The notes under the pieces were generated by a model, which saw only the letters and a program-made list of their open reading frames with translations, did no database searches and was not told the DNA's origin. A stretch of 64,000 nucleotides of DNA from Thermoplasma volcanium GSS1 (GTDB lineage: Archaea > Thermoplasmatota > Thermoplasmata > Thermoplasmatales > Thermoplasmataceae). Of the stretch, positions 1 to 64,000 are shown piece after piece (the first letter of the stretch is position 1; every line of letters begins with the position of its first letter). The stretch is taken from the NCBI RefSeq assembly GCF_000011185.1, contig NC_002689.2:806001-870000 (forward strand). Reading direction: 5' to 3'. The position numbers were made by a program, and so were the translations under genes.

Positions 1-385
1 ATTCAGGGTCTTTTGACATTGGGTAAGCTACAAAATAGTCCAATGGTTTTAGCTTCAAGCTGTCCTCAAGCTTCTTGTTCATGGCGTTATACGGGGATTC
101 ATCATAAATCGAAATAGAGGAATATGTTGCATTTGCATAGGGGAGAAGCGTAAACCCAATTTTTTCCTTCAATTCCAAAATATCATCGGGCGTCCTAGAC
201 GAGAACCAAAACACTAAGTCAGAATCGTACCTGAAGGATCTGTAGGTATGTAAATTGATCATCTTAGATTTCGCATCTCGCAAAATAGAGGAGAGCTTAT
301 TCAACGGTTCCTTTACAGATCCAATATCCTTAACATAGCCATTCAGGAATTTGTAGGCCGTGACGAAAGTATAAACTTCATTCAT
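1..385 (-). CDS. Chlorite dismutase / HemQ-family protein, 3' part missing
   Basis: The reverse strand from the ATG at 383-385 reads without a stop to the window edge, giving about 128 residues, so the C-terminal half is outside. The start MNEVYTFVTAYKF and the segment YFVAYPMSK near the edge are the recognisable signals. The YPMSK stretch is a hallmark of the chlorite dismutase/HemQ family, which binds haem or coproporphyrin-iron. The family includes true chlorite dismutases and coproheme decarboxylases. The haem-ligand histidine and later part cannot be seen, so activity cannot be assigned. A structural-genomics protein of this family is known from T. acidophilum, as far as I recall. It lies 37 bases upstream of the ftsZ stop codon, on the same strand. 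Confidence 0.8.
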   Translation of the reverse strand, partial: MNEVYTFVTAYKFLNGYVKDIGSVKEPLNKLSSILRDAKSKMINLHTYRSFRYDSDLVFWFSSRTPDDILELKEKIGFTLLPYANATYSSISIYDESPYNAMNKKLEDSLKLKPLDYFVAYPMSKDPE

Positions 386-422
386 ATATTCGATATCAAT
401 TAGGAGTAATTATAAGTGATTT

Positions 423-1466
423 TTATCCTACTTCCTCAATTCCTGGCTCAAATTTGAAATTGGGTTTTACACCGGCAACTATAACGAGAATCTTCACAGA
501 CGATCTGATGCTCTCATCTACGACTGTACCCCACATTATTGTAGCATCACGGGCGATCTTCTTCTTGAGTATATCAGCGGCTTGCTGAGCTTCCTGAAGT
601 TGAAGATCCCTGCCGCCAGTCACGTTAATTATAGCGCCTTTGGCCTTTGAAATATCAACGTCCATGAAAGGAGAATCCAATGCTTTTTCTAGAGCTTCTA
701 CTATACGGTCATTCACTGCTTGGCTGGACGAGCCCATACCTATAGCAGAATAACCTGCATCCTTCATAACCTTCCTCAGGTCATTGAAGTCCAAGTTGAT
801 GGTGCCTGTACTCATTATGAGGTCAGTTATGCCCTTTATTCCTGTGGCAATAACCTCGTCCTCAAATTTAAATGCTTTGTAAACAGGCACGTCATTGAAC
901 TTTTCGATGAGCTTATCATTGGGAATAATAACAGCTGCATCAGAATTCTTGACTAATTTTCGAACGCCTTCGTAGGCGTTCTTCATTCTGACGAAACCCT
1001 CGGTGGAGAAGGGGAGAGTAGCGAAGGATATTGTTAGGGCCCCCCTGTCCTTTGCAAGTTTAGCAACGTATGGGGCAGCACCAGTGCCTGTGCCGCCGCC
1101 AAGACCCGCCGTTATGAATACAATGCTTGTTTCATCTATTTGTTTCAATATCTCAGATTCAGATTCCTTTGCAGCCATCTCCCCTACAGACGGATCAGCA
1201 CCAGCTCCTAACCCGCGGGTTAAGTTCTTCCCAAGCAGTATTTTTGAGTGGGCTCTAATCCTGAGGAGATGTGCCGCATCTGTATTACACGCTATAAGCT
1301 TTACACCAGAGAGGTTTTCCCTCATTAGCCTGTTGATTGTATTCGATCCCGATCCCCCGAAACCAAACACTTTGATCCTGAAATTAAGCTCTTCAATTAT
1401 CTTTTGTAATTTCTCATCATTAGTCCATATATCCTCCTCAGAATTATTGGAGTTATCCATACACAT
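423..1466 (-). CDS. ftsZ: Cell division GTPase FtsZ
   Basis: A 347-residue tubulin-like GTPase that polymerises into the division ring under the membrane. The nucleotide-binding loop GFGGSGSN is at residues 35-42 and the tubulin signature GGGTGTG at 123-129. The catalytic T7 loop NLDFND (224-229) keeps the acidic residues needed for GTP hydrolysis across the polymer. The C-terminus is short with no extended tail. The frame opens MCM; a TATA-like element at about 1483-1490 is 23-30 bases from the second Met (1460), so a leaderless start at 1460 is slightly preferred over 1466. It is divergent from cbiZ. Family assignment is secure; whether the genome has a second FtsZ cannot be seen here. Confidence 0.97.
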   Translation of the reverse strand: MCMDNSNNSEEDIWTNDEKLQKIIEELNFRIKVFGFGGSGSNTINRLMRENLSGVKLIACNTDAAHLLRIRAHSKILLGKNLTRGLGAGADPSVGEMAAKESESEILKQIDETSIVFITAGLGGGTGTGAAPYVAKLAKDRGALTISFATLPFSTEGFVRMKNAYEGVRKLVKNSDAAVIIPNDKLIEKFNDVPVYKAFKFEDEVIATGIKGITDLIMSTGTINLDFNDLRKVMKDAGYSAIGMGSSSQAVNDRIVEALEKALDSPFMDVDISKAKGAIINVTGGRDLQLQEAQQAADILKKKIARDATIMWGTVVDESIRSSVKILVIVAGVKPNFKFEPGIEEVG

Positions 1467-1622
1467 ACTATATGCAAGGTTTTAATAACTTTTTTTCTGC
1501 TGCAGCGAATTATAGTTTAGGATAACTAATAATCTATCAAACAAAATTGTTTTTTCTTTAAACGAACTGTCTACGATCGCCATTTACACAATTTTAAAAT
1601 ATGCCTTTTAAGTTTCTTGCTA

Positions 1623-2276
1623 ATGCTCATCAGCTTTGACTTTCTGGAAGAAAATGATTATTACATGCTGAAATTTCATAGTGAAGCTAGAAAATTCAGC
1701 TCAGCGCCATTCAACGGTGGCGTAGGAAGAGCCAAAGCCTATATCAATCGAACGGTTAATTTAGACTACAACGAGGAAGTAATATCTGAAACTAAGGAGT
1801 TTTTGGCTAGAAATAAAATAGAGGAAAACGGTACAGTCTGTACACTCACTGCAGTTGATGTTAATACGCATGTCGTGGCAAAAAAATATCTAGATACGAA
1901 TTCTCTAATTGTGTATATTACTGCCGGCTTCGACAATACAGTTTCCATAGGCAATGTTAAGGGCATGCACGGAACCATAAACATAGCACTCTTAACAGAC
2001 TTTCCGTTATCCGATGCAGGAGTCCTTAACCTATTCCAGACGATTGTGGAATCAAAAGCACAGTTCATGAACGATGCGCATGTAACCGATAGAGCTACTG
2101 GAAAAGTCGGACCAGGCACTTCCACTGATACTGTTTCCGTATTCGTTTTCAATGATGAGAAGACTATTAACTACGCCGGTAGAATAACGGCAATCGGGCA
2201 CGAGGCATCGCTCATGGTATACAATTCTCTGCTTAAAATAAATGAAAACAATAAGAAAGCACATGAGATGGCATAA
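1623..2276 (+). CDS. cbiZ: Adenosylcobinamide amidohydrolase CbiZ
   Basis: About 217 residues. The pattern GTSTDTVSVF followed by GRITAIGHEAS, together with VTDRATGKVGPGTSTD, is characteristic of CbiZ. CbiZ cleaves the aminopropanol side chain of adenosylcobinamide to give adenosylcobyric acid, the archaeal route for cobamide salvage. The frame extends to a TTG at 1617. I prefer the ATG at 1623 because a TATA-like tttaaaatat at 1592-1601 lies about 26 bases upstream, the spacing seen before other leaderless genes here. It is followed by moaD, which has its own TATA-like sequence overlapping the 3' end of cbiZ. No other cobamide gene is adjacent, fitting salvage rather than de novo synthesis. 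The family call is from remembered motifs. Confidence 0.85.
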   Translation: MLISFDFLEENDYYMLKFHSEARKFSSAPFNGGVGRAKAYINRTVNLDYNEEVISETKEFLARNKIEENGTVCTLTAVDVNTHVVAKKYLDTNSLIVYITAGFDNTVSIGNVKGMHGTINIALLTDFPLSDAGVLNLFQTIVESKAQFMNDAHVTDRATGKVGPGTSTDTVSVFVFNDEKTINYAGRITAIGHEASLMVYNSLLKINENNKKAHEMA

Positions 2277-2304
2277 TTAATTAACTATTGTGCAATGATC
2301 ACTT

Positions 2305-2580
2305 ATGTCTGTTACCGTAAGGTATTATGCAAACTTAAGATCCGTAACTGGGAAAAAATTAGAGGAGTTCGACGGCATAAAAAATATAGATGATCTTATT
2401 TCGTTACTTAATCAGGAGTATGGTGAAAAATTTAGGAAATTGATGTACAACGGCAACGAACTTTATCCCAACGTTATAATACTGCTAAATGGCAACAATA
2501 TTAACTCAATAGAAGGCTTAAAAACGCCGTTAAAAGACGGTGACAACATAGATGTCTTCCCGCCAGTGGCAGGCGGCTAA
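2305..2580 (+). CDS. moaD: MoaD-type sulfur carrier protein
   Basis: A 91-residue ubiquitin-fold protein ending VFPPVAGG. The terminal Gly-Gly is the site that is adenylated and thiocarboxylated so that MoaD can give sulfur to precursor Z, forming molybdopterin. The N-terminal [16 protein letters not shown] and the LNGNNI stretch also fit MoaD. It points toward, and ends 23 bases from, the aldehyde ferredoxin oxidoreductase on the other strand. That enzyme needs the pterin dithiolene made with MoaD, so the adjacency is functionally sensible. A role as a SAMP-like protein modifier cannot be excluded from sequence alone. A TATA-like attaattaac lies about 26 bases before the ATG. Confidence 0.9.
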
Positions 2581-2603
2581 GCTAAATAATTAGAAAAATA
2601 TTT

Positions 2604-4415
2604 TTAAATACCGTAAAATTCAAGCCCAAGCTCCTTTAGTTTTTCTGGAGTCGGATAACCATTTTCGGTCCATCCTCTTACCTTGTAATAGTCTTTTATA
2701 AGTTTCTCGAAAGGTACTGTATTCCCTTTCTTTGGCCCCTTTGGTATTGGATCTTTTAGGAACCTTTCAGGCAGCTTATCGTCTTCTGGTTTTATCCCTG
2801 CCTTTAAGTTGAATAATCTTTCCAAGTTCCAGACTCTTTCTGCAGCTTTCATTATTTCTTCCTTAGTGTAGTTGAATCCAGTAACTGCGTTTACTAGTTC
2901 TAAATAATCATCAAGGTTGAGTGCAAATGAGGGAAACTGGCATAGCCCAGAACAGTCCATTACCTCAGTGAAATCCTGTACGTACTTAACTAGTTCAGCC
3001 TTTCCTTCCAACTTGAGAGGATCAGATACTGGCTCAACACCTAAAATCTCGTTTGATATTGTATAAGCTCTCATGTGGGAACCGCCTATGTTGCTGGTTG
3101 CATACTCAAGCGCCATGCCCCACACGCCTCTCGGGTCGTATGCTGCAATCTCCTGCCCCTTTACACTCATAGAAACTGATGGATCTCCGTACATTTCCGA
3201 GAGCTTCTTTGAGCCTTCCGCAAGCTTCGATCCAAAATCCTTCCTGTAGGCAAGTTTTACACTCATCTCCAGCAAAGCGCTCTGGTTTCCGAACTTCGGC
3301 TTTGTTGGTCCGACATCCTTATCAGGTATTTTCCCATTTTCATAGAGTTCCATAGCGGCGGACATCGTTAGGCCAGCGGATATTGTGTCATATCCGAGCC
3401 TGTCTGCATTGTCGTTTGCGGCTATTATAGTGTAAAGGTCATGAATTCCTGTGTTTGGTCCAAGGGCCCACGTGCTCTCATATTCCGGCCCTTCACTTTC
3501 CCGCTCGTTATACCTGACTACTCTCCCGCAACCTATCGGACACGCAAAGCACGGCTGGTTGTGAAGTAGATAGGTCTCTGCTAACGTCTCTCCGCTGACA
3601 TCATCCGCAAGAGGGTCGTCTCCAGACTCCGTTAGATTCTTATTTGAATATATGCCGGATTTATTGATTATATTTACTAGAACCTCGGTACCAAACTGTG
3701 TTAAACCTTGAGAGGTAACAGGGTTTTCTTTGATTTTTTTAAGCATTTTCGGCAGCACAATTTTGTATTTCTCTGGATCTCCAATGGCAGGCATCCTTCC
3801 GCCACCGGCAACTATTGCTTTAAGGTTCTTTGAGCCCATAACCGCCCCGACTCCGTTTCTGCCAGCAGCTCTATGTTTGTCATTCATTATGGAGGCAAAT
3901 TTCACAAGGTTTTCCCCTGCTGGACCGATGCAGGCTACGCTTACGTTTCCGCTTATTCTCGACGTAAGTATATCTGTAGTTTCGAAGACGTCTTTTCCCC
4001 AAAGGTCTGATGCATCTCTCAACTCGGCCTTTCCGTTATCTACATAGAGATAAACTGGTTTCTTAGACTTTCCTTTGAATATTATCATATCAAAACCGGC
4101 GTGCTTTAATTTAGCTCCGAAGTAACCTCCTGAATTGCTTCTTGTTATTGTACCAGTAAGCGGACTTTTCGTAACAGCCATATACCGTGCCGCTGTAGGT
4201 GCGCTAGTGCCAGTTAGCGGTCCGGGAGCTATTATAAGTTCGTTCTCAGGATCATAAGGATCGATCTTTGGATCAACTTCTTCTACATAATAACGAGTAG
4301 CAAGGCCTTGCCCACCAATGTAGTCCTTTGCCCACGTCATATTTGTATTCTCTATGGAAAGCTTACCCGCGCTGAGATCAATCCTCAGAATTTTACCTGT
4401 AAAACCCCCTATCAT
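2604..4415 (-). CDS. aor: Aldehyde ferredoxin oxidoreductase (tungstopterin enzyme)
   Basis: A 603-residue AOR-family enzyme that oxidises aldehydes to carboxylic acids with ferredoxin as acceptor, using a bis-pterin tungsten cofactor and one [4Fe-4S] cluster. The N-terminal MIGGFTGKILRIDL, GGQGLATRY (34-42) and GPLTGT (65-70) are family landmarks. The cluster ligands are visible as C289-x2-C292-x3-C296 in CFACPIGC and C492 in DCSGLC, with the conserved Asp five residues before the last Cys. Length matches the family. The start is supported by a strong TATA-like run centred near 4441, 26 bases upstream. It is convergent with moaD and divergent from glyA. Which aldehyde it uses (AOR versus FOR, GAPOR or WOR subfamilies) is not clear. 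Confidence 0.93.
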   Translation of the reverse strand: MIGGFTGKILRIDLSAGKLSIENTNMTWAKDYIGGQGLATRYYVEEVDPKIDPYDPENELIIAPGPLTGTSAPTAARYMAVTKSPLTGTITRSNSGGYFGAKLKHAGFDMIIFKGKSKKPVYLYVDNGKAELRDASDLWGKDVFETTDILTSRISGNVSVACIGPAGENLVKFASIMNDKHRAAGRNGVGAVMGSKNLKAIVAGGGRMPAIGDPEKYKIVLPKMLKKIKENPVTSQGLTQFGTEVLVNIINKSGIYSNKNLTESGDDPLADDVSGETLAETYLLHNQPCFACPIGCGRVVRYNERESEGPEYESTWALGPNTGIHDLYTIIAANDNADRLGYDTISAGLTMSAAMELYENGKIPDKDVGPTKPKFGNQSALLEMSVKLAYRKDFGSKLAEGSKKLSEMYGDPSVSMSVKGQEIAAYDPRGVWGMALEYATSNIGGSHMRAYTISNEILGVEPVSDPLKLEGKAELVKYVQDFTEVMDCSGLCQFPSFALNLDDYLELVNAVTGFNYTKEEIMKAAERVWNLERLFNLKAGIKPEDDKLPERFLKDPIPKGPKKGNTVPFEKLIKDYYKVRGWTENGYPTPEKLKELGLEFYGI

Positions 4416-4433
4416 ATCGATCGAAAAAATAGT

Positions 4434-4452
4434 TGATATAAATATATAAATA
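4434..4452 (-). promoter_or_regulatory. TATA element of the aldehyde ferredoxin oxidoreductase gene
   Basis: On the reverse strand a run of alternating A and T centred at about 4441 lies 26 bases upstream of the start codon at 4415. It is AT-only for more than a dozen bases, unlike the surrounding sequence. Confidence 0.55.
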
Positions 4453-4542
4453 TTTCTAATGAAATTATAATATGTTTTTCTTACTAATTATTAAAAATTC
4501 AACAACCGATAGATTTTTAAGTGTATTAACGTAAACTTGGCT

Positions 4543-5706
4543 ATGAGGAAGATTCTTTCTATTGTTCAGGATGCAGATATATACCGTTCATCAGTTATTA
4601 ATTTGCAGGCTTCAGAGAACGTTATAAGCCCTAACGTCCGGAGAGCTCTGGCGTCTGATTTTGCATCAAGGTATTCTCACAAGGAAAACGGCGTCAATGA
4701 CTATGGCGGAACTAAGTATGCCGAAGAACTCGAAGAATCGGTGAATGAATTAGCATCGGAAGTTTTTAACTTTAAATATGCAGATGCGAAGCCGCTGAGC
4801 GGTCACGTCGCAGCTGAAACTGTTTTAGCTGCGCTTGTGAAGCGGGGAGAAAGCATCATGAAGATCCCAGAAAGGAACGGGGGCTATCAAGGATATTTGA
4901 ATGGATATTTACCAAGCCTTATGGGCTTTCGTTCTTATGACATACCTATGAAGCCAGATCAGGCCATAGATTTTGAGTCGTTCGAGAAAACGATTGATTA
5001 TATAAGACCTAAGGTAGTAATCCTTGGGCAGTCTGTATTTGTAAAATCGTATGATATTCCTAAAGTAAGAGAGCTTTGCAACAGTGTAGGATCGATGCTT
5101 TTATACGATGCTTCGCACGTAATGGGACTTATTGCTGGCGGAACATTTCAAAAGGATATAGGACTATGCGATGTTGTCTTCGGATCTACGCATAAAACAT
5201 TCTTCGGACCACAAGGCGGTATAATACTCACAAACGAAGCCGAAGTGTTCGATAGAATTGAAAAGAAAATTACGTGGATCACTATGGACAATTTTAATAT
5301 ATCGAGGATGGCAGGGGTTGGTGTAGCTCTAGAAGAAACAAAAAAGTTTGGTCGTGAATATGCATCTCGTGTTGTAAAGAATGCAAAGGACCTTGCAAAG
5401 GAACTGGACGGAAAGTTGCCTATAAAATATTCGCCGTGGTTTACGGAATCCCACCAAGTGTTGATCGATGAAGAGGGCCTTAAAAAGGATGGATATGATA
5501 CCATAAAATTTAGTGAAGATCTTGAAAAAAACGGTATTATAGTAGATAGAATAGGCAGAATAGGTACCGCGGAGATAACAAGGATGGGAGTTGATGACGT
5601 TCAACCAATCGCTGATATGATAAAAGACGCCTATATTGGAAAAGATGTAAAAGAGAGAGTTAATAAATTTGTGAGCAATATGAAAATGAGATACTATGAA
5701 AGTTAG
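4543..5706 (+). CDS. glyA: Serine hydroxymethyltransferase
   Basis: A PLP enzyme interconverting serine and glycine with transfer of a one-carbon unit to a folate-type or pterin carrier. The Schiff-base lysine sits in GSTHKTFFGPQGG, LLYDASHVMGL carries the PLP-contacting Asp and His, and the N-terminus has the LQASENVISP motif. It is shorter (387 residues) than bacterial GlyA, as is usual for archaeal forms. The frame extends to a TTG at 4537, but the T-rich box at 4511-4520 is about 26 bases before the ATG at 4543, favouring that start. The last 11 bases overlap the ATG of the CBS/HPF-like gene, so the two are probably co-transcribed. Confidence 0.95.
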   Translation: MRKILSIVQDADIYRSSVINLQASENVISPNVRRALASDFASRYSHKENGVNDYGGTKYAEELEESVNELASEVFNFKYADAKPLSGHVAAETVLAALVKRGESIMKIPERNGGYQGYLNGYLPSLMGFRSYDIPMKPDQAIDFESFEKTIDYIRPKVVILGQSVFVKSYDIPKVRELCNSVGSMLLYDASHVMGLIAGGTFQKDIGLCDVVFGSTHKTFFGPQGGIILTNEAEVFDRIEKKITWITMDNFNISRMAGVGVALEETKKFGREYASRVVKNAKDLAKELDGKLPIKYSPWFTESHQVLIDEEGLKKDGYDTIKFSEDLEKNGIIVDRIGRIGTAEITRMGVDDVQPIADMIKDAYIGKDVKERVNKFVSNMKMRYYES

Positions 5707-6781
5707 AGAGCTGATGACTCCAGATCCGGTCACAGTTGGAGTAGACGATACATTTTCCAAAGTTATGTCAAAGATGAACGAAACAGGAATTCACCAACTT
5801 CCTGTTATGGATGGCAACAGGTATGCAGGTATGATAACTTATTCCGACCTTTTGAAGAAGAGAAGCATACAAGTAAAATCCAAAATATCGAATTACGCCA
5901 TAAATACACCAACTCTCAGCGCAGATGATGATGTTCTCGAGGCAGTAAGGCTGATTAAAGATACAGGTCTATCTGCACTACCTGTCTTCGATAAGGGGAA
6001 GCTAGTTGGAATAATCTCTAGAACGGACATAATAAAACGCATAGATAAAATAAGCGATATAAGCAACCTGAGGGCTTTCCAGATTATGAGCCCTGATCCT
6101 GTAGCCGTCAGTGAGGATGATAGCATAGAGGAGGCATTCGATAGCCTAAGACAGTTAAATGAAGTTGAAATACCTGTAGTAGATAACGAGGAGAGGCTAG
6201 TTGGCATAGTAAAGCTGAACGACATTCTCGGGATAATGTTTCGGGAAAAAGAGAAGATAAAGTATGGCGGATACGGAGAGAAAGAAAGGGTCCAAATAGC
6301 TTGTGGTTCTGTAATGGATCCGCCTATTAGTGTTGACAGATACGCTGATGTAAAAACCGTTGTAGACGAGATGATGAAGAATGAGCTCCATATAATGCCT
6401 ATCGTAGACTCCGGTAAGCTGGTCGGTATTATAGATTTTAGTGACCTCATCAACATAATTAAAACGGAGAGCAAAGAGGGTATACTCATAGAGATAAGCG
6501 GCCTTGATATTTACGATGAAGACTTATACGATATTGCCTTTGATCTTTCAGAAAGGTTTCTAACTAAGTTCTCGAAACTTACAGACGTATCACAAGGGAA
6601 ACTACTAATACATGTGATGAAATACAAAACCCAGGGTGCAACAAAATACAGCGTTAGAACCAGAATTTCGGCCCCACCAATATTCATGGTTCAGAATGAC
6701 GCAGGATGGAACTTCGCAGTTGTACTTTCGAATATATTCGATAGATATGAGGAAAGGCTTAAAAAACTGAAGGAGAAATAA
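5696..6781 (+). CDS. Four-CBS-domain protein with C-terminal HPF-like domain
   Basis: 361 residues. Four CBS repeats can be read at about 1-55, 60-118, 125-183 and 204-258, each with the pattern MxPxPVxV ... LPVxDxxxLVGIIxxxDII. CBS pairs usually bind adenine nucleotides and report energy state. The last ~100 residues (IEISGLDIYDEDLYDIAFDL to YEERLKKLKEK) resemble the ribosome hibernation factor HPF/YfiA: a beta strand, a long helix, strands, then a basic C-terminal helix. I infer a nucleotide-sensing ribosome-associated factor. The domain match is by eye only. It overlaps glyA by 11 bases and is 2 bases from the ATG that opens the tldD region, so it belongs to the glyA-CBS-tldD-tldE run. Confidence 0.8.
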   Translation: MKVRELMTPDPVTVGVDDTFSKVMSKMNETGIHQLPVMDGNRYAGMITYSDLLKKRSIQVKSKISNYAINTPTLSADDDVLEAVRLIKDTGLSALPVFDKGKLVGIISRTDIIKRIDKISDISNLRAFQIMSPDPVAVSEDDSIEEAFDSLRQLNEVEIPVVDNEERLVGIVKLNDILGIMFREKEKIKYGGYGEKERVQIACGSVMDPPISVDRYADVKTVVDEMMKNELHIMPIVDSGKLVGIIDFSDLINIIKTESKEGILIEISGLDIYDEDLYDIAFDLSERFLTKFSKLTDVSQGKLLIHVMKYKTQGATKYSVRTRISAPPIFMVQNDAGWNFAVVLSNIFDRYEERLKKLKEK

Positions 6782-6783
6782 AT

Positions 6784-6858
6784 ATGGATCTAATTGACCG
6801 CATAATTTCATACATCGACGGGAAGTGCAAATACGGCGAACTAGGTACATGGACATAA
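6784..6858 (+). other. Apparent N-terminal fragment of TldD in another frame
   Basis: An ATG two bases after the preceding stop opens 24 codons that begin MDLIDRIISYIDGKCKYGEL and end at TAA 6856-6858. The first ~21 residues look like a normal TldD N-terminus (a helix, then an A-E-Y/L-R-Y type strand). The following residues RYMDITSRGAFYRNG lie in the frame shifted by -1, which forms the main tldD reading frame. Re-reading one base at 6843 would join them as GELRYMDITS. This is therefore either a real frameshift, a programmed shift, or a missing base in the sequence. Confidence 0.6.
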
Positions 6859-8159
6859 CAAGCAGGGGAGCTTTCTACAGGAATGGTGAATTTGATGGAT
6901 CTTCCAGTTCTAGAGGCAGTGGCTATGCAATAAGAGTTGTCAATGACTCCATAGCTATCGCATATTCAAATTCAGATGATTGGGAAAGGGTAAAGAAACG
7001 GATAGATGAGGCATTAGACAGGTCAAGAAAAATAGGAAAATCAAAAATTTTTACAGGAAGAGATGTGCGGAGTTCATGGACTAAACTAGGAAACAAGAAA
7101 GTTCTGGATACAGATTTTAATGAAATCGTGGATATATTAAAAGAAGCGGATACTGCTGCATCTAATGTTGCTCAGCTACGAATAAATTCTATTTCCGATA
7201 AGATAGTTAAAGAATATTATATGAACACTGAAGGTTCTGAAGTCCATGGCGAATATTCGAGGATATATTTCCAATATCTAATCGGTGTTGTCGAGAGCGG
7301 TAATTATGAGCAGTCATCTGAGGAATATGGATACACTGGTGGCTATGAAACTTTTGACTTAGGAAGGATAGCAGAGGAGGAAAGGGAGGATGCTGTCAAG
7401 CTAAGGGAAATAGCTCTCGCACCTTCAGTAGAGCCAGGAAAATTTGACGTTATAATTGGTCCGGAGATATCTGGTATTGTAGCGCATGAGAGTGCGGGAC
7501 ATCCAACAGAGTACGATAGGATAGCTGGAAGAGAAGCCGTCCTTGCTGGTGAATCTTTCTTATCCGGTAAAAAATTTCCGTATAAAATAGGTTCTGAATT
7601 GGTTAATGTTGTTGATGATCCGACCGTAGAAAACTCTTTCGGATACTATCTCTACGATGATGAAGGTGTTCCTGCAAGAAAGAGATACCTTTACAAGGAT
7701 GGAATGACATCTGAATTTCTATTAAACAGGGAGAGCGCCGCCTGGGCAGGAACTGAAAGCAACGGAGCCGGCCGTTCATCTTCATGGGATATGGAACCGC
7801 TTGCAAGAATGAGTACTACGTACATAGAGCCAGGTGATTATTCCTTTGAAGAGCTGTTCGAAGGCGTCCGGAGAGGAGTATACATTAAATCATTCACAGA
7901 ATGGAATATCGATGATCTAAGGTTCAACGAAAAGTATGTTGGAAAAGAGGCTTACTACATAGAAAACGGTGACATAAAGGGCCGTGTAAGGAGGCCAGTC
8001 CTTGAAACAAATACGGTAAACTTTTACTCGTCCGTAGATGCGGTTGGTAAGGACCTGCACTTTAACGCAGGTATATGCGGCAAGGGCGATCCCGAACAAG
8101 GTGTTGAAGTATGGATGGGAGGACCGCACCTGAGATTGAGAGGAATGATCGTAAAGTGA
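6825..8159 (+). CDS. tldD: TldD-family metalloprotease
   Basis: The uninterrupted frame gives 444 residues from a GTG at 6825, but the true N-terminus is probably encoded from ATG 6784 in the other frame (see 6784-6858); ATG 6849 is an alternative. The zinc motif HExxxH is present as AHESAGHPTEYDR, the hallmark of the TldD subunit. The C-terminal GICGKGDPEQGVEVWMGGPHLRLRGM is also typical. TldD and TldE form a heterodimeric protease in which TldD carries the active site; known roles are degradation of unfolded peptides and maturation of ribosomally made peptides such as microcin B17. The tldE start follows within 6 bases of the stop. Family assignment is secure; only the start is in doubt. 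Confidence 0.9.
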   Translation: MQIRRTRYMDITSRGAFYRNGEFDGSSSSRGSGYAIRVVNDSIAIAYSNSDDWERVKKRIDEALDRSRKIGKSKIFTGRDVRSSWTKLGNKKVLDTDFNEIVDILKEADTAASNVAQLRINSISDKIVKEYYMNTEGSEVHGEYSRIYFQYLIGVVESGNYEQSSEEYGYTGGYETFDLGRIAEEEREDAVKLREIALAPSVEPGKFDVIIGPEISGIVAHESAGHPTEYDRIAGREAVLAGESFLSGKKFPYKIGSELVNVVDDPTVENSFGYYLYDDEGVPARKRYLYKDGMTSEFLLNRESAAWAGTESNGAGRSSSWDMEPLARMSTTYIEPGDYSFEELFEGVRRGVYIKSFTEWNIDDLRFNEKYVGKEAYYIENGDIKGRVRRPVLETNTVNFYSSVDAVGKDLHFNAGICGKGDPEQGVEVWMGGPHLRLRGMIVK

Positions 8160-8164
8160 TCGAA

Positions 8165-9451
8165 ATGGCTGACGTAGAACATCTAATTAGAAAATTATCG
8201 GACAACTTTGAAGAATACGTAGTCAAACAAGAATATGCCTCTGATACGCAAGTAAGGTTTTCAAATTCAAAATTGGATTTGACAAACATTTGGGATGAGT
8301 ACGGAATTGATATTTTTGTATCTTCTGGCAGAAAAACTGCCTCAATTGCCGTACACAGCCCTGATGAAGGCATATCTAAGATAGATTATCTACAGAAGGT
8401 GTTGTCGAACTCTCCTGAAAACTCTATTTACGAAGGTATAAACGACAAGAAGCAAATCTATCGGGCTGTAGATTACAAGGATGACGAAAAGGATGTTCAA
8501 GACATGGCTGTCGCTGCTATAAGTTCCGCCGAAGATGAAGGTGCTCGACGTGTATCAGGTCTTATCTACAAAAGATCATCTGAGGAGAGCATATTTACCA
8601 GGTATAACACATATTCGGCTCATAAATATGGTATAGAGGCGGCTGTACGATCATTTATAGGGGAGAGTTCCGGCCAGTATACTGCTCACTACGGCCCATC
8701 ATCGAAGGCTGATACTGAAGAAGTCGGTAAAAGATCAGTTCGAAGCATATTGAAGGTCGATAGCGTCAAGGGAAATGAAGGAAAATATCGCGTTATTTTC
8801 TCACCGATGGCCTTTGGGAATATAATTTCCTATGGATCGTACCTATTCTCGGCCTATTCAATAATTTCAGGGATGAGTTACCTGGAGGGAAGGATAGGAA
8901 AGGAGGTCGCCAATGAAAGTTTTTCGCTTGTTGACGATCCAACCGATACAAAGGGAATCGGATTTGAATACTTTGATGATGAGGCTACAGCGACAAAAAG
9001 AAATACGATCATAGAAAGAGGGATACTCAAAACCTATCTTCACTCCTATTCTACTGCTAAGAAAATGCATACTGAAACAACTGGAAACGCTGGGATAATT
9101 TCACCAGAGGCATGGCAACTAGAGGTTGATGGAGGGGACTCTAGCTTAGATGAAATGATAGCAGATACGAAGGAAGGCGTGGTCATAATGAATAGCTGGT
9201 ATTTGAGGTTCCAAGACTACAGAAACGGAGTATTCTCTACAGTTCCTCGGGACGGCATATACCATATAGTAAAAGGTGAAATTAAAGAATCGTGGTCTGG
9301 GATTAGGATAAGCGATAGCTATTCTAACGTGTTGTCAAATATATCGCTTATTTCAAAGGAAGCAGAATACGTAAAATGGTGGAACGAGATCTCAGCATCT
9401 AAAATGCCGTATATTGCTATAGATAAAGTTACGCTGACAAGATCATTTTAA
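8165..9451 (+). CDS. tldE: TldE/PmbA-family protein, partner of TldD
   Basis: About 428 residues from ATG 8165, five bases after the tldD stop; a GTG at 8156 overlapping that stop is an alternative, and the frame stays open further back to 8111 inside tldD. It has the same fold signals as TldD (VRFSNSKLDL near the N-terminus, VVIMNSWYLRFQDYRNGVFS near the C-terminus) but lacks HExxxH, as expected of the non-catalytic TldE/PmbA subunit. The FDDEATATKRNTIIERGIL segment corresponds to YDDEGVPARKRYLYKDGM in TldD. Close coupling with tldD indicates co-translation and a shared complex. The natural substrate is unknown; peptide scavenging would fit the peptidase gene that follows. Confidence 0.9.
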   Translation: MADVEHLIRKLSDNFEEYVVKQEYASDTQVRFSNSKLDLTNIWDEYGIDIFVSSGRKTASIAVHSPDEGISKIDYLQKVLSNSPENSIYEGINDKKQIYRAVDYKDDEKDVQDMAVAAISSAEDEGARRVSGLIYKRSSEESIFTRYNTYSAHKYGIEAAVRSFIGESSGQYTAHYGPSSKADTEEVGKRSVRSILKVDSVKGNEGKYRVIFSPMAFGNIISYGSYLFSAYSIISGMSYLEGRIGKEVANESFSLVDDPTDTKGIGFEYFDDEATATKRNTIIERGILKTYLHSYSTAKKMHTETTGNAGIISPEAWQLEVDGGDSSLDEMIADTKEGVVIMNSWYLRFQDYRNGVFSTVPRDGIYHIVKGEIKESWSGIRISDSYSNVLSNISLISKEAEYVKWWNEISASKMPYIAIDKVTLTRSF

Positions 9452-9516
9452 TTTAATTGATTATGTGATAATTCACTTAATCTTTGATAGAGGCTGATTT
9501 AAAACTTTACCCTCGC

Positions 9517-9529
9517 AATAAAATTTAAG
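9517..9529 (+). promoter_or_regulatory. TATA element of peptidase F3 gene
   Basis: The sequence aataaaatttaag is centred about 28 bases before the ATG at 9552, giving F3 its own promoter separate from the tldD-tldE run that ends at 9451. Confidence 0.5.
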
Positions 9530-9551
9530 CCATTTTCCAACATTAACCACC

Positions 9552-11891
9552 ATGGATATATCAGAATACGATTTGACCCTCGATCTTGATCTGCAATCTA
9601 AAACCTTTCACGGCACTGAAACAATCTCAGCTTCCTCTGGAGACTTTGTTCTTGACGCCGTTGGATTTAATATAGAATGGATCAAAGTTAATGGATCGGA
9701 TGCCAAATTTGAATACGACGGAAACTTACTGAAGATAAACGGGCTTGAAACTGCACAGAAGGTTGAAATCTCATATTCTGGGAAGATTAGTGATTCGCTC
9801 TCTGGAATATATTTTGCAGGTAGGGAGAGCAATGGCATGGTCACTACTCATTTTGAGGCAACAGACGCTAGGAGAATGTTTCCCTGTATTGATCATCCTG
9901 CCTACAAGGCAGTCTTCTCAATAACTCTTGTAATAGACAAAGACTACGATGCAATATCGAACATGCCTATAAAGAAGGTAGAGACATCTGACAGGAAGAT
10001 AGTGGAGTTTGAGAAGACTCCAAGGATGTCAACCTATCTGCTGTACATAGGTGTTGGAAAGTTCAAGTATGCATCAGAACGTTACAAGGACAGGGAGATA
10101 ATACTTGCATCCCTTAAGGACATTAAGTCGAAGTATCCAATCGATATAGCTAAAAGGTCAATAGAGTTCTACGAAGGTTACTTCGGAATACCCTATGCAC
10201 TGCCAAAGATGCACCTGATATCAGTTCCGGAATTCGGAGCAGGTGCAATGGAGAACTGGGGTGCAATAACATTTAGAGAGATATACCTAGATATTGCAGA
10301 TAACTCTGCTGCTTCTACGTTGAGGCTCTCCGCAAATGTAATAGCCCACGAAATAGCCCACCAGTGGTTCGGAGATCTCGTCACAATGAAGTGGTGGAAC
10401 GATCTGTGGCTGAATGAGAGCTTTGCAACATTCATGAGTTATAAGACAATGGATACTATCCATCCTGAGTGGCAGTTCTGGGGTGACTTTTTTGTTTCGA
10501 GGACTTCCGGCGCACTTCGCTCAGATTCTCTCAAGAATACGCACCCTATAGAGGTTGATGTAAAGGATCCTGATGAGATATCGCAGATATTTGATGAGAT
10601 AAGCTATGGAAAGGGTGCGTCAATACTCAGGATGATAGAAGACTATGTTGGTGCTGAAGACTTCAGGAAGGGCATATCGAAATACCTAAAAGAACATGCA
10701 TATGGAAACGCAGAAGGCTCTGATCTATGGAATGCAATAGAAACAGAATCAGGAAAACCAGTGAACAGGATAATGGAGGCATGGATAACAAAGGCAGGTT
10801 ACCCTATTTTGAAAGTAAGTCAGGATAAAACCGGGATTAAAGTAATGCAATCCCGCTTCTTCTTAGGTGGAGGAGAATCCACCGATAGATGGCCAGTACC
10901 TGTGAAAATGAGGCTAAACAATGGGATCAGCCAGATGCTTCTTGAGGAGGAATCTACCGTTATAACGGATAAAGATGTTATTAAATTAAACGCAGATAAC
11001 TTGGGTTTCTACAGGGTTAACTACGATGATGAAACTTTTTCAAAGATCATTGAAAATATGGACAAATTAACACCTTTAGATAGAGTAGGCCTTGTTGACG
11101 ATCTTTTTGCTTTCCTGATGGCAGGAGTGATAACACCAGACACTTACAAGAATAGGATCAAATCATTCTTTAACGATAAAGACGCAAATGTTATATCAAA
11201 CATAGTGAACCAGTTTGAATACCTTCGCATAATAACGCATTATTTTGATGCAGATGCGAGGGAATTCCTTGGCACGGCCATAAGATATTTGGAATCAGCA
11301 GATGACGAGAACCTGAAGATAGCCTATGGAAAGGCATCTAGGCTTCTTGCGTTGCTGGATGAGGCTTACTGTGAAACTCTAGCTCCGCGCTTTTCGAATT
11401 TTGAACAGCAGACTCCGGAACTGAAATCGGCTATTGCGACGGCATATGCACTTTCTACAGGTGACGTTAAGGGAATGGTCGAAAAATACAGATCGCTGGA
11501 TAGAGATGAAGATAAGGTAAAGATCATATCTGGCTTTGGAAAGCTAAAGTCCTCTACGGATCTTTCAGTAGTAAGCGGGATGATAGAGAAGGGAGAGATA
11601 AAGAAGCAGGATATGCTTTCATTTTACCTTTCAGCTCTAGAGACAATGGCAGGCCGTGAGTATATATATTCTAATTTGGAAAACATTGTTAAAAATGTAA
11701 TTAGGTACTTTACTGGAAACAGGACAGCTTCACGTACAGTAGAGCAGATACTGCCTGTAATTGGACTCACACATCCTGATGCTGCATCAATTATAGAGAG
11801 GATAGGATCGAAGAATACAACGATGGGCTTAGCCAAGGGTAAGGAGCTTCTGGAGGTGAACAGATCGCTTCTGGAGAGGATCGGCCATTAA
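9552..11891 (+). CDS. trf3: Tricorn protease-interacting factor F3 (M1 zinc aminopeptidase)
   Basis: 779 residues, an M1 aminopeptidase. The exopeptidase signature GAMENWG starts at residue 230. Zinc ligands are H266, E267 and H270 in [10 protein letters not shown], with E289 as third ligand, 18 residues after the second histidine. The sequence closely follows T. acidophilum F3 as I recall it ([48 protein letters not shown]). F3 releases single, mainly acidic, residues from peptides made by the proteasome and tricorn. The start is supported by a TATA-like element at 9517-9529. It follows tldD-tldE, making a run of peptide-degrading genes, but it has its own promoter. F2 is a close paralogue; the near identity to F3 makes F3 the better call. 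Confidence 0.93.
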
Positions 11892-11923
11892 AAAAGTATT
11901 CCGCTGGTATAGAAAAGTCAAAG

Positions 11924-13318
11924 GTGAACAGAGCTTTAATATTGACCACCACTAGCATAGGATCCTTCGTCACTCCATTTTTCTCCAGTGTAGTATCATT
12001 TGCCGTCCCAAAAATAGCGTTATTCTACCATTTAAATTTCCAAGATGCTTCCTTGATCCCATTGATTATCCTTATTCCTCTGGCATCAACAATGATACTG
12101 CTTGGCAGATTAGCAGATAGTATCGGAAGAACTTTTATTTTTAGGATTGGCTTTTTGATTTTTTCAGTCTCAGCTTTCATAGGGGCATTTTCTAAATCTT
12201 TTCCTATCCTGACAGTAGCACTCTTCTTTTCAGGCTTTGGGAGCGCAGCTCTCAGCACAAATTCAACAGCCCTGATCGGATATATATTTGCCGGCGATAA
12301 AAGAGGATCAGCTCTTGGAATCAATGCAATGGCTGTGTATCTAGGTCTCACCATGGCTCCATTCTTAGGCGGGATTCTAATAGAGTTTGTAGGCTGGCAG
12401 TCGATATTTTATCTTACCGCTCCTCTGGCCCTTATAGGCTTGGCAGTATCATTTGCCACTTTAAAGGGAGTAGAAGCAAAGGGAAGGATGAATTCCGACT
12501 ACCTTTCTGCGGTATTTTTTTCAACCGCACTTTTTTCGCTGGCATTTTTCCTAGCTCTCGGCTATGTTTATAATTTTGAGCAATTCCTGCCTTTGCTGAT
12601 CATAGGCGTGGCATTTTTGTATTTGTTTTTCCACAGGAATAAGCGCGTTGAGACACAACTCATACCAGCTAATCTCTTCAAAAGTAACAGAACGTTCCTA
12701 TTTTCAAACGTAACGGCCTTACTTAACTATCTCAGCACCTTCTCCATAGTTTTCGTATTCTCCATCTACCTACAGGTTATACTTAAGGTGTCTCCATTCC
12801 AGGCGGGCCTGTCAATCCTACCGGAACCTGTGTTCATGGTTATTCTTTCTCCTATCGCCGGTAGAATTTCTGATAGAATAGGATCCAGATATCTAGCTTC
12901 TGCTGGAATGGCTATAATAGGTTTATCCTTTCTGTTTCTCTACGTATTTCCTAAAATATCTGTTTTCCTGGTCATGGTCTTTCTCAGCTTCATAGGCATT
13001 GGTTTCGGCTTTTTTTCTGCTCCGAATACAAATTCTGTTATGGGATCTGCTCCACGTGAAATGTCAGGCATTGCTTCTGGCTTTCTTGGAACAATGAGAT
13101 TTGTTGGCCAATTCTTGAGCATACTTGTTGCATCTTTTATCCTTAGTACGTTTATGCCGCGCACCATGGTTGTAGGCATATTTTCAGGCATATTCGTTAC
13201 TATAAGCCAGGCCTATTATGATTCATTCGTCTCAGGCTTTAGACTAGTAATGCTTATTTCCGCTGTCTTAAGCTTTATCGGAGCGTACACTTCTTTGATG
13301 AAGGAAACAGGTAGGTAA
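11924..13318 (+). CDS. MFS transporter, DHA2/EmrB-QacA-like, 14 helices
   Basis: 464 residues, almost entirely hydrophobic, with about 14 predicted membrane segments. The loop GRLADSIGRTFIFRIGF after the second helix is MFS motif A, and the second-half PIAGRISDRIGSRYLA repeats it. The length and helix number fit the DHA2 drug:H+ antiporters rather than 12-helix carriers. A GTG at 11924 gives the start, 32 bases after the F3 stop, so it may be transcribed with F3. The substrate is unknown; multidrug or metabolite efflux is the usual role of the family. Confidence 0.85.
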   Translation: MNRALILTTTSIGSFVTPFFSSVVSFAVPKIALFYHLNFQDASLIPLIILIPLASTMILLGRLADSIGRTFIFRIGFLIFSVSAFIGAFSKSFPILTVALFFSGFGSAALSTNSTALIGYIFAGDKRGSALGINAMAVYLGLTMAPFLGGILIEFVGWQSIFYLTAPLALIGLAVSFATLKGVEAKGRMNSDYLSAVFFSTALFSLAFFLALGYVYNFEQFLPLLIIGVAFLYLFFHRNKRVETQLIPANLFKSNRTFLFSNVTALLNYLSTFSIVFVFSIYLQVILKVSPFQAGLSILPEPVFMVILSPIAGRISDRIGSRYLASAGMAIIGLSFLFLYVFPKISVFLVMVFLSFIGIGFGFFSAPNTNSVMGSAPREMSGIASGFLGTMRFVGQFLSILVASFILSTFMPRTMVVGIFSGIFVTISQAYYDSFVSGFRLVMLISAVLSFIGAYTSLMKETGR

Positions 13319-13698
13319 CAGTTATATGTGTTTATCGATATCACAGGATAATATTAGTATCTATATTCTTACATTAACTTTTTACCTATAGGGCTTCTAT
13401 CGGGCCTTTAGCTGATCGCTTCTTGGATATGTATTTGCTAATGATTTATTGATGTCAAGTTTAATAAAAAGATACGACTATAAATAATAATCTATCATCA
13501 GAGTAAGAAAATATACTATTTTATAATGATCCTCAGAGCAAAAGAGGCCTTCCTGTGGATTTAAAGGTAGCATCTAGTTAATGCTTTCGCATTCAAATTT
13601 GACTCTGAGTTAGTGAAGGAGATCAGCTAAGATTCGCCGACACTCACATATGAAAAAAATTATTAACCTACTATCAATAGGCTCGGAAAAAGATTCCT
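13319..13698 (+). other. Gene-free leader before carA, with a trace of decayed coding sequence
   Basis: 380 bases with no plausible intact gene. Between about 13536 and 13675, short codon-like stretches (for example FKFDSELVKEIS just before a stop at about 13630) resemble remnants of a broken gene, but I cannot name the family. The promoter of carA must lie near the end; an A/T-rich attattaac at about 13660 is the best TATA candidate, somewhat far from the ATG. Confidence 0.35.
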
Positions 13699-14736
13699 AT
13701 GAAAAAATACCTAGTTATGGAAGATGGAACCGTCTTATCTGGTCAAGGCTATGGTTCTTACAAAGAGGCATATGGCGAACTTGTTTTTACCACATCTATG
13801 ACAGGATACCTCGAAACTTTAACAGATCCTTCGTATGTAGGTCAGATGCTTGTATTCGCCTCTCCAACCATTGCTAACTATGCCCTTGAAATGGGAAAAA
13901 TGGAATCTAATGGAGTAAAAGTTTCGGCGTTAATTACAAAGGACGCGCATATAGAGCTTAAAAAGGGAGGCTACGGTAGAGAGTTCGACGAATTTCTTAA
14001 AGAGCAAGGTATTCCTGGGATAGATGGAATAGATACTAGGATGCTCGTTAGAAAGATTAGGGCAAATGGAGTGTTAAGGTCATACGTTGTTAATGATCCT
14101 TCCCATTCTCTTGATTTCCCAGATCCAATGAACGATGATCTAGTATCTAAGGCTGTGCCGCATCATGATCCAGTTTTTGTAAAAGGAGAGGAAGGCGGGA
14201 CAGTACTCTTCATAGACTTAGGAAGTAAGAATACCCTGAAGGAGCTGATGCTTCAAAACTTCTCACTTATAGTTGTAGATAAACAAACGAATTTAGATGA
14301 AATTGAAGGTTATGACGCAATATTCGTTTCGAACGGCCCAGGCGATCCATCGCATCCTTCACTATCCAATGTTATAAAGTTCCTCTCCCATAATATAGGG
14401 GTAAAACCGTTGTTCGGAATCTGTTTTGGTCTTCAGGCAATATCCTTGGCTTATGGTGCAAAAACTTATAAGATGAAATTTGGCCATCGAGGTTCCAATC
14501 ACGCTGTCACAGATGGCACTCATTCATATGTGACAACGCATAACCATGGGTACGCTGTCGATGGATCAACGGTAAAGGACTTTAAAGTGATAGGATGGGA
14601 TGCAAACGATGGCACAGTCGAGATTATAGAAGGCGATGATATGTTTGCAGTCCAATTTCATCCGGAGGCTTCTCCAGGACCACACGATACGAGGTGGTTC
14701 TTTGGTGAAATGAAGAGGAGGATCGGATATGCCTAA
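13699..14736 (+). CDS. carA: Carbamoyl-phosphate synthase small (glutaminase) subunit
   Basis: 345 residues. It hydrolyses glutamine and channels ammonia to CarB for carbamoyl phosphate, the precursor of pyrimidines and arginine. The N-terminal CarA domain (LVMEDGTVLSGQGYG ... GYLETLTDPSYVGQM) is followed by a class I amidotransferase domain with the nucleophile Cys in GICFGLQ and the catalytic His-Glu in QFHPEASPGPHDT. The last 8 bases overlap the carB start, so the two subunits are translationally coupled. The family call is certain. No regulatory leader is obvious. Confidence 0.97.
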   Translation: MKKYLVMEDGTVLSGQGYGSYKEAYGELVFTTSMTGYLETLTDPSYVGQMLVFASPTIANYALEMGKMESNGVKVSALITKDAHIELKKGGYGREFDEFLKEQGIPGIDGIDTRMLVRKIRANGVLRSYVVNDPSHSLDFPDPMNDDLVSKAVPHHDPVFVKGEEGGTVLFIDLGSKNTLKELMLQNFSLIVVDKQTNLDEIEGYDAIFVSNGPGDPSHPSLSNVIKFLSHNIGVKPLFGICFGLQAISLAYGAKTYKMKFGHRGSNHAVTDGTHSYVTTHNHGYAVDGSTVKDFKVIGWDANDGTVEIIEGDDMFAVQFHPEASPGPHDTRWFFGEMKRRIGYA

Positions 14737-17700
14737 ACGAGAAGACATATCTAAGATCCTAGTCATTGGTTCAGGCCCAGTTGTAATAGGCCAAGCCGCC
14801 GAGTTTGATTATTCTGCATCTCAGGCCTGTAGGTCTCTTCGGGAAGAAGGGTACGAAGTAGTGCTATTGAACTCTAACCCAGCTACTATTCAGACTGACC
14901 ACGAAATTGCTGACAGAGTTTACATAGAACCCATAACTGTGGAAGCAGTAGAGACTATAATAAGAAAAGAGGAAATAGATGCAATTGAGCCTCATATGGG
15001 GGGCCAGACAGCACTTAACCTTGTTGTTTCTCTTAAGAAAATGGGCATAATTGACAAATATGGCATAAAGATAATAGGCACGCCGGTAGAATCCATAGAA
15101 ATATCTGAGGATCGTCAAAAATTTCACGATTTTCTTATCTCAATCGGAGAAAGAGACCCAGAGCGATACAGGATATCACGTTCCAACTATAAGGAAGAGA
15201 TCGAAAAGATACCTTTTATGCCAGTAATTGTCCGTACTTCATTTTCCTTAGGCGGATCCGGCGGCAACATAGTCAAAACAAAGGAAGAGCTCAAGGCCTA
15301 CGCGGAGGAATTATTTAGAGGAATCGATGAAGACTATATAGAGGTAAACAGATCACTTGCGGGATTGAAAGAATTAGAGTATGAGATGATAAGGGATTCT
15401 ATTGGAAACTGCATAACAGTATGCAACATGGAGAACTTGGATCCGATGGGAGTACATACAGGCGAGAGCATTGTGGTGACGCCATCGCAGACTCTGAGCG
15501 ACATTCAGTATCATATGCTTAGGGACGCAGCAATTAAGATAGTGTCTGGCCTTGGAATAGTTGGGGCCTGCAACATCCAATTCGCATTGGATGGAAACGA
15601 TTACTATGTAGTAGAAGTTAATCCCAGGACGTCGAGGTCTTCTGCCCTGGCATCTAAAGCAACTGGATATCCCATAGCCAGGATCGCGGCGAAAATAGCC
15701 GTTGGGTACAACCTAACGGAGATAAGGAACCCAATAACTAAAAACACGTTTGCTGCATTTGAACCATCTCTCGATTACGTAACTGTAAAAATACCAAGGT
15801 GGCCCTTTGATAAGTTTTCAGTCGATAGAACCATAGGAGTACAAATGAAGTCCATAGGAGAGGTTATGGGTATAGGCCGGACTTTCGAAGAAGCCTTAAT
15901 GAAGGCTATTGCCTCCCTCGACATAGATCTATCGTATAGATTGAGGCTGTACGTCTCGGACGAAGAGATATGGAACTTGGTACGTACACCAAATGATAGG
16001 CGTATCTTTGCTATATTTGAGGCTTTGTTTCGTGATTTTCCTGTTGACAGAATAATGGAAGAATCAATGTATGACCGTTATTTTATTGAAAAGATGCAGA
16101 ACATCGTGGATTATCTAAAAACGTTGGAGTTTGGGCATATCCCGGAAAATTTGATTTCCCTAAAGAAGCTCGGCATATCTGATGAAATTATCGGAAGAAC
16201 GTGTGGCATAGATCCAGATGAGATAACAAGGTACAGGATTACGAACAGAATACTCCCTGTTTTCAAAGAGATCGACACTTGTTCCGGGGAATTTGAGGTA
16301 ATTGCACCATACCTTTATTCCACGTATGAGGATGAAGATGAATTACCAGGCATATCTGGTTTCGTTGCGATCATAGGTTCCGGCCCTAACAGGATCGCCC
16401 AGGGGCTTGAATTTGATTATGGAGCTGTAAAGGCTATAACTGCCCTAAGAAAGATGGGTGTTGGAAGTGTAATGATAAATTCTAACCCAGAAACTGTCTC
16501 CACGGATTTCGATGTATCCGATGCACTCTTTTTCGAGCCAATAACTGTCGAGCATGTTTCCAATATACTTGCAAAGGCTAATTTGCGAGGCCTTATTGTA
16601 CAATTTTCAGGACAAACCGGGCAAAATATAGCCAGAAGGATTGAAAACGTCCTAGGAAGTAGTGTAGTTATGGGGACATCCTCTGAAAGCATAGATAGGA
16701 TAGAGGACAGGTCTCTTTTTTCAAAGCGCTTAGAAGCAATGGGCATCGATCAGCCAAAATTCGAAGTCGCCACGAATGCCGAGGAAGCTATTAACAAGTC
16801 ACTGGCATTAGGCCTTCCTGTCATATTGCGTGCTAGCCACGTGATAGGCGGCCGAGCTATGGATATAATATACGATTATGACTTCCTCGTAGAAAGATCA
16901 AGGGAAGTTTTCGAGAACGTAAATTCCGTGCTTGTCAGCAAGTACCTGGAAAACGCCGTAGAGATAGATGTAGACTTTGTTTCTAACGGAGAGGACTTTC
17001 AAATATGCGGCATACTTGTTCATATAGAGGAAGCTGGCGTTCATTCAGGAGACGCTACGATGATATTTGGTCCTAAAATTGTGCCACAAGCAGCGGAGGA
17101 AAAGATCAAGAGTATAGTGGGAAAACTAGTCAGAGAATTCAATCTCATCGGCATATCCAACCTTCAAGCAGCAATTAAAGATGATGAAGTCTACGTAATA
17201 GAGCTCAACGCACGATCAAGCAGGTCGATTCCATTCATATCCAAGGCTACGGGATACAACTGGGTTGAATTAGCAGTCTCGGCTATAATGACTGGAAAGC
17301 TTGAAAAGGTATCAGTGAGTTCTAAAGGATACTTCGTAAAGGTTTCAGTCTTTCCATTCTCCAAGTTCAACGACATGGACGTTTCGCTCGGCCCAGAAAT
17401 GAAATCTACAGGCGAGGCTATGTATCCAGGTTTTACCATGGAAGAGGCAATAAGAAAATCAATCCTAAGGGATATCAAGTCTGTGTTCATAAGCGTAAGA
17501 GACGATGACAAGCCGAGAATAATCGAAGCAGCGTCCATTATGAAGCAAAACGGCCTGAAGATATATGCAACCATGGGTACATCAAGGTATCTAAGGGAAC
17601 GGGGCATAGAATGTGAGACTGTTTATAGGATAAAAGACGAGAGAAAGCCAAGGATTTATGACATGATATTAGCTGGATACATCGATTTGGTGATCAATAC

Positions 17701-17863
17701 GCCTGAGATGAATGCAGGATCTGTGCGTGACGGCTTTAAAATAAGGAGGCTATGCGTGCGCAAAGGAATACCATTGGTAACCAATATAAACTTAGCTAAC
17801 GCCTATTCAAAATGCCTATCTTATACGAACATAGATTATCGTGAAATATCCTCTTATCATTAG
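14729..17863 (+). CDS. carB: Carbamoyl-phosphate synthase large subunit
   Basis: 1044 residues in the standard architecture: a first ATP-grasp half from KILVIGSGPVVIGQAAEFDY that makes carboxyphosphate, an oligomerisation region, a second ATP-grasp half from FVAIIGSGPNRIAQGLEFDY that phosphorylates carbamate, and a C-terminal MGS-like domain (IYATMGTSRYLRERGI) that usually binds allosteric effectors. NSNPATIQTDHEIADRVYIEP and NSNPETVSTDFDVSDALFFEP are the paired signatures of the two halves. It overlaps carA by 8 bases. nth follows after 11 bases, suggesting one transcript. The protein is a single chain, unlike the split CarB of some archaea. Confidence 0.97.
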   Translation: MPKREDISKILVIGSGPVVIGQAAEFDYSASQACRSLREEGYEVVLLNSNPATIQTDHEIADRVYIEPITVEAVETIIRKEEIDAIEPHMGGQTALNLVVSLKKMGIIDKYGIKIIGTPVESIEISEDRQKFHDFLISIGERDPERYRISRSNYKEEIEKIPFMPVIVRTSFSLGGSGGNIVKTKEELKAYAEELFRGIDEDYIEVNRSLAGLKELEYEMIRDSIGNCITVCNMENLDPMGVHTGESIVVTPSQTLSDIQYHMLRDAAIKIVSGLGIVGACNIQFALDGNDYYVVEVNPRTSRSSALASKATGYPIARIAAKIAVGYNLTEIRNPITKNTFAAFEPSLDYVTVKIPRWPFDKFSVDRTIGVQMKSIGEVMGIGRTFEEALMKAIASLDIDLSYRLRLYVSDEEIWNLVRTPNDRRIFAIFEALFRDFPVDRIMEESMYDRYFIEKMQNIVDYLKTLEFGHIPENLISLKKLGISDEIIGRTCGIDPDEITRYRITNRILPVFKEIDTCSGEFEVIAPYLYSTYEDEDELPGISGFVAIIGSGPNRIAQGLEFDYGAVKAITALRKMGVGSVMINSNPETVSTDFDVSDALFFEPITVEHVSNILAKANLRGLIVQFSGQTGQNIARRIENVLGSSVVMGTSSESIDRIEDRSLFSKRLEAMGIDQPKFEVATNAEEAINKSLALGLPVILRASHVIGGRAMDIIYDYDFLVERSREVFENVNSVLVSKYLENAVEIDVDFVSNGEDFQICGILVHIEEAGVHSGDATMIFGPKIVPQAAEEKIKSIVGKLVREFNLIGISNLQAAIKDDEVYVIELNARSSRSIPFISKATGYNWVELAVSAIMTGKLEKVSVSSKGYFVKVSVFPFSKFNDMDVSLGPEMKSTGEAMYPGFTMEEAIRKSILRDIKSVFISVRDDDKPRIIEAASIMKQNGLKIYATMGTSRYLRERGIECETVYRIKDERKPRIYDMILAGYIDLVINTPEMNAGSVRDGFKIRRLCVRKGIPLVTNINLANAYSKCLSYTNIDYREISSYH

Positions 17864-17874
17864 CTGGTGTCCGC

Positions 17875-18522
17875 ATGAATAATTGGGACGAAAAAAGCAT
17901 TAGAGACGTATACGAAAGAATAAAAGATCAAGCGCCTAAACACAAATTTGTATTTCACGATCCATTTTGGATGCTTATTACTACGGTCCTCTCCCAGCGC
18001 ACCAAGGACGAAACAACTGATCAGGCCGCACTTGCGCTGTATGAAAGATACAGGACGATTGAAGGTTTAGCCTCTGCAGATGTATCGGATGTCGGATCTA
18101 TAATTAGCAAAGTAGGTTTTTGGCGTGTAAAAGCGAAGAAGATTATCATGATAGCCCAGATAATACGGGATGAGTATGGTTCTAAAGTTCCTGCAAGCAT
18201 GGATCAGCTTTTATCGCTTCCGGGCGTCGGTGTTAAGACGGCAAGTGTGGTTCTGGCCGAAGGCCTAGGCATACCCATGATAGCTGTGGATACTCACGTA
18301 TTCCGTATTTCCCACAGGATAGGGTGGTCATCGTCAAAGACTCCTGAGCAGACTGCCCAGGACCTGATGCAAATAATACCGAAAGATCTTTGGATCGGAT
18401 TCAACCCCACGCTTGTAGAGTTTGGTAAGGCCGTCTGCAGACCGGTATCCCCTAAATGCAGTATGTGTAGAATAAATGAGTTCTGTGAATATTACAAGAA
18501 AAAGAATTCGAAAGAAAAATGA
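17875..18522 (+). CDS. nth: Endonuclease III-type DNA glycosylase/AP lyase
   Basis: 215 residues, a helix-hairpin-helix base excision enzyme that removes oxidised pyrimidines. The HhH motif LPGVGVKTASVVL contains the catalytic Lys, and AVDTHVFRISHRIGW holds the catalytic Asp. The C-terminal cluster loop has Cys residues in the C-x6-C-x2-C-x5-C pattern (CRPVSPKCSMCRINEFC), binding [4Fe-4S]. It sits 11 bases after carB, probably on the same transcript, and is convergent with the APC permease gene. A thymine mismatch glycosylase is a less likely alternative because the Nth residues are all present. Confidence 0.94.
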   Translation: MNNWDEKSIRDVYERIKDQAPKHKFVFHDPFWMLITTVLSQRTKDETTDQAALALYERYRTIEGLASADVSDVGSIISKVGFWRVKAKKIIMIAQIIRDEYGSKVPASMDQLLSLPGVGVKTASVVLAEGLGIPMIAVDTHVFRISHRIGWSSSKTPEQTAQDLMQIIPKDLWIGFNPTLVEFGKAVCRPVSPKCSMCRINEFCEYYKKKNSKEK

Positions 18523-18538
18523 ATTTATAAATCGATCG

Positions 18539-20311
18539 TCATTCCGGCACTGGACCTGATCGTTTTAGTTCCGTTAATTCATTTGTTTCTATACCTGTTT
18601 TGACTGATACGAAAAATATGAAGAAGCTCAACGCAGCAAAGATCAAATAATCATATGGATAAGCAATTGCATTTGTTCCCAGAGATCCGAAGTATGACAT
18701 CGTGCCTAATATTGAATTGTATACTATTATCCAAACGGAGGATACAACCTCATTTGATCTGGATCTTATGTAGAGAAATGCGAACGTTATTGCAGGTATT
18801 GAATTAAGTATTGGCCAGTACACTTCGAAAGGAATGTATGAGATATAGCCGAAGTATCCGACAATGCTTAGTAATATCCAGTAGACTGCACTTAAGGCTA
18901 TTGCTTCTCTGCTGGTTATATCAAGGCTCTCCCTAAATTTGCTCAATATAAGAAGAGGCAGACCAGCATAAACGATTAGAATGAGAAAATCTATTATCGA
19001 CCATCCAGACCAGTATACCAGCATTGATGCAGCGACGAAAGCTACAGGCGAAAGCACCGTTGCGAAGGGCAATTTGAATGGCCTGTTAAGGTCAGGGGCC
19101 AGCTTCCTTAGTACGCTGTTTGTTGTGCCGGCTGAGAGATATGCGTATACCGTAAACGATGCGTTTATGCCTACTATAAGGTACCAACTCGGAAAAGGTG
19201 CGAGGAAGAGCGAGGAAATGATCAAAGTAAAAATAAGGCCTACCCATGGAGTTCTAAACTTTGGGTGTATAGAACCAAAAAATTCAGGCAAAACGTTTAG
19301 CCTCGACAAGCCGTAGAACGACCTTGCAGAAGTGCCTTCATATACACCCAAGGATGCTAGTGGAGATATAAAGGCATCGATGAGTATAACTATGGCGAAG
19401 ATAGCAAGAATGGCAACACCAGAATACTTTGTAGCATAATAGAATGGACCAGAAGCCCATGTAGATTTGCTTAAAAGAGTCCAATCCCCAGGCGATAGCG
19501 ATAGATCAGACCATCTTATTGAACCTATGAACGCGATCTGCAATGCAACGTATATGGCTATTGTGACTAAGAGGGCAGCAATAAGGCTCATTGGGACATC
19601 ACGCTGCGGATTTTTAGCTTCTCCTGCATATTCAATGCCTTGCCTAAATCCCTCGAAGGCGTATACCACACCACTTGGTATGAGAGCAGCAAATATAGCG
19701 GACGTACCGTATGGAAGAAATCCATGGGCTACTTTAAAGTTGCCTGGATGAAACGAAAAGCTCATCAGTAAAACTACGGTTATTACAGGTATCGCTATCT
19801 TCCATGTCGTAAGTACCGTGTTTAGTTTTCCGTAGACGTTCACTCCCATAAACTGAATGAAGAAAAAGAAAAGTATCAGAAAAATCGATACGATTATGCC
19901 GAGTGGCGTTAAAACACCGACACTAGAGTTGTAGAGTTGTGGCATGTACGTTGAAGTGTAAGTAACAAGGGATATTGCTTCTACTGTTACTGTGGACACT
20001 GCTCCTATGAGGTAGGCCCACCCTATCATGAAGTTGGATATTGATCCGTGCGAATACTGGTTGAATCTGACTATCGACCCAGAGTATGGTATTATACTCG
20101 AAAGTTCCGCAAAAGCGAGGGCAATCACGAAGAAAAACAGTGCAGCGATCATCCACGTAAAGATCGATCCTGGGCCTACGTAGCTAGCAGTGTCAAGTGC
20201 AGCAAATAGCCATCCAGAACCAATCATTCCAGTTACGGCCAGAAAAAATAGATCTGTAGAGTTCAGGCTCTTTCTCAATTTGCCGGATACTAAATTCGAA
20301 TTATCGTTCAT
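18539..20311 (-). CDS. APC-family amino acid permease
   Basis: 590 residues with about 12-14 membrane helices. The first helix FLAVTGMIGSGWLFA carries the G-x-G break typical of substrate binding in the APC superfamily, and ALAFAELSSIIPYSGSIVRF is the conserved second helix/loop. FEGFRQGIEYAGEAKNPQRDVP is the family's E-x-x-NP-x-R-x-xP motif. It is probably an amino acid importer in the cytoplasmic membrane. The gene is divergent from lysA across 90 bases containing inverted repeats, so the two are likely co-regulated; lysine or a related diamino acid is therefore a reasonable guess for the substrate, but this is inference. Confidence 0.88.
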   Translation of the reverse strand: MNDNSNLVSGKLRKSLNSTDLFFLAVTGMIGSGWLFAALDTASYVGPGSIFTWMIAALFFFVIALAFAELSSIIPYSGSIVRFNQYSHGSISNFMIGWAYLIGAVSTVTVEAISLVTYTSTYMPQLYNSSVGVLTPLGIIVSIFLILFFFFIQFMGVNVYGKLNTVLTTWKIAIPVITVVLLMSFSFHPGNFKVAHGFLPYGTSAIFAALIPSGVVYAFEGFRQGIEYAGEAKNPQRDVPMSLIAALLVTIAIYVALQIAFIGSIRWSDLSLSPGDWTLLSKSTWASGPFYYATKYSGVAILAIFAIVILIDAFISPLASLGVYEGTSARSFYGLSRLNVLPEFFGSIHPKFRTPWVGLIFTLIISSLFLAPFPSWYLIVGINASFTVYAYLSAGTTNSVLRKLAPDLNRPFKLPFATVLSPVAFVAASMLVYWSGWSIIDFLILIVYAGLPLLILSKFRESLDITSREAIALSAVYWILLSIVGYFGYISYIPFEVYWPILNSIPAITFAFLYIRSRSNEVVSSVWIIVYNSILGTMSYFGSLGTNAIAYPYDYLIFAALSFFIFFVSVKTGIETNELTELKRSGPVPE

Positions 20312-20401
20312 TACTTCGTAATAGATAAATCATATATAAATGTCGTAGTAATATTACGAATTTCGTAATACAATTAATATATGCAATTGTGATGACATAG
20401 C
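20312..20401. promoter_or_regulatory. Divergent APC/lysA promoter with palindromic operator
   Basis: A perfect inverted repeat ATTACGAA-T-TTCGTAAT lies at 20353-20369, overlapped on its left by the palindrome GTAATATTAC (20348-20357). A third half-site TTCGTAAT is at 20315-20322, just before the permease start codon. TATA-like sequences near 20337 (reverse strand) and 20376 (forward strand) are each about 26 bases from the two start codons. The repeats lie in the core promoters, where a bound Lrp-type or other helix-turn-helix regulator would block both genes. The regulator is not identified. Confidence 0.65.
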
Positions 20402-21631
20402 ATGGAGAATGATAACCCGTTCGTTTGGAATGGAGACGACATGCTTGTCGAAGGCTATTCTGTAAAGGCTATAGTGGAAACCTTTGGAACACCCGTAATT
20501 ATCTATTCGGCTCCTCGAATCGTAAAGAATGTGTCTTCACTATTCGGTGCAATGCCAAAGGTTACGAAGTGCTTTTACTCTGTTAAGGCAAATTCTAACC
20601 CCAATCTTGTAAGGCTTATTGGCCGCCAAGGCTGCGGGTCTGAGGTGACCAGCTTAGGAGAGATACAGATTGCAATGATATCGTCCATCGATCCGGATGA
20701 TATCCTTTTCACCCCAAACAACGTGTCTAAGGAAGAAATGGATTTCGCGTTAGATCGAGGTATTAAGATCACATTTAATTCTCCAGGTCAGTTTGAACTA
20801 GTTTCGAACAGAGTAGAAGAAGCTACGTTTAGGATAAATCCTGGCATTGGACATGGAGAGCATCCTGGAACTACGACGGGCGGACACGGATCCAAATTTG
20901 GAATAGATCCGGAAACTGCGCTAAAATTGTACACGAGAGCAAAAGAATTAGGCATTAGGAAATTTGGCATCCACATGATGGTTGGTTCTAATAATACCGA
21001 TGCAGATCTAATGCTCACTTTTTACAAAAAATTCTTTGATATGGCATCGGAGATCGAAAAAACCGCACATTTGCAATTTTCTTACATCGATATAGGCGGT
21101 GGCTTCGGTGTTCCGTACAATGATGAACAGAGATCGCTTGACATTAAAAAACTTGGCAGCGGATTAAAGGAACTGGTAGATCAATACGGTATTGAAAGAC
21201 TTTTTATTGAACCAGGCAGATACATCGTTGCAGATGCTGGCATCCTAGTTGGAAAAGTTTATGACGTTTACAATGGCTTTGTGGGTACCGATATTGGTAT
21301 GAACATAAATATTAGGCATGCCCTATACGGCGCAGAACATAGATTTTATGCGCTAACGGGAAGATCAGATGAAGCCGAATACATAGTGACTGGACAAATA
21401 TGTGAAAATACTGACGTAACCGGCAGGCTTACGGGAAAAGTTCAAATTGGGGACCTTGTGGCAATGTACGACGCGGGTGCTTATATATATTCGATGAGTT
21501 CGAATTACAACGGAAGATTCAGACCCACAGAAGTGATCGTTGATCATGATGGAGTTTATAGGATCAGGAGAAGAGAAACTGTGAACGACATTTTGGCAAC
21601 AGTAACCGGCATGGAGAAGGTAAATGTCTGA
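20402..21631 (+). CDS. lysA: Diaminopimelate decarboxylase
   Basis: 409 residues, a fold-III PLP decarboxylase making lysine from meso-diaminopimelate. The PLP lysine is K62 in CFYSVKANSNP. Phosphate-binding IDIGGGFG and EPGRYIVADAG are present. The C-terminal QICENTD and DAGAYIYSMSSNYNGRFRPTEVIV are the diaminopimelate-type active-site signatures, which separate it from ornithine/arginine decarboxylases. The HGSKFGI stretch is also typical. It is divergent from an APC permease over a shared palindromic promoter. A TATA-like aattaatata at about 20372-20381 is correctly spaced for a leaderless start. No other lysine-pathway gene is adjacent. Confidence 0.93.
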   Translation: MENDNPFVWNGDDMLVEGYSVKAIVETFGTPVIIYSAPRIVKNVSSLFGAMPKVTKCFYSVKANSNPNLVRLIGRQGCGSEVTSLGEIQIAMISSIDPDDILFTPNNVSKEEMDFALDRGIKITFNSPGQFELVSNRVEEATFRINPGIGHGEHPGTTTGGHGSKFGIDPETALKLYTRAKELGIRKFGIHMMVGSNNTDADLMLTFYKKFFDMASEIEKTAHLQFSYIDIGGGFGVPYNDEQRSLDIKKLGSGLKELVDQYGIERLFIEPGRYIVADAGILVGKVYDVYNGFVGTDIGMNINIRHALYGAEHRFYALTGRSDEAEYIVTGQICENTDVTGRLTGKVQIGDLVAMYDAGAYIYSMSSNYNGRFRPTEVIVDHDGVYRIRRRETVNDILATVTGMEKVNV

Positions 21632-21723
21632 CGTTGTATGATGAAATATTATAGAACAAAAGTAAGGTCTCCATTTTCATAAGATTTATATATGTATAAA
21701 GAAATGTCATAATAAGTCTGACC

Positions 21724-24700
21724 ATGAGCTCTTATATAGAAAGGATTGAAGCTTATAACTTTAAATCCTTCAGAAAAAAGAAAACAATATACTTTTCGAG
21801 AGGGCTTAACGTGATAAGCGGCCCGAATGGCAGTGGCAAGAGCAATATAGGCGATATGCTTTTATTCGTTCTTGGGACTAAATCTATACACTCGGTGAGG
21901 GCCGATAAACTCTCGGATCTCATATCGAAAGATTCAGGGAACACATGCTACGTTATAGTTACCTTTAAAAATGATGAAGGTAAATCTCTTGAGATTTCTC
22001 GTAGACTTGTTATCGAAGATGAACCTAAATCATATTACTATGTAAATGGTACGAAGGCACGTCAATCAGACGTTGAAGACGCTTTATCTGCCTTTGGCAT
22101 AAATTTTGGGACGTACAGCTTCGTCTTGCAGGGCGATATCAATGATTTTGTTGGTATGTCAGGAGTTGAAAGAAGAAAACTCATTGAGCGCATTGCGGGA
22201 ACTGAACAGTTTGATGTAGAACTAGAAAAGGCTAGAAATGATATAGAGGAGGTTGGAAAGAACTTAGATATACTTTCTTCGATGATAGATATAAAGGGGC
22301 AAGAAGTAGAAAAACTTAGAATTGAAAAGGAGAAAAAGGAAAGGTATGATATCCTTTCGAAGAGGTTAAGGGACATAAGGTTTACAGAACTATCTAAGGC
22401 TAAAGAAGCAAATGATCGATCTATACAGGCTATCGATAGGCAGGTGGATTCTATAGAAAAGGAAATCGAAAAAAGTAAGGTCCTTATTTCAGACTTGAAC
22501 TTACGCTACCACAGCATAGAACAGCTTTTATCCGAGGAGACGAAAAAACTAAACGATCTAACCAGTGGAGAGATAAGAACTGTACAAGAAAAATTGAGGT
22601 CGCTAGAGATCTCTATCGCCAGCCTGGACAGTAAGATTTCTGAAAAAAAGCTAAGGATGCAGGATATGGCTAAGCAGGAAGCTATTGATGATGCAAGGCG
22701 TGAGAAGTATGAGGCAGAAGCCGAAGAGATCAGAAAGTCTTTAGAATCTGAACGGAGAGAAAGGGATAAACTTCAAGAAGAGTTTATAGCTGCAGAAGAT
22801 GAGTACAATAAACTCGTAGCCGAAGCACAGGAAAAGGAGAAGGAAAATGCAACGTCTAGGGTAAAAACTAAGGACTATCAGGTCAAGATCTCCAAACTTA
22901 ACGATGAAATAAATAGTTTGAAAGAGAAGCTTGCCGAAATTAACATGGCGATCAAGGGGAAAATAGATAGAATCACTGAATTAGAAGAGAGAATGGAAGA
23001 TATTGGGCTAAAAGTAAAAGCAGATGAATGGAAGCTTTCTCAGAATGCTGAAGATCTATCGAAGTACAGAGACAGGTACTATAAACTTAAGTCAGAGTAC
23101 GATGAGATTCAGGAAAAAATATCAAAATTAAGTTCGCAGATCTCTGCGGCCGAGGCAACCGCTCGAGCTTCTGTTCCAAGGCAGATAGATAGGGCATCCC
23201 AGGTTGAAGAGATTAAAAAGAATATAAGTGGAGTCGTTGGGCAAATACGTGATCTTATAAGTTATGGAGAGAGATATGCGATAGCTGTAGAAAGCGCAGC
23301 ATCAGCTAGGCTGAATGCAGTGGTCGTTGATACCGACGTTACGGCAAAGAGATGCATAGAGTATCTTCGTGAGAAGAAGATATCACCAATGACATTTCTT
23401 CCGCTGAACAAGATGCGCGCAATGTCAAATTTGTCCGAGCCAGATATATTGTCCAGGGATGCTGGATTCCTTGGCTTCCTCATAGATTTCATTGACTTTG
23501 ACGATAAATACAGGAATGCTGTATTCTGGGTATTCAGAGATACTGGACTTGTCTCGGACATAGATGCTGGCCGCAGGCTGATGGGTTCAATAAGGCTTGT
23601 TTCCCTTGACGGGGATGTATTCGATCCTAGCGGATCAATAACCGGCGGTTTCAGGAGACAGGTACGCCAGCCCGCTAGATCGCCCTCAGAAGATCTGGAT
23701 TCCATGAAAAAGGAGCTTGCATTTCTTCAATCAGAAAAAGCTAAAATAAAAAAAGAACTAGACGAGGCCCTTCAATCAATGTCAGATGCCTCAAAGAAAA
23801 CTGGTGAAATTGAGAAGGAAAGGCAGATAATAAATGATGACCTTGCCAAAAACAAGCAAATCCTTAAAGATATAGCATCAGAATTATCGAAGCTGAAGCA
23901 GGAAATTGCTGAAAATAAAGAGGAAAAGGAAGCTTTAGAGAAAGACATCTCTGACAGGCAGCTGGATTTACATAAGTATCAAGAAGCATTGAACGACATA
24001 TACGATGATCTTGGGCAGTCGATAATCGATACTATAGAAAATAGCATGAGGAAGCTCGAAGATTATAGAAAGAAGATATCAGCAATCACCGCCGACATAG
24101 AAGTGAAGGAGAAGAGAGTAAGCTTCCTTGACAAAGAGTCGAACAACATAGTACAGCAGAACATAGAATTAGAGATTCAGAGAAAGGCAGTTGAAGATGA
24201 AATACATAATATAGAAATCCAGAAAAGGTCAATGGAGGAAGAACTGAAGAAGCACGAATTGTTCCTTAAACAACTCGAAAGCAGCCATAGTGACATAGCA
24301 TCAAAAATAAAAGACATGGAAAATGAGATGAAGGAGATACGATCCAAAATAGAAGAGATAAATTCTGATGTTGAGATAAAACGTAGCATACTGTCCGAAT
24401 TAAAGGTAAAGCGTAGCGTTGTCGCTGACAGGAACAGCGCTATAGAAGCTGAGATGCAATCCATCCCAGAACCTACAATGATAGAGGGGGACATTGTACT
24501 TGAGAAGAGAAAATGTGAAGCAGACATATCTGCACTCGGAGACATAAACAACGGAGCGATACAAGAGTACGAAGAATCTGTTAAAGCTTACAACGAACTT
24601 AAAGACAAGAAGAATAGGCTGGAGCTTGAAAGGAGGAGCCTACAAGATCTGACGGATTCGCTCAATAAAAAGAAGAAGGAGGTATTCGTAAGTACTTTTG

Positions 24701-25149
24701 AAAAAATAAATGAGAAGATGAACTATGTATATGGTACAATAAATGGTGGTACTGCGAGTCTTGTCCTTAAAGGAGATGATCCTCTAGAATCAGCTGTCGA
24801 GGTAAGTGTGACTCCAAAGGACAAGGCAACTGTAAAGATCCAGGCCCTTAGCGGAGGTGAAAAGAGCATAGCTGCTATGTCTTTCATAACTGCTGTCCAG
24901 ATGCTTATGCCAAGTTCTATTTATTTCTTAGACGAGGTTGATATGTACCTTGATGCTTACAACGCCGAAAGTATGATAAGGCTGATCAGGGAAAAAGCAG
25001 GGGAAGCGCAAACAATACTCATATCGCTTAAGGTATCAGTTTTCGAATACGCTGCGAATGCAATAGGTATCACGTCAAGAAATGGAGAGTCCTATATCTT
25101 CCAAAAAGACTTAGGTGAAGACAGAAAGGTGCTAGGGAATGAGAGTTGA
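21724..25149 (+). CDS. smc: Chromosome segregation ATPase Smc
   Basis: 1141 residues. Head: Walker A GPNGSGKS at 33-40 near the N-terminus; ABC signature LSGGEK from about residue 1042 and Walker B YFLDEVD about 25 residues later. Between them lie two long Lys/Glu-rich coiled coils and a globular hinge around residues 490-650 (VVGQIRDLISYGERYAIAVE ... GSITGGF). This is a complete canonical Smc that dimerises at the hinge and, with kleisin, condenses and aligns DNA. A TATA-like element at 21684-21698 supports the start. The stop overlaps the scpA start by 11 bases. Length is normal for the family. Confidence 0.97.
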   Translation: MSSYIERIEAYNFKSFRKKKTIYFSRGLNVISGPNGSGKSNIGDMLLFVLGTKSIHSVRADKLSDLISKDSGNTCYVIVTFKNDEGKSLEISRRLVIEDEPKSYYYVNGTKARQSDVEDALSAFGINFGTYSFVLQGDINDFVGMSGVERRKLIERIAGTEQFDVELEKARNDIEEVGKNLDILSSMIDIKGQEVEKLRIEKEKKERYDILSKRLRDIRFTELSKAKEANDRSIQAIDRQVDSIEKEIEKSKVLISDLNLRYHSIEQLLSEETKKLNDLTSGEIRTVQEKLRSLEISIASLDSKISEKKLRMQDMAKQEAIDDARREKYEAEAEEIRKSLESERRERDKLQEEFIAAEDEYNKLVAEAQEKEKENATSRVKTKDYQVKISKLNDEINSLKEKLAEINMAIKGKIDRITELEERMEDIGLKVKADEWKLSQNAEDLSKYRDRYYKLKSEYDEIQEKISKLSSQISAAEATARASVPRQIDRASQVEEIKKNISGVVGQIRDLISYGERYAIAVESAASARLNAVVVDTDVTAKRCIEYLREKKISPMTFLPLNKMRAMSNLSEPDILSRDAGFLGFLIDFIDFDDKYRNAVFWVFRDTGLVSDIDAGRRLMGSIRLVSLDGDVFDPSGSITGGFRRQVRQPARSPSEDLDSMKKELAFLQSEKAKIKKELDEALQSMSDASKKTGEIEKERQIINDDLAKNKQILKDIASELSKLKQEIAENKEEKEALEKDISDRQLDLHKYQEALNDIYDDLGQSIIDTIENSMRKLEDYRKKISAITADIEVKEKRVSFLDKESNNIVQQNIELEIQRKAVEDEIHNIEIQKRSMEEELKKHELFLKQLESSHSDIASKIKDMENEMKEIRSKIEEINSDVEIKRSILSELKVKRSVVADRNSAIEAEMQSIPEPTMIEGDIVLEKRKCEADISALGDINNGAIQEYEESVKAYNELKDKKNRLELERRSLQDLTDSLNKKKKEVFVSTFEKINEKMNYVYGTINGGTASLVLKGDDPLESAVEVSVTPKDKATVKIQALSGGEKSIAAMSFITAVQMLMPSSIYFLDEVDMYLDAYNAESMIRLIREKAGEAQTILISLKVSVFEYAANAIGITSRNGESYIFQKDLGEDRKVLGNES

Positions 25150-25891
25150 GGATATACTTGACCAACTGGTTATGCAGTCTAGAGATCAAGATGGCGCAAA
25201 ATACTATATTAGCCTTATTAACGATATGAGAATTGATAGATCCGTAGATCCTGTAAAATCCATAATACTCGAGATACTATCACTATGTTCGGATGGGCGG
25301 ATAGATCCGTGGGATGTTGATCTCCTCAAGTTTGCAGAAATCATGAATTCGTTCTTCGGCAATAGCTTTATAGACTTCCAGTTTGCTGGCAAGGCTATTG
25401 CCGATGCATGGCGCGTTCTTAGGATAAAGTCTGATATGAGCCCTAAAGAGCAAGATCGGCAAATGAATGATATTGGTTGTGAAGAACCAGAAGACACTGA
25501 TAATTTCATACCTCAAAATCAAGTAGTTATTCAACTTGTGCCTTCAGTGCTGACACCTCAATCTAGGCCAGTCGTGCTAGTAGATCTTATTGACGAGATA
25601 AGAAGGAAGATGTACTCTTCCAGATTGCAAAAGAAAAAGGTAGATGTACACATTGAATTTGATTCGTCAAAGCTAAATCCCGATCGATCTGAAGAAATGA
25701 TAGAAAAAACCTACAGAGCGATAATAGAATCTGGTAAACAAAAGGTATTCATGTCTGAAATATGGGGCAATACAAGAAGGGAAAGGGCTGTATTTTTCTT
25801 ATACTCCATGTTTCTGTTTAGAGATGGGCGTATAAGCCTTTCCCAGGAAGAACCCAACGGCGACATACTCATAGAGACAAATGTAATATGA
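25139..25891 (+). CDS. scpA: Kleisin ScpA, Smc partner
   Basis: 250 residues, starting inside the last 11 bases of smc. The N-terminal part has the ScpA signature (ILEILSLCSDGRIDPWDVDLLKFAEIM), where the protein binds the Smc neck. The middle is acidic and variable. The C-terminal winged-helix region (REEAVFFLYSMFLFRDGRI-like; here RERAVFFLYSMFLFRDGRI) contacts the Smc head cap. It closes the Smc ring. No scpB follows; the next gene is on the opposite strand, so the partner WH protein is either elsewhere or absent. The identification relies on motif and operon position together. Confidence 0.92.
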   Translation: MRVEDILDQLVMQSRDQDGAKYYISLINDMRIDRSVDPVKSIILEILSLCSDGRIDPWDVDLLKFAEIMNSFFGNSFIDFQFAGKAIADAWRVLRIKSDMSPKEQDRQMNDIGCEEPEDTDNFIPQNQVVIQLVPSVLTPQSRPVVLVDLIDEIRRKMYSSRLQKKKVDVHIEFDSSKLNPDRSEEMIEKTYRAIIESGKQKVFMSEIWGNTRRERAVFFLYSMFLFRDGRISLSQEEPNGDILIETNVI

Positions 25892-25892
25892 G

Positions 25893-26486
25893 TCACCGAT
25901 TGATACGAAGTTTTCTAAAGGCATAAACAGAAACTAGTACAGACCAAGATCCTAGGAGTAGCGCTTCTATTATTTCGGGAATGGATAGACCAACATTTTT
26001 TATTGATATAAATTTGAATACGAAGCCTATCCCTATGAATATGTCGATCAGTGATAATATTGAGGCAAGCATACTATATAATTTAACGTAGAATGGAAAT
26101 AGCCTTGGAATGCTAGCTACGATTATGCCTATTGGAAAGAGTAGGAAATATATCAGAGCAAATATGAGATGATAAGGCGGGTGGTCTTCGTTGAATACTC
26201 CTACAAGTGCGAGCGCAATGCCACTTATGATGAGGAGTGCGCCGATCCGTTTTTTAAGTCCAATTTCGAAGAGTGCCATTACGAACAATACGTTGAGAAA
26301 TCCCTCGACTATTATTCCTAAGTTAAATAGGTAGCCGTACGGATGCACTCCAAGATCGCTAAGGGCATTATGCTGCCATGTGAACCATGGGCTAACCGCC
26401 ACGTCAATGAATACCAATGAAATTGCAAAGATTGGGCCAACTATTCCGGCCAGAGAAAAATAAGAAATATATTTATTACTAGCCAT
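25893..26486 (-). CDS. DUF998-family membrane protein
   Basis: 197 residues with about six membrane helices and the DUF998 pattern: SPWFTWQHNALSDLGV near the N-terminus (conserved W, NALSDLG), then GVFNEDHPPYHLIFALIYF after the third helix. The function of the family is unknown. The gene is convergent with scpA, one base apart, and divergent from an MFS transporter across 150 AT-rich bases. No active-site motif is visible beyond the family residues. The ATG at 26484-26486 is the only sensible start. Confidence 0.82.
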   Translation of the reverse strand: MASNKYISYFSLAGIVGPIFAISLVFIDVAVSPWFTWQHNALSDLGVHPYGYLFNLGIIVEGFLNVLFVMALFEIGLKKRIGALLIISGIALALVGVFNEDHPPYHLIFALIYFLLFPIGIIVASIPRLFPFYVKLYSMLASILSLIDIFIGIGFVFKFISIKNVGLSIPEIIEALLLGSWSVLVSVYAFRKLRINR

Positions 26487-26604
26487 ATGCTGAGATCAAT
26501 GTTAATATATAATTAAATATTTTCTAAATATTTTCCCATATTTGATATTGTTATTGCAAAAAGTTGCCATGTCTCTTTCCCTAAAGGTTTATGAATAACC
26601 AAAA

Positions 26605-26619
26605 ATATTTATAAATAAA
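26605..26619 (+). promoter_or_regulatory. TATA element of the MHS transporter gene
   Basis: An atatttataaataaa run is centred 25-26 bases before the ATG at 26637, the standard archaeal TATA-to-start spacing seen for leaderless genes. The preceding bases also hold a pair of AAATATTT repeats (about 26513-26534). Confidence 0.55.
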
Positions 26620-26636
26620 TTGTTCATGTACACTGT

Positions 26637-27926
26637 ATGGAGGCAAGCCAAACCTCTCTAAAGGTAAACACTCCAAGAGAGATAATTTCGGCATCTATGA
26701 TTGGCACAATAATTGAATGGTATGGGATATTCATTTTTTCTAGTGGTGCGATTTACATTGCGGACGCTTTTTATCCCACAGTATCCAAATCCGTTGGAAT
26801 ACTTCTCACTCTTCTGACTTTCGCGCTTGGTTTTGTTACTCGTCCAGTTGGTGCTTTTGTTTTTGGCCACTATGGGGATAGACTAGGCAGAAAGAACATG
26901 CTCCTGATTACTCTTCTTATTTCTGGGATATCTACCGGGCTTACCGGTGTTATCCCGGATTATGTTTCCATTGGCATATGGGCAATTATTTTGTTGGTGG
27001 TGTTAAGACTAATACTTGGATTTGGCCTTGGAGGCGAAAGGGGAGGGGCCATGCTACTTACTCTTGAAAATTTCAAAAGTAAAAGAGGGTTCTGGGCTTC
27101 ATTCGTGCAATCAACTGTGGGAATAGGACTAATTTTAGGAGTGGTTGCTTTTCTCGTTTTAGAGTTTCTCCTGCCTTCAAGTGCTATGTATTCTTATGGC
27201 TGGAGAATCCCGTTTTTACTGAGTTTTGTTATAGTTGTAATAGGTTTGCTGATTCGATATAGGATCAAGGAGACGCCCATATTCGAGGCAGCAAAGAGAG
27301 AGAAGCAGATATCTGGATTACCTGCGAAACAACTTTTTAAAAGAAACTGGAAAGAGGTCATTGCTGGGACGATTCTCGCCGGATCAAGTGGTAACTTCTT
27401 CTATTTTGCCATAGGTCTTCTACCGGTAATTTTTGAGAGCACTAAAGTTATAACGATTGATGAGGGTCTTGTTGCGACATTTATATTCGCCGTAGCCGAC
27501 ATAATTTTCGTATTTGTTGGGGGGATTGTTTCAGATCGTTATGGAAGACGCCCTATCCTCCTTATGGCAAATGCAATAGCATTGGTACTCCTTTATCCAG
27601 CCATATATCTAGTAAGCCCAATTGAGTTCTCAGCGATACTTGCATTGTTCGGACTTGCCCATGGGTTAAGCTATTCTCCCCTGGGTGCTTTAATTTCTGA
27701 AATATTTCCAACTAATGTACGATATTCAGGCAACTCAATGAGCTATCAATTTGGAAACGCTTTTATTGGCGGACCTGCCCCATATGCCTCAGATCTTCTA
27801 GGGAGTGTATTTTACCCATTATATCCCGTATTTACCCTTATATTCATCATAATTGCGTTTGGTGTAATTGTTAAGTCAAAGGAAACGAAGAATAATTCCC
27901 TTGAGGTGACAACTGCCGTAAATTGA
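26637..27926 (+). CDS. MFS transporter, metabolite:H+ symporter (MHS) type
   Basis: 429 residues and 12 helices. The N-terminal ASMIGTIIEWYGIFIF and the loop FGHYGDRLGRKNMLL match the MHS subfamily (relatives ShiA, ProP, citrate and alpha-ketoglutarate carriers), as does GFGLGGERGGAMLLTLE. A second motif A copy, GGIVSDRYGRRPILL, marks the seventh/eighth helix loop. These carriers import organic acids or zwitterions with protons, which suits an acidophile. It converges on hyuB; supply of the Hyu substrate is possible but unproven. The TATA element upstream is strong. Confidence 0.88.
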   Translation: MEASQTSLKVNTPREIISASMIGTIIEWYGIFIFSSGAIYIADAFYPTVSKSVGILLTLLTFALGFVTRPVGAFVFGHYGDRLGRKNMLLITLLISGISTGLTGVIPDYVSIGIWAIILLVVLRLILGFGLGGERGGAMLLTLENFKSKRGFWASFVQSTVGIGLILGVVAFLVLEFLLPSSAMYSYGWRIPFLLSFVIVVIGLLIRYRIKETPIFEAAKREKQISGLPAKQLFKRNWKEVIAGTILAGSSGNFFYFAIGLLPVIFESTKVITIDEGLVATFIFAVADIIFVFVGGIVSDRYGRRPILLMANAIALVLLYPAIYLVSPIEFSAILALFGLAHGLSYSPLGALISEIFPTNVRYSGNSMSYQFGNAFIGGPAPYASDLLGSVFYPLYPVFTLIFIIIAFGVIVKSKETKNNSLEVTTAVN

Positions 27927-28090
27927 CTCCGTTGAGAGACTATAGGTGAGTCCAAAGGGATCGAAAAACCGTTTGTGTCCGCCGTTCTTTTAGATTCCAA
28001 GTGAAAGTTTATGTCGCCTTAGGGATTTTTCTATATAAGGTCTGTTGCTGGGTTGATTACCCGGTGAAAAATAATATTGAGACAGGCCTG

Positions 28091-29692
28091 TTAAACTTCT
28101 TCTTCAGCTCTTCGGGATCTACGCTTATTCTCTTTGCTTGGTGCCCCATATCCTGATCCTCCAGGTGTCATAGCTATCACTTCATCATTCTCATTCAGTT
28201 CCACAATGCACTTGCTAGGGCACTTCACTCTTTTGCCATCAGAATGCACAATAAATAAAGCCCCGGTCTTTCCGGTTCCACCGCCCATAAGTGCATATGG
28301 AGGTATCTTGAACCTATCTGCTATGACAGAAAGCGTGGAGGGTTTTAGCACTCTGAATGATCTTATTATGCCGTCACCGCCTTTCATCAGCCCCTTTCCC
28401 CCGCTACCTCTCCTGAGGGTATATGATGTGAAGAACAGGGGATACTCACGTTCAGCCACTTCTATTGGCGTATTGAGAGTATTGGTCATGTTACTGTGAA
28501 CACCTGAAACTCCAGGACGAATCCTGCTTGCACCATTACCTCCCCCAATTGTTTCATAGTATGTCCAGTATGTCCCATTCCCTCTGTCCCCGCCCAGCAT
28601 TATGTTAAACATGGTACCGGAAGAAGCGGAAGGAATAGCTCCAGGTATGCAATCACTGAGGGCATGAAGTACAACGTCAGCAATTCTCTGTGTTGTTTCG
28701 ACATTGCCTCCAGAAACAGGATGTGGTCTATCAGGATTCAATAGTGACCCCTGATCCGCCCTGACATCTATCATTGAATAGAACCCCTCATTGGTAGGAA
28801 CATCAATATCCAATGCACTTCGAATTGCGAATGCGGTGGCAGAAAATGTGACGCCGGGAACTGCATTAATAGGATATTCTAATTGCGGAGAGGTACCAGA
28901 AAAATCAACCAGAATTCCATTATTCTTGACTTCCAGTGCAGCCTTTATCACAGCAGTTCCATAATCTGTCTCAAGGTAGTCCTCAGAATAGAATTTCCCC
29001 TTCTTCCATCCTGAGATCGCAAATATTGCAATGTCCCTTGAACCCTTTATCAGCTGGTTCCAGGAAGAGATTGTATCTTCGGGGCCGAATCTCTCAAAAA
29101 TTTCTCTTACCCTTGATATACCTCTCTTGTTTGCTGCTATTTGGGCATTGATATCCCCATTCGCAGTGTCGGGGTCCTTGAAGTTATTCACTATAAATGA
29201 AAAGACATCAGGATCCAATATTCCTTTTTTCAAGAGCCGTACAGGAGGTATGATGAGCCCCTCCTGAAACAAATTCTTGGCGTGAGGATTAAGGCTTCCA
29301 AAAACAGGACCGCCAACGTCAACATTATGCGCTTTATTTATGACGTAAGCCAATAGTTTTCCCTCATAATATACCGGTGCCATCAGGGTTACATCATTCA
29401 GGTGGGTTCCAGAAATATATGGATCATTGGTTATTAGCATATCGCCATCTTCCAGGATCAAATTATGAGCCTGCAGCCAGGACATTATATTCCTTGCTCC
29501 AACTCGGAATGACCCCAGATGTACGGGTATGTGCTCGGCTTGGGCGACAATTCTACCATCACTGTCAAGCACTGCGCAGCTGTGATCCATCCGTTCTCTT
29601 ATGTTGGGGGATATTGCTGATCTTTTCAGTGCTGCCCCCATTTCCTCAGCAACATACTGGGTAGCCTTTGATATTATCTCACTCTCAGCCAT
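28091..29692 (-). CDS. hyuB: Hydantoinase B / acetone carboxylase-type subunit
   Basis: 533 residues of the HyuB family. Landmarks are RMDHSCAVLDSDGRIVAQAEHIPVHLGS near the N-terminus, DGDMLITNDPYISGTHLNDVTLMAPVY, and GGNVETTQRIADVVLHAL. With HyuA it forms an ATP-dependent amidohydrolase (N-methylhydantoinase, 5-oxoprolinase) or a ketone carboxylase. Sequence alone does not choose among these. Its start is one base from the hyuA stop, so the pair is co-translated. The MFS gene downstream is convergent. The cluster lies next to a decayed transposase, which fits an acquired module. Confidence 0.9.
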   Translation of the reverse strand: MAESEIISKATQYVAEEMGAALKRSAISPNIRERMDHSCAVLDSDGRIVAQAEHIPVHLGSFRVGARNIMSWLQAHNLILEDGDMLITNDPYISGTHLNDVTLMAPVYYEGKLLAYVINKAHNVDVGGPVFGSLNPHAKNLFQEGLIIPPVRLLKKGILDPDVFSFIVNNFKDPDTANGDINAQIAANKRGISRVREIFERFGPEDTISSWNQLIKGSRDIAIFAISGWKKGKFYSEDYLETDYGTAVIKAALEVKNNGILVDFSGTSPQLEYPINAVPGVTFSATAFAIRSALDIDVPTNEGFYSMIDVRADQGSLLNPDRPHPVSGGNVETTQRIADVVLHALSDCIPGAIPSASSGTMFNIMLGGDRGNGTYWTYYETIGGGNGASRIRPGVSGVHSNMTNTLNTPIEVAEREYPLFFTSYTLRRGSGGKGLMKGGDGIIRSFRVLKPSTLSVIADRFKIPPYALMGGGTGKTGALFIVHSDGKRVKCPSKCIVELNENDEVIAMTPGGSGYGAPSKENKRRSRRAEEEV

Positions 29693-29693
29693 T

Positions 29694-31664
29694 TCAGATC
29701 ACCTCCATGTCGAGTTCTCCATAGGATCCAACCTTAGCTTTCCAGTTGGGGGGGATGTATGTTGTTGATCCTTCCTCGTCAACTGCAGCAGGGCCTGAAA
29801 TCACGTCGCCGGGACTAAGAGTGGATCTCTGATAAACATCCACTTCCTTCCACTCATTATCGATCATCATATTTCTCGTACCATACGTCTTCTGAGATCT
29901 TTCAATAAGGCTCCAATCTGGCTTTTTACGGTTCAATACTGCAAAAACACGGATTGCGACTATTTCAATTTCCCTTCTGAGATTGAAACCATACGCCTCG
30001 AAGTGGAGCTTTTCAAAATCACTCTCTATGACACGTTTATCAGGCACAGTTACCGGAACTGTTAACTCAGATCCCTGGCCCACGTAACGGCAGTCTGCAT
30101 ACATTGAAAATTTCGCATCTCCATGCTTTGCTGACAAAATGGATTTAAGTTCTTCAAAATCATCCTCAAGGTTTTTAGGATAAGCTTTTCTTGCTTCATA
30201 TTTCCAATCAGAAAACAATAATCCCAGTGCACTAAAAACTCCAGGGTTGGGAGGGATAATTACACGTTTAATATTAACCTCCGAAGCTACTCTTGCAGCG
30301 TGCTGTGGTCCTGCACCTCCGAAACCCATGAGCACAAAGCTTTCTGGATCGAGACCCCTCTCTACAGTAACTAGCCTAATCGCTCTGGCCATTTCTAGGT
30401 CCGCAAGCTTAAGAGCCTTGCTTGCAACCTCATATGGTTCTCCAAGCTTACTCATAGCTTCAATCGCAAGGTCCTTTCTTAGCTTAAAGTCACTCCCGGA
30501 CATTTTTTCATTAATGATTCCAAGTATTAGGTTTGCATCAGTAATTGTGGGTTCTCTTCCCCCTCTGTCATACGAAACTGGACCTGGATCAGAACCTGCA
30601 CTCATGGGACCAATATTAATGGCACCGGATTTATCTTTCCAAACAATGGTTCCTCCACCAGCAGAAACTTCTGCCAGATCTACAAACGGAAAACGTATGG
30701 GGTAACCAGAACCCTTAACAATTCTTCCATGATGAGAGGTCCCCCCAACCTCAAATTCGGAAGTAATCTCAACATTGTTTCCCAATACTGTTCCAGCTTT
30801 GGCGGTGGTGCCACCCATGTCGAAGCTGAGGATATTACTTATTTTGATTTGCCTGGCAAATTCATTAGCAGCTATGACTCCTGCGGCCGGTCCAGATTCA
30901 ATGATTGATACCGGCTTTGACTTAGCTTCTGAAAATGAAACCAAACCTCCCGCACTAGACATGACACTCATTGATGGCTTGTATTTTTCGTAAAGTGAAG
31001 CCTCCAGTTTTCTCAAATACTCAGATACAACAGGAACCAGTGCAGCGTTTACAACAGTAGTTGCAGTTCGTTCATACTCCCTGGGCTCTGGAGCAATTTC
31101 AGATGAGATAGATACATGAGGAAATCTATCTTTAAATAGTTCAAGAATCTGTCTTTCATTGTTGTCATTAATGTATGAATGCAAAAAGGAGACAGCTACA
31201 GACTGAGGTTTCTTTTTTTCTATGAGGTCAGCTAATTTCTTTGCACTTACTTGATCGACCGGCTTAATGATCTCACCATCAACGTTGGTCCTCTCGTCAA
31301 TTTCAAAACGCATGTTCCTGGATACCAGTGCCTTTGGTCTTACAAAGTTTAGGTCATATAACGAAGGGCGATTTTGTCTACCAATTTCAATTATGTCCTT
31401 AAACCCTTTTGTTGTTATCAGGGCAATTTTAGGAAGGTTTAAACCATATTGCCCTAGAAGAGAATTTGTAGCAATCGTCGTCGCATGAACAAATTCATTT
31501 AATTCCGTTAATTTTGCAATCTCTATACCATTTAATACACCTATTTCCGGGTTTCTAGGTGTTGTTGGAACTTTGAATACTTTTTCAATTTTAGAATTTC
31601 TCATGACGACAACATCTGTAAAAGTACCACCAATATCAACGGATATTGATACAGTATCAGGCAT
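29694..31664 (-). CDS. hyuA: Hydantoinase A / acetone carboxylase-type ATPase subunit
   Basis: 656 residues with an actin/Hsp70-type ATPase fold. The first phosphate loop is DIGGTFTDVVV at about 9-19, a second glycine-rich motif is FDMGGTTAKAG, and VLMGFGGAGPQHA lies in the C-terminal half. HyuA activates the substrate with ATP while HyuB carries out cleavage or carboxylation. The length is typical of the HyuA family and shorter than fused 5-oxoprolinases. The substrate is unknown: hydantoin, oxoproline and acetone-type compounds are all possible. The gene is the upstream member of the hyuA-hyuB pair; the remnant of an IS4-type transposase lies immediately upstream. Confidence 0.9.
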   Translation of the reverse strand: MPDTVSISVDIGGTFTDVVVMRNSKIEKVFKVPTTPRNPEIGVLNGIEIAKLTELNEFVHATTIATNSLLGQYGLNLPKIALITTKGFKDIIEIGRQNRPSLYDLNFVRPKALVSRNMRFEIDERTNVDGEIIKPVDQVSAKKLADLIEKKKPQSVAVSFLHSYINDNNERQILELFKDRFPHVSISSEIAPEPREYERTATTVVNAALVPVVSEYLRKLEASLYEKYKPSMSVMSSAGGLVSFSEAKSKPVSIIESGPAAGVIAANEFARQIKISNILSFDMGGTTAKAGTVLGNNVEITSEFEVGGTSHHGRIVKGSGYPIRFPFVDLAEVSAGGGTIVWKDKSGAINIGPMSAGSDPGPVSYDRGGREPTITDANLILGIINEKMSGSDFKLRKDLAIEAMSKLGEPYEVASKALKLADLEMARAIRLVTVERGLDPESFVLMGFGGAGPQHAARVASEVNIKRVIIPPNPGVFSALGLLFSDWKYEARKAYPKNLEDDFEELKSILSAKHGDAKFSMYADCRYVGQGSELTVPVTVPDKRVIESDFEKLHFEAYGFNLRREIEIVAIRVFAVLNRKKPDWSLIERSQKTYGTRNMMIDNEWKEVDVYQRSTLSPGDVISGPAAVDEEGSTTYIPPNWKAKVGSYGELDMEVI

Positions 31665-31742
31665 ATATTACCGAACCACTTTCCGATTCTTAAATTTTTG
31701 TACAACAGCGTCATATTTATTCCACATCGTAATTAATAACAC

Positions 31743-32400
31743 TTGATCCAGTCCCTCGAAAAGTTCCTTAGGAAACCATGTAAGTATGTTTCCTCCATAA
31801 CTGAGGTTGATTTCCGTTCCAAGGAATTAAATCTCTTCAGGCATGCAGTTATGCTTGTGGAATCGGCCATATCCTATAAAGATCTAACAGATATATTTAT
31901 GGACAGCGTTGTCAGCAGATCACAGCTGCCAAAGCTTGATACTTGTGCATCTATACATTATGGAGCATAATTATTCCTGTACTGGATATCCCTCAGCAAT
32001 AACAGAGATATATTTTACCCACACCATGGTGAATGGATCAGGGAAGTACAGAAACCAGAGAACGGCATAGAGGCACATGAGACGGTATTTGTTTAGCTGC
32101 TAACTGTTCTCATGGAATCCATGATGACACCTGCAAATTTCAATGATTCCCCGGAGATCGATGACCTGCTGTCAGGAATTGATCCTGATACAGTGAAACA
32201 TTCCATAATGTATTTGGTCTTGGATATTTTGATCTTGACAGTCTCATTGGCCTGAAGGAAAATGTCGTAAGATTCGTTACAAGGATAAAGAAGAATGCAT
32301 AATGCATCGTAATTAAGAAGTATGAACATTCCAGCATCATCAGATTTAGGAATGGCCTTGTCTTAAGGCATTGTGAGCATGGAAATCGGCGGTAAACAGA
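31743..32400 (+). pseudogene. Decayed IS4-type transposase
   Basis: Pieces of one transposase can be read in order but are broken by stops and frame changes. An N-terminal 75-residue piece begins MIQSLEKFLRKP (31743-31970). A central piece runs from about 32112 with TPANFNDSPEIDDLLSGIDP. A later piece at 32207-32302 reads NVFGLGYFDLDSLIGLKENV and then RFVTRIKKNA before a stop. In the same frame after that stop comes VIKKYEHSSIIRFRNG. The pattern (F-D-R-G-Y-like core, then RFVTRIKKNA) is typical of IS4-family transposases. The catalytic Asp of the core appears changed to Gly. I found no clear terminal inverted repeats. Confidence 0.7.
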
Positions 32401-32587
32401 GGGATTATCTACCCGACATACTGGAATTCCGAACGTTTACATCCACTTGATATATTCCCGGAGGTAGAACATTGATATTGTTATTGCATATTGATCTCCA
32501 TACCTTAATTAAAAAACGTTTAGGTCTGGCATCGATATCTTCGCACTAGTTATTGCAAATATATTTGGCATATGCTACTGCTTACTT

Positions 32588-33460
32588 TTAAATCTTTTCA
32601 GATCGTTTCCAATCTGCTACCATTATTCTTTTAATTTTCCTCCTGTCAGATAGGGATCGTATAATTATCCCCACTTCCCGGTTTCTATTAAGGCTCGTAG
32701 ATGTAAAATTCTGTGATCCTATGAAAACGTAATCCTTGAATAATACAGCTTTTGCGTGCATGTATAGTCTATCTGGAGGCATTAGTCTCGCTTTAACACC
32801 TCTCTCCCTCAATTTTTTCATATTGGCTATATCATTTTGAGAGGCAGAAGAAGGTATAACGATCTTCAATTTTCTTCTCCTGCTGGATAACGTTTCTATT
32901 ATTCTTGTATCATCTCCAACTTCTTCGCTTTCTACTAGTTTCGACGTTCTTAAAATATGGAGAATCGTGGATTCAGATCCAGGTGAAATGACAAGTTCTT
33001 TGCATCTAATTCCTGTTTCATTTGAGTTCTCCCAATCCGATATGAAAAGTGACATAAGGCATTTTCTGATTTTACGGTTTTTGCCTATGTAGATGTACTC
33101 TCTATTCCTTGAAAAGGAAGCTTCAGTCATATTTGCGGTTCCAATTTCGAAGTATTTTTCTGATACCATATACTTTGCGTGATCAAAAACATCGCTAGCA
33201 TCGAATCTGGGTGGAGATAATTTGACGCTTGCACAGGTTGACGATAGTTCTTTCACGTCTACTTTTGATTGGCCCATCCCGTACGGCTTCCCGTCAACTA
33301 TTATCCTTACATCGACGCCTCTCTTTTTAGCCTCTCTAATCTCGTTTATGATGCGATCATCATCAATCAAATAAAAATTCATGAAGATCTTCTTCCTAAC
33401 TCGTCTGATAAATTTAATAATGGGAACTATGCCATCTTGAGGTTCAACGTAGATTGTCAT
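32588..33460 (-). CDS. Phospholipase D-family (HKD) protein
   Basis: 290 residues with two PLD-type half-sites. The first is HAKYMVSEKYFEIGTANMT (H94, K96) and the second is HAKAVLFKDYVFIGSQNFTS (H235, K237), each followed by the N and R residues of the family. The acidic residue at the usual HxKx4D position is Glu in the first copy and is shifted by one in the second, so catalysis is probable but not certain. There is no signal peptide or membrane segment. Such small archaeal HKD proteins include nucleases and phospholipid hydrolases; nuclease activity is my guess. It is isolated, between the decayed transposase and a 670-base gene-free stretch. Confidence 0.85.
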   Translation of the reverse strand: MTIYVEPQDGIVPIIKFIRRVRKKIFMNFYLIDDDRIINEIREAKKRGVDVRIIVDGKPYGMGQSKVDVKELSSTCASVKLSPPRFDASDVFDHAKYMVSEKYFEIGTANMTEASFSRNREYIYIGKNRKIRKCLMSLFISDWENSNETGIRCKELVISPGSESTILHILRTSKLVESEEVGDDTRIIETLSSRRRKLKIVIPSSASQNDIANMKKLRERGVKARLMPPDRLYMHAKAVLFKDYVFIGSQNFTSTSLNRNREVGIIIRSLSDRRKIKRIMVADWKRSEKI

Positions 33461-34133
33461 ACGCAGTATGACAATGCACCGCTATTTAAAACCCTATGTT
33501 TCACTGCAAATACAACTAACTTTATTAACAAAAACTCGAAAAACGAAGTCTAGCGTCGATTTACGTTTACATTTCATATTAACAATTCAAATACTTAGGT
33601 TTAACTTACAAGTATTTTTTGCGTATGGAATAAAGTAAAGATTCTAAAATGTTATCTGATATTGAATTTGTCATAGAATATTTTATCAATAGAATTTTAG
33701 GGATAGCCCCGAAGTAGATCTTACCTTTAATCGTATATTAGAATCTATTAGATAATACACCAACTTGCGGCCGAGAACTAGGCAATCAGAATAATACATC
33801 TTCAAGACAGCAAAATTGATTAGAAAAGGGTCATATAGATTTGCCAGCCGTTATGCAAACAAATAAGAACTGAAGGAAATGTTCTAGGAAGAGATAACTG
33901 GAAAATTGCATATAATCTCTGTAGGCTTCTGCATGTAATGATTATCCCCATGATACGCAATAATCAATTATATATGCTATTTTTCATAAAATAATCTTCT
34001 TTTACTTTATAAAGATCCGTTTTTTAGTCCGCACGTCAAGAAGTAAAGCAATCCTGTGTTCTGCTAAGATAGACGATTGCCTTCCTTGAGGCTAAGACTT
34101 AAGCTGCTAAATCAATTCATATTTAGAGTCAAG
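33461..34133. other. Gene-poor AT-rich stretch with a possible hairpin leader
   Basis: No intact gene. At about 33795-33938 a forward frame reads smoothly (KLIRKGSYRFASRYANK, stop, ELKEMF, stop, EEITGKLHIISVGFCM) except for two in-frame stops, which looks like a decayed reading frame of unknown family. At 34005-34014 there is a perfect CTTTATAAAG TATA box. About 26 bases further, 34036-34089 can fold into a stem (TCAAG with CTTGA, then GCAATC with GATTGC). This could be the start of a small RNA or of the leader of the DUF167 gene. Confidence 0.4.
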
Positions 34134-34346
34134 ATGATAATTCACGTCAAGGTTAAACATGGAACGGGCGATATCAAAGAAGTTGCTGAAAGCATCATAA
34201 TATTTACAAGGGAACCTAGAGAAAATGGAAGAGCAAATAACGATATTATCCAACAAATAGCCAGGCACTATGGAGTTAAGCCGTCTCTGGTTAGGATAAT
34301 AAGAGGAAAATATACGACAAATAAAATCATAGAGATAAGAGAATGA
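34134..34346 (+). CDS. Small DUF167/UPF0235-family protein
   Basis: 70 residues from ATG 34134. The sequence MIIHVKVKHGTGDIKE, TREPRENGRANNDIIQQIARHY, then VRIIRGKYTTNKIIEI matches DUF167 (YggU-like): the PRENGRAN motif and the final RGxxxxxKxxxI are diagnostic. The function is unknown. The open frame extends upstream to 34077, but those residues do not resemble the family, so I use the internal ATG. It stands alone between two long gene-free stretches. A TATA box at 34005-34014 would give a leader of about 100 bases containing a hairpin. Confidence 0.8.
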   Translation: MIIHVKVKHGTGDIKEVAESIIIFTREPRENGRANNDIIQQIARHYGVKPSLVRIIRGKYTTNKIIEIRE

Positions 34347-35104
34347 TTTTTCCTTCTGGCAAACATAAAAATCATCAACTAGATCAACGTTATGTAATTT
34401 TAATCTTTGAGTAAACTGGTTTTATTGACATTGTGACTTTATTGTATCTATCTATAATGTAGTCATCTCCATGCATCTGTTTATTAGGTATTTACAAAGA
34501 AATTAAAAATCTAAAGCAATAGGTGAAATCTTATAATTTTTATGTTGGAATGATCTTTTGTAGCACTATTTATGTATTATAGCAAGAAGTACCTCAATAT
34601 TTGGCTATATGGCGAACGGGACAAAAAATGTTAATAGCTTGATAAGTAATTTAATGCTTCATGCCTGAAAAAGTAAACCGCTATGGATGAGGCTGCTTAT
34701 ATGATAACTAGAAAACCTTGCTTTCGATTATAGATTACTCGGCAAGGTGATATATTACTATTGTATGATATAAAAATAAGACAGTACAACATTATGAGAC
34801 GTGTAATAAATCTTTTTGTCAATTATTGCTCGTTAACCAACTAATCTGCATGGAGAAATTAATATTTGTTTATGAAAGCGCAATTGATCGGGTGCAAACC
34901 TTTAAGCTTTAACTTGGGTCGATCAACGATAAGCTTAATAAGAACAAAGGAAAAGTAGTTAATGGAAATCTAGTTGTTTATATTCTCTAAATGGCCATTC
35001 TATCATCAAATGCCTTTCTATCCATTTAAAATAAATGTATTATACGCTATCTTATGATGAAGTTAAAAAAAGTCTTCGATGTTTTATTCCATTTGCATAA
35101 CAAA
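34347..35104. other. Gene-free AT-rich stretch
   Basis: 758 bases in which I see no convincing gene on either strand. Short inverted repeats are present: ACCTTGC near 34714 with GCAAGGT near 34742, and TTGATCG near 34885 with CGATCAA near 34920. Neither has other marks of a known RNA. Very short frames such as one at about 34572 (20 codons) have no family resemblance. Confidence 0.5.
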
Positions 35105-35178
35105 TGGGGATGACCGGGTTTGAACCGATGACCACCTGGTTATGAGCCAGGCGCTCTGCCTAGCTGAGCTACATCCCC
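35105..35178 (-). tRNA. tRNA with CAU anticodon (tRNA-Met elongator or tRNA-Ile2)
   Basis: The reverse strand folds into a standard cloverleaf: acceptor GGGGATG/CATCCCC, D arm GCTC/GAGC, anticodon stem CCTGG/CCAGG with loop CTCATAA (anticodon CAU), variable loop TGGTC, T stem ATCGG/CCGGT with loop TTCAAAC, discriminator A at 35105. No CCA is encoded and there is no intron. It lacks the three consecutive G:C pairs next to the anticodon and the A1:U72 pair expected of an archaeal initiator, so it is an elongator Met tRNA or the lysidine/agmatidine-type Ile2. Sequence alone does not decide. It starts one base after the upstream tRNA-Asn. Confidence 0.93.
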
Positions 35179-35179
35179 A

Positions 35180-35252
35180 CGCCGCTGATCGGTCTCGAAC
35201 CGATGACCGCTCGGTTAACAGCCGAGTGCTCTACCAACTGAGCTACAGCGGC
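35180..35252 (-). tRNA. tRNA-Asn (GUU)
   Basis: The reverse strand gives a clean cloverleaf: acceptor GCCGCTG/CAGCGGC, D arm GCTC/GAGC, anticodon stem CTCGG/CCGAG with loop CTGTTAA (anticodon GUU), T stem ATCGG/CCGAT with loop TTCGAGA, discriminator G at 35180, which is usual for archaeal tRNA-Asn. No CCA is encoded and no intron is present. It is the upstream member of a two-tRNA transcript; the next tRNA begins after a single base. A TATA-like gttaataag on the reverse strand near 35277-35285 is the likely promoter. Confidence 0.95.
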
Positions 35253-35664
35253 ACTAAATCCGATAGAGCTAATTTCTTATTAACTTTTTCGCAGGTCTGA
35301 GCATAAGGATCTGCGTTATATTTTGGTCTTATGGGCTGTTAACCTTATCTTTTTGCTTGATTACATTGTTGTTTAAAAATCTTTCAAACGTCTTTGGATA
35401 ACTACTTATCAGGATCGGATCGCCCTGTATCATGCTCAGTCTCTTTTTTAGCTTTCAAAATTAAATGAATCTTCGTACGACAGACTGTTATTGAATAAAT
35501 ATCCACACAAGTAATAAATAAGGCTTCCTTACTAACAAGACCACCGAAAATTGCCTTGTATGAGGTTTAAATTATATTGACATGCCTATCTAAATTTCTT
35601 GTTTTTTATATAAAAACTATCTACGCAAGCCTAAGGCTTTTATAAGCTTGCAATATCGTGGAAC
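35253..35664. other. Gene-free stretch between tRNA-Asn and hel308
   Basis: 412 bases with no plausible gene. It holds the presumed reverse-strand promoter of the tRNA pair (about 35274-35286) and, at the other end, a TATA element at 35636-35647 (gcttttataagc) about 24 bases before the hel308 GTG. A short dyad, CGCAG at about 35291 with CTGCG at about 35312, is present but not assignable. Confidence 0.5.
35636..35647 (+). promoter_or_regulatory. TATA element of hel308
   Basis: The sequence gcttttataagc is itself nearly palindromic and is centred 24 bases before the GTG start at 35665. It is the only good TATA candidate in the 100 bases upstream of hel308. Confidence 0.5.
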
Positions 35665-37689
35665 GTGAAAATCAGCGATCTTGGTTATGATGAGTCGTTC
35701 CTTGACCTCTTTGAAGGGAACGATTTTGAACTTTACGATCACCAGCGCATGGCAATTGAACAGTTCCGCAAAGGGAAAAATATAATGGTATCAGTTCCCA
35801 CTGCAGCTGGTAAAACACTAATAGCTTATTCTGCCATATATGAGACCTTTAAGAAAAAACTAAAATCGATCTACATTGTCCCATTAAGATCACTTGCAAT
35901 GGAAAAATATGAGGAACTCTCTAGGTTGAGAGAGCTAGGGATGAGGGTGAAATTATCAATAGGGAACTACGATGATACACCTGATTTTATTAAGAGATAT
36001 GATGTCGTAATCTTAACTTCAGAGAAAGCTGATTCATTAATGCACCATGATCCGTACATGATGGAAGAAGTTGGTTTGATGGTGATCGATGAAATACACA
36101 TGATAGGTGACGAGTACAGGGGCCCCACACTAGAAACAGTTATTACAACTGCCCGGTACGTTAATCCAGAGACGCGCATAATAGCTCTATCCGCCACTGT
36201 ATCTAACGCATCTGAGATAGCGGAGTGGCTTAATGCAAGCCTCATAAAGAGTTCATTTCGCCCAGTGCCATTGAAAGTCGGTATATTATATAGGAATAGG
36301 CTTTTCCTTGATGGAGATGCAAGATCTGATGTAGATATAAATTTACTTGTGAAAGAAACTGTAGACGACGGCGGGCAGGTTCTTATCTTCGTTAGCTCAA
36401 GAAAAAGGGCGGAAGATATGGCCAAGAATTTGTCCCAGTTGTTTGATCCTATAAATGATCTAAAGGTAAGTAGTGAAGATGCAAACGTATACGATGATCT
36501 CTTGAACGAAATGTTGCCACATGGCGTTTCATTCCATCATGCTGGCCTGAGCAATGAACAGCGCTCTTTCATAGAAAAGGCGTTCCGACATCGAAAGCTA
36601 AAGGTAATAGTTGCAACCCCGACTTTGGCTGCTGGAGTTAACCTGCCTGCTAGGCTTGTAATAGTAAAGGATGTAACAAGGTACGGGGATCTAGGCATTA
36701 CATACTTATCTAATATGGAAGTAAAGCAGATGATAGGCCGTGCTGGCAGGCCTGGATATGACCAATACGGAATCGGAATAATATATGCAGCTTCAGCTAA
36801 CAGCTATCAGGTAGTTAAAGAGTATATATCAGAAGAACCCGAGCCCGTAGATTCCTACATTGGAAAGCCAGAAAAAGTGAGGTTCAATACTTTAGCAGCA
36901 ATAGCAATGGGCCTAGCGACTTCTCAAGTCGAAATGGAAGAGTTTTACCGATCAACATTCTATTATGCACAAAATGGTGAAGATGAAATACCCAATAGAA
37001 TAAATGAGTCAATTAAATTTCTCAAGGAAAACGGTTTTATAAAGGAAAAGGACAGCCTACGAGCAACAGAATTCGGTAAAATGATTAGCAATCTATATAT
37101 TGATCCGGAAAGCGCGATAATACTCAAAAAGTACTTTGACGATAACGATGACATAGATACAGCTCTTTATTACATCTCGCTTTGCAGGGAAATTGCTCCA
37201 ATCAATATGCAAGACGACTATGCAGCTATGGAGTTCCTTGAAAGTATTGGCCACATTGATGGAGACATCGAAGCGGCCAAGACAGCGCTAGTATTGAGGG
37301 AATGGATTAGCGAAGCTTCAACAAGACGCATATTTGAAATGTATGGCGTAGCGCCTGGTGATCTACAAGCAAGAGTCAACAACGCAGACTGGATATCTTA
37401 TTCGCTGGCTCATTTAGCTTCAATTTTCAAGCCGGAGCGGAGAAGAAAGTTGGAAATACTTAATATGAGAATAAAAGAGGGAATTAGAGAAGAGTTGATG
37501 GATCTTGTCCTGATACCGGCTATAGGTAGGGTAAGAGCACGCAGGCTATATGAAGCGGGCATACATAACGTGCAGGAATTGGCTTTTTCCGATCCATCTA
37601 GAATAAAGATGCTGTACGGTTTTTCAGATACTCTCGCAAATGCAGTCGTAAAAAGGGCGAAGGCTATTGTCTCTGAAAGGATTCGTTAA
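35665..37689 (+). CDS. hel308: Superfamily 2 DNA helicase Hel308
   Basis: 674 residues. Motif I is TAAGKT (K50), motif II DEIH (142-145), motif III SATVSN, and motif VI QMIGRAGRPGYD. A winged helix and ratchet domain follow, and the C-terminal helix-hairpin-helix (LIPAIGRVRARRLYEAGIHNVQELA) is characteristic of Hel308/Hjm. It unwinds lagging strands at stalled replication forks and works with recombination proteins. The start is a GTG with a well-spaced TATA element. The stop overlaps the next gene if that gene uses its TTG. The length is in the normal range for Hel308, slightly short at the C-terminus. Confidence 0.95.
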   Translation: MKISDLGYDESFLDLFEGNDFELYDHQRMAIEQFRKGKNIMVSVPTAAGKTLIAYSAIYETFKKKLKSIYIVPLRSLAMEKYEELSRLRELGMRVKLSIGNYDDTPDFIKRYDVVILTSEKADSLMHHDPYMMEEVGLMVIDEIHMIGDEYRGPTLETVITTARYVNPETRIIALSATVSNASEIAEWLNASLIKSSFRPVPLKVGILYRNRLFLDGDARSDVDINLLVKETVDDGGQVLIFVSSRKRAEDMAKNLSQLFDPINDLKVSSEDANVYDDLLNEMLPHGVSFHHAGLSNEQRSFIEKAFRHRKLKVIVATPTLAAGVNLPARLVIVKDVTRYGDLGITYLSNMEVKQMIGRAGRPGYDQYGIGIIYAASANSYQVVKEYISEEPEPVDSYIGKPEKVRFNTLAAIAMGLATSQVEMEEFYRSTFYYAQNGEDEIPNRINESIKFLKENGFIKEKDSLRATEFGKMISNLYIDPESAIILKKYFDDNDDIDTALYYISLCREIAPINMQDDYAAMEFLESIGHIDGDIEAAKTALVLREWISEASTRRIFEMYGVAPGDLQARVNNADWISYSLAHLASIFKPERRRKLEILNMRIKEGIREELMDLVLIPAIGRVRARRLYEAGIHNVQELAFSDPSRIKMLYGFSDTLANAVVKRAKAIVSERIR

Positions 37690-38590
37690 GGTTGAAAGGA
37701 GGATGGCCGATCGTACCATAAAGATGCTGCAGTCAAGAGGGTACTTTGATTCTGATTATGAAATAAGGCACGAAGGAGATTACGTCCTAATCCCTGTTAA
37801 GGATGGCTTCACGGGACCAGTTGTCGTGAAAGATGCGGAAAAAAAACCAAAAGTAATTCCTGCTTCAGGATCATTCGATATAATAGGCACTATAGCTATA
37901 ACAAAAAAAGACGATGTTGAATTTGCAAAAGAAATTTTAAAAACGCACAAGAATATAAAAAGTGTTTACCTTGACAAGGGCGTAAAGGGGAAAGAAAGAA
38001 TACGTGATCTTGTTCTTCTCGCCGGGATCGATAGCACTGTCGCATTGTATAGGGAAAATGGATGTATCTTCAAGATAGATGTATCAAAATCCTATTTTTC
38101 TCCCCGCCTCGCAACGGAGAGGCGCAGGCTTGTAGATTCAATATTAGATGGGGAATTTATTGTTGATATGTTTGCCGGCTCCGGCCCAATAAGCATAGAG
38201 GTAGCTAAAAAAAGAAGAGTAAAGATAATAAGCATAGACATAAACTGTGCTGCAATTGAAAGCCTGCAGGAAAGCATGAGATTGAATTCACTGCTTGGGA
38301 CAATTACACCTATATGCGGTGATGCTAGGCAATTAATTAAGGATATTCACGATGCAGACCGCATAATAATGAACCACCCTACTGATGCATTTTCGTTTTT
38401 GCCATGTGCTCTAGAAGCTTTAAAATACGGTGGCCACATAAATTATTACGAGATCTTGAATAAAGATGATGTCACAAAAAGACTTGCAGACTTTAATTTT
38501 ATGAGGCTGAAGGTATTTTCTTACCATAGAGTGCATTCCTATTCTAAACTATCTGATCTGATTTCATTTGATCTAATAAGGGAAGGCTAA
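37667..38590 (+). CDS. Trm5-like tRNA methyltransferase
   Basis: 307 residues from a TTG at 37667; ATG 37703 is the alternative. I prefer the TTG because FVKVERRMADRTIKMLQSRGYFD lines up with the N-terminal VKVPxxxAExxxxxL segment of Trm5. Motifs: YFSPRLATERRRL, the SAM-binding VDMFAGSGPISIEVAKK, ISIDINCAAIES, and DRIIMNHPTDAFSFL (the NPP-like catalytic site, here NHP). Trm5 forms m1G37 in tRNA; relatives make wyosine intermediates (TYW2/Taw22), and I cannot separate these by eye. It overlaps the end of hel308 by 23 bases, so the two are coupled. Confidence 0.85.
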   Translation: MSLKGFVKVERRMADRTIKMLQSRGYFDSDYEIRHEGDYVLIPVKDGFTGPVVVKDAEKKPKVIPASGSFDIIGTIAITKKDDVEFAKEILKTHKNIKSVYLDKGVKGKERIRDLVLLAGIDSTVALYRENGCIFKIDVSKSYFSPRLATERRRLVDSILDGEFIVDMFAGSGPISIEVAKKRRVKIISIDINCAAIESLQESMRLNSLLGTITPICGDARQLIKDIHDADRIIMNHPTDAFSFLPCALEALKYGGHINYYEILNKDDVTKRLADFNFMRLKVFSYHRVHSYSKLSDLISFDLIREG

Positions 38591-38614
38591 GAAACACGAA
38601 AATTTGCAAGAAAT

Positions 38615-38649
38615 CTATTTATATTAGATATCACTCAACTAACCGGAGG
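38615..38649 (+). promoter_or_regulatory. TATA element and Shine-Dalgarno of a small acidic gene
   Basis: A TATA element ctatttatatta at 38615-38626 precedes a strong ribosome binding site GGAGGT at 38645-38650, eight bases before a TTG at 38658. A perfect Shine-Dalgarno is unusual in this mostly leaderless setting and supports translation of the short reading frame that follows. Confidence 0.6.
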
Positions 38650-38657
38650 TGGCGTGT

Positions 38658-38729
38658 TTGGTCTTCAAGAAGATGGATTATGATGATGACTTCGACGATG
38701 AAGACGAAGATGACGACGATGATTTTTAA
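38658..38729 (+). CDS. Very small polyacidic protein (23 residues), unknown
   Basis: The frame begins MVFKKMDYDDDF and continues with Asp and Glu almost without interruption to a final Phe; 15 of the last 18 residues are acidic. A TTG at 38658 is eight bases after a GGAGGT ribosome binding site; an in-frame ATG at 38673 would give 18 residues. It has its own TATA element, and the next gene has a separate one, so it is a free-standing unit. I do not recognise a family. Acidic mini-proteins can act as nucleic acid mimics, metal binders or chaperone-like partners; no such role is shown. It is shorter than usual annotation limits. Confidence 0.55.
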   Translation: MVFKKMDYDDDFDDEDEDDDDDF

Positions 38730-38733
38730 AAAT

Positions 38734-38742
38734 CTATATATG
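38734..38742 (+). promoter_or_regulatory. TATA element of the CoA-disulfide reductase-like gene
   Basis: The ctatatatg run is about 25 bases before the ATG at 38763, the usual archaeal spacing for a leaderless start. It lies immediately after the stop of the small acidic frame, giving that frame and the flavoprotein separate promoters. Confidence 0.55.
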
Positions 38743-38762
38743 TTATATTTTAATGATAGGGC

Positions 38763-40070
38763 ATGAAGATCATTGTAATAGGAGGGGGGGCGGCTGGCAT
38801 GTCGGCTGCCTCCAAAGCTAAGCGTGTAAATCCTGATTCAGAAGTAATTGTTGTTGAATCCGGTTCTTATGTATCGTACGCTGAGTGTGGGATACCGTAC
38901 TATCTTCAAGGTGTCGTGGGCCATATTGAGGATCTTCTGCACTATCCATTGTCAGAGTTTACAGAGAAAAGAGGTATAAAAGTTCTCCTTCACACTACTG
39001 TTACGAGAATAGATACATTGCATTCATCTGTATTACTCAATAACGGCGACGTACTAAAGTACGATCGGCTTATTATCGCTACAGGGTCTCGCCCAAAGCC
39101 CATTGACGTTATATCCGATAGAACAATCTCAATAAGAAGCTTAGAAAGTGCGATGAGAGCCCGCAACCTGATTGAAAAGTCCAAGGACGTGACGATAGTT
39201 GGGGCGGGTGTACTGGGGGTAGAGTTGGCATCGGTTCTCGCGGAGTCTGGTAAAAACGTTAAAGTCATATCAAAATACGATAGGGTTCTGCCGCAGCTCG
39301 ATGAAGACATAGGCAAAATTTTCCATGAGTATTTTTCAAGCAGAATAGATGTACAAAAACAATCCAGCTTAAAGTCCGCAGAGGAGGATAGGGGAAGAGT
39401 AAAGATAACAACTAGCGTTGATGATCACGAGTGCGATGCAGTCATTTACGCTACAGGCATAATACCTAATTCGGAGATAGCCGTGGAAGCTGGCATTAAA
39501 ACAGGAGATAGAAATGCCATTCTTACAAACGGGCACATGGAAACTTCTGAACCTGGAGTTTATGCTGCAGGAGATGTAGCAACAGTAAGAAATATAGTCA
39601 CAGGTCTTGACGAGATGATGCCGCTTGCACAGATAGCAAATAAAGCGGGGCGGGTGGCAGGATCAAATGCATCCAATTCGGAAATGGTTTTCCCTGGAGC
39701 GCTGGGAACCACGCTTGTAAAGGTCTTCGATTATGAAGTTGGCTTTACAGGGATCAATGAAAGTAGGGCTAAAGCTCTCGGAATTCCATACGAAAAGACT
39801 TTAATAAAAGCTAAGAGCAGGGCAAATTATTATCCTGGAAAGCAGGATATATACGTGAAGATAATTTACGGAAAAAACGATAAGAGGCTACTCGGTGCAC
39901 AGGTAATTGGTACAGATGGTGCAGCATGGCGTCTTAACACCATAGCCACTGCAATATTTGGCGGCTTTAAAGTGTCGGACTTATTCTATGATGATCTTGG
40001 ATACACGCCACCTTTCGGCCCTGTCTGGGACTCTATCGTTATTGCTGGAAGCGTATCTATGAGAGAGTGA
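38763..40070 (+). CDS. CoA-disulfide reductase / NADH oxidase-type flavoprotein
   Basis: 435 residues of the pyridine nucleotide-disulfide oxidoreductase superfamily with a single redox Cys. FAD-binding GGGAAGMSAA lies at the N-terminus, the active Cys is C42 in SYAECGIPYY, the NAD(P)H-binding motif is VGAGVLGVELASVLAE, and the FAD-ribityl site is TSEPGVYAAGDVATV. A C-terminal dimerisation domain is present. These enzymes reduce CoA disulfide or elemental sulfur species, or oxidise NADH; the precise role needs assay. A TATA element at 38734-38742 is 25 bases upstream. The Lhr-type helicase starts one base after the stop, so the two are probably co-transcribed. Confidence 0.87.
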   Translation: MKIIVIGGGAAGMSAASKAKRVNPDSEVIVVESGSYVSYAECGIPYYLQGVVGHIEDLLHYPLSEFTEKRGIKVLLHTTVTRIDTLHSSVLLNNGDVLKYDRLIIATGSRPKPIDVISDRTISIRSLESAMRARNLIEKSKDVTIVGAGVLGVELASVLAESGKNVKVISKYDRVLPQLDEDIGKIFHEYFSSRIDVQKQSSLKSAEEDRGRVKITTSVDDHECDAVIYATGIIPNSEIAVEAGIKTGDRNAILTNGHMETSEPGVYAAGDVATVRNIVTGLDEMMPLAQIANKAGRVAGSNASNSEMVFPGALGTTLVKVFDYEVGFTGINESRAKALGIPYEKTLIKAKSRANYYPGKQDIYVKIIYGKNDKRLLGAQVIGTDGAAWRLNTIATAIFGGFKVSDLFYDDLGYTPPFGPVWDSIVIAGSVSMRE

Positions 40071-40071
40071 A

Positions 40072-42756
40072 ATGGAGAACGCCTTTGATCTATTGGATAA
40101 ACGCATAATCTCAGTTCTTCAGACCCACGGAATTACGGATCCAACAGATCCGCAGGAAAGGATAATACCAGAGATACTCGACGGAAAAAACGTACTTCTA
40201 CTTTCTCCCACTGGGAGCGGAAAGACAGAAGCCGCAGTTATGCCCATATTCGATATGATCCTCAAGAGGCATCCGGACAAGATCTTCGCAATTTACATAA
40301 CTCCGTTGCGTGCCCTCAATAGGGATATAGTCTATCGATTGGTCGAATATGGGAAGGATCTAGGCATAAAAGTCCAGGTTAGGCATAGTGACATGACGGA
40401 TTCAGACAGGAAAAGGATGACTGCTGATCCTCCGGACATAGTGGTCACGACGCCTGAATCTCTTCAGATACTATTGAACGGAAGGAACCTCTCAAAACTA
40501 ATCTCGAACGTAAAGATCGTAGTGGTCGACGAATTGCATGACGCAGCTGAAAATGAGAGGGGATCTCAGCTTTCTGTTGCTCTTGAGAGGCTTAGGGATC
40601 TTGCAGGCAATTTCCAGAGGATAGGGCTTTCGGCAACAGTGGGCAACCCGAAAGACCTGGCAAAGTTTCTTGTTCCAGAAGGCGAATGCGAGATAGTGGC
40701 TACTGGGCTCAGGAAAAACATGGATATCGAGGTTATGGTTCCGCAGGAAGCATCGGAAGGAGATGCTGAAATTATGGGGTGTGATAGACAGTATGCCGGT
40801 GCAGTACTCAAGGTATGGGAGCTGATAAATCGTCACGCCGGGTCGTTAGTATTTGTAAACAGGCGCTTCGTGGCCGAAGATCTTGCTTTCAGGCTAAGAC
40901 TCAAGTTCGGTGATATACCTGTACTTGTGCACCATGGTTCTCTTTCCAGGGAAACAAGGGAAAATGCAGAAAACTCTTTCAAGGAGGGAAAGGTTAGGGC
41001 CCTTATATGCACGTCAAGCCTCGAACTTGGGATTGATATTGGTACCGCAAGCGCTGTGATACAGTTCAACTCGCCCAGGCAGATCAACAAAATGATTCAG
41101 CGGATAGGCAGATCCGAACATTGGATAGGTCGCACCTCCAAAGGATACGTTGTTTGCACGGATGTTATAGAGATGGAGGAAGCTATAGCCATAGTTGACA
41201 GCATAAAGGAGGGAAAGATAGAGCCAGTGCAAATAATGAGGAATTCCTTATCTACACTGGCCAATCAGATCTTGTCTGAAGTAAACTCTAAAAAAAGAGT
41301 AAATGTTGATGCATTTTTTGCAACTGTAAAGAGGGCTTATGCCTTCGCAGATCTTACCTACGATGAATATATGGAAGTTATCCACTTTCTTGCCGATACC
41401 AAGAAAATATGGCTTGAAGATAAATTCATCGGAAAGAGGAGAAACACTTTAAGATACTACATAGAGAACATATCAATGATACCGAGCGAGAAAAACTATA
41501 AGGTAATCGATATCACAGGCAAGTTCATAGGCACACTGGACGAAAGGTACGTAGCCTCTGACATAGATGCCGGTAGCTACTTTGTCATGCGGGGCAACAC
41601 ATGGCGGGTAATCCGCCTGGAAAAGGACAGAATACTTGTTGAATCGTTCTTTACGCCGGCTGTTGCACCCAGGTGGACAGGTGAGGATATACCTGTTCTG
41701 TACGATGTAGTCGATAAGGTATCTAAGAACAGGCTGGCAAAAAGAATACCAGAGTGTACAGATGAATTTTCAGCAGAAAAACTAAGGCAGTGGTACTGCA
41801 ACGATGTTGCAACGTCCGATGAAGTCATCGTGGAGAGCTACAATGATGAGATAGTAATACAGATCTTACTTGGAACAAAGGGGAACTTCGCCGTAGCTGA
41901 AGTACTCTCCAATTTGCTCTCATCAATAACTGGAGAAAGTGTGGAATCGGATTACTCTCCTTACCATATATACCTTAGGACGTCCAGAAAGATATATGCA
42001 GATGACGCCAAAAAGCTGATACTAGATGTATTTGGAAGCGATTTTGAACAGTACCTTGCCGCATCCGCTCCGAGGTCCAGATTTTTTAAATCTGTATTTT
42101 TATACGAAGCCAGAAAGTTTGGCGTAATAAGTGCTGAAGCTGATCTGGACAGGATAAGGATAGACAAAATAATGGATGCTTATATGGACACCGTCCTTTA
42201 TAGGGATTCAGTAAGAAAACTCATAAACGACTATATGGACGTTGATGCTCTTCGATCATTCAAGGCGAAGCTGCCAACAATCAATTTTATCCTTCGAGAT
42301 TCCATATCGAAGTCGTCAGACATATTTATATCGCATTATTCCGAAAGGATAACACCGCTAAGGCCGACAAAAGCCATACTTGAGTCTGTGAAGAATAGGA
42401 TAATGAATGAACGGGTCTCCCTTTATTGCCTTAGCTGCGGCAGTGTAAGGTCATACAGAGTCCGTGACTTAAAGGTGCCGAAATGTGAAGCATGCGGATC
42501 CAGGTTAGTTGCTGCACTATCAGACTATGAAAGAGACAGGATCAAAGATCCGGAATACAGAAAACGGATAGTTAAGAATGCTCACCTTGTAAAGGAAAAA
42601 GGGATAGATGCAGTCATGGTTCTTACTGCCCGTGGAATAGGCCCGGAGACTGCATCTAGGATATTGGAGGTAACATACGCAAGCGAAGAAGATCTGATAA
42701 GGGCCATACTAAATGCAGAGATGGACTATGCTAGAAATAGGAGGTTTTGGGATTAA
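40072..42756 (+). CDS. lhr: Lhr-type superfamily 2 helicase
   Basis: 894 residues, the size of the Lhr core. Motif I is PTGSGKT (K51), motif II DELH (153-156), motif III SATVGN, and motif VI QRIGRSEH, where the usual GRAGR is changed to GRSEH. The winged helix and beta-sheet region follow. A four-Cys zinc-binding module is seen near the C-terminus (C786, C789, C805, C808), followed by a helix-hairpin-helix-like LTARGIGPETASRIL. Archaeal Lhr enzymes unwind DNA or RNA-DNA hybrids in repair. The C-terminal zinc/HhH addition makes this one of the less typical Lhr subgroups. It is one base from the flavoprotein gene. Confidence 0.88.
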   Translation: MENAFDLLDKRIISVLQTHGITDPTDPQERIIPEILDGKNVLLLSPTGSGKTEAAVMPIFDMILKRHPDKIFAIYITPLRALNRDIVYRLVEYGKDLGIKVQVRHSDMTDSDRKRMTADPPDIVVTTPESLQILLNGRNLSKLISNVKIVVVDELHDAAENERGSQLSVALERLRDLAGNFQRIGLSATVGNPKDLAKFLVPEGECEIVATGLRKNMDIEVMVPQEASEGDAEIMGCDRQYAGAVLKVWELINRHAGSLVFVNRRFVAEDLAFRLRLKFGDIPVLVHHGSLSRETRENAENSFKEGKVRALICTSSLELGIDIGTASAVIQFNSPRQINKMIQRIGRSEHWIGRTSKGYVVCTDVIEMEEAIAIVDSIKEGKIEPVQIMRNSLSTLANQILSEVNSKKRVNVDAFFATVKRAYAFADLTYDEYMEVIHFLADTKKIWLEDKFIGKRRNTLRYYIENISMIPSEKNYKVIDITGKFIGTLDERYVASDIDAGSYFVMRGNTWRVIRLEKDRILVESFFTPAVAPRWTGEDIPVLYDVVDKVSKNRLAKRIPECTDEFSAEKLRQWYCNDVATSDEVIVESYNDEIVIQILLGTKGNFAVAEVLSNLLSSITGESVESDYSPYHIYLRTSRKIYADDAKKLILDVFGSDFEQYLAASAPRSRFFKSVFLYEARKFGVISAEADLDRIRIDKIMDAYMDTVLYRDSVRKLINDYMDVDALRSFKAKLPTINFILRDSISKSSDIFISHYSERITPLRPTKAILESVKNRIMNERVSLYCLSCGSVRSYRVRDLKVPKCEACGSRLVAALSDYERDRIKDPEYRKRIVKNAHLVKEKGIDAVMVLTARGIGPETASRILEVTYASEEDLIRAILNAEMDYARNRRFWD

Positions 42757-42764
42757 TGCCCGAT

Positions 42765-44447
42765 CTATTTTCCGAAGTTCAGTATTGCAACGTCTCCTTT
42801 AAATTGGCTGTTGAAAACTAAAACGTATACTGTTTGCTTCAAGTTTGAATATACATCTATTTGGAAATTCGCACCAGGTTCTAAAAAATATGGATAAAGC
42901 GAACCTATTGTTTCAGTGGAATTGATAACGGTTACTGAATAATTTCTGTTGAGCGACGAAAACGAAACGATATTGAGCGACATGTTCCTGTTCGTTTCGC
43001 TTTGAACGTATAAGCGTGCTGTTGAGTTTACATAGGAATCTGCGATAAAAGGCCTAGAGGAATTGATGAGAAGATTTGACGTCAGTTCTATGAAATATAG
43101 CGATATCGTATAAGCGTAGCTGCTTGTGGCTGTATAAACTTCCATTTTGTAGTTATATAGGCCAGGAGTATTTGACGTAAAATTAAGGCGTATCTCGTAC
43201 GATTTTGCCTGCAAGGGTTCTATAGGCCCAGGCTTTGAAGTTATATTTATAGGCAGATTTGGTGATATGGAGAAAGCGGGTGTGATCGGCGAGTTGCCGT
43301 AGTTGGTTATATTTAGCATCATCATTATGTTTGCAGAAACGTTGGACGAAGAAGATGTAACGATAAAATTATTCTGGCCGTAGTCTACAGAGAACTGAGG
43401 GGATATTGCATGGAACGGAGTAGGAATAAGCCCGATCAGCACTATCAACATCAACGAAAGGGCTAGGGCCTTGCCTGACGCCTTTGTCCTGCTAACGTTG
43501 TTCATTGGTTCCGGGCCCCTGATGCCTATTATCAAGACAAAAACTAGAATTATTAGCCAAGACGGATAGAGTATGCTCAGACCAATTATGGCTATAATAG
43601 ACGCATAGGACAGATATATGGAGTTTTTGCCTAATAATGCAGATGAGACTAAGCCACCATCGAGGTATCCTATTGGCAGTGCATCGAACGATGATACTAT
43701 CACTCCGATCCATCCAGCATACGCTACAGGATATAGTATGCCGTTAGAAGGGATTATACTGCCCATCACCAACTGAAAAACTATTGGGCTTCCTACCAAT
43801 AGTATTGGTGATTTTATACCCTCTACGGTGGGCCTGCCCATCAGCGACATATACCCCCCGATCATAACGAGGAGCAGTGATACAACGAAACCAGAAAATA
43901 CAGAAAGTACAGCCGTTTCTATCATCGATTTCTTGTTTGGGTATGGCACAGTTGGTGCATTGATCGTGCCCATAGTACCCATTCCAATTGGGTCTGGAAC
44001 AAAAATTGGAAAGGAATACTCCATATTGTTACGGCGCATTGCAAAGTACCTTCCTGCTTCCCTGGATCCGAATACTGCGAAAACTGGTATCACGAAGGTC
44101 AATAGGGTAAGGTACATCGCATAAATCGAATTCGCCGCAAAGTAAGATGATACGTATCCATAGCCAACGTAAAGCAGGGTAGCAAGTGTGATAAGAGCCA
44201 TAAGCATTTTAAGGCTAAATCTGCGGCTAGCATTGTGTTCCTGGATGATCACTATCTCATCAGGGTTACGTGTAAATGCAATTAATCCTATGTTTCTGAG
44301 GTCGCTTTCCAAAAGAGAGAAATATTCTTCAGGATAGTAATCTATATCTTCGACATGTACGTAAACATCGCCATCTTTCTCTTCAATACGCTTTACTCCA
44401 TAGTATTTTGCAATTAATCTCCTAATTTTTTCTAGATCGTGATCCAT
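42765..44447 (-). CDS. Site-2-protease-like (M50/EGY-type) membrane protein lacking the zinc motif
   Basis: 560 residues. A soluble N-terminus (~75) is followed by about eight membrane helices and a ~200-residue Ser/Asn/Thr-rich outer domain. The core matches archaeal/EGY site-2 proteases: SFPIFVPDPIGMGTMGTINAP follows the position of the zinc motif, and the third-ligand motif LPIGYLDGG (D263) is kept. But where active enzymes have HExxH this protein has R129-E130-A-G-R133, so both zinc histidines are gone. It is therefore predicted to be a catalytically inactive homologue. The extracytoplasmic domain resembles CARDB/NPCBM-type beta domains only loosely. It is convergent with lhr. Confidence 0.8.
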   Translation of the reverse strand: MDHDLEKIRRLIAKYYGVKRIEEKDGDVYVHVEDIDYYPEEYFSLLESDLRNIGLIAFTRNPDEIVIIQEHNASRRFSLKMLMALITLATLLYVGYGYVSSYFAANSIYAMYLTLLTFVIPVFAVFGSREAGRYFAMRRNNMEYSFPIFVPDPIGMGTMGTINAPTVPYPNKKSMIETAVLSVFSGFVVSLLLVMIGGYMSLMGRPTVEGIKSPILLVGSPIVFQLVMGSIIPSNGILYPVAYAGWIGVIVSSFDALPIGYLDGGLVSSALLGKNSIYLSYASIIAIIGLSILYPSWLIILVFVLIIGIRGPEPMNNVSRTKASGKALALSLMLIVLIGLIPTPFHAISPQFSVDYGQNNFIVTSSSSNVSANIMMMLNITNYGNSPITPAFSISPNLPINITSKPGPIEPLQAKSYEIRLNFTSNTPGLYNYKMEVYTATSSYAYTISLYFIELTSNLLINSSRPFIADSYVNSTARLYVQSETNRNMSLNIVSFSSLNRNYSVTVINSTETIGSLYPYFLEPGANFQIDVYSNLKQTVYVLVFNSQFKGDVAILNFGK

Positions 44448-44635
44448 CTGTCGATGCTATATTTAAAATCGCATTAATTAACTTTGGCGATGTTCAATGC
44501 GAATTGCGCGGAATGAAAGTTGATCGGCTTTTAAGGGAAAATCTTAGTTTTTTTAATATTATAACAGGTTTACATGTATCAACTTAATATTTTCAGCACT
44601 TCGAATTAACAGAATCGATCAATTCGTAAATGTCT

Positions 44636-44654
44636 TGTCACGTTAAACGTAACA
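44636..44654. repeat. Imperfect 19-bp palindrome in the alaS - S2P-like intergenic region
   Basis: ACGTT-A-AACGT (44640-44650) is a perfect dyad and extends outward with one mismatch pair to TGT...ACA. It lies 48 bases after the alaS stop (in transcription sense) and about 190 bases before the S2P-like start codon, so neither gene clearly claims it. Confidence 0.4.
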
Positions 44655-44701
44655 ATTATAATTTTTTGGCAAACTGCAAATGTTGTTATTTATTTGGAAG
44701 G

Positions 44702-47338
44702 TCAGCGTGTTATAGATAGCTCTTTATGATCGACAATCACATAGGAAAGTTTGTCATTTCCTTCGGCATCCGTGTGCAGTAGATCGTGCAGTATTTGTTT
44801 AGACTTTCCAGATGGGGAGATGGCTGTATACCTAAACTTCGTACCAACCCTGCTCTCAATTATGACTTCGATACCTTTGGAGTGTGCGATCCTTGAAACT
44901 ATGTCGATATCGCTTGTTTCAGCTTCTATTGCAGGAATCTCCTTTTCCCCAAGCTTTATCGAGTTGGATTTGCGTATTTCCTCCTCTATTAGTTTTGTAC
45001 GGGCAGAGTCTAGATCTCTTTTTATCTTTGAAAGTTCTCTAACAGTATTTTCGACGAAATCGCCAGCTTGATCTATGTTCTTTTTCGATATATTTGACAC
45101 CCTGTACGCTAGATCGTAAGAATCTTCAAAGAGCTCCAAAGCCGGAACACCTGCAACGAACGTTATCCTGTATATGTTCTCTTGGATTGCTTCTATCTTC
45201 TTTATCTTAAGCACACCTATCGACGATATATTCTTTAGGTGTGTACCACCGCACCCCTCGGCATCTACCCCTTCAATTTCCACTACACGTACTTTTGGAG
45301 AAAGCGGAACGCCACCTTCAAAGAGCCTAAAACCATACTTACCTATGGCCATATACCAGTCAAGGTTCTTTACTGAAACGGGTCTCCCTTCGGTTATTAA
45401 TTCGAATATCCTATGTTCGATCTTTTTGATGGTGTCCTCATCAATTCTTTTGTAGTGGGTTATGTCAAGGTGTGATTCCGACACGTCTTTCTGAACACCG
45501 CTCTGCCATACGTGGTCTCCGAGAATATCTCTAAGAACGCCGAGAAGGAGATGCGTAGCTGTGTGGTGAACCATAAGCCTGCTTCTGCGTTCCCAGTCTA
45601 TGACGCCCTTTACACGCACGCCTTCTGGTATTTCTCCATCTAGTTTGTGAACAATAGCATTTCCGTGTTTTTGTACATCCAATACATTTATTTTTTTGCC
45701 CTTAAATTCAAAGTAGCCATGGTCTGCTGGTTGGCCGCCACCCTCTGGATAAAACGCTGTCTTGTCTAATATTACTTCGTTACCCTTTGAGTACATCACT
45801 AGGCCTGTAAATTCCCTCATTGTGGAATCATCATAATAGAGTGTCCTAGTCTCGATGTTCGGGTATACTTTTGCACTTTTCTTTAAAGCCGACTTTTTCT
45901 CATGCCTGCTTATTACCATGGCGTGAAAATTCGGAGGTATCATTACTTTCAAGCCTTTTTCAGCAGCCATAGCAGCAACAACGTCAGGGCTTATTCCATG
46001 TGAATCGTAGAGCAGAACTAGGTCATCGATGTCTATGCTTTTCTTGGTTTTCAATATCTTCTCGATGACCTGCTGGCCTCTCTTCTCTAGTTCTGAATAT
46101 TTCTGCATTTCAATGCTAAGCACGTCTTTTATAAATTCAATGGGAAGAGGTTTTACTATATCCTTTAATTCGTTGTAATTCCTCTCGATAAGGTTAATTA
46201 GGCTGCCTTTGAAACCAATATTTTTCTGTGCACGTATTGATCTCCTTATTAGCAGCCTGGCAAGATATCCAACCTTAACGTTTGACGGTATTACGAAAGC
46301 CTCGAACATATGCATAAGGGAACGGGCATGATCTATAAGGACAAATATGTCCCTTACCTTCTTCGCTTTCTCAAATCTTTCAAGAGCATTAGGGTATTTT
46401 TCACCTAAAGTAGATAGAACGAAGGCCTCGTCATAAGGTTCCCTCATGACAGAAACCCTGACAACATCAGACAAAAACTCGTTGTCAATGCTTTCTACAT
46501 AGGAATTCTCTAGTACGTAATCTATTATCTCTGGATATATCGCCTGATAAACTGTCGGTGTACCCTGGGACAACCATGTAAGCCTCTCAAGGCCGTAGCC
46601 TGTATCGACTATCTGCATATCCATCTTTGTGTATCTAGTACCTTCTATCTCTACCTCTCCTTCCTGGTCTTCTTTCATATCCATAAATACTAATGTAGCT
46701 ACTTCGAGACCGCGTACAAAAACTTCCAATGCATTTCCGGCATTTCCCCCTCCTGACCAGGGTTTTTCCTTATACGTTATTAACGATCCATCTATCCCAA
46801 GGCCATCAGTTAAAAACTCATAGGAGTACCTAACGGTTTCTTCTTTCCAATATACGAAGTCGTTTTTGCTGTTAAAAGCATCATGGCAGAGCATCTCAAA
46901 GCTAGTCAGGTGTCTGCCGGTTACACCGACAAGATCTACGTCGTTCATTCTAATACTTGGTTGTGACATTACGATGGGATTGCCCGGTGGCTTTACTATA
47001 CCCGATGTCACGTGAGGTTGAAAATCATATATGGAAGCATTAACAAGAAGTACGTCTTCTCTCCAACGCGGAACAACCGGATAAGGTTCGAGGAGCTTGT
47101 GACCTCTCTTCTCAAAGAAATCGAAGAAAGCCTTCCTCATCTCACTCAACGTATACTTCTTTGGAACAGGGGGATTGCCAATGAAGGTGTATTCGTCACA
47201 AGGAGTATCTCCGCAGGTTTCTCTCCTGCTATCAGTGGTCCAGAAATATGAGCCGCATACACGGCAGATCTTCTTTTCGAAGCCGTTGTTTTTGAAAAAT
47301 TTGAGATCGAGTTCACCTGTCTGTTTTTCCATCAGCAT
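44702..47338 (-). CDS. alaS: Alanyl-tRNA synthetase
   Basis: 878 residues with the archaeal AlaRS layout. An N-terminal zinc-type extension ([11 protein letters not shown] ... CGDTPC) precedes the class II catalytic core ([10 protein letters not shown]-like [22 protein letters not shown]). The editing domain has the metal ligands HHTATHLL and [10 protein letters not shown]-terminal coiled-coil and dimerisation part follow. It charges tRNA-Ala and clears mischarged Ser/Gly. The start is ATG 47338 or the third codon ATG at 47332; a TATA-like ctatttttatc near 47355-47365 fits either. No tRNA gene is nearby. Length and motifs are complete. Confidence 0.97.
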
Positions 47339-47480
47339 ATGATTTTAACGCACTATTTTTATCTTTTTGGAATCGAATTCAAATTAACAAAAATTAGATA
47401 TGGCTGATACCAACTATGCACAACTATTTTTAGATTCGCCCGCTTATTTTTGTGCTTTTCTGCAAAAGACACGATAGATA

Positions 47481-47903
47481 TCATAAGCTAAGCGAAGACA
47501 CTAATGGGGCGATTAAATCAGCTACTTTAGAAAGGAATTCTTCGTCAGCTTTATCAAACGCACCCTTAGTATCCGAATCTATGTCTATCTCGCCTATGGG
47601 TTTTCCTCCATATCTTACCGGCACCACTATCTCGGATTGCGTAGACGGGAAACAGGCCAAGTATTTTGGGTTGCTCTTCACATCGTATTCATTTACTACT
47701 TCATTTTTCAACACTGCTAAGCTACACAGCCCGTCACCGAGGTTTATGACCTCATGTTCTGTTTTTTCACCTACGAAAGCTTCTAACTTTAACTTTCGAT
47801 TCTCCATAACGTATACGCCTACCCAATCATACTTTTTATTGCTCTCTTTTAAGATCCTGCAAACTTCCTGAAGAACCTTTATGGAAAAATCATTCAAATC
47901 CAT
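47481..47903 (-). CDS. GAF-domain protein, free methionine-(R)-sulfoxide reductase-like
   Basis: 140 residues, one GAF domain. DWVGVYV, GLCSLA, YLACFPSTQSEIVVPVRYGG and GEIDIDS align by eye with free methionine-(R)-sulfoxide reductases. Two of the three family cysteines are present (C60 in GLCS and C84 in LACF); the first, which normally lies about ten residues before GLC, is missing (the region reads EHEVINLGDG). Activity with two Cys is plausible because C84 is at the position of the attacking residue, but this is inference. Small stand-alone GAF sensors are the alternative. It follows alaS closely in position but has its own upstream region. Confidence 0.75.
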   Translation of the reverse strand: MDLNDFSIKVLQEVCRILKESNKKYDWVGVYVMENRKLKLEAFVGEKTEHEVINLGDGLCSLAVLKNEVVNEYDVKSNPKYLACFPSTQSEIVVPVRYGGKPIGEIDIDSDTKGAFDKADEEFLSKVADLIAPLVSSLSL

Positions 47904-47974
47904 GAAGCCTAAATGAAAATCTGGATAAATGTTTTGCCTGAAATTTGGCTTTGATTACCATAAGGGATATTTAA

Positions 47975-48868
47975 TTATTGCTTCTTTAAGGGCTCGACTA
48001 TACCTATAACTTTCTGTAGTATCTGGCTCCTCACTAAGTCAGCATCTTCACCTTGGAAATCACCTCTTACGAGTATTATATAAGTATTTACAGTAGTCTC
48101 ATCTATCATAACGCCTATATTCCTCGCACCTGGCAGAGTTCCAACTTCATCAACTATTTTGTTGTAAATATCGTTGAAATTTATATATTTTGGAACCTCG
48201 TACCGTGCCTGGACTGTTACGCTACCGTGCCTAAGGGTTATTGCGGCTTGAATCATTATGTTGTTAGGTATCTTTACTACATCGCCAGATTCCAGAGCTA
48301 TAGAAGTATAGTTTATCGATATATCTGAAACGATGCCCCTATAAATCGATCCTTCAATAAAATCCCTGGAAAAGTACTTGGGCGGATAGGAAGGAAATGA
48401 AACTGGAAACTGCCAGGTATTGACTACTATGTGATCTCCAAGCTTAAAAGGACGGACAATAGAGAGAAAGAGCCCACCAAAAACATTTGCCAGAACACTT
48501 TGTGCGGCCAGCCCGATGATTGCGCTGAGAAATGCAGATCCCAGTATAACTGAAGAAACATCTATTCCAAGGGCAGCCAGTACTGCGAGAGAAATTATAA
48601 AGTATCCTAGGAGGCTAATTATAAACACAATGTACTTTAAATGCTTGAATTCAGAATGCAGTGAAATGAACCTCTCAACGTACTTGGTTACGATTCTTAC
48701 TATGGCATAGATAACGAGGCCTATTACGACGGCATACAATATCCTGGAAAATTTTATTGGAACAATATGGAAAAGGCTAAGCACGTAAAGAAGCGCGAGT
48801 AAAACTATGATTAACACGATCATACTGCCCACGTAGACTGCGATCGATTTTCCCTTCGCCCTGTCCAT
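47975..48868 (-). CDS. mscS: Small-conductance mechanosensitive channel (MscS family)
   Basis: 297 residues. Three to four N-terminal membrane helices end in the pore helix (LGSAFLSAIIGLAAQSVLANVFGG), which has the Gly/Ala pattern of MscS TM3, followed by the beta domain LSIVRPFKLGDHIVVN and the cytoplasmic cage. It opens under membrane tension to release solutes during osmotic downshift. The insert after HIVVN (WQFPVSFPSYPPKYFSRDF) is longer than in E. coli MscS. The N-terminal MDRAKGKS is a short basic cytoplasmic lead. The gene is separated by 72 bases from the GAF gene on the same strand. Confidence 0.92.
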   Translation of the reverse strand: MDRAKGKSIAVYVGSMIVLIIVLLALLYVLSLFHIVPIKFSRILYAVVIGLVIYAIVRIVTKYVERFISLHSEFKHLKYIVFIISLLGYFIISLAVLAALGIDVSSVILGSAFLSAIIGLAAQSVLANVFGGLFLSIVRPFKLGDHIVVNTWQFPVSFPSYPPKYFSRDFIEGSIYRGIVSDISINYTSIALESGDVVKIPNNIMIQAAITLRHGSVTVQARYEVPKYINFNDIYNKIVDEVGTLPGARNIGVMIDETTVNTYIILVRGDFQGEDADLVRSQILQKVIGIVEPLKKQ

Positions 48869-49623
48869 GCAAGTTCATTGTTCCATTGATATATAGTCTT
48901 TCTGAAATACTCTGTAATTTTAGAATGTTCATTATCAATTTTTTGTTGATTTTTAATGGAACGACCCCAAGTGAAACTATAATGAATCATGAAACAGTGT
49001 AGGTAGATTCAACATAAGTTAACTGCAACAGCTGTGTATGCATACAAGGACATAATTCGGAATTTTCTACCATCTTATAAATAAAGATGCTCATGCACGA
49101 ATTTACTGATAGCGGTTAACCTTACGATATATTATGATCGATAAGATCATTGCATCAATTAATTCTGGATTAAAGGATGCTTATAATGAAGTTAAAAAAT
49201 AAGGTGGGCCTTCGCATTATTATTTATAGGTAATCAATAAAACAGTCCTGCTTGTTAAAATCTACAGACAAAATATGAAAGAAACAGAAAATAATCGTAC
49301 CGTATATGGAGAAACTAATGTTACCGCATGCTATTGTTTTAAGATCATCTATGATAAGCTTATTTTTCCTATATGTAATGTTTGGTATATTGATCGATAG
49401 CATGGATGGGGCACAATGCAGTATTGAAATGTGATTCGTTTAGTATTTTTATAGATAGAAATGTAAATAGATCGACGAACACAAAGAAAGGTCTTCGTAC
49501 ATGTCCGAAAAGATTCTTTAAAGCCTCGTTTAAGTAAAGATGTAAATCAGTCAAAAGATTCGGAAAGTATTACAGGAAGTCAAACGTCAACGGACATTTG
49601 ACAAAGCCAAAAAATCGGACTAT
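48869..49623. other. Gene-poor stretch with two very short reading frames
   Basis: 755 bases without a standard gene. A 22-codon frame at 49134-49202 (MIDKIIASINSGLKDAYNEV...) is amphipathic and ends in KK; its status is unknown. A 42-codon frame at 49306-49434 is described separately. A TATA-like cttataaataa is at about 49075. A reverse-strand frame at 49369-49554 is the antisense of the 42-codon frame and of AT-rich sequence, and I do not regard it as real. Confidence 0.4.
49306..49434 (+). pseudogene. Short membrane-type reading frame, possibly a truncated MFS N-terminus
   Basis: 42 codons from ATG 49306 encode MEKLMLPHAIVLRSSMISL followed by one hydrophobic helix and the sequence GILIDSMDGAQCSIEM, then a stop. 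The helix followed by a D-S-M-D-G turn is reminiscent of the first helix and loop of sugar/organic-acid MFS carriers, which would make it a truncated remnant. A genuine single-helix small protein is the alternative. No family match can be confirmed by eye and there is no strong promoter. Confidence 0.3.
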
Positions 49624-50916
49624 TCATCTCTGGCGTGGCACCCCACCAGATGGGAGCCCAGAAAATACTCTGCTTAGTATGCCGATAAATGGGTTAGGTC
49701 TGCCCCTTCTTGCTTCCGGCTCCTTAAGACCAAGGAAAAGAAAAGAAGATGTAAATCTACCTGCGGCTATAATCGTAAATGTGATCGCAACTGCAGCGTG
49801 TAGGGGTAGATAACCCAGGAAGTTACTGAGGATAAGCCCACCAGACATCGAACCAGCGAAATATATTATACCGTTGAACCCATTTATTATTGATATGTAC
49901 TCTCCTCTATGTCCCTCAGGAACGATATCCATGAGGTATGAGTTCATGACAACATTTTGAAGGCCAGAGGCTATGCCGGAGTACACCTCCATGCCCATGA
50001 ACTCAAGGAAATTGGAGAAATATCCATACATTAGAGGGATAAAACCAAGCATTATCCTATTAGCAAAAATTAAGGGTACTCTATTTATACGATCCGCAAG
50101 ATTCCCTACAGCCCTTTGAATAAGCATTGTAAAGACTATATTGGTAGCGGTTAAAGCAGATACCATTGGCAGTGAAAAGTGCATTACTGATACTATGGTT
50201 ATAGGAAATATAGGCCAAGCCATTGACCAGAAAAACCCCTGTACATTCATTGCCATGAAGTAATTGAAAAAGTATCTGTTATTTCTTGCCTCAGAAACAG
50301 TACGTATTATATTTTTGGTTAATACGGTCTTTCTTCGAACCTCTTTTACCTTCGATATGAGTATAGCGGAGGCTATATACGATACCGAACCAAGTGAAAA
50401 TGGAACTACGAGCTGATCCCTGGAAATCCCATGAAGTAGAAATACCATAGCAAGAAGCGAGATGAGGTTCCCTGTTCCAGATATGTTATTTATGTAGGAT
50501 AAAAACGATCCTCTCGATCCATAGCGGGAAATATCCGTGAGCAGGCTAAACCAGTTTACAGCGATCATTGCTGATATTAGCGACATAATAGAGTAGCTGA
50601 TTATCAATTCGTATGGCGTTCTTATGAAAGCCATAAGAATCCAGTTTATTGCCAGTGCTATGCTCGCTGCAAATATCCATGGCCTTCGATATCCCGTTCT
50701 ATCGCTCAGCCTGCCCCAGAACAATTGGCCTGCGTTGCTAAGAGAATTCGAGAAGGCCTGGAGCATGCCCATCTCTATCGGTGATGAACCTAACAATACT
50801 CCATATACACCTATGTATGAAGAGGCTGTGTTGGCTCCAAATGATACCAGAAAGGCCCTCAGATTTATGATCAAAGAGTTCTTTGCGGCATTGTCTTGGC
50901 CAACGAGTTTTTTCAT
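49624..50916 (-). CDS. MFS transporter of unknown substrate
   Basis: 430 residues with 12 predicted helices. Motif A is FWGRLSDRTGYRRPW after helix 2, and a second-half copy reads RAVGNLADRINRVPLIFANR. The N-terminal IINLRAFLVSFGANTASSYIGVYGVLLGSSP resembles the YxxG-rich first helix of archaeal sugar/drug-type MFS proteins. No subfamily is clear. It is divergent from polB across 130 bases. The C-terminus ends ...GLPSGGVPRQR, a short basic tail. The start ATG at 50914-50916 is the first sensible one. Confidence 0.83.
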   Translation of the reverse strand: MKKLVGQDNAAKNSLIINLRAFLVSFGANTASSYIGVYGVLLGSSPIEMGMLQAFSNSLSNAGQLFWGRLSDRTGYRRPWIFAASIALAINWILMAFIRTPYELIISYSIMSLISAMIAVNWFSLLTDISRYGSRGSFLSYINNISGTGNLISLLAMVFLLHGISRDQLVVPFSLGSVSYIASAILISKVKEVRRKTVLTKNIIRTVSEARNNRYFFNYFMAMNVQGFFWSMAWPIFPITIVSVMHFSLPMVSALTATNIVFTMLIQRAVGNLADRINRVPLIFANRIMLGFIPLMYGYFSNFLEFMGMEVYSGIASGLQNVVMNSYLMDIVPEGHRGEYISIINGFNGIIYFAGSMSGGLILSNFLGYLPLHAAVAITFTIIAAGRFTSSFLFLGLKEPEARRGRPNPFIGILSRVFSGLPSGGVPRQR

Positions 50917-51054
50917 TCTTTTGCCTTAACTGGAGAGAAGAATTAACAACAATAAAAATCTTCATTTCTGAATTTGATGATACTCGAGAATCGGGAAAGT
51001 TTAAATATTAATCGAACATAATTTAATTCCGTATATAGGGAAGAAGGATTGCAA

Positions 51055-53451
51055 ATGCAAGTCGACATTAGAATAGTGTCTGCCTCCTATAGGCAGAGTG
51101 ATGTTGCGGTGGAGATCTTTGGCCGATCCAGAGAAGGTAAGTCTGTAAGCGCCCTCTTCTTTGGCTTCAAGCCTTACTTTGATGTGGTCGAGCCGGATAA
51201 TGAATATCTGTCGTCCATAAGGAATGATGATGAGTATGTAAAGGAAGAAGACAAGGTGCTATGGGTTCATGGTTCGATGCATAACGTCAAAAGGATATAC
51301 ATAAGGTCGCCCTGGAAAGTGCCAGAATATAGACGAAGGTGCCCTTTTGAGGTCTTGGCCGCCGATATTCCTTTCCATCATAGGTTCATATACGATTTTG
51401 ACCTCGGAGCTTGCGTAAGGATAACCGGTGAAGACATAAGTGGTACAGAGGGAAATTTTACCACAGATCTTGTTTTGAAGATAGATAAAATAGAGAATAT
51501 ACCTGACTTCAACGTCAACTTGAAAGTTCTGAGCTTTGACGTTGAAAATGAAATTAATAGGGAGAACGTAGAGGATTACGGAAAGATACTTGTAATAGGA
51601 TATTCCATAATGTTCGGCGATATACAAAAGAAAGGGGAAATACACGGGGACGAAAAAGAGATATTATATCGGTTCATCGATCTGATAAGAGCCGAAGATC
51701 CTGACGTTATAACTGGATACAATATAGACGGATACGACATGCTTGTTATACAAAGGAGAATGGAGCAGTACGGTATACACCTAAATTTAGGGAGAGATGG
51801 ATCAGTCCCAAGGAGAATAATGGATCAATTCTGGAGGGTTCACGGAAGGCTTATAAGTGATACGTGGTGGAATGTGAAGAAGATACTCCATCCAAAACAT
51901 GAATCGCTCGATTATATAGCTATGAAGTTGCTTGGCGAAGGAAAAGATTCTATAGACAGGCTGAACATAGAGGCGGAATGGCAGAAAAGACAGGATGAGG
52001 TTATATCGTACTGCATTAAGGATGCTGATCTTACTCTTCGCATATTCGAAAAGTTACGCGTCCTAGAGAGATTAATGTTCATGAGTACTGTAACAAAACT
52101 TCCCCTGGACGATGTTGCTAACGCAGGTACGAGCAACTATGTCGATTCTATACTGATAAGGGCAGCCGATAGGGAAAACATAGGCGTGCCTATGAACGCA
52201 CACAACTTAAAGGAGGACGAAATACAAGGGGGTTACGTTCACACCATAGGGGCCGGCCTGTATTCCAACGTCATAGTCCTTGACTTTAAAAGTATGTATC
52301 CCTCTATGATCATTAAGTATAACGTTTGCTTTACTACTCTTGATCCAAAGGGCGAAATAGTATCCCCGACAGGCATAAGATTCTTGTCGCCTGAAAAGAA
52401 AAAGGGGCTAATCCCAAGGATTCTGCAAGAACTCATGGCTGACAGGGATGACGTCAAGAAGAGGATGAAAGAGGCAAAGAGCGAAGATGAGCGTTTATTC
52501 TACGATGGCATACAAAATGCAATCAAGGTATTGATGAATACATTCTACGGCGTCCTTGCCTCATCCTTCTACCGCTTTACAGATCCGAAAATCGGAAGTG
52601 CGATAACAGCTTTTGCTAGAGAAACGATAAAACACATAATAGATGTTTTGGAAAGCAGCGGCCACAGGGTAATATACGGGGATACAGATAGCGTGTTTGT
52701 TGAATCAGGGGACGTAAGGCAGGAAGACGCTATAAAAACCGGTAAAGAACTCAGCCAGAAGCTGTCAGAGGAAGAGGGCCTTACACTGGATTTCCAGATG
52801 GTTCTAGATCCATTTTTTTCACACGGCGCTAAGAAAAGGTACGCTGGAAAGTGCGTCTATCCAGAGGACATGAAGGGAGAGATAATAATAAAGGGTTACG
52901 AAGTTCGAAGGACAGATTCCTTTGATTTACAGAGTACTGCCCTTTCGAAGGTGATCGATTTCATACTCGATCGCGATGTTCAGGGTGCAATAAATTACGC
53001 CGACGATCTGGTGAAAAAGGTACGCAATGGTGATCCGTCCATAGATATCGAGAGCCTCGTAATTTCTAGAACTGTTAAGGACTTTTCATCCTACAAGGCA
53101 AATACCGATTCACTTGCAAATATCAGGGCGGCCAGAAAGCTCATAGAAAGGGGCGAAACATTTGTGCCGGGCATGAAGGTATCGTGGATAGTAACGAACG
53201 GCAAAAAGACCCCGCAGGAAGTTGAACCGTACATATATGGCTCTAAGTTGGAGTCTAAACCAGACTGGGACTACTATGCTAAAAGGTTATCAGAAACCCT
53301 AAATAGGGTTATAGATGTATTCAGAAAAGATATGGTCCAAGGCAATAGGATAAGCAGCCTAGATTCGTTTTCTTCTAAAAAAACTGAAGAACCGGCAAAA
53401 AATAAGCCTGAAAAGAGGAACACAAGCACACTAGACAGCTTTTTCTCCTAA
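51055..53451 (+). CDS. polB: Family B DNA polymerase
   Basis: About 798 residues. Exonuclease motifs: Exo I FDVENE near residue 161, Exo II GYNIDGYD, Exo III YCIKDADLT. Polymerase motifs: A DFKSMYPSMI near 411, B KVLMNTFYGVLASSFYRF near 492, C YGDTDSVF near 543. All catalytic Asp residues are present, so it should be an active proofreading polymerase. The C-terminus has two PCNA-binding-like motifs, SSLDSFSS and STLDSFFS, the latter at the very end as expected for a PIP box. The frame extends to TTG 51049; ATG 51055 is the natural start. No intein interrupts motifs A or C, which are common insertion sites in archaea. Confidence 0.95.
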   Translation: MQVDIRIVSASYRQSDVAVEIFGRSREGKSVSALFFGFKPYFDVVEPDNEYLSSIRNDDEYVKEEDKVLWVHGSMHNVKRIYIRSPWKVPEYRRRCPFEVLAADIPFHHRFIYDFDLGACVRITGEDISGTEGNFTTDLVLKIDKIENIPDFNVNLKVLSFDVENEINRENVEDYGKILVIGYSIMFGDIQKKGEIHGDEKEILYRFIDLIRAEDPDVITGYNIDGYDMLVIQRRMEQYGIHLNLGRDGSVPRRIMDQFWRVHGRLISDTWWNVKKILHPKHESLDYIAMKLLGEGKDSIDRLNIEAEWQKRQDEVISYCIKDADLTLRIFEKLRVLERLMFMSTVTKLPLDDVANAGTSNYVDSILIRAADRENIGVPMNAHNLKEDEIQGGYVHTIGAGLYSNVIVLDFKSMYPSMIIKYNVCFTTLDPKGEIVSPTGIRFLSPEKKKGLIPRILQELMADRDDVKKRMKEAKSEDERLFYDGIQNAIKVLMNTFYGVLASSFYRFTDPKIGSAITAFARETIKHIIDVLESSGHRVIYGDTDSVFVESGDVRQEDAIKTGKELSQKLSEEEGLTLDFQMVLDPFFSHGAKKRYAGKCVYPEDMKGEIIIKGYEVRRTDSFDLQSTALSKVIDFILDRDVQGAINYADDLVKKVRNGDPSIDIESLVISRTVKDFSSYKANTDSLANIRAARKLIERGETFVPGMKVSWIVTNGKKTPQEVEPYIYGSKLESKPDWDYYAKRLSETLNRVIDVFRKDMVQGNRISSLDSFSSKKTEEPAKNKPEKRNTSTLDSFFS

Positions 53452-53713
53452 GCGACTGTTTCGACTTACGAAAATCGAAATAATAAGGGGTGCATCCTCA
53501 CTTTGTGGATAAAACTTAGTATATTTCTGAATTACAGGCCTCCGAATCTTCCCGAAATGATCTAAATTCATCGCTTTCATATTTTATCTGCTAAAAAAAT
53601 AAGGTCTATTGATTAAAAACATAGCGAATTCGAATACTTTTTCCTAATTTGATATGGTGTGGCTTTTATTGTCTTATATGGAAAAATAAAATTTTCGACA
53701 TTATATACGGTAT

Positions 53714-54619
53714 TTAAATAATGCCCATGTTTTTTAATACTGCATATCCGGAGATGATGTCTTCCAACCCAATACCCATAGACTTGAACACCGTTCTATG
53801 GAATTTTGAGTATCTAGTTGGATCGACAGCTACATCCTTGAGTTCGATCGGTTTGCCGCCTAATTTTACGTATTCCGATATTTCAACAGATTCTATCAAT
53901 GATTGTTCTAAGTGCTCAGTAACTACAATGTTTGCATCAGAGAGAACGGCTGATTCGGCCTCCCGGCGATTTATATAGTTCGATCCAGCGAGGTTTATGT
54001 GATATTCGTCTCCAAGGTATTTCCTGTAAACAATTGGCACATTGCTATTTGTTATAGTTGTTATTGTATCTGCTCCAATTAGAGCAGCCTCAGCTGATTC
54101 TACTGCCCTTATGCTTACGCCAAATTTCTTGGATGATCTTTCAGAAAAGTTTCGCGCGTGTTCTTGATTACGCGAATATACCCTTATTTCAGTTGGATTT
54201 GCCACCTTAAGCATTCCTTCTAGCTGTGTTTCTGCTTGGAAGCCGGACCCTATAATTGCGAAAATTTCAACGTTCTTATGCAGAATTGATGTTGCATAGG
54301 CAGTTACTGCACCTGTTCGGATCTGCCCCAGCCTGTTGGCTTCTATAATTGCTAGAAGTTCGTCAGCTGCGGTATCAAAAAGCACAACTACGAATTTTGC
54401 TCCATTCCGAGTTGCATAATAGGACTTCAAACCAGATATATGATATTTTTCCATTGCAGCTGGCATAGTATTAAGTACTCCATCTTGAGAAAATGTCCTA
54501 ACTCGCGTCGAAGAATAGGCACGGCCTTTCCCATATTCCTCAAAAGCTTCACGGACAGCGTTAATTGCGGCTTTCATATCAAAATTCTTATCCACGTCAT
54601 CTTCAGTAACGTAATACAT
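53714..54619 (-). CDS. Ornithine cyclodeaminase / mu-crystallin family enzyme
   Basis: 301 residues, NAD(P)-dependent. NQNxQ-like IRTGAVTAYATSIL, the Rossmann motif IFAIIGSGFQAETQLEGML, and NLAGSNYINRREAE are family signatures. Members include ornithine cyclodeaminase, archaeal alanine dehydrogenase, ketimine reductases and others, and the sequence does not separate them by eye. It starts with MYYVTEDDVDK, typical of the family. It is a single gene, divergent from the SIS-domain gene across 149 bases, and converges on polB with a 262-base gap that holds only a short TTTCGA/TCGAAA dyad just after the polB stop. Confidence 0.85.
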   Translation of the reverse strand: MYYVTEDDVDKNFDMKAAINAVREAFEEYGKGRAYSSTRVRTFSQDGVLNTMPAAMEKYHISGLKSYYATRNGAKFVVVLFDTAADELLAIIEANRLGQIRTGAVTAYATSILHKNVEIFAIIGSGFQAETQLEGMLKVANPTEIRVYSRNQEHARNFSERSSKKFGVSIRAVESAEAALIGADTITTITNSNVPIVYRKYLGDEYHINLAGSNYINRREAESAVLSDANIVVTEHLEQSLIESVEISEYVKLGGKPIELKDVAVDPTRYSKFHRTVFKSMGIGLEDIISGYAVLKNMGII

Positions 54620-54768
54620 AAATCATGAATACTTCATTTAAAATAACACTATCTTATGATAAGCGTACCAATAGAGGTCGAAATTGACCCTCATAAATAT
54701 AGAGAGGGCTATATTTGTATTTTCTACGATAAAAGAATTTTTAAATGTTATAACCTAATGCACGCAAG

Positions 54769-55800
54769 ATGACCGACATACTACCTGAGTATAGAAAGAA
54801 ACATCCTTACGTAATGTACGAAATGATGAAACAGATACCTGAAGGAATTGACAAAACACTTAAGGCAGCTCAATCAGTTGATTACAGCTTCCTTGGTGAT
54901 GACATAACATTCATAGGTAACGGCACTGCCTACCATGCCGGATATATTGGTTCGGGGATCATTGAGAAATATGGGTTAAGGAGAAGGGTAGTGCAAGCTT
55001 ACGAATATCTAAACTATTTGAAGTACTCATCTTCATTCATCGGCATATCCCATACGGGAAAGACGAAAAGCACTGTGGATGCTATGTTGAAAGCAAGAAT
55101 TACCGGAAAGACGGCTGGTATAACTCACTACCGTGACTCGCCGCTTTATAATTCAGTTGATGTACCTATCTTAATAGAGGATGAAGACAAATCACTCTGC
55201 AATACAAAGGCCTTCTTCAACTCAGCATTTGCAGCGCTCTATGTTTCATCAATATATCTTGGCAAAGATATAGATTTTAAATCGTTAAGAAACGAAATAG
55301 CAAAACACGTGAATGATGATGACAAGGAGATGGAATCAGCCTCAGCTGAGTTGGACAACGTAAAAGACATATTCGTTCTCGGTTCTGGCCCTAACTTCCC
55401 AGTCGCACGGGAAGCTGCCCAGAAGATTAGGGAGGCGACCCACCTTCATGCTGAGGGAATAGAGCTGGAAGAATTCAACCACGGATGTACGGCCGTTATG
55501 GACGAAAATACTCTAGTAATCTTAGTCGAGACTGAAAGAGACAAAGAGAGGGCCAATCAGATAGTCAGAGCGTCTAGCTACGTAGGTTCTCCTACGATGG
55601 CCATAAATGGAGATGCTGAGATCTCCTATTATAGTGATTATCAAGACGAATACCTTTCTCCATTTGTTAATATGGTACCTCTTTATTATTTGGCCTACTA
55701 CCTTGCAGTTAGAAGAGGGATAAACCCAGATTATCTCAGATTCGAAGACGAAAGGTATAGAAATTACGACAACACGGTTTTTCCCCCTGGGGCTCATTGA
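54769..55800 (+). CDS. Double-SIS-domain sugar isomerase/deaminase (GlmS C-half-like)
   Basis: 343 residues with two SIS domains: FIGNGTAYHAGYIGSGIIEK in the first and FVLGSGPNFPVAREAAQKIREATHLHAEGIELEEFNHGC in the second. The order and the phrase HPYVMYEMMKQIPEG at the N-terminus match the isomerase half of glucosamine-6-phosphate synthase, without the glutaminase domain. Such stand-alone proteins act as glucosamine-6-phosphate deaminases or as sugar-phosphate isomerases that use ammonia. The C-terminal end lacks the usual KSVTVE-type GlmS tail (it ends TVFPPGAH), so substrate specificity may differ. Confidence 0.82.
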   Translation: MTDILPEYRKKHPYVMYEMMKQIPEGIDKTLKAAQSVDYSFLGDDITFIGNGTAYHAGYIGSGIIEKYGLRRRVVQAYEYLNYLKYSSSFIGISHTGKTKSTVDAMLKARITGKTAGITHYRDSPLYNSVDVPILIEDEDKSLCNTKAFFNSAFAALYVSSIYLGKDIDFKSLRNEIAKHVNDDDKEMESASAELDNVKDIFVLGSGPNFPVAREAAQKIREATHLHAEGIELEEFNHGCTAVMDENTLVILVETERDKERANQIVRASSYVGSPTMAINGDAEISYYSDYQDEYLSPFVNMVPLYYLAYYLAVRRGINPDYLRFEDERYRNYDNTVFPPGAH

Positions 55801-55873
55801 TGCCTTATTGATTTTATAATATATACATTCCATATTCGAGAAGTTTTTTATTTAAGCCAGCGCTTTTCAACGC

Positions 55874-56758
55874 ATGGAGATTAGTAACATAGGAGTTGTT
55901 GGAAGCGGAGTTATGGGCCAGGGCATAGCACAAGTCTTTGCCAAGGCAGGGTATAAAGTGACTATTGTTGACGTTAACGAACAGATACTGGAAAATGCTT
56001 TAAAAGCTATCTCGGATGGCAAATATGGACTCAGAAACCTAGTTAACAAAGGTCAGATATCTGAAAATGACCTAAATAGCATCATGTCCAGAATATCTAC
56101 GTCAACGGAATACACTTCATTATCTTCCTGCGATTTCATTGTGGAAGCAGTACCTGAAGACCTTCGAATAAAGAGAGAAGTGTTTGCGAAGCTAGAATCT
56201 AACGTTAGTAAAGACACAATACTTGCATCCAATACCTCAGGAATAATGATCGCTGAAATTACCTCTGGCCTGAGCTATAAGGAGAGGATTATAGGCATGC
56301 ACTGGTTTAACCCGGCCCCAGTGATGAAGTTGATAGAGGTCGTTAAAGCACAGCTGACATCAGAAGAAACATTTAACACAACTATGGAGCTTGCTAAGGA
56401 GATCGGCAAAGTACCTATAAAGGTAGCAGACGTACCTGGTTTCTACACTACAAGGTTTATAGAAGGGTGGCTTTTGTCTGCTATAAGATCCGCTGAACAG
56501 GGCGTAGCAACAAGAAAGGATATAGATGCTATGACAAAGATGGCATTCGGCTTCCCTATGGGGCCCTTTGAACTTATGGACATCATTGGGATAGATACTG
56601 TATACCATATTGCGACGTACCTTTACGAAGAAACAGGCGATCCGCAGTTCATCCCGCCAATAAGCTTGAAGCAAATGGTGCTAAATGGCTATATTGGAGA
56701 CAAGAAGGTAAAATTCGGAAGCAAAGGCGGATGGTTCGATCTCTACGGACATGAGTGA
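55874..56758 (+). CDS. 3-hydroxyacyl-CoA (3-hydroxybutyryl-CoA) dehydrogenase
   Basis: 294 residues. The NAD-binding motif VVGSGVMGQGIAQVFAKAGY is at the N-terminus, the SNTSGIMI and GMHWFNPAPVMKLIEVV stretches carry the catalytic serine/histidine region, and the C-terminal dimerisation domain has GFPMGPFELMDIIG. It oxidises 3-hydroxyacyl-CoA to 3-oxoacyl-CoA in fatty-acid breakdown or in butanoyl-CoA metabolism. It is the single-domain form, not fused to enoyl-CoA hydratase. The next gene, a UDG, starts 16 bases later on the same strand, so they may share a transcript. Confidence 0.92.
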   Translation: MEISNIGVVGSGVMGQGIAQVFAKAGYKVTIVDVNEQILENALKAISDGKYGLRNLVNKGQISENDLNSIMSRISTSTEYTSLSSCDFIVEAVPEDLRIKREVFAKLESNVSKDTILASNTSGIMIAEITSGLSYKERIIGMHWFNPAPVMKLIEVVKAQLTSEETFNTTMELAKEIGKVPIKVADVPGFYTTRFIEGWLLSAIRSAEQGVATRKDIDAMTKMAFGFPMGPFELMDIIGIDTVYHIATYLYEETGDPQFIPPISLKQMVLNGYIGDKKVKFGSKGGWFDLYGHE

Positions 56759-56774
56759 AACGGTGAATTCCTAG

Positions 56775-57458
56775 ATGGAAGATGTATGGAAAGACATAAG
56801 CGAAATGAATTCAGATCTCATTGGCTGTGAGAAATGCCCTAGGCTGGTTACTTTTAGGAAAGAGGTTGCTAAGAGGGACAAAAAGTTTCGTGGGCAGGAA
56901 TATTGGTCTAGGCCGGTTCCAGGCTATGGGGATATCTCTGGCCGCCTATTAATTGTAGGGCTGGCCCCTGCAGCTACTGGCGGGAATAGAACCGGAAGGG
57001 TTTTTACAGGCGATAAGAGTTCTGATTTCCTTGTGTCTTGCCTATTCGAAGCAGGCATAACGAACCAGCCGACATCAGTTAGTAGGGGCGATGGCCTCGT
57101 TTACATTGATTCGTACATTACCGCAGCGGTTAAATGCGTACCTCCAGACAATAAGCCTACCATGGATGAAATAAAGAATTGTATGCCGTACCTCATTTTC
57201 GAGGTGAAGCAGATGAAGAACCTAAAGGTAGTCCTTGCACTTGGAAAGATTGCATTTGATTCGGTACTCGATGTGCTGAGAAGCTTTGGAACCAATACGA
57301 AGGGGATGAAGTTCGTGCATGGAAACGTATACGATACGGGTACTTTTAAGCTGGTTCCCTCTTACCATCCAAGCCCTCGGAATGTCAATACAGGGAAGTT
57401 AAAAAGGGAAGATTTTGTTTCATTGCTGCAAAAGGTCAAGGCTTTAATTTCAGAATGA
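56775..57458 (+). CDS. Family 5 uracil-DNA glycosylase (UDGb)
   Basis: 227 residues. [4Fe-4S] ligands are C18, C21, C121 and C136. Motif 1 is GLAPAATGGNRTGRVFTGD (62-80), which lacks the polar catalytic residue of family 4 but is the normal form of family 5. The His motif is SYHPSPRNVNTGK. It removes uracil and some deaminated purines (hypoxanthine, xanthine) from DNA, an important need in a hot acidic cell. The start ATG at 56775 is 16 bases after the dehydrogenase stop. It is convergent with the Nramp-like transporter. Confidence 0.93.
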   Translation: MEDVWKDISEMNSDLIGCEKCPRLVTFRKEVAKRDKKFRGQEYWSRPVPGYGDISGRLLIVGLAPAATGGNRTGRVFTGDKSSDFLVSCLFEAGITNQPTSVSRGDGLVYIDSYITAAVKCVPPDNKPTMDEIKNCMPYLIFEVKQMKNLKVVLALGKIAFDSVLDVLRSFGTNTKGMKFVHGNVYDTGTFKLVPSYHPSPRNVNTGKLKREDFVSLLQKVKALISE

Positions 57459-57465
57459 TGATTCG

Positions 57466-58737
57466 TTAAATTGAAGTTATTATGCTGTATAGCCCGGCTA
57501 TCTCTATTATAGCGAGTGTAAACCAAAATAGTGCCATATAACGCTTCGATAGTCTGTGCCCGTTCATTATTTTTTGATCTGATACAAGCAAGCCTAGGAG
57601 TACACCGACCGGTGCCAGCACTAGAACAAAGACTATCATGAGATCTATGACCAGTGGAAGAAGATAGGCAGAAAACGAGAGTGCTATTGCTGCTGCGGGT
57701 ATGCTCTCTCCCATGTATAAATAGATGAATTTTCTTCTATCGCAGTCCGATCTTTCTTCTGTTAGACCTTTCATTTGCGCCTTATGCATACCACGGCGCC
57801 TGCCCGAGTAAAGTTTCCAGCCGAGAGCTTCTGCAATCCCCCATGAGGATGCCAGTGATATGACAATGAGTGCGAGGAATCCTGCAGTTACGAAGCCAGC
57901 TGCAGTGATGTAATATGCATAGGTGCCGAAGGGGAGCAATGCAGCCGCAAGCATCTTTGGTTCAGTTGCGTATCCGCCTATGAATGTTCCAGCGATAACG
58001 ATCATAACCATAAGCACCTCGCTTACGATTGAACCTATTGCGGTTTCATTCCTGCTTATTTTTATGTCTTGGTCCAACAATGATTTCTGTACGCTCGCCC
58101 CAGCTTGATAAAATATCATAAACGGCATTATTATGGCCCCTAGGTTCGCTATTATCATAATGTCAAAATCATGGTTTCCGTACGGTTGTATGGGATTTAA
58201 CCCCGTAAGTATAACAGAATGCCATGACGGTTTCATAAGCGCAACGCTGACTATTATAAAAAGGACGAGGCCCACTGACACGATCATGAGTATACTCTCT
58301 ATTCTTCCGTACCTCCTCATTAGCACTATCAAATTATGTATAACGAAAACAACAGGTACGGATATATAAGGGGAGACGCCCACCATGTATAGCCCGATAG
58401 CTATACCGCTATACTCGGCTATGTAAGAAAGTATGTCTGTCGAGGCCATAGGTATAGCAGCAAGCAGTGCAAGTCTCCGCCCGTACCTCTGCCTTATCGC
58501 TTCCCCGACGCCCATTCCCGAATATATGCCAAGGTAACCTGCGGCGTTCTGTACTATGAAAAGAGGCGGGATAAGGATAAGCATTACGAATATCATGTGG
58601 AATCCAAATTCTGCGCCAGATTGAAGTCCAGTTATTATGCTTGCTACATCTACATCAGCCATCATTACAATCCATGCGGGACCGATTTTAGATAAGACAT
58701 GAAATACTTTGTGTGTGGTTCCAATATTTATATCCAT
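57466..58737 (-). CDS. Nramp-like metal transporter with altered metal site
   Basis: 423 residues, about 11 helices. It aligns with Nramp by eye: GPAWIVMMADVDVASIITGLQSGAEFG corresponds to the helix 1 DPGNWATDIQAGAQFG motif, and IANLGAIIMPFMIFYQAGASVQKS to helix 6 MPHN. The conserved Asp and Met positions are kept, but the helix-1 Asn is Ser and the helix-6 His after MP is Phe, so it belongs to a divergent clade and ion preference is uncertain (Mn, Fe, Mg or another). A perfect palindrome lies in front of the gene. It is convergent with UDGb. Confidence 0.8.
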   Translation of the reverse strand: MDINIGTTHKVFHVLSKIGPAWIVMMADVDVASIITGLQSGAEFGFHMIFVMLILIPPLFIVQNAAGYLGIYSGMGVGEAIRQRYGRRLALLAAIPMASTDILSYIAEYSGIAIGLYMVGVSPYISVPVVFVIHNLIVLMRRYGRIESILMIVSVGLVLFIIVSVALMKPSWHSVILTGLNPIQPYGNHDFDIMIIANLGAIIMPFMIFYQAGASVQKSLLDQDIKISRNETAIGSIVSEVLMVMIVIAGTFIGGYATEPKMLAAALLPFGTYAYYITAAGFVTAGFLALIVISLASSWGIAEALGWKLYSGRRRGMHKAQMKGLTEERSDCDRRKFIYLYMGESIPAAAIALSFSAYLLPLVIDLMIVFVLVLAPVGVLLGLLVSDQKIMNGHRLSKRYMALFWFTLAIIEIAGLYSIITSI

Positions 58738-58746
58738 TTGAACACC

Positions 58747-58762
58747 GTAAGGATATCCTTAC
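58747..58762. promoter_or_regulatory. Perfect palindromic operator before the Nramp-like gene
   Basis: GTAAGGATATCCTTAC is a perfect 16-bp inverted repeat lying 10 bases upstream of the transporter start codon, around the expected transcription start of a leaderless gene. DtxR/IdeR/MntR-type metal regulators bind palindromes of this size before metal transporter genes, and a DtxR-family IdeR is known in Thermoplasma. That it is this regulator's site is inference. Confidence 0.7.
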
Positions 58763-58851
58763 ATCAATACAAAGTACTTAAACAGTTGCTCTAAATATCG
58801 ATAGTCCCAACCTTCTAAAGGAATAAATAGGTAGAAATATTAACGAAAGGA

Positions 58852-61800
58852 ATGCAAGCTCAAAGGTATAGGCTTATCGAACAGGGTAACACTATAATGG
58901 ATATCGACAACGAAATTCTTAGATATTGGAATGATCACGCAATAAATGAGAAGATTTTCAAAAAAGAAGGTACGAAGAAATTTGTCTTTCTTGAAGGGCC
59001 GCCAACAGCTAACGGAAGACCTCACATAGGGCACGCAATGACGAGAACGATCAAGGATATAGTCCTCCGGTATAATACCATGACTGGTCACAAGATATAC
59101 AGGCGTTATGGAGGATGGGACTGCCACGGTCTACCCGTTGAACTCGAAGCTGAGAAGTATTTCGGATTTAAGACAAAATCCGATATAATAAACTATGGCG
59201 TCGAGAAGTTCAATAGCTATTGCAGGGATAGCGTATTTAGGTACATAGATGAGTGGAAAACCGTAGACCAGATCATCGGATTTTCAATAGACCATAGCGG
59301 CGACTACATAACGTTGAGGAATGAATACATAGAGAGTGAGTGGTATGTCCTCAAATATATATACGAAAATGGCCTACTCTACAAAGATTATACTGTTGTG
59401 CCTTACTGCCCACGTTGTGAAACGAGCCTCAGTTCTCATGAGGTTGCCCAAGGGTATAAGGATGTTAAAGATCCTTCGGTTTACGTAAGATTTAAGGAGA
59501 AGGGATCTGAGAATACTTACTTCGTGGCATGGACTACCACTCCATGGACGCTGCCGTCTAATGAATTCCTCGTTGTTAATCCTGACATTGAATATTCCTT
59601 AATAGAATACAATAATGCAAAGTATTACGTAGCGAGTTCCAGAGCTCAATACATATTTAAAGACTTCAAGGTCTTAAAGAAGATGAAGGGCTTCGAACTA
59701 GCAGGTAAGGGTTACGAACAGCTCCTGCCTTTCCTCGATCCACCTGCAGGTGCACTCCGCGTCGTAACTGGTGACTTCGTTACGGATATCGATGGATCTG
59801 GCATAGTGCATGCTGCGCCTGCTTTTGGTTCCGACGATTACCAGATAGGAAAAAGGGAAAACGTACCCATATTGAATCCAGTAGACAAGAACGGAAGGTT
59901 CTCCGATGAAAGGCTCCCATGGTATGGAAAGAAAGTTAGGGAGGCAAATGAAGACATAATAGTTTACCTTAAGAATAACGGTTTGCTTATCAAGAGCGAG
60001 AAGTACGAACACAGCTATCCGTTTTGCTACCGTTGCGATACTCCTTTACTTTATTATCCGCTGGATGCTTGGTTTATTAGGGTATCATCTGTAAGGGATA
60101 AACTAGTAGAAAATAACGAAAAGATAAGATGGAAGCCAGATTACTTGAAGCACGGAAGGTTTGGCAATTTCCTCGATGAAGCCAAAGACTGGAACCTGAG
60201 CAGAGATAGATTTTGGGGAACACCATTGCCAGTATGGCGTTGCCGCAACAACCATGTACGATTCATAGGAAGCAGAAAGGAAATAGAGGAGATGGGAGCT
60301 ACTGTACCTCAGGATCTTCATCGGCCGTATATAGACGAAGTCAAATTCGTATGCCCTGATTGCGGAGAAGAGATGAGGAGAGAACCATACGTTATAGATA
60401 CGTGGTTCGATTCAGGAAGCGCTACATACGCAGCTATGCACTATCCATTTGAAGATAACTTCGATCCATCCTCCGATCTGCCAGTATCATTCATAACTGA
60501 GGCCATCGACCAGACCAGGGGGTGGTTTTACGTTTTGCACGTAATTTCAACCATAATGTTCAACAAGAATGCGTATGACAGCGCATTGTCTATAAGCTTT
60601 ATCCTGGATGAGCAAGGCAGAAAGATGAGCAAAAGCAAAGGCAACTCAGTTTTTGCTCTGGACTATTTGAAGCAAGTGGCACCAGATTCACTCAGACTCT
60701 TTTTCCTCTACGGAGCCCCGTGGAAATCTAAAAACCTTGACAGGAAGATTATAGATGAGGTCTCAAGGCGTGTGATATCTACATTATTGAACGTTTACTC
60801 ATTCTTTGCATACAATGCAAATATTGATGGCTTTGAGTTCAAAGGCATCTTAGAAGCTAAGGATACTCTTGATAAATGGCTCATATCTAAGATCAACACA
60901 TTCATAATCGAGTCTAGAAGAGCATACGATGACCTCGATTTCCACGAAGTTGTAAGGTTATCGATGGATTTCGTGGATAACCTCTCAAACTTTTACCTTA
61001 GGCTGTCGAGGAGGAGATTTTGGGCTGAAGATGTGACTGAAGATAAGTTAGCAGCTTATTCAACACTCTATACAGCTATAATGACATGTTCGAAGGTTCT
61101 AGCGCCCATTGTTCCTTTTGTTTCTGACTACTTATACCTTAGCCTCCACGGCCCTTACGAAAGCATACACCTGGATTCGTTCCCAGAGCCTGATACATCA
61201 AAGATAGACCATGATCTAGAAAAAAGAATGGATCAGGCATACTCTGTCATTGAAACTGTTAGGAGGATAAGACAGGAGATAAATATAAAGGGAAGACAGC
61301 CAGTGAAGGAAATACTGCTGTCCGGCAATATAGACCCTGAGATAATACCAGTAGTATCGCAGGAGGTTAACGCAAAGGAGATAAGGATCGTAAGTTCAGA
61401 GCAAAGGCCATTAAAGTATACCGTTGATCTTAAGATGGAGACAGCTGCTCCAATCCTTAGGTCTTCAGTAAACTCAGTGAGGGAGGCTTTAAAGTCCATA
61501 GATGGAAAGGCTGCATTTGATGCTGTGCAGAACGGGGGAAAGCTTAGGGTGCTGGACCACGAGCTAACTGGCGAAATGCTAAACATTTCGACAATACCAG
61601 ACCCTGACTATGGATATTCTAGAGATGAAAAAAATGGCATAGATGTGTTCGTAAACAAAAGGATAGACAGGAACGAATACTTGGAAGGCCTCGCCAGAGA
61701 GATAGTAAGGAGAATACAATTAATGAGAAAGGAGATGAACCTTGACTACACAGACAGAATAAACGTATGGATAGATCCTGTTGGAGATTTTTCTGACGCT

Positions 61801-61938
61801 ATCGACAAGTTCGAATCGTACATAAAAGCCGAGACTCAGTGCGATTCCCTCAATGTCGGCCATACAGATGATCTAAGAAAATGGGAAATAGGAGACGAAA
61901 CGATTGGAATAAGAATAGAAAAAGTGGTTCCTAAGTAG
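58852..61938 (+). CDS. ileS: Isoleucyl-tRNA synthetase
   Basis: 1028 residues, class I. The HIGH motif is PHIGHAMTR near residue 57 and KMSKS is KMSKSKGN near residue 591. The CP1 editing domain carries AWTTTPWTLPSNEFL and DIDGSGIVHAAPAFGSDD. The zinc-type motifs YCPRCETSL, CRNN and CPDCGEEM are present. The anticodon-binding domain follows, then the archaeal C-terminal extension. The frame starts at ATG 58852; an internal ATG at 58897 (MDIDNEILRYWNDH) is nearer the usual N-terminus of the family, but aataaatagg about 26 bases before 58852 supports the longer form. It is divergent from the Nramp-like gene. Confidence 0.96.
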   Translation: MQAQRYRLIEQGNTIMDIDNEILRYWNDHAINEKIFKKEGTKKFVFLEGPPTANGRPHIGHAMTRTIKDIVLRYNTMTGHKIYRRYGGWDCHGLPVELEAEKYFGFKTKSDIINYGVEKFNSYCRDSVFRYIDEWKTVDQIIGFSIDHSGDYITLRNEYIESEWYVLKYIYENGLLYKDYTVVPYCPRCETSLSSHEVAQGYKDVKDPSVYVRFKEKGSENTYFVAWTTTPWTLPSNEFLVVNPDIEYSLIEYNNAKYYVASSRAQYIFKDFKVLKKMKGFELAGKGYEQLLPFLDPPAGALRVVTGDFVTDIDGSGIVHAAPAFGSDDYQIGKRENVPILNPVDKNGRFSDERLPWYGKKVREANEDIIVYLKNNGLLIKSEKYEHSYPFCYRCDTPLLYYPLDAWFIRVSSVRDKLVENNEKIRWKPDYLKHGRFGNFLDEAKDWNLSRDRFWGTPLPVWRCRNNHVRFIGSRKEIEEMGATVPQDLHRPYIDEVKFVCPDCGEEMRREPYVIDTWFDSGSATYAAMHYPFEDNFDPSSDLPVSFITEAIDQTRGWFYVLHVISTIMFNKNAYDSALSISFILDEQGRKMSKSKGNSVFALDYLKQVAPDSLRLFFLYGAPWKSKNLDRKIIDEVSRRVISTLLNVYSFFAYNANIDGFEFKGILEAKDTLDKWLISKINTFIIESRRAYDDLDFHEVVRLSMDFVDNLSNFYLRLSRRRFWAEDVTEDKLAAYSTLYTAIMTCSKVLAPIVPFVSDYLYLSLHGPYESIHLDSFPEPDTSKIDHDLEKRMDQAYSVIETVRRIRQEINIKGRQPVKEILLSGNIDPEIIPVVSQEVNAKEIRIVSSEQRPLKYTVDLKMETAAPILRSSVNSVREALKSIDGKAAFDAVQNGGKLRVLDHELTGEMLNISTIPDPDYGYSRDEKNGIDVFVNKRIDRNEYLEGLAREIVRRIQLMRKEMNLDYTDRINVWIDPVGDFSDAIDKFESYIKAETQCDSLNVGHTDDLRKWEIGDETIGIRIEKVVPK

Positions 61939-61988
61939 TAATCATAAAAACTACATAATATCTTTAAATTATTATTTCATGTTTATGA

Positions 61989-62615
61989 GTGAAAGTGCTA
62001 AGGGAAGATGAGGAAAGCGAGATAGTAAAACAGTTTCTGGATGACAATAATTCGGTTATTGTGGATTTTGATCCTATTGATTTATATGAAGCTGTGCATC
62101 CTCCTTTCTCAATAAGACTATCGATTGATCGTATTTCTGCAATGCCCCTCTCCATATTAAGGAGGCGCGCAGCAGCTTTTGTTTCTGATCCCCAAACATT
62201 ATCGAAGCTGCTGAATAATGATATCGCTGGAAAATTTGATTTCATATATGATAATTCCAACAGATCGTGGCAGAAATATTATCCTTTTAGCTATTACAGA
62301 TCTATAAATGCCGCCGATCTGTATGAAAATATTAAGGCTTACACTGTTTTAGACGTTAGAGAGCCATTTGAGCTGATCTTTGGTTCTATTGCTAACTCCA
62401 TAAATATACCTATATCTGAATTGCGCGAGAAGTGGAAGATACTCGAGCGCGATAAAAAGTACGCAGTGATTTGTGCGCACGGAAATAGAAGTGCAGCTGC
62501 GGTGGAATTCCTTAGCCAGCTTGGTCTTAACATCGTAGATGTTGAAGGTGGCATTCAGTCATGGATCGAAGAGGGATATCCCGTTGTGTATGGAAGGGAG
62601 AGTGCCGAAGATTGA
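61989..62615 (+). CDS. Tandem rhodanese-like protein with inactive first domain
   Basis: 208 residues from a GTG at 61989. The C-terminal half (about 105-200) is a rhodanese domain: LDVREPFELIFGSIANSINIP and the active loop CAHGNR with C162. The N-terminal half looks like a second, degenerate copy: VIVDFDPIDLYEAVHPP resembles the LDVRxxxEYxxGHIP start, and IYDNSNRSW occupies the position of the active loop, with Asp88 in place of Cys. This is the layout of thiosulfate/3-mercaptopyruvate sulfurtransferases. It probably handles sulfane sulfur. It sits 50 bases after ileS with its own TATA-like ctttaaatta. Confidence 0.8.
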   Translation: MKVLREDEESEIVKQFLDDNNSVIVDFDPIDLYEAVHPPFSIRLSIDRISAMPLSILRRRAAAFVSDPQTLSKLLNNDIAGKFDFIYDNSNRSWQKYYPFSYYRSINAADLYENIKAYTVLDVREPFELIFGSIANSINIPISELREKWKILERDKKYAVICAHGNRSAAAVEFLSQLGLNIVDVEGGIQSWIEEGYPVVYGRESAED

Positions 62616-62765
62616 AACCGTAGGGTTCAACATTTCTGCGGAAAAATAAAATTGGCAAAAACTCCATAATAACCTTGTTACGATCCCATAATCGAAACGG
62701 ATAAATCACATCGTAATGAGAAACGCAAAGTAGAGGTATTTAAGCAAGAAAGCCATGATCCATGT

Positions 62766-63119
62766 ATGGAAGATATTGATTCGTATTTGAATTACGTCAA
62801 CAGCATATGGGTCAAGATCAATGAAAAGTTCAAGAACCAGGACGAGAACGTTAAAATAGCCATTCTACAGCTTGCTGCTAGACCTTACTATTATTGGATC
62901 CAGGAGAATTTATCACCGCCTCCAAAAAAAGAGGGCCAAGAGACAGGCAAACTCGAGAATATAGTTAGCAAGTACGGTGACTCCATACAGATAGAAAACG
63001 ATACTGTAAAGATAGTTAAGAGGCTTGGTACCACAGAGTTTGCGGCTCTTCGTGACTCGCTAAGGGAGATTGGGTATCAGTACGATGCACAAAGCAGAGG
63101 ATTTAAGAAGAAGCAGTGA
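62766..63119 (+). CDS. Small protein of unknown function
   Basis: 117 residues, charged and soluble, with no membrane segment. The N-terminal ~45 residues are probably helical (LNYVNSIWVKINEKFK ... AARPYYYWIQENL), a Pro/Lys-rich linker follows (SPPPKKEGQETG), and the C-terminal ~50 residues have alternating hydrophobic pattern with KRLGTTEFAALRDSLREIGY and a basic end GFKKKQ. I do not recognise a family. It starts at ATG 62766 and ends four bases before the histidine phosphatase start, so the two are co-transcribed. The layout suggests a small nucleic-acid or ssDNA-associated factor, but nothing proves this. Confidence 0.8.
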   Translation: MEDIDSYLNYVNSIWVKINEKFKNQDENVKIAILQLAARPYYYWIQENLSPPPKKEGQETGKLENIVSKYGDSIQIENDTVKIVKRLGTTEFAALRDSLREIGYQYDAQSRGFKKKQ

Positions 63120-63123
63120 TATA

Positions 63124-63690
63124 ATGAAGAAAGTGTACCTGGTCAGGCATGCAAAGACTATTATGAATTATACGAATAGATGGCAGGGAAGGAGCGATAG
63201 CGATATATTGCCGGGTGCCATAGAAAAACTTTTATCTTCGATCAAAAGCATCGAAAACGAAGGCATAAACAAAATTTATTCAAGCTGTATAGGGAGGGCT
63301 ATAAAATCCGCGGCTGCCGCTGCAAATGTCTTAGGTCTAAATTCAATATTTTTAGATTGCAGGTTTAATGAGAGAGATCTAGGGTTACTGGAGGGTAAAA
63401 CTGTGGATGAAATACGCACAAAATTTGGCATCGAGTTCTTATACATAACCTCTAGAGACATCGAAAAGCTGCCGTATGTTGAAAGCTGGCCTGACTTTGT
63501 TTCGAGGGTTTTCTCTGGCTTAGAGTCTTTGCCAGACGGCCGTACGCTTTTAATAACTCACGGTGGAGTCCTTAGGGCCGTTTACAATACCTTATCTCAT
63601 TCAGACGAAAGGAGAGTGATATTCGACAACGGTGATATCCTAGTTTTGAATAAAACTGATTCATGGGATATAGAAAGGATAATCAAATAG
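63124..63690 (+). CDS. Histidine phosphatase (phosphoglycerate mutase-like)
   Basis: 188 residues from ATG 63124 (the open frame extends back to 63070, but the family begins MKKVYLVRHAKT). The catalytic phosphohistidine motif is RHA (R8, H9), the second conserved His is in LLITHGGVLRAVYN, and the middle Arg/Glu pair is in FNERDLGLLEGKT, typical of cofactor-dependent PGM-like phosphatases. It may be a mutase or a broad phosphatase; the size (188) suits a phosphatase such as CobC/GpmB relatives rather than full glycolytic dPGM. It is coupled to the preceding 117-residue gene. Confidence 0.88.
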   Translation: MKKVYLVRHAKTIMNYTNRWQGRSDSDILPGAIEKLLSSIKSIENEGINKIYSSCIGRAIKSAAAAANVLGLNSIFLDCRFNERDLGLLEGKTVDEIRTKFGIEFLYITSRDIEKLPYVESWPDFVSRVFSGLESLPDGRTLLITHGGVLRAVYNTLSHSDERRVIFDNGDILVLNKTDSWDIERIIK

Positions 63691-63965
63691 GGCAGTTATC
63701 CTTAAATTTAGTTATTACTAAGCTATAAGTGGTATTCTTTATAGCAGTCTAATATTTAAAATGAACTATTGCTTCAATTATAATAAATAAACATTGATAT
63801 AGATCAAAATAAAACTATTCAAATATAACCTATTTTTACGTTATTGGTAATTACTCATAGATCTGTTGATTTTTTCTGAATGGATATAATTAAATAACCG
63901 GGAAAAGGTATAGTTATTATCAGGAATAATTAAATATTAGCAGAGGAAATTCAGAATTGATAGCT

Positions 63966-64000
63966 ATGTATGAAATAAGGTTCCATGGAAGAGGTGGTCA
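63966..64000 (+). CDS. Start of a pyruvate:ferredoxin oxidoreductase gamma-type subunit
   Basis: Only 11 codons are in the window: MYEIRFHGRGG then a partial codon. This opening is the distinctive N-terminus of the gamma subunit of 2-oxoacid:ferredoxin oxidoreductases (family consensus xxEIRFHGRGGQGAVTAA), in which the GRGGQG loop binds CoA. Which 2-oxoacid is used cannot be seen. A TATA-like aataattaaatatta at about 63925-63939 precedes it. The preceding 275 bases (63691-63965) hold no gene. Confidence 0.75.
   Translation, partial: MYEIRFHGRGG

Follow-up and report, generated by a model that had tools for sequence, protein, structure and literature searches.

The microprotein gene and its surroundings

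The window analysed here is a 64 kb stretch (bases 806001–870000) of the single-contig Thermoplasma volcanium genome, and within it a very short, poly-aspartate ORF lies between two longer genes on the forward strand. The upstream gene (37667–38590) specifies a TRM5/TYW2-type tRNA methyltransferase (PF02475, 8.2e-40; PF18093, 2e-10), and the downstream gene (38763–40070) a CoA-disulfide-reductase-like flavoprotein (PF07992, 3.4e-57), which is followed on the same strand by an Lhr-type helicase gene (40072–42756; PF19306, 1.2e-18; PF08494, 2.7e-16). The first two proteins score below the corresponding family cut-offs (202 bits against 600 for NCBIfam Trm5b, a wide margin; 410.5 bits against 578.8 for TIGR03385); each could be a divergent representative of its family or have a different function.

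The short ORF (38658–38729, forward strand) begins with a TTG codon (38658–38660) and runs for 23 codons to a TAA stop (38727–38729), specifying the peptide MVFKKMDYDDDFDDEDEDDDDDF, in which 16 of the 23 residues are Asp or Glu. A TATA-like promoter element, TATTTATATT (38616–38625), begins 42 nt upstream of the start codon, and a Shine-Dalgarno sequence, GGAGGTG (38645–38651), precedes it with a gap of 7 nt between GGAGGT and TTG. These elements, read directly, agree with an earlier sequence-only reading that had proposed a free-standing gene for a 23-residue polyacidic protein with its own promoter and ribosome binding site. A GTG at 38649 is an alternative in-frame start three codons earlier, but it lies inside the Shine-Dalgarno sequence, and the ATG of related genes aligns with TTG 38658, not with GTG 38649. 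Transcription would be expected to start at about 38644–38648, giving a leader of some 10–14 nt from the Shine-Dalgarno sequence; because of the usual archaeal TATA-to-start spacing, the predicted transcript begins right at this element. The flavoprotein gene has a TATA-like tract of its own (38734–38741), about 25 nt before its ATG, a geometry typical of leaderless transcripts.

Strong ribosome binding sites are as rare locally as had been stated. A 6-mer Shine-Dalgarno (GGAGGT or GAGGTG) at a plausible distance is present at one of the 39 non-overlapping long ORFs of the window, and a 5-mer or better at four of the 39. No other short ORF in the window has at least 14 acidic residues in 17, and none with this property occurred in 100 first-order Markov windows. 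The poly-aspartate ORF is confirmed as a real gene, with a stronger case than the earlier reading had made, and it is predicted to be transcribed and translated. RNA-seq of T. acidophilum has been published (PMC6877293).

Distribution among related genomes

When 101 genomes of the order were searched at the DNA level, each of the four other members of the genus had the block (E-values 1e-27 to 1e-33) and, in it, the ORF. The frame is thus conserved in close relatives, a condition on which the earlier reading had made its claim depend. Weaker matches were found outside the genus, and the loci inspected carry the same ORF. A pattern combining a Shine-Dalgarno sequence with an acidic run matched 61 of the 101 genomes, nearly always at one site each, while the reversed control pattern gave no match in the same set. 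With further members added by a profile search and other patterns, the gene was found in 55 of the 61 sampled genomes of its own family (f1) and in all 15 genomes of a sister family (f3), nearly always as a single copy. Named records that carry it include 'Thermoplasmatales archaeon I-plasma', which belongs to f3, and 'Uncultured archaeon clone ASS_A1'. Its start region, Shine-Dalgarno sequence and stop codon are kept along with it, whether or not the position is orthologous.

Six f1 genomes gave no match (G070, G074, G082, G093, G097 and G098); their completeness is 76–93%. One of them, G093 (L258, 76% complete), has a gap of 26 nt between purL and Lhr with no microprotein in it, and represents a natural empty site; in G077 and G087 the microprotein sits between these two genes. 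The patterns and the profile found no member in families f4, f5 and f6 of the order, and the sole match in the single f2 genome lay within a long acidic protein. A strict KRR-x-x-DD pattern, which covers only members with a KRR motif, was run against about 85,000 species and IMG/VR, and its matches to short ORFs were confined to Thermoplasmata.

Selection on the peptide and conservation of the upstream region

Among the five members of the genus, nine of the ten variable nucleotides in the microprotein gene are synonymous, all of them at third positions; the tenth gives a Lys/Arg exchange, and one codon has been inserted or lost. The synonymous expectation is 12–22%, giving P = 3e-8 to 9e-6 for transition weights of 1–4. 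Over 54 pairs of sequences within groups (divided by genus in f1, undivided in f3), synonymous codon differences numbered 210 and the others 161. The pattern within the genus indicates that purifying selection is acting on the peptide and not on the DNA alone.

The upstream elements are also conserved. In the five genus members the TATA element is invariant, as ATATTTATA/CTATTTATA, and so is the Shine-Dalgarno block, CCGGAGGTGG. More widely, 50 of 60 members have a TATA-like 8-mer 38–47 nt upstream of the start codon, where shuffled sequences gave a mean of 13.9 (maximum 22). Since selection on the peptide is combined with this recurring upstream motif, promoter, Shine-Dalgarno sequence and peptide form a unit.

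Instead of coding for protein, the conserved block might be a promoter region or a small RNA, or low-complexity sequence that arose by accident. In favour of this are the strong conservation from promoter to Shine-Dalgarno sequence and the ability of slippage to create low-complexity GAY repeats. Against it, GAT and GAC are exchanged at nearly every variable codon while the residue is kept, the peptide is conserved across the order along with its start, Shine-Dalgarno sequence and stop, and the Markov windows produced no such ORF by chance. An Rfam search around the microprotein gave no match and no regulatory element, and on this result, together with the synonymous substitutions, an RNA element was rejected. 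A non-coding origin for the block is therefore barely credible.

Gene order

Within the genus, the microprotein gene is followed by the flavoprotein and Lhr genes. The earlier reading had suggested looking for the frame between trm5-like and flavoprotein genes of other Thermoplasmatales; such a search would succeed inside the genus alone, as other genera keep the microprotein beside different genes. The TRM5/TYW2-type gene adjoins it in the genus only, and upstream genes vary freely between genera. The flavoprotein gene is adjacent in genera g1, g2, g3 and g11 (without Lhr in the last three) and is next but one in g17. In most other genera of the family Lhr comes directly after the microprotein, and is often followed by genes whose products, judged from sequence alone, are a Toprim-like and an RNase Z-like protein. 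Neither flavoprotein nor Lhr adjoins the microprotein in g6, where the neighbours are unrelated or opposite-strand genes, or in f3, where genes for GNAT-like and nucleotidyltransferase-like proteins (again judged from sequence alone) come after it. No downstream gene is shared in g6 and f3. An arrangement of microprotein – flavoprotein – Lhr – Toprim protein – RNase Z-like protein, seen in g17 and g1, is probably ancestral, and losses on either side would have followed. Functional coupling to Lhr or to the flavoprotein was set aside, and an obligate link to the flanking genes is weakened, since each adjoins the microprotein in part of the family and neither does in g6 and f3.

The changing neighbourhood bears on whether the ORF could be a cis-acting leader peptide, in which the Asp run would destabilise ribosomes, sense Mg2+ or the state of the ribosome, and so control a downstream gene. 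Runs of acidic residues do destabilise translating ribosomes (PMC9718836), and in many genomes a gene on the same strand lies 5–190 nt downstream. Like acidic leader peptides of the MgtL type, the microprotein is a short acidic ORF upstream of another gene. It differs from them in having no fixed downstream gene (flavoprotein, Lhr or GNAT, and unrelated or opposite-strand genes in g6), in being conserved to its last residue, with protein-level selection extending to the stop codon, and in having its own promoter beside a neighbour that, in the window, has a leaderless-type promoter; in addition, the acidic run comes late in the ORF. The change of downstream gene between genera speaks against an MgtL-like leader. 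The microprotein survives every rearrangement while its neighbours differ, and its product therefore would act in trans; cis control by a leader peptide is very improbable.

Properties of the peptide

The 62 members compared are 19–26 aa long, with a net charge of −7 to −16, and thus have the small size and strong acidity expected of DNA or nucleic-acid mimics. They consist of two conserved modules, a short N-terminal anchor and an Asp tract of about 10–15 residues. The anchor is hydrophobic and then usually basic, following M-[VLS]-x-[FI]-x-[KR]-R-R-[DP]-[YF] in most genera (for example, SFIKRRDY, SIKRRPDD and VNFVKRRDY), with deviating versions in other genera (VKFVKYY, VSFIMHY, FVPFWYG and VDYVYGK). 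The tract is often interrupted by a single aromatic residue and often ends in Phe, which is the last residue in 35 of the 62 members but not in the other 27. The peptide would be expected to be intrinsically disordered.

Members start with ATG, TTG or GTG, and apparently with ACG in a few genomes. Four loci (L254, L253, L093 and L055, in genomes G079, G091, G080 and G038) have ACG at the aligned start position together with a good Shine-Dalgarno sequence, and in G079 and G091 there is no in-frame ATG, GTG or TTG ahead of the acidic run. Initiation at ACG and sequence errors in metagenome-assembled genomes are both possible.

Asp outnumbers Glu by 678 to 109 over the 62 members. Judging from pKa values, this preference fits an acidic cytoplasm, as Asp would keep its charge better at low internal pH. 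Composition and high negative charge, along with the lack of a fixed genomic partner, could also be expected of a free Asp-rich peptide that buffers metals or polycations, by chelating Mg2+, Mn2+, Ca2+ or Fe or by binding polyamines. A pure buffer would need neither a conserved hydrophobic-basic N-terminus nor a near-fixed length, genes for metal transport, storage or regulation do not turn up repeatedly beside the microprotein, and the Rfam search had revealed no regulatory element around it. A buffering role is accordingly rated as rather unlikely.

Comparison with known acidic proteins

Neither Pfam, NCBIfam nor PDB sequences gave a match to the microprotein, including to the prothymosin/DSS1 family, although 23 residues of low complexity are almost impossible to search with and such comparisons have low power. 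Full-text searches of open-access papers returned no description of it. Conserved microproteins and polyacidic disordered proteins are already known, but the size and purity of this one are unusual.

Prothymosin-alpha and DSS1/SEM1 are disordered, polyacidic eukaryotic proteins that bind basic or nucleic-acid-binding partners. The microprotein resembles them in its extreme acidic content and expected disorder and, in the case of DSS1, in the aromatic residues within acidic tracts; they are eukaryotic proteins of about 70–110 aa and mostly Glu-rich or mixed in composition, whereas the microprotein is archaeal, 19–26 aa in length and almost pure Asp. With the DNA mimics Ocr, Ugi and the anti-CRISPR mimics it shares small size, strong acidity and a proposed ability to occupy nucleic-acid-binding surfaces. 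Those mimics are folded, often phage-encoded inhibitors, while the microprotein is a conserved cellular gene product that is too short for such a fold. The C-terminal tips of bacterial SSB and phage T7 gp2.5 likewise carry an acidic run with a final Phe. They are tails of single-stranded-DNA-binding proteins and require the terminal aromatic residue, whereas the microprotein is a stand-alone ORF in which it is frequently absent. An SSB-type tip was rejected, as Phe is terminal in little over half of the members and there is no SSB carrier.

Possible function

The earlier reading had suggested a nucleic-acid mimic, a metal buffer or a partner of a basic protein, and each of these roles is still a candidate. 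The reading we favour, tentatively, is that the gene is translated into a disordered polyanion whose N-terminus, hydrophobic and then basic, serves as an anchor, and that this product acts in trans on a putative basic or nucleic-acid-binding partner. The anchor would attach the peptide to one specific partner, whose basic nucleic-acid-binding surface the Asp tract would cover or compete for. Such a peptide might serve as a charge chaperone, masking charge, or as a mini nucleic-acid mimic. Several observations weigh against this: the anchor varies more than one would expect if it had one fixed docking site, the obvious basic partner HTa also occurs in families that gave no microprotein match, there are apparent absences, such as G093, and the peptide matches no solved structure or protein family, as noted above.

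A somewhat unlikely alternative is a constitutive micro-subunit that adds an acidic patch to one large complex (RNA polymerase, ribosome, proteasome, or the replication or chromatin machinery) and is not a free competitor or mimic. The single copy, near-universal presence in two families, strong Shine-Dalgarno sequence, narrow length range and conserved anchor-like N-terminus would all suit such a subunit. Sister families equipped with these core machines gave no match for the peptide, its N-terminus is variable, and no such complex is known from the sources searched.

For a trans-acting polyanion, a candidate partner is HTa, the basic chromatin protein (histone analogue) of Thermoplasmatales. 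HTa (PF00216) occurs in 99 of the order's 101 genomes and extends to every family that gave no microprotein match, f4, f5 and f6 among them. Obligate coupling to HTa by co-occurrence is not supported, since HTa is present in families without a microprotein match, and the peptide may still bind HTa, which is compatible with this result. Near-universal presence was likewise found for a second Lhr-domain gene.

A broader and doubtful proposal is that the microprotein is the founding member of an order-level core-gene family, whose product, a poly-Asp peptide of about 20 residues, would do general duty in Thermoplasmatales chromatin, transcription or translation at the low pH of the cytoplasm, either as a charge chaperone or as a competitor of nucleic acids. 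If that were true, few nucleic-acid mimics that act in trans and are encoded by a cellular genome would be shorter. As it stands, a near-universal, single-copy gene of two archaeal families consists of only about 20 codons and has no match in the protein-family libraries searched; if translated, it would be a natural example of function reduced to its minimum, with charge and a short anchor as the sole determinants. In T. acidophilum it would allow one to ask what purpose free poly-Asp serves in a cell, how basic DNA and RNA binding is adjusted when the cytoplasm has a low pH, and to what extent genome annotation overlooks core microproteins.

Look-alike sequences

When the combined Shine-Dalgarno and acidic pattern was applied to 390 genomes of the phylum, the loci fetched were pieces of longer acidic proteins, with one exception. 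This was at a contig end in a genome of another family (L297 of G494), where the sequence MIKKFGPEEEEDEEDYEDEEDDWRD is found behind GAGGTG. A comparable short ORF was not found in 45 genomes of that family, and because the pattern does not recur there, the look-alike is taken to be convergent or unrelated.

Two matches in f1 genomes were rejected as microproteins. The one in G097 belongs to the N-terminal end of an Hsp20-like protein (L352, about 1960–2546), which begins MVYRRRRDDEDDEDDFFGDMFDSFG and has a basic-then-acidic layout like that of the microprotein, a resemblance that is probably coincidental. In G074 the match lies in a 349-aa protein (L238/L040), at its tail, a long poly-Asp C-terminus, DDDDFDDDDDFDDDDDDDDDEDDDVELDEFE, that is similar in composition to the microprotein.
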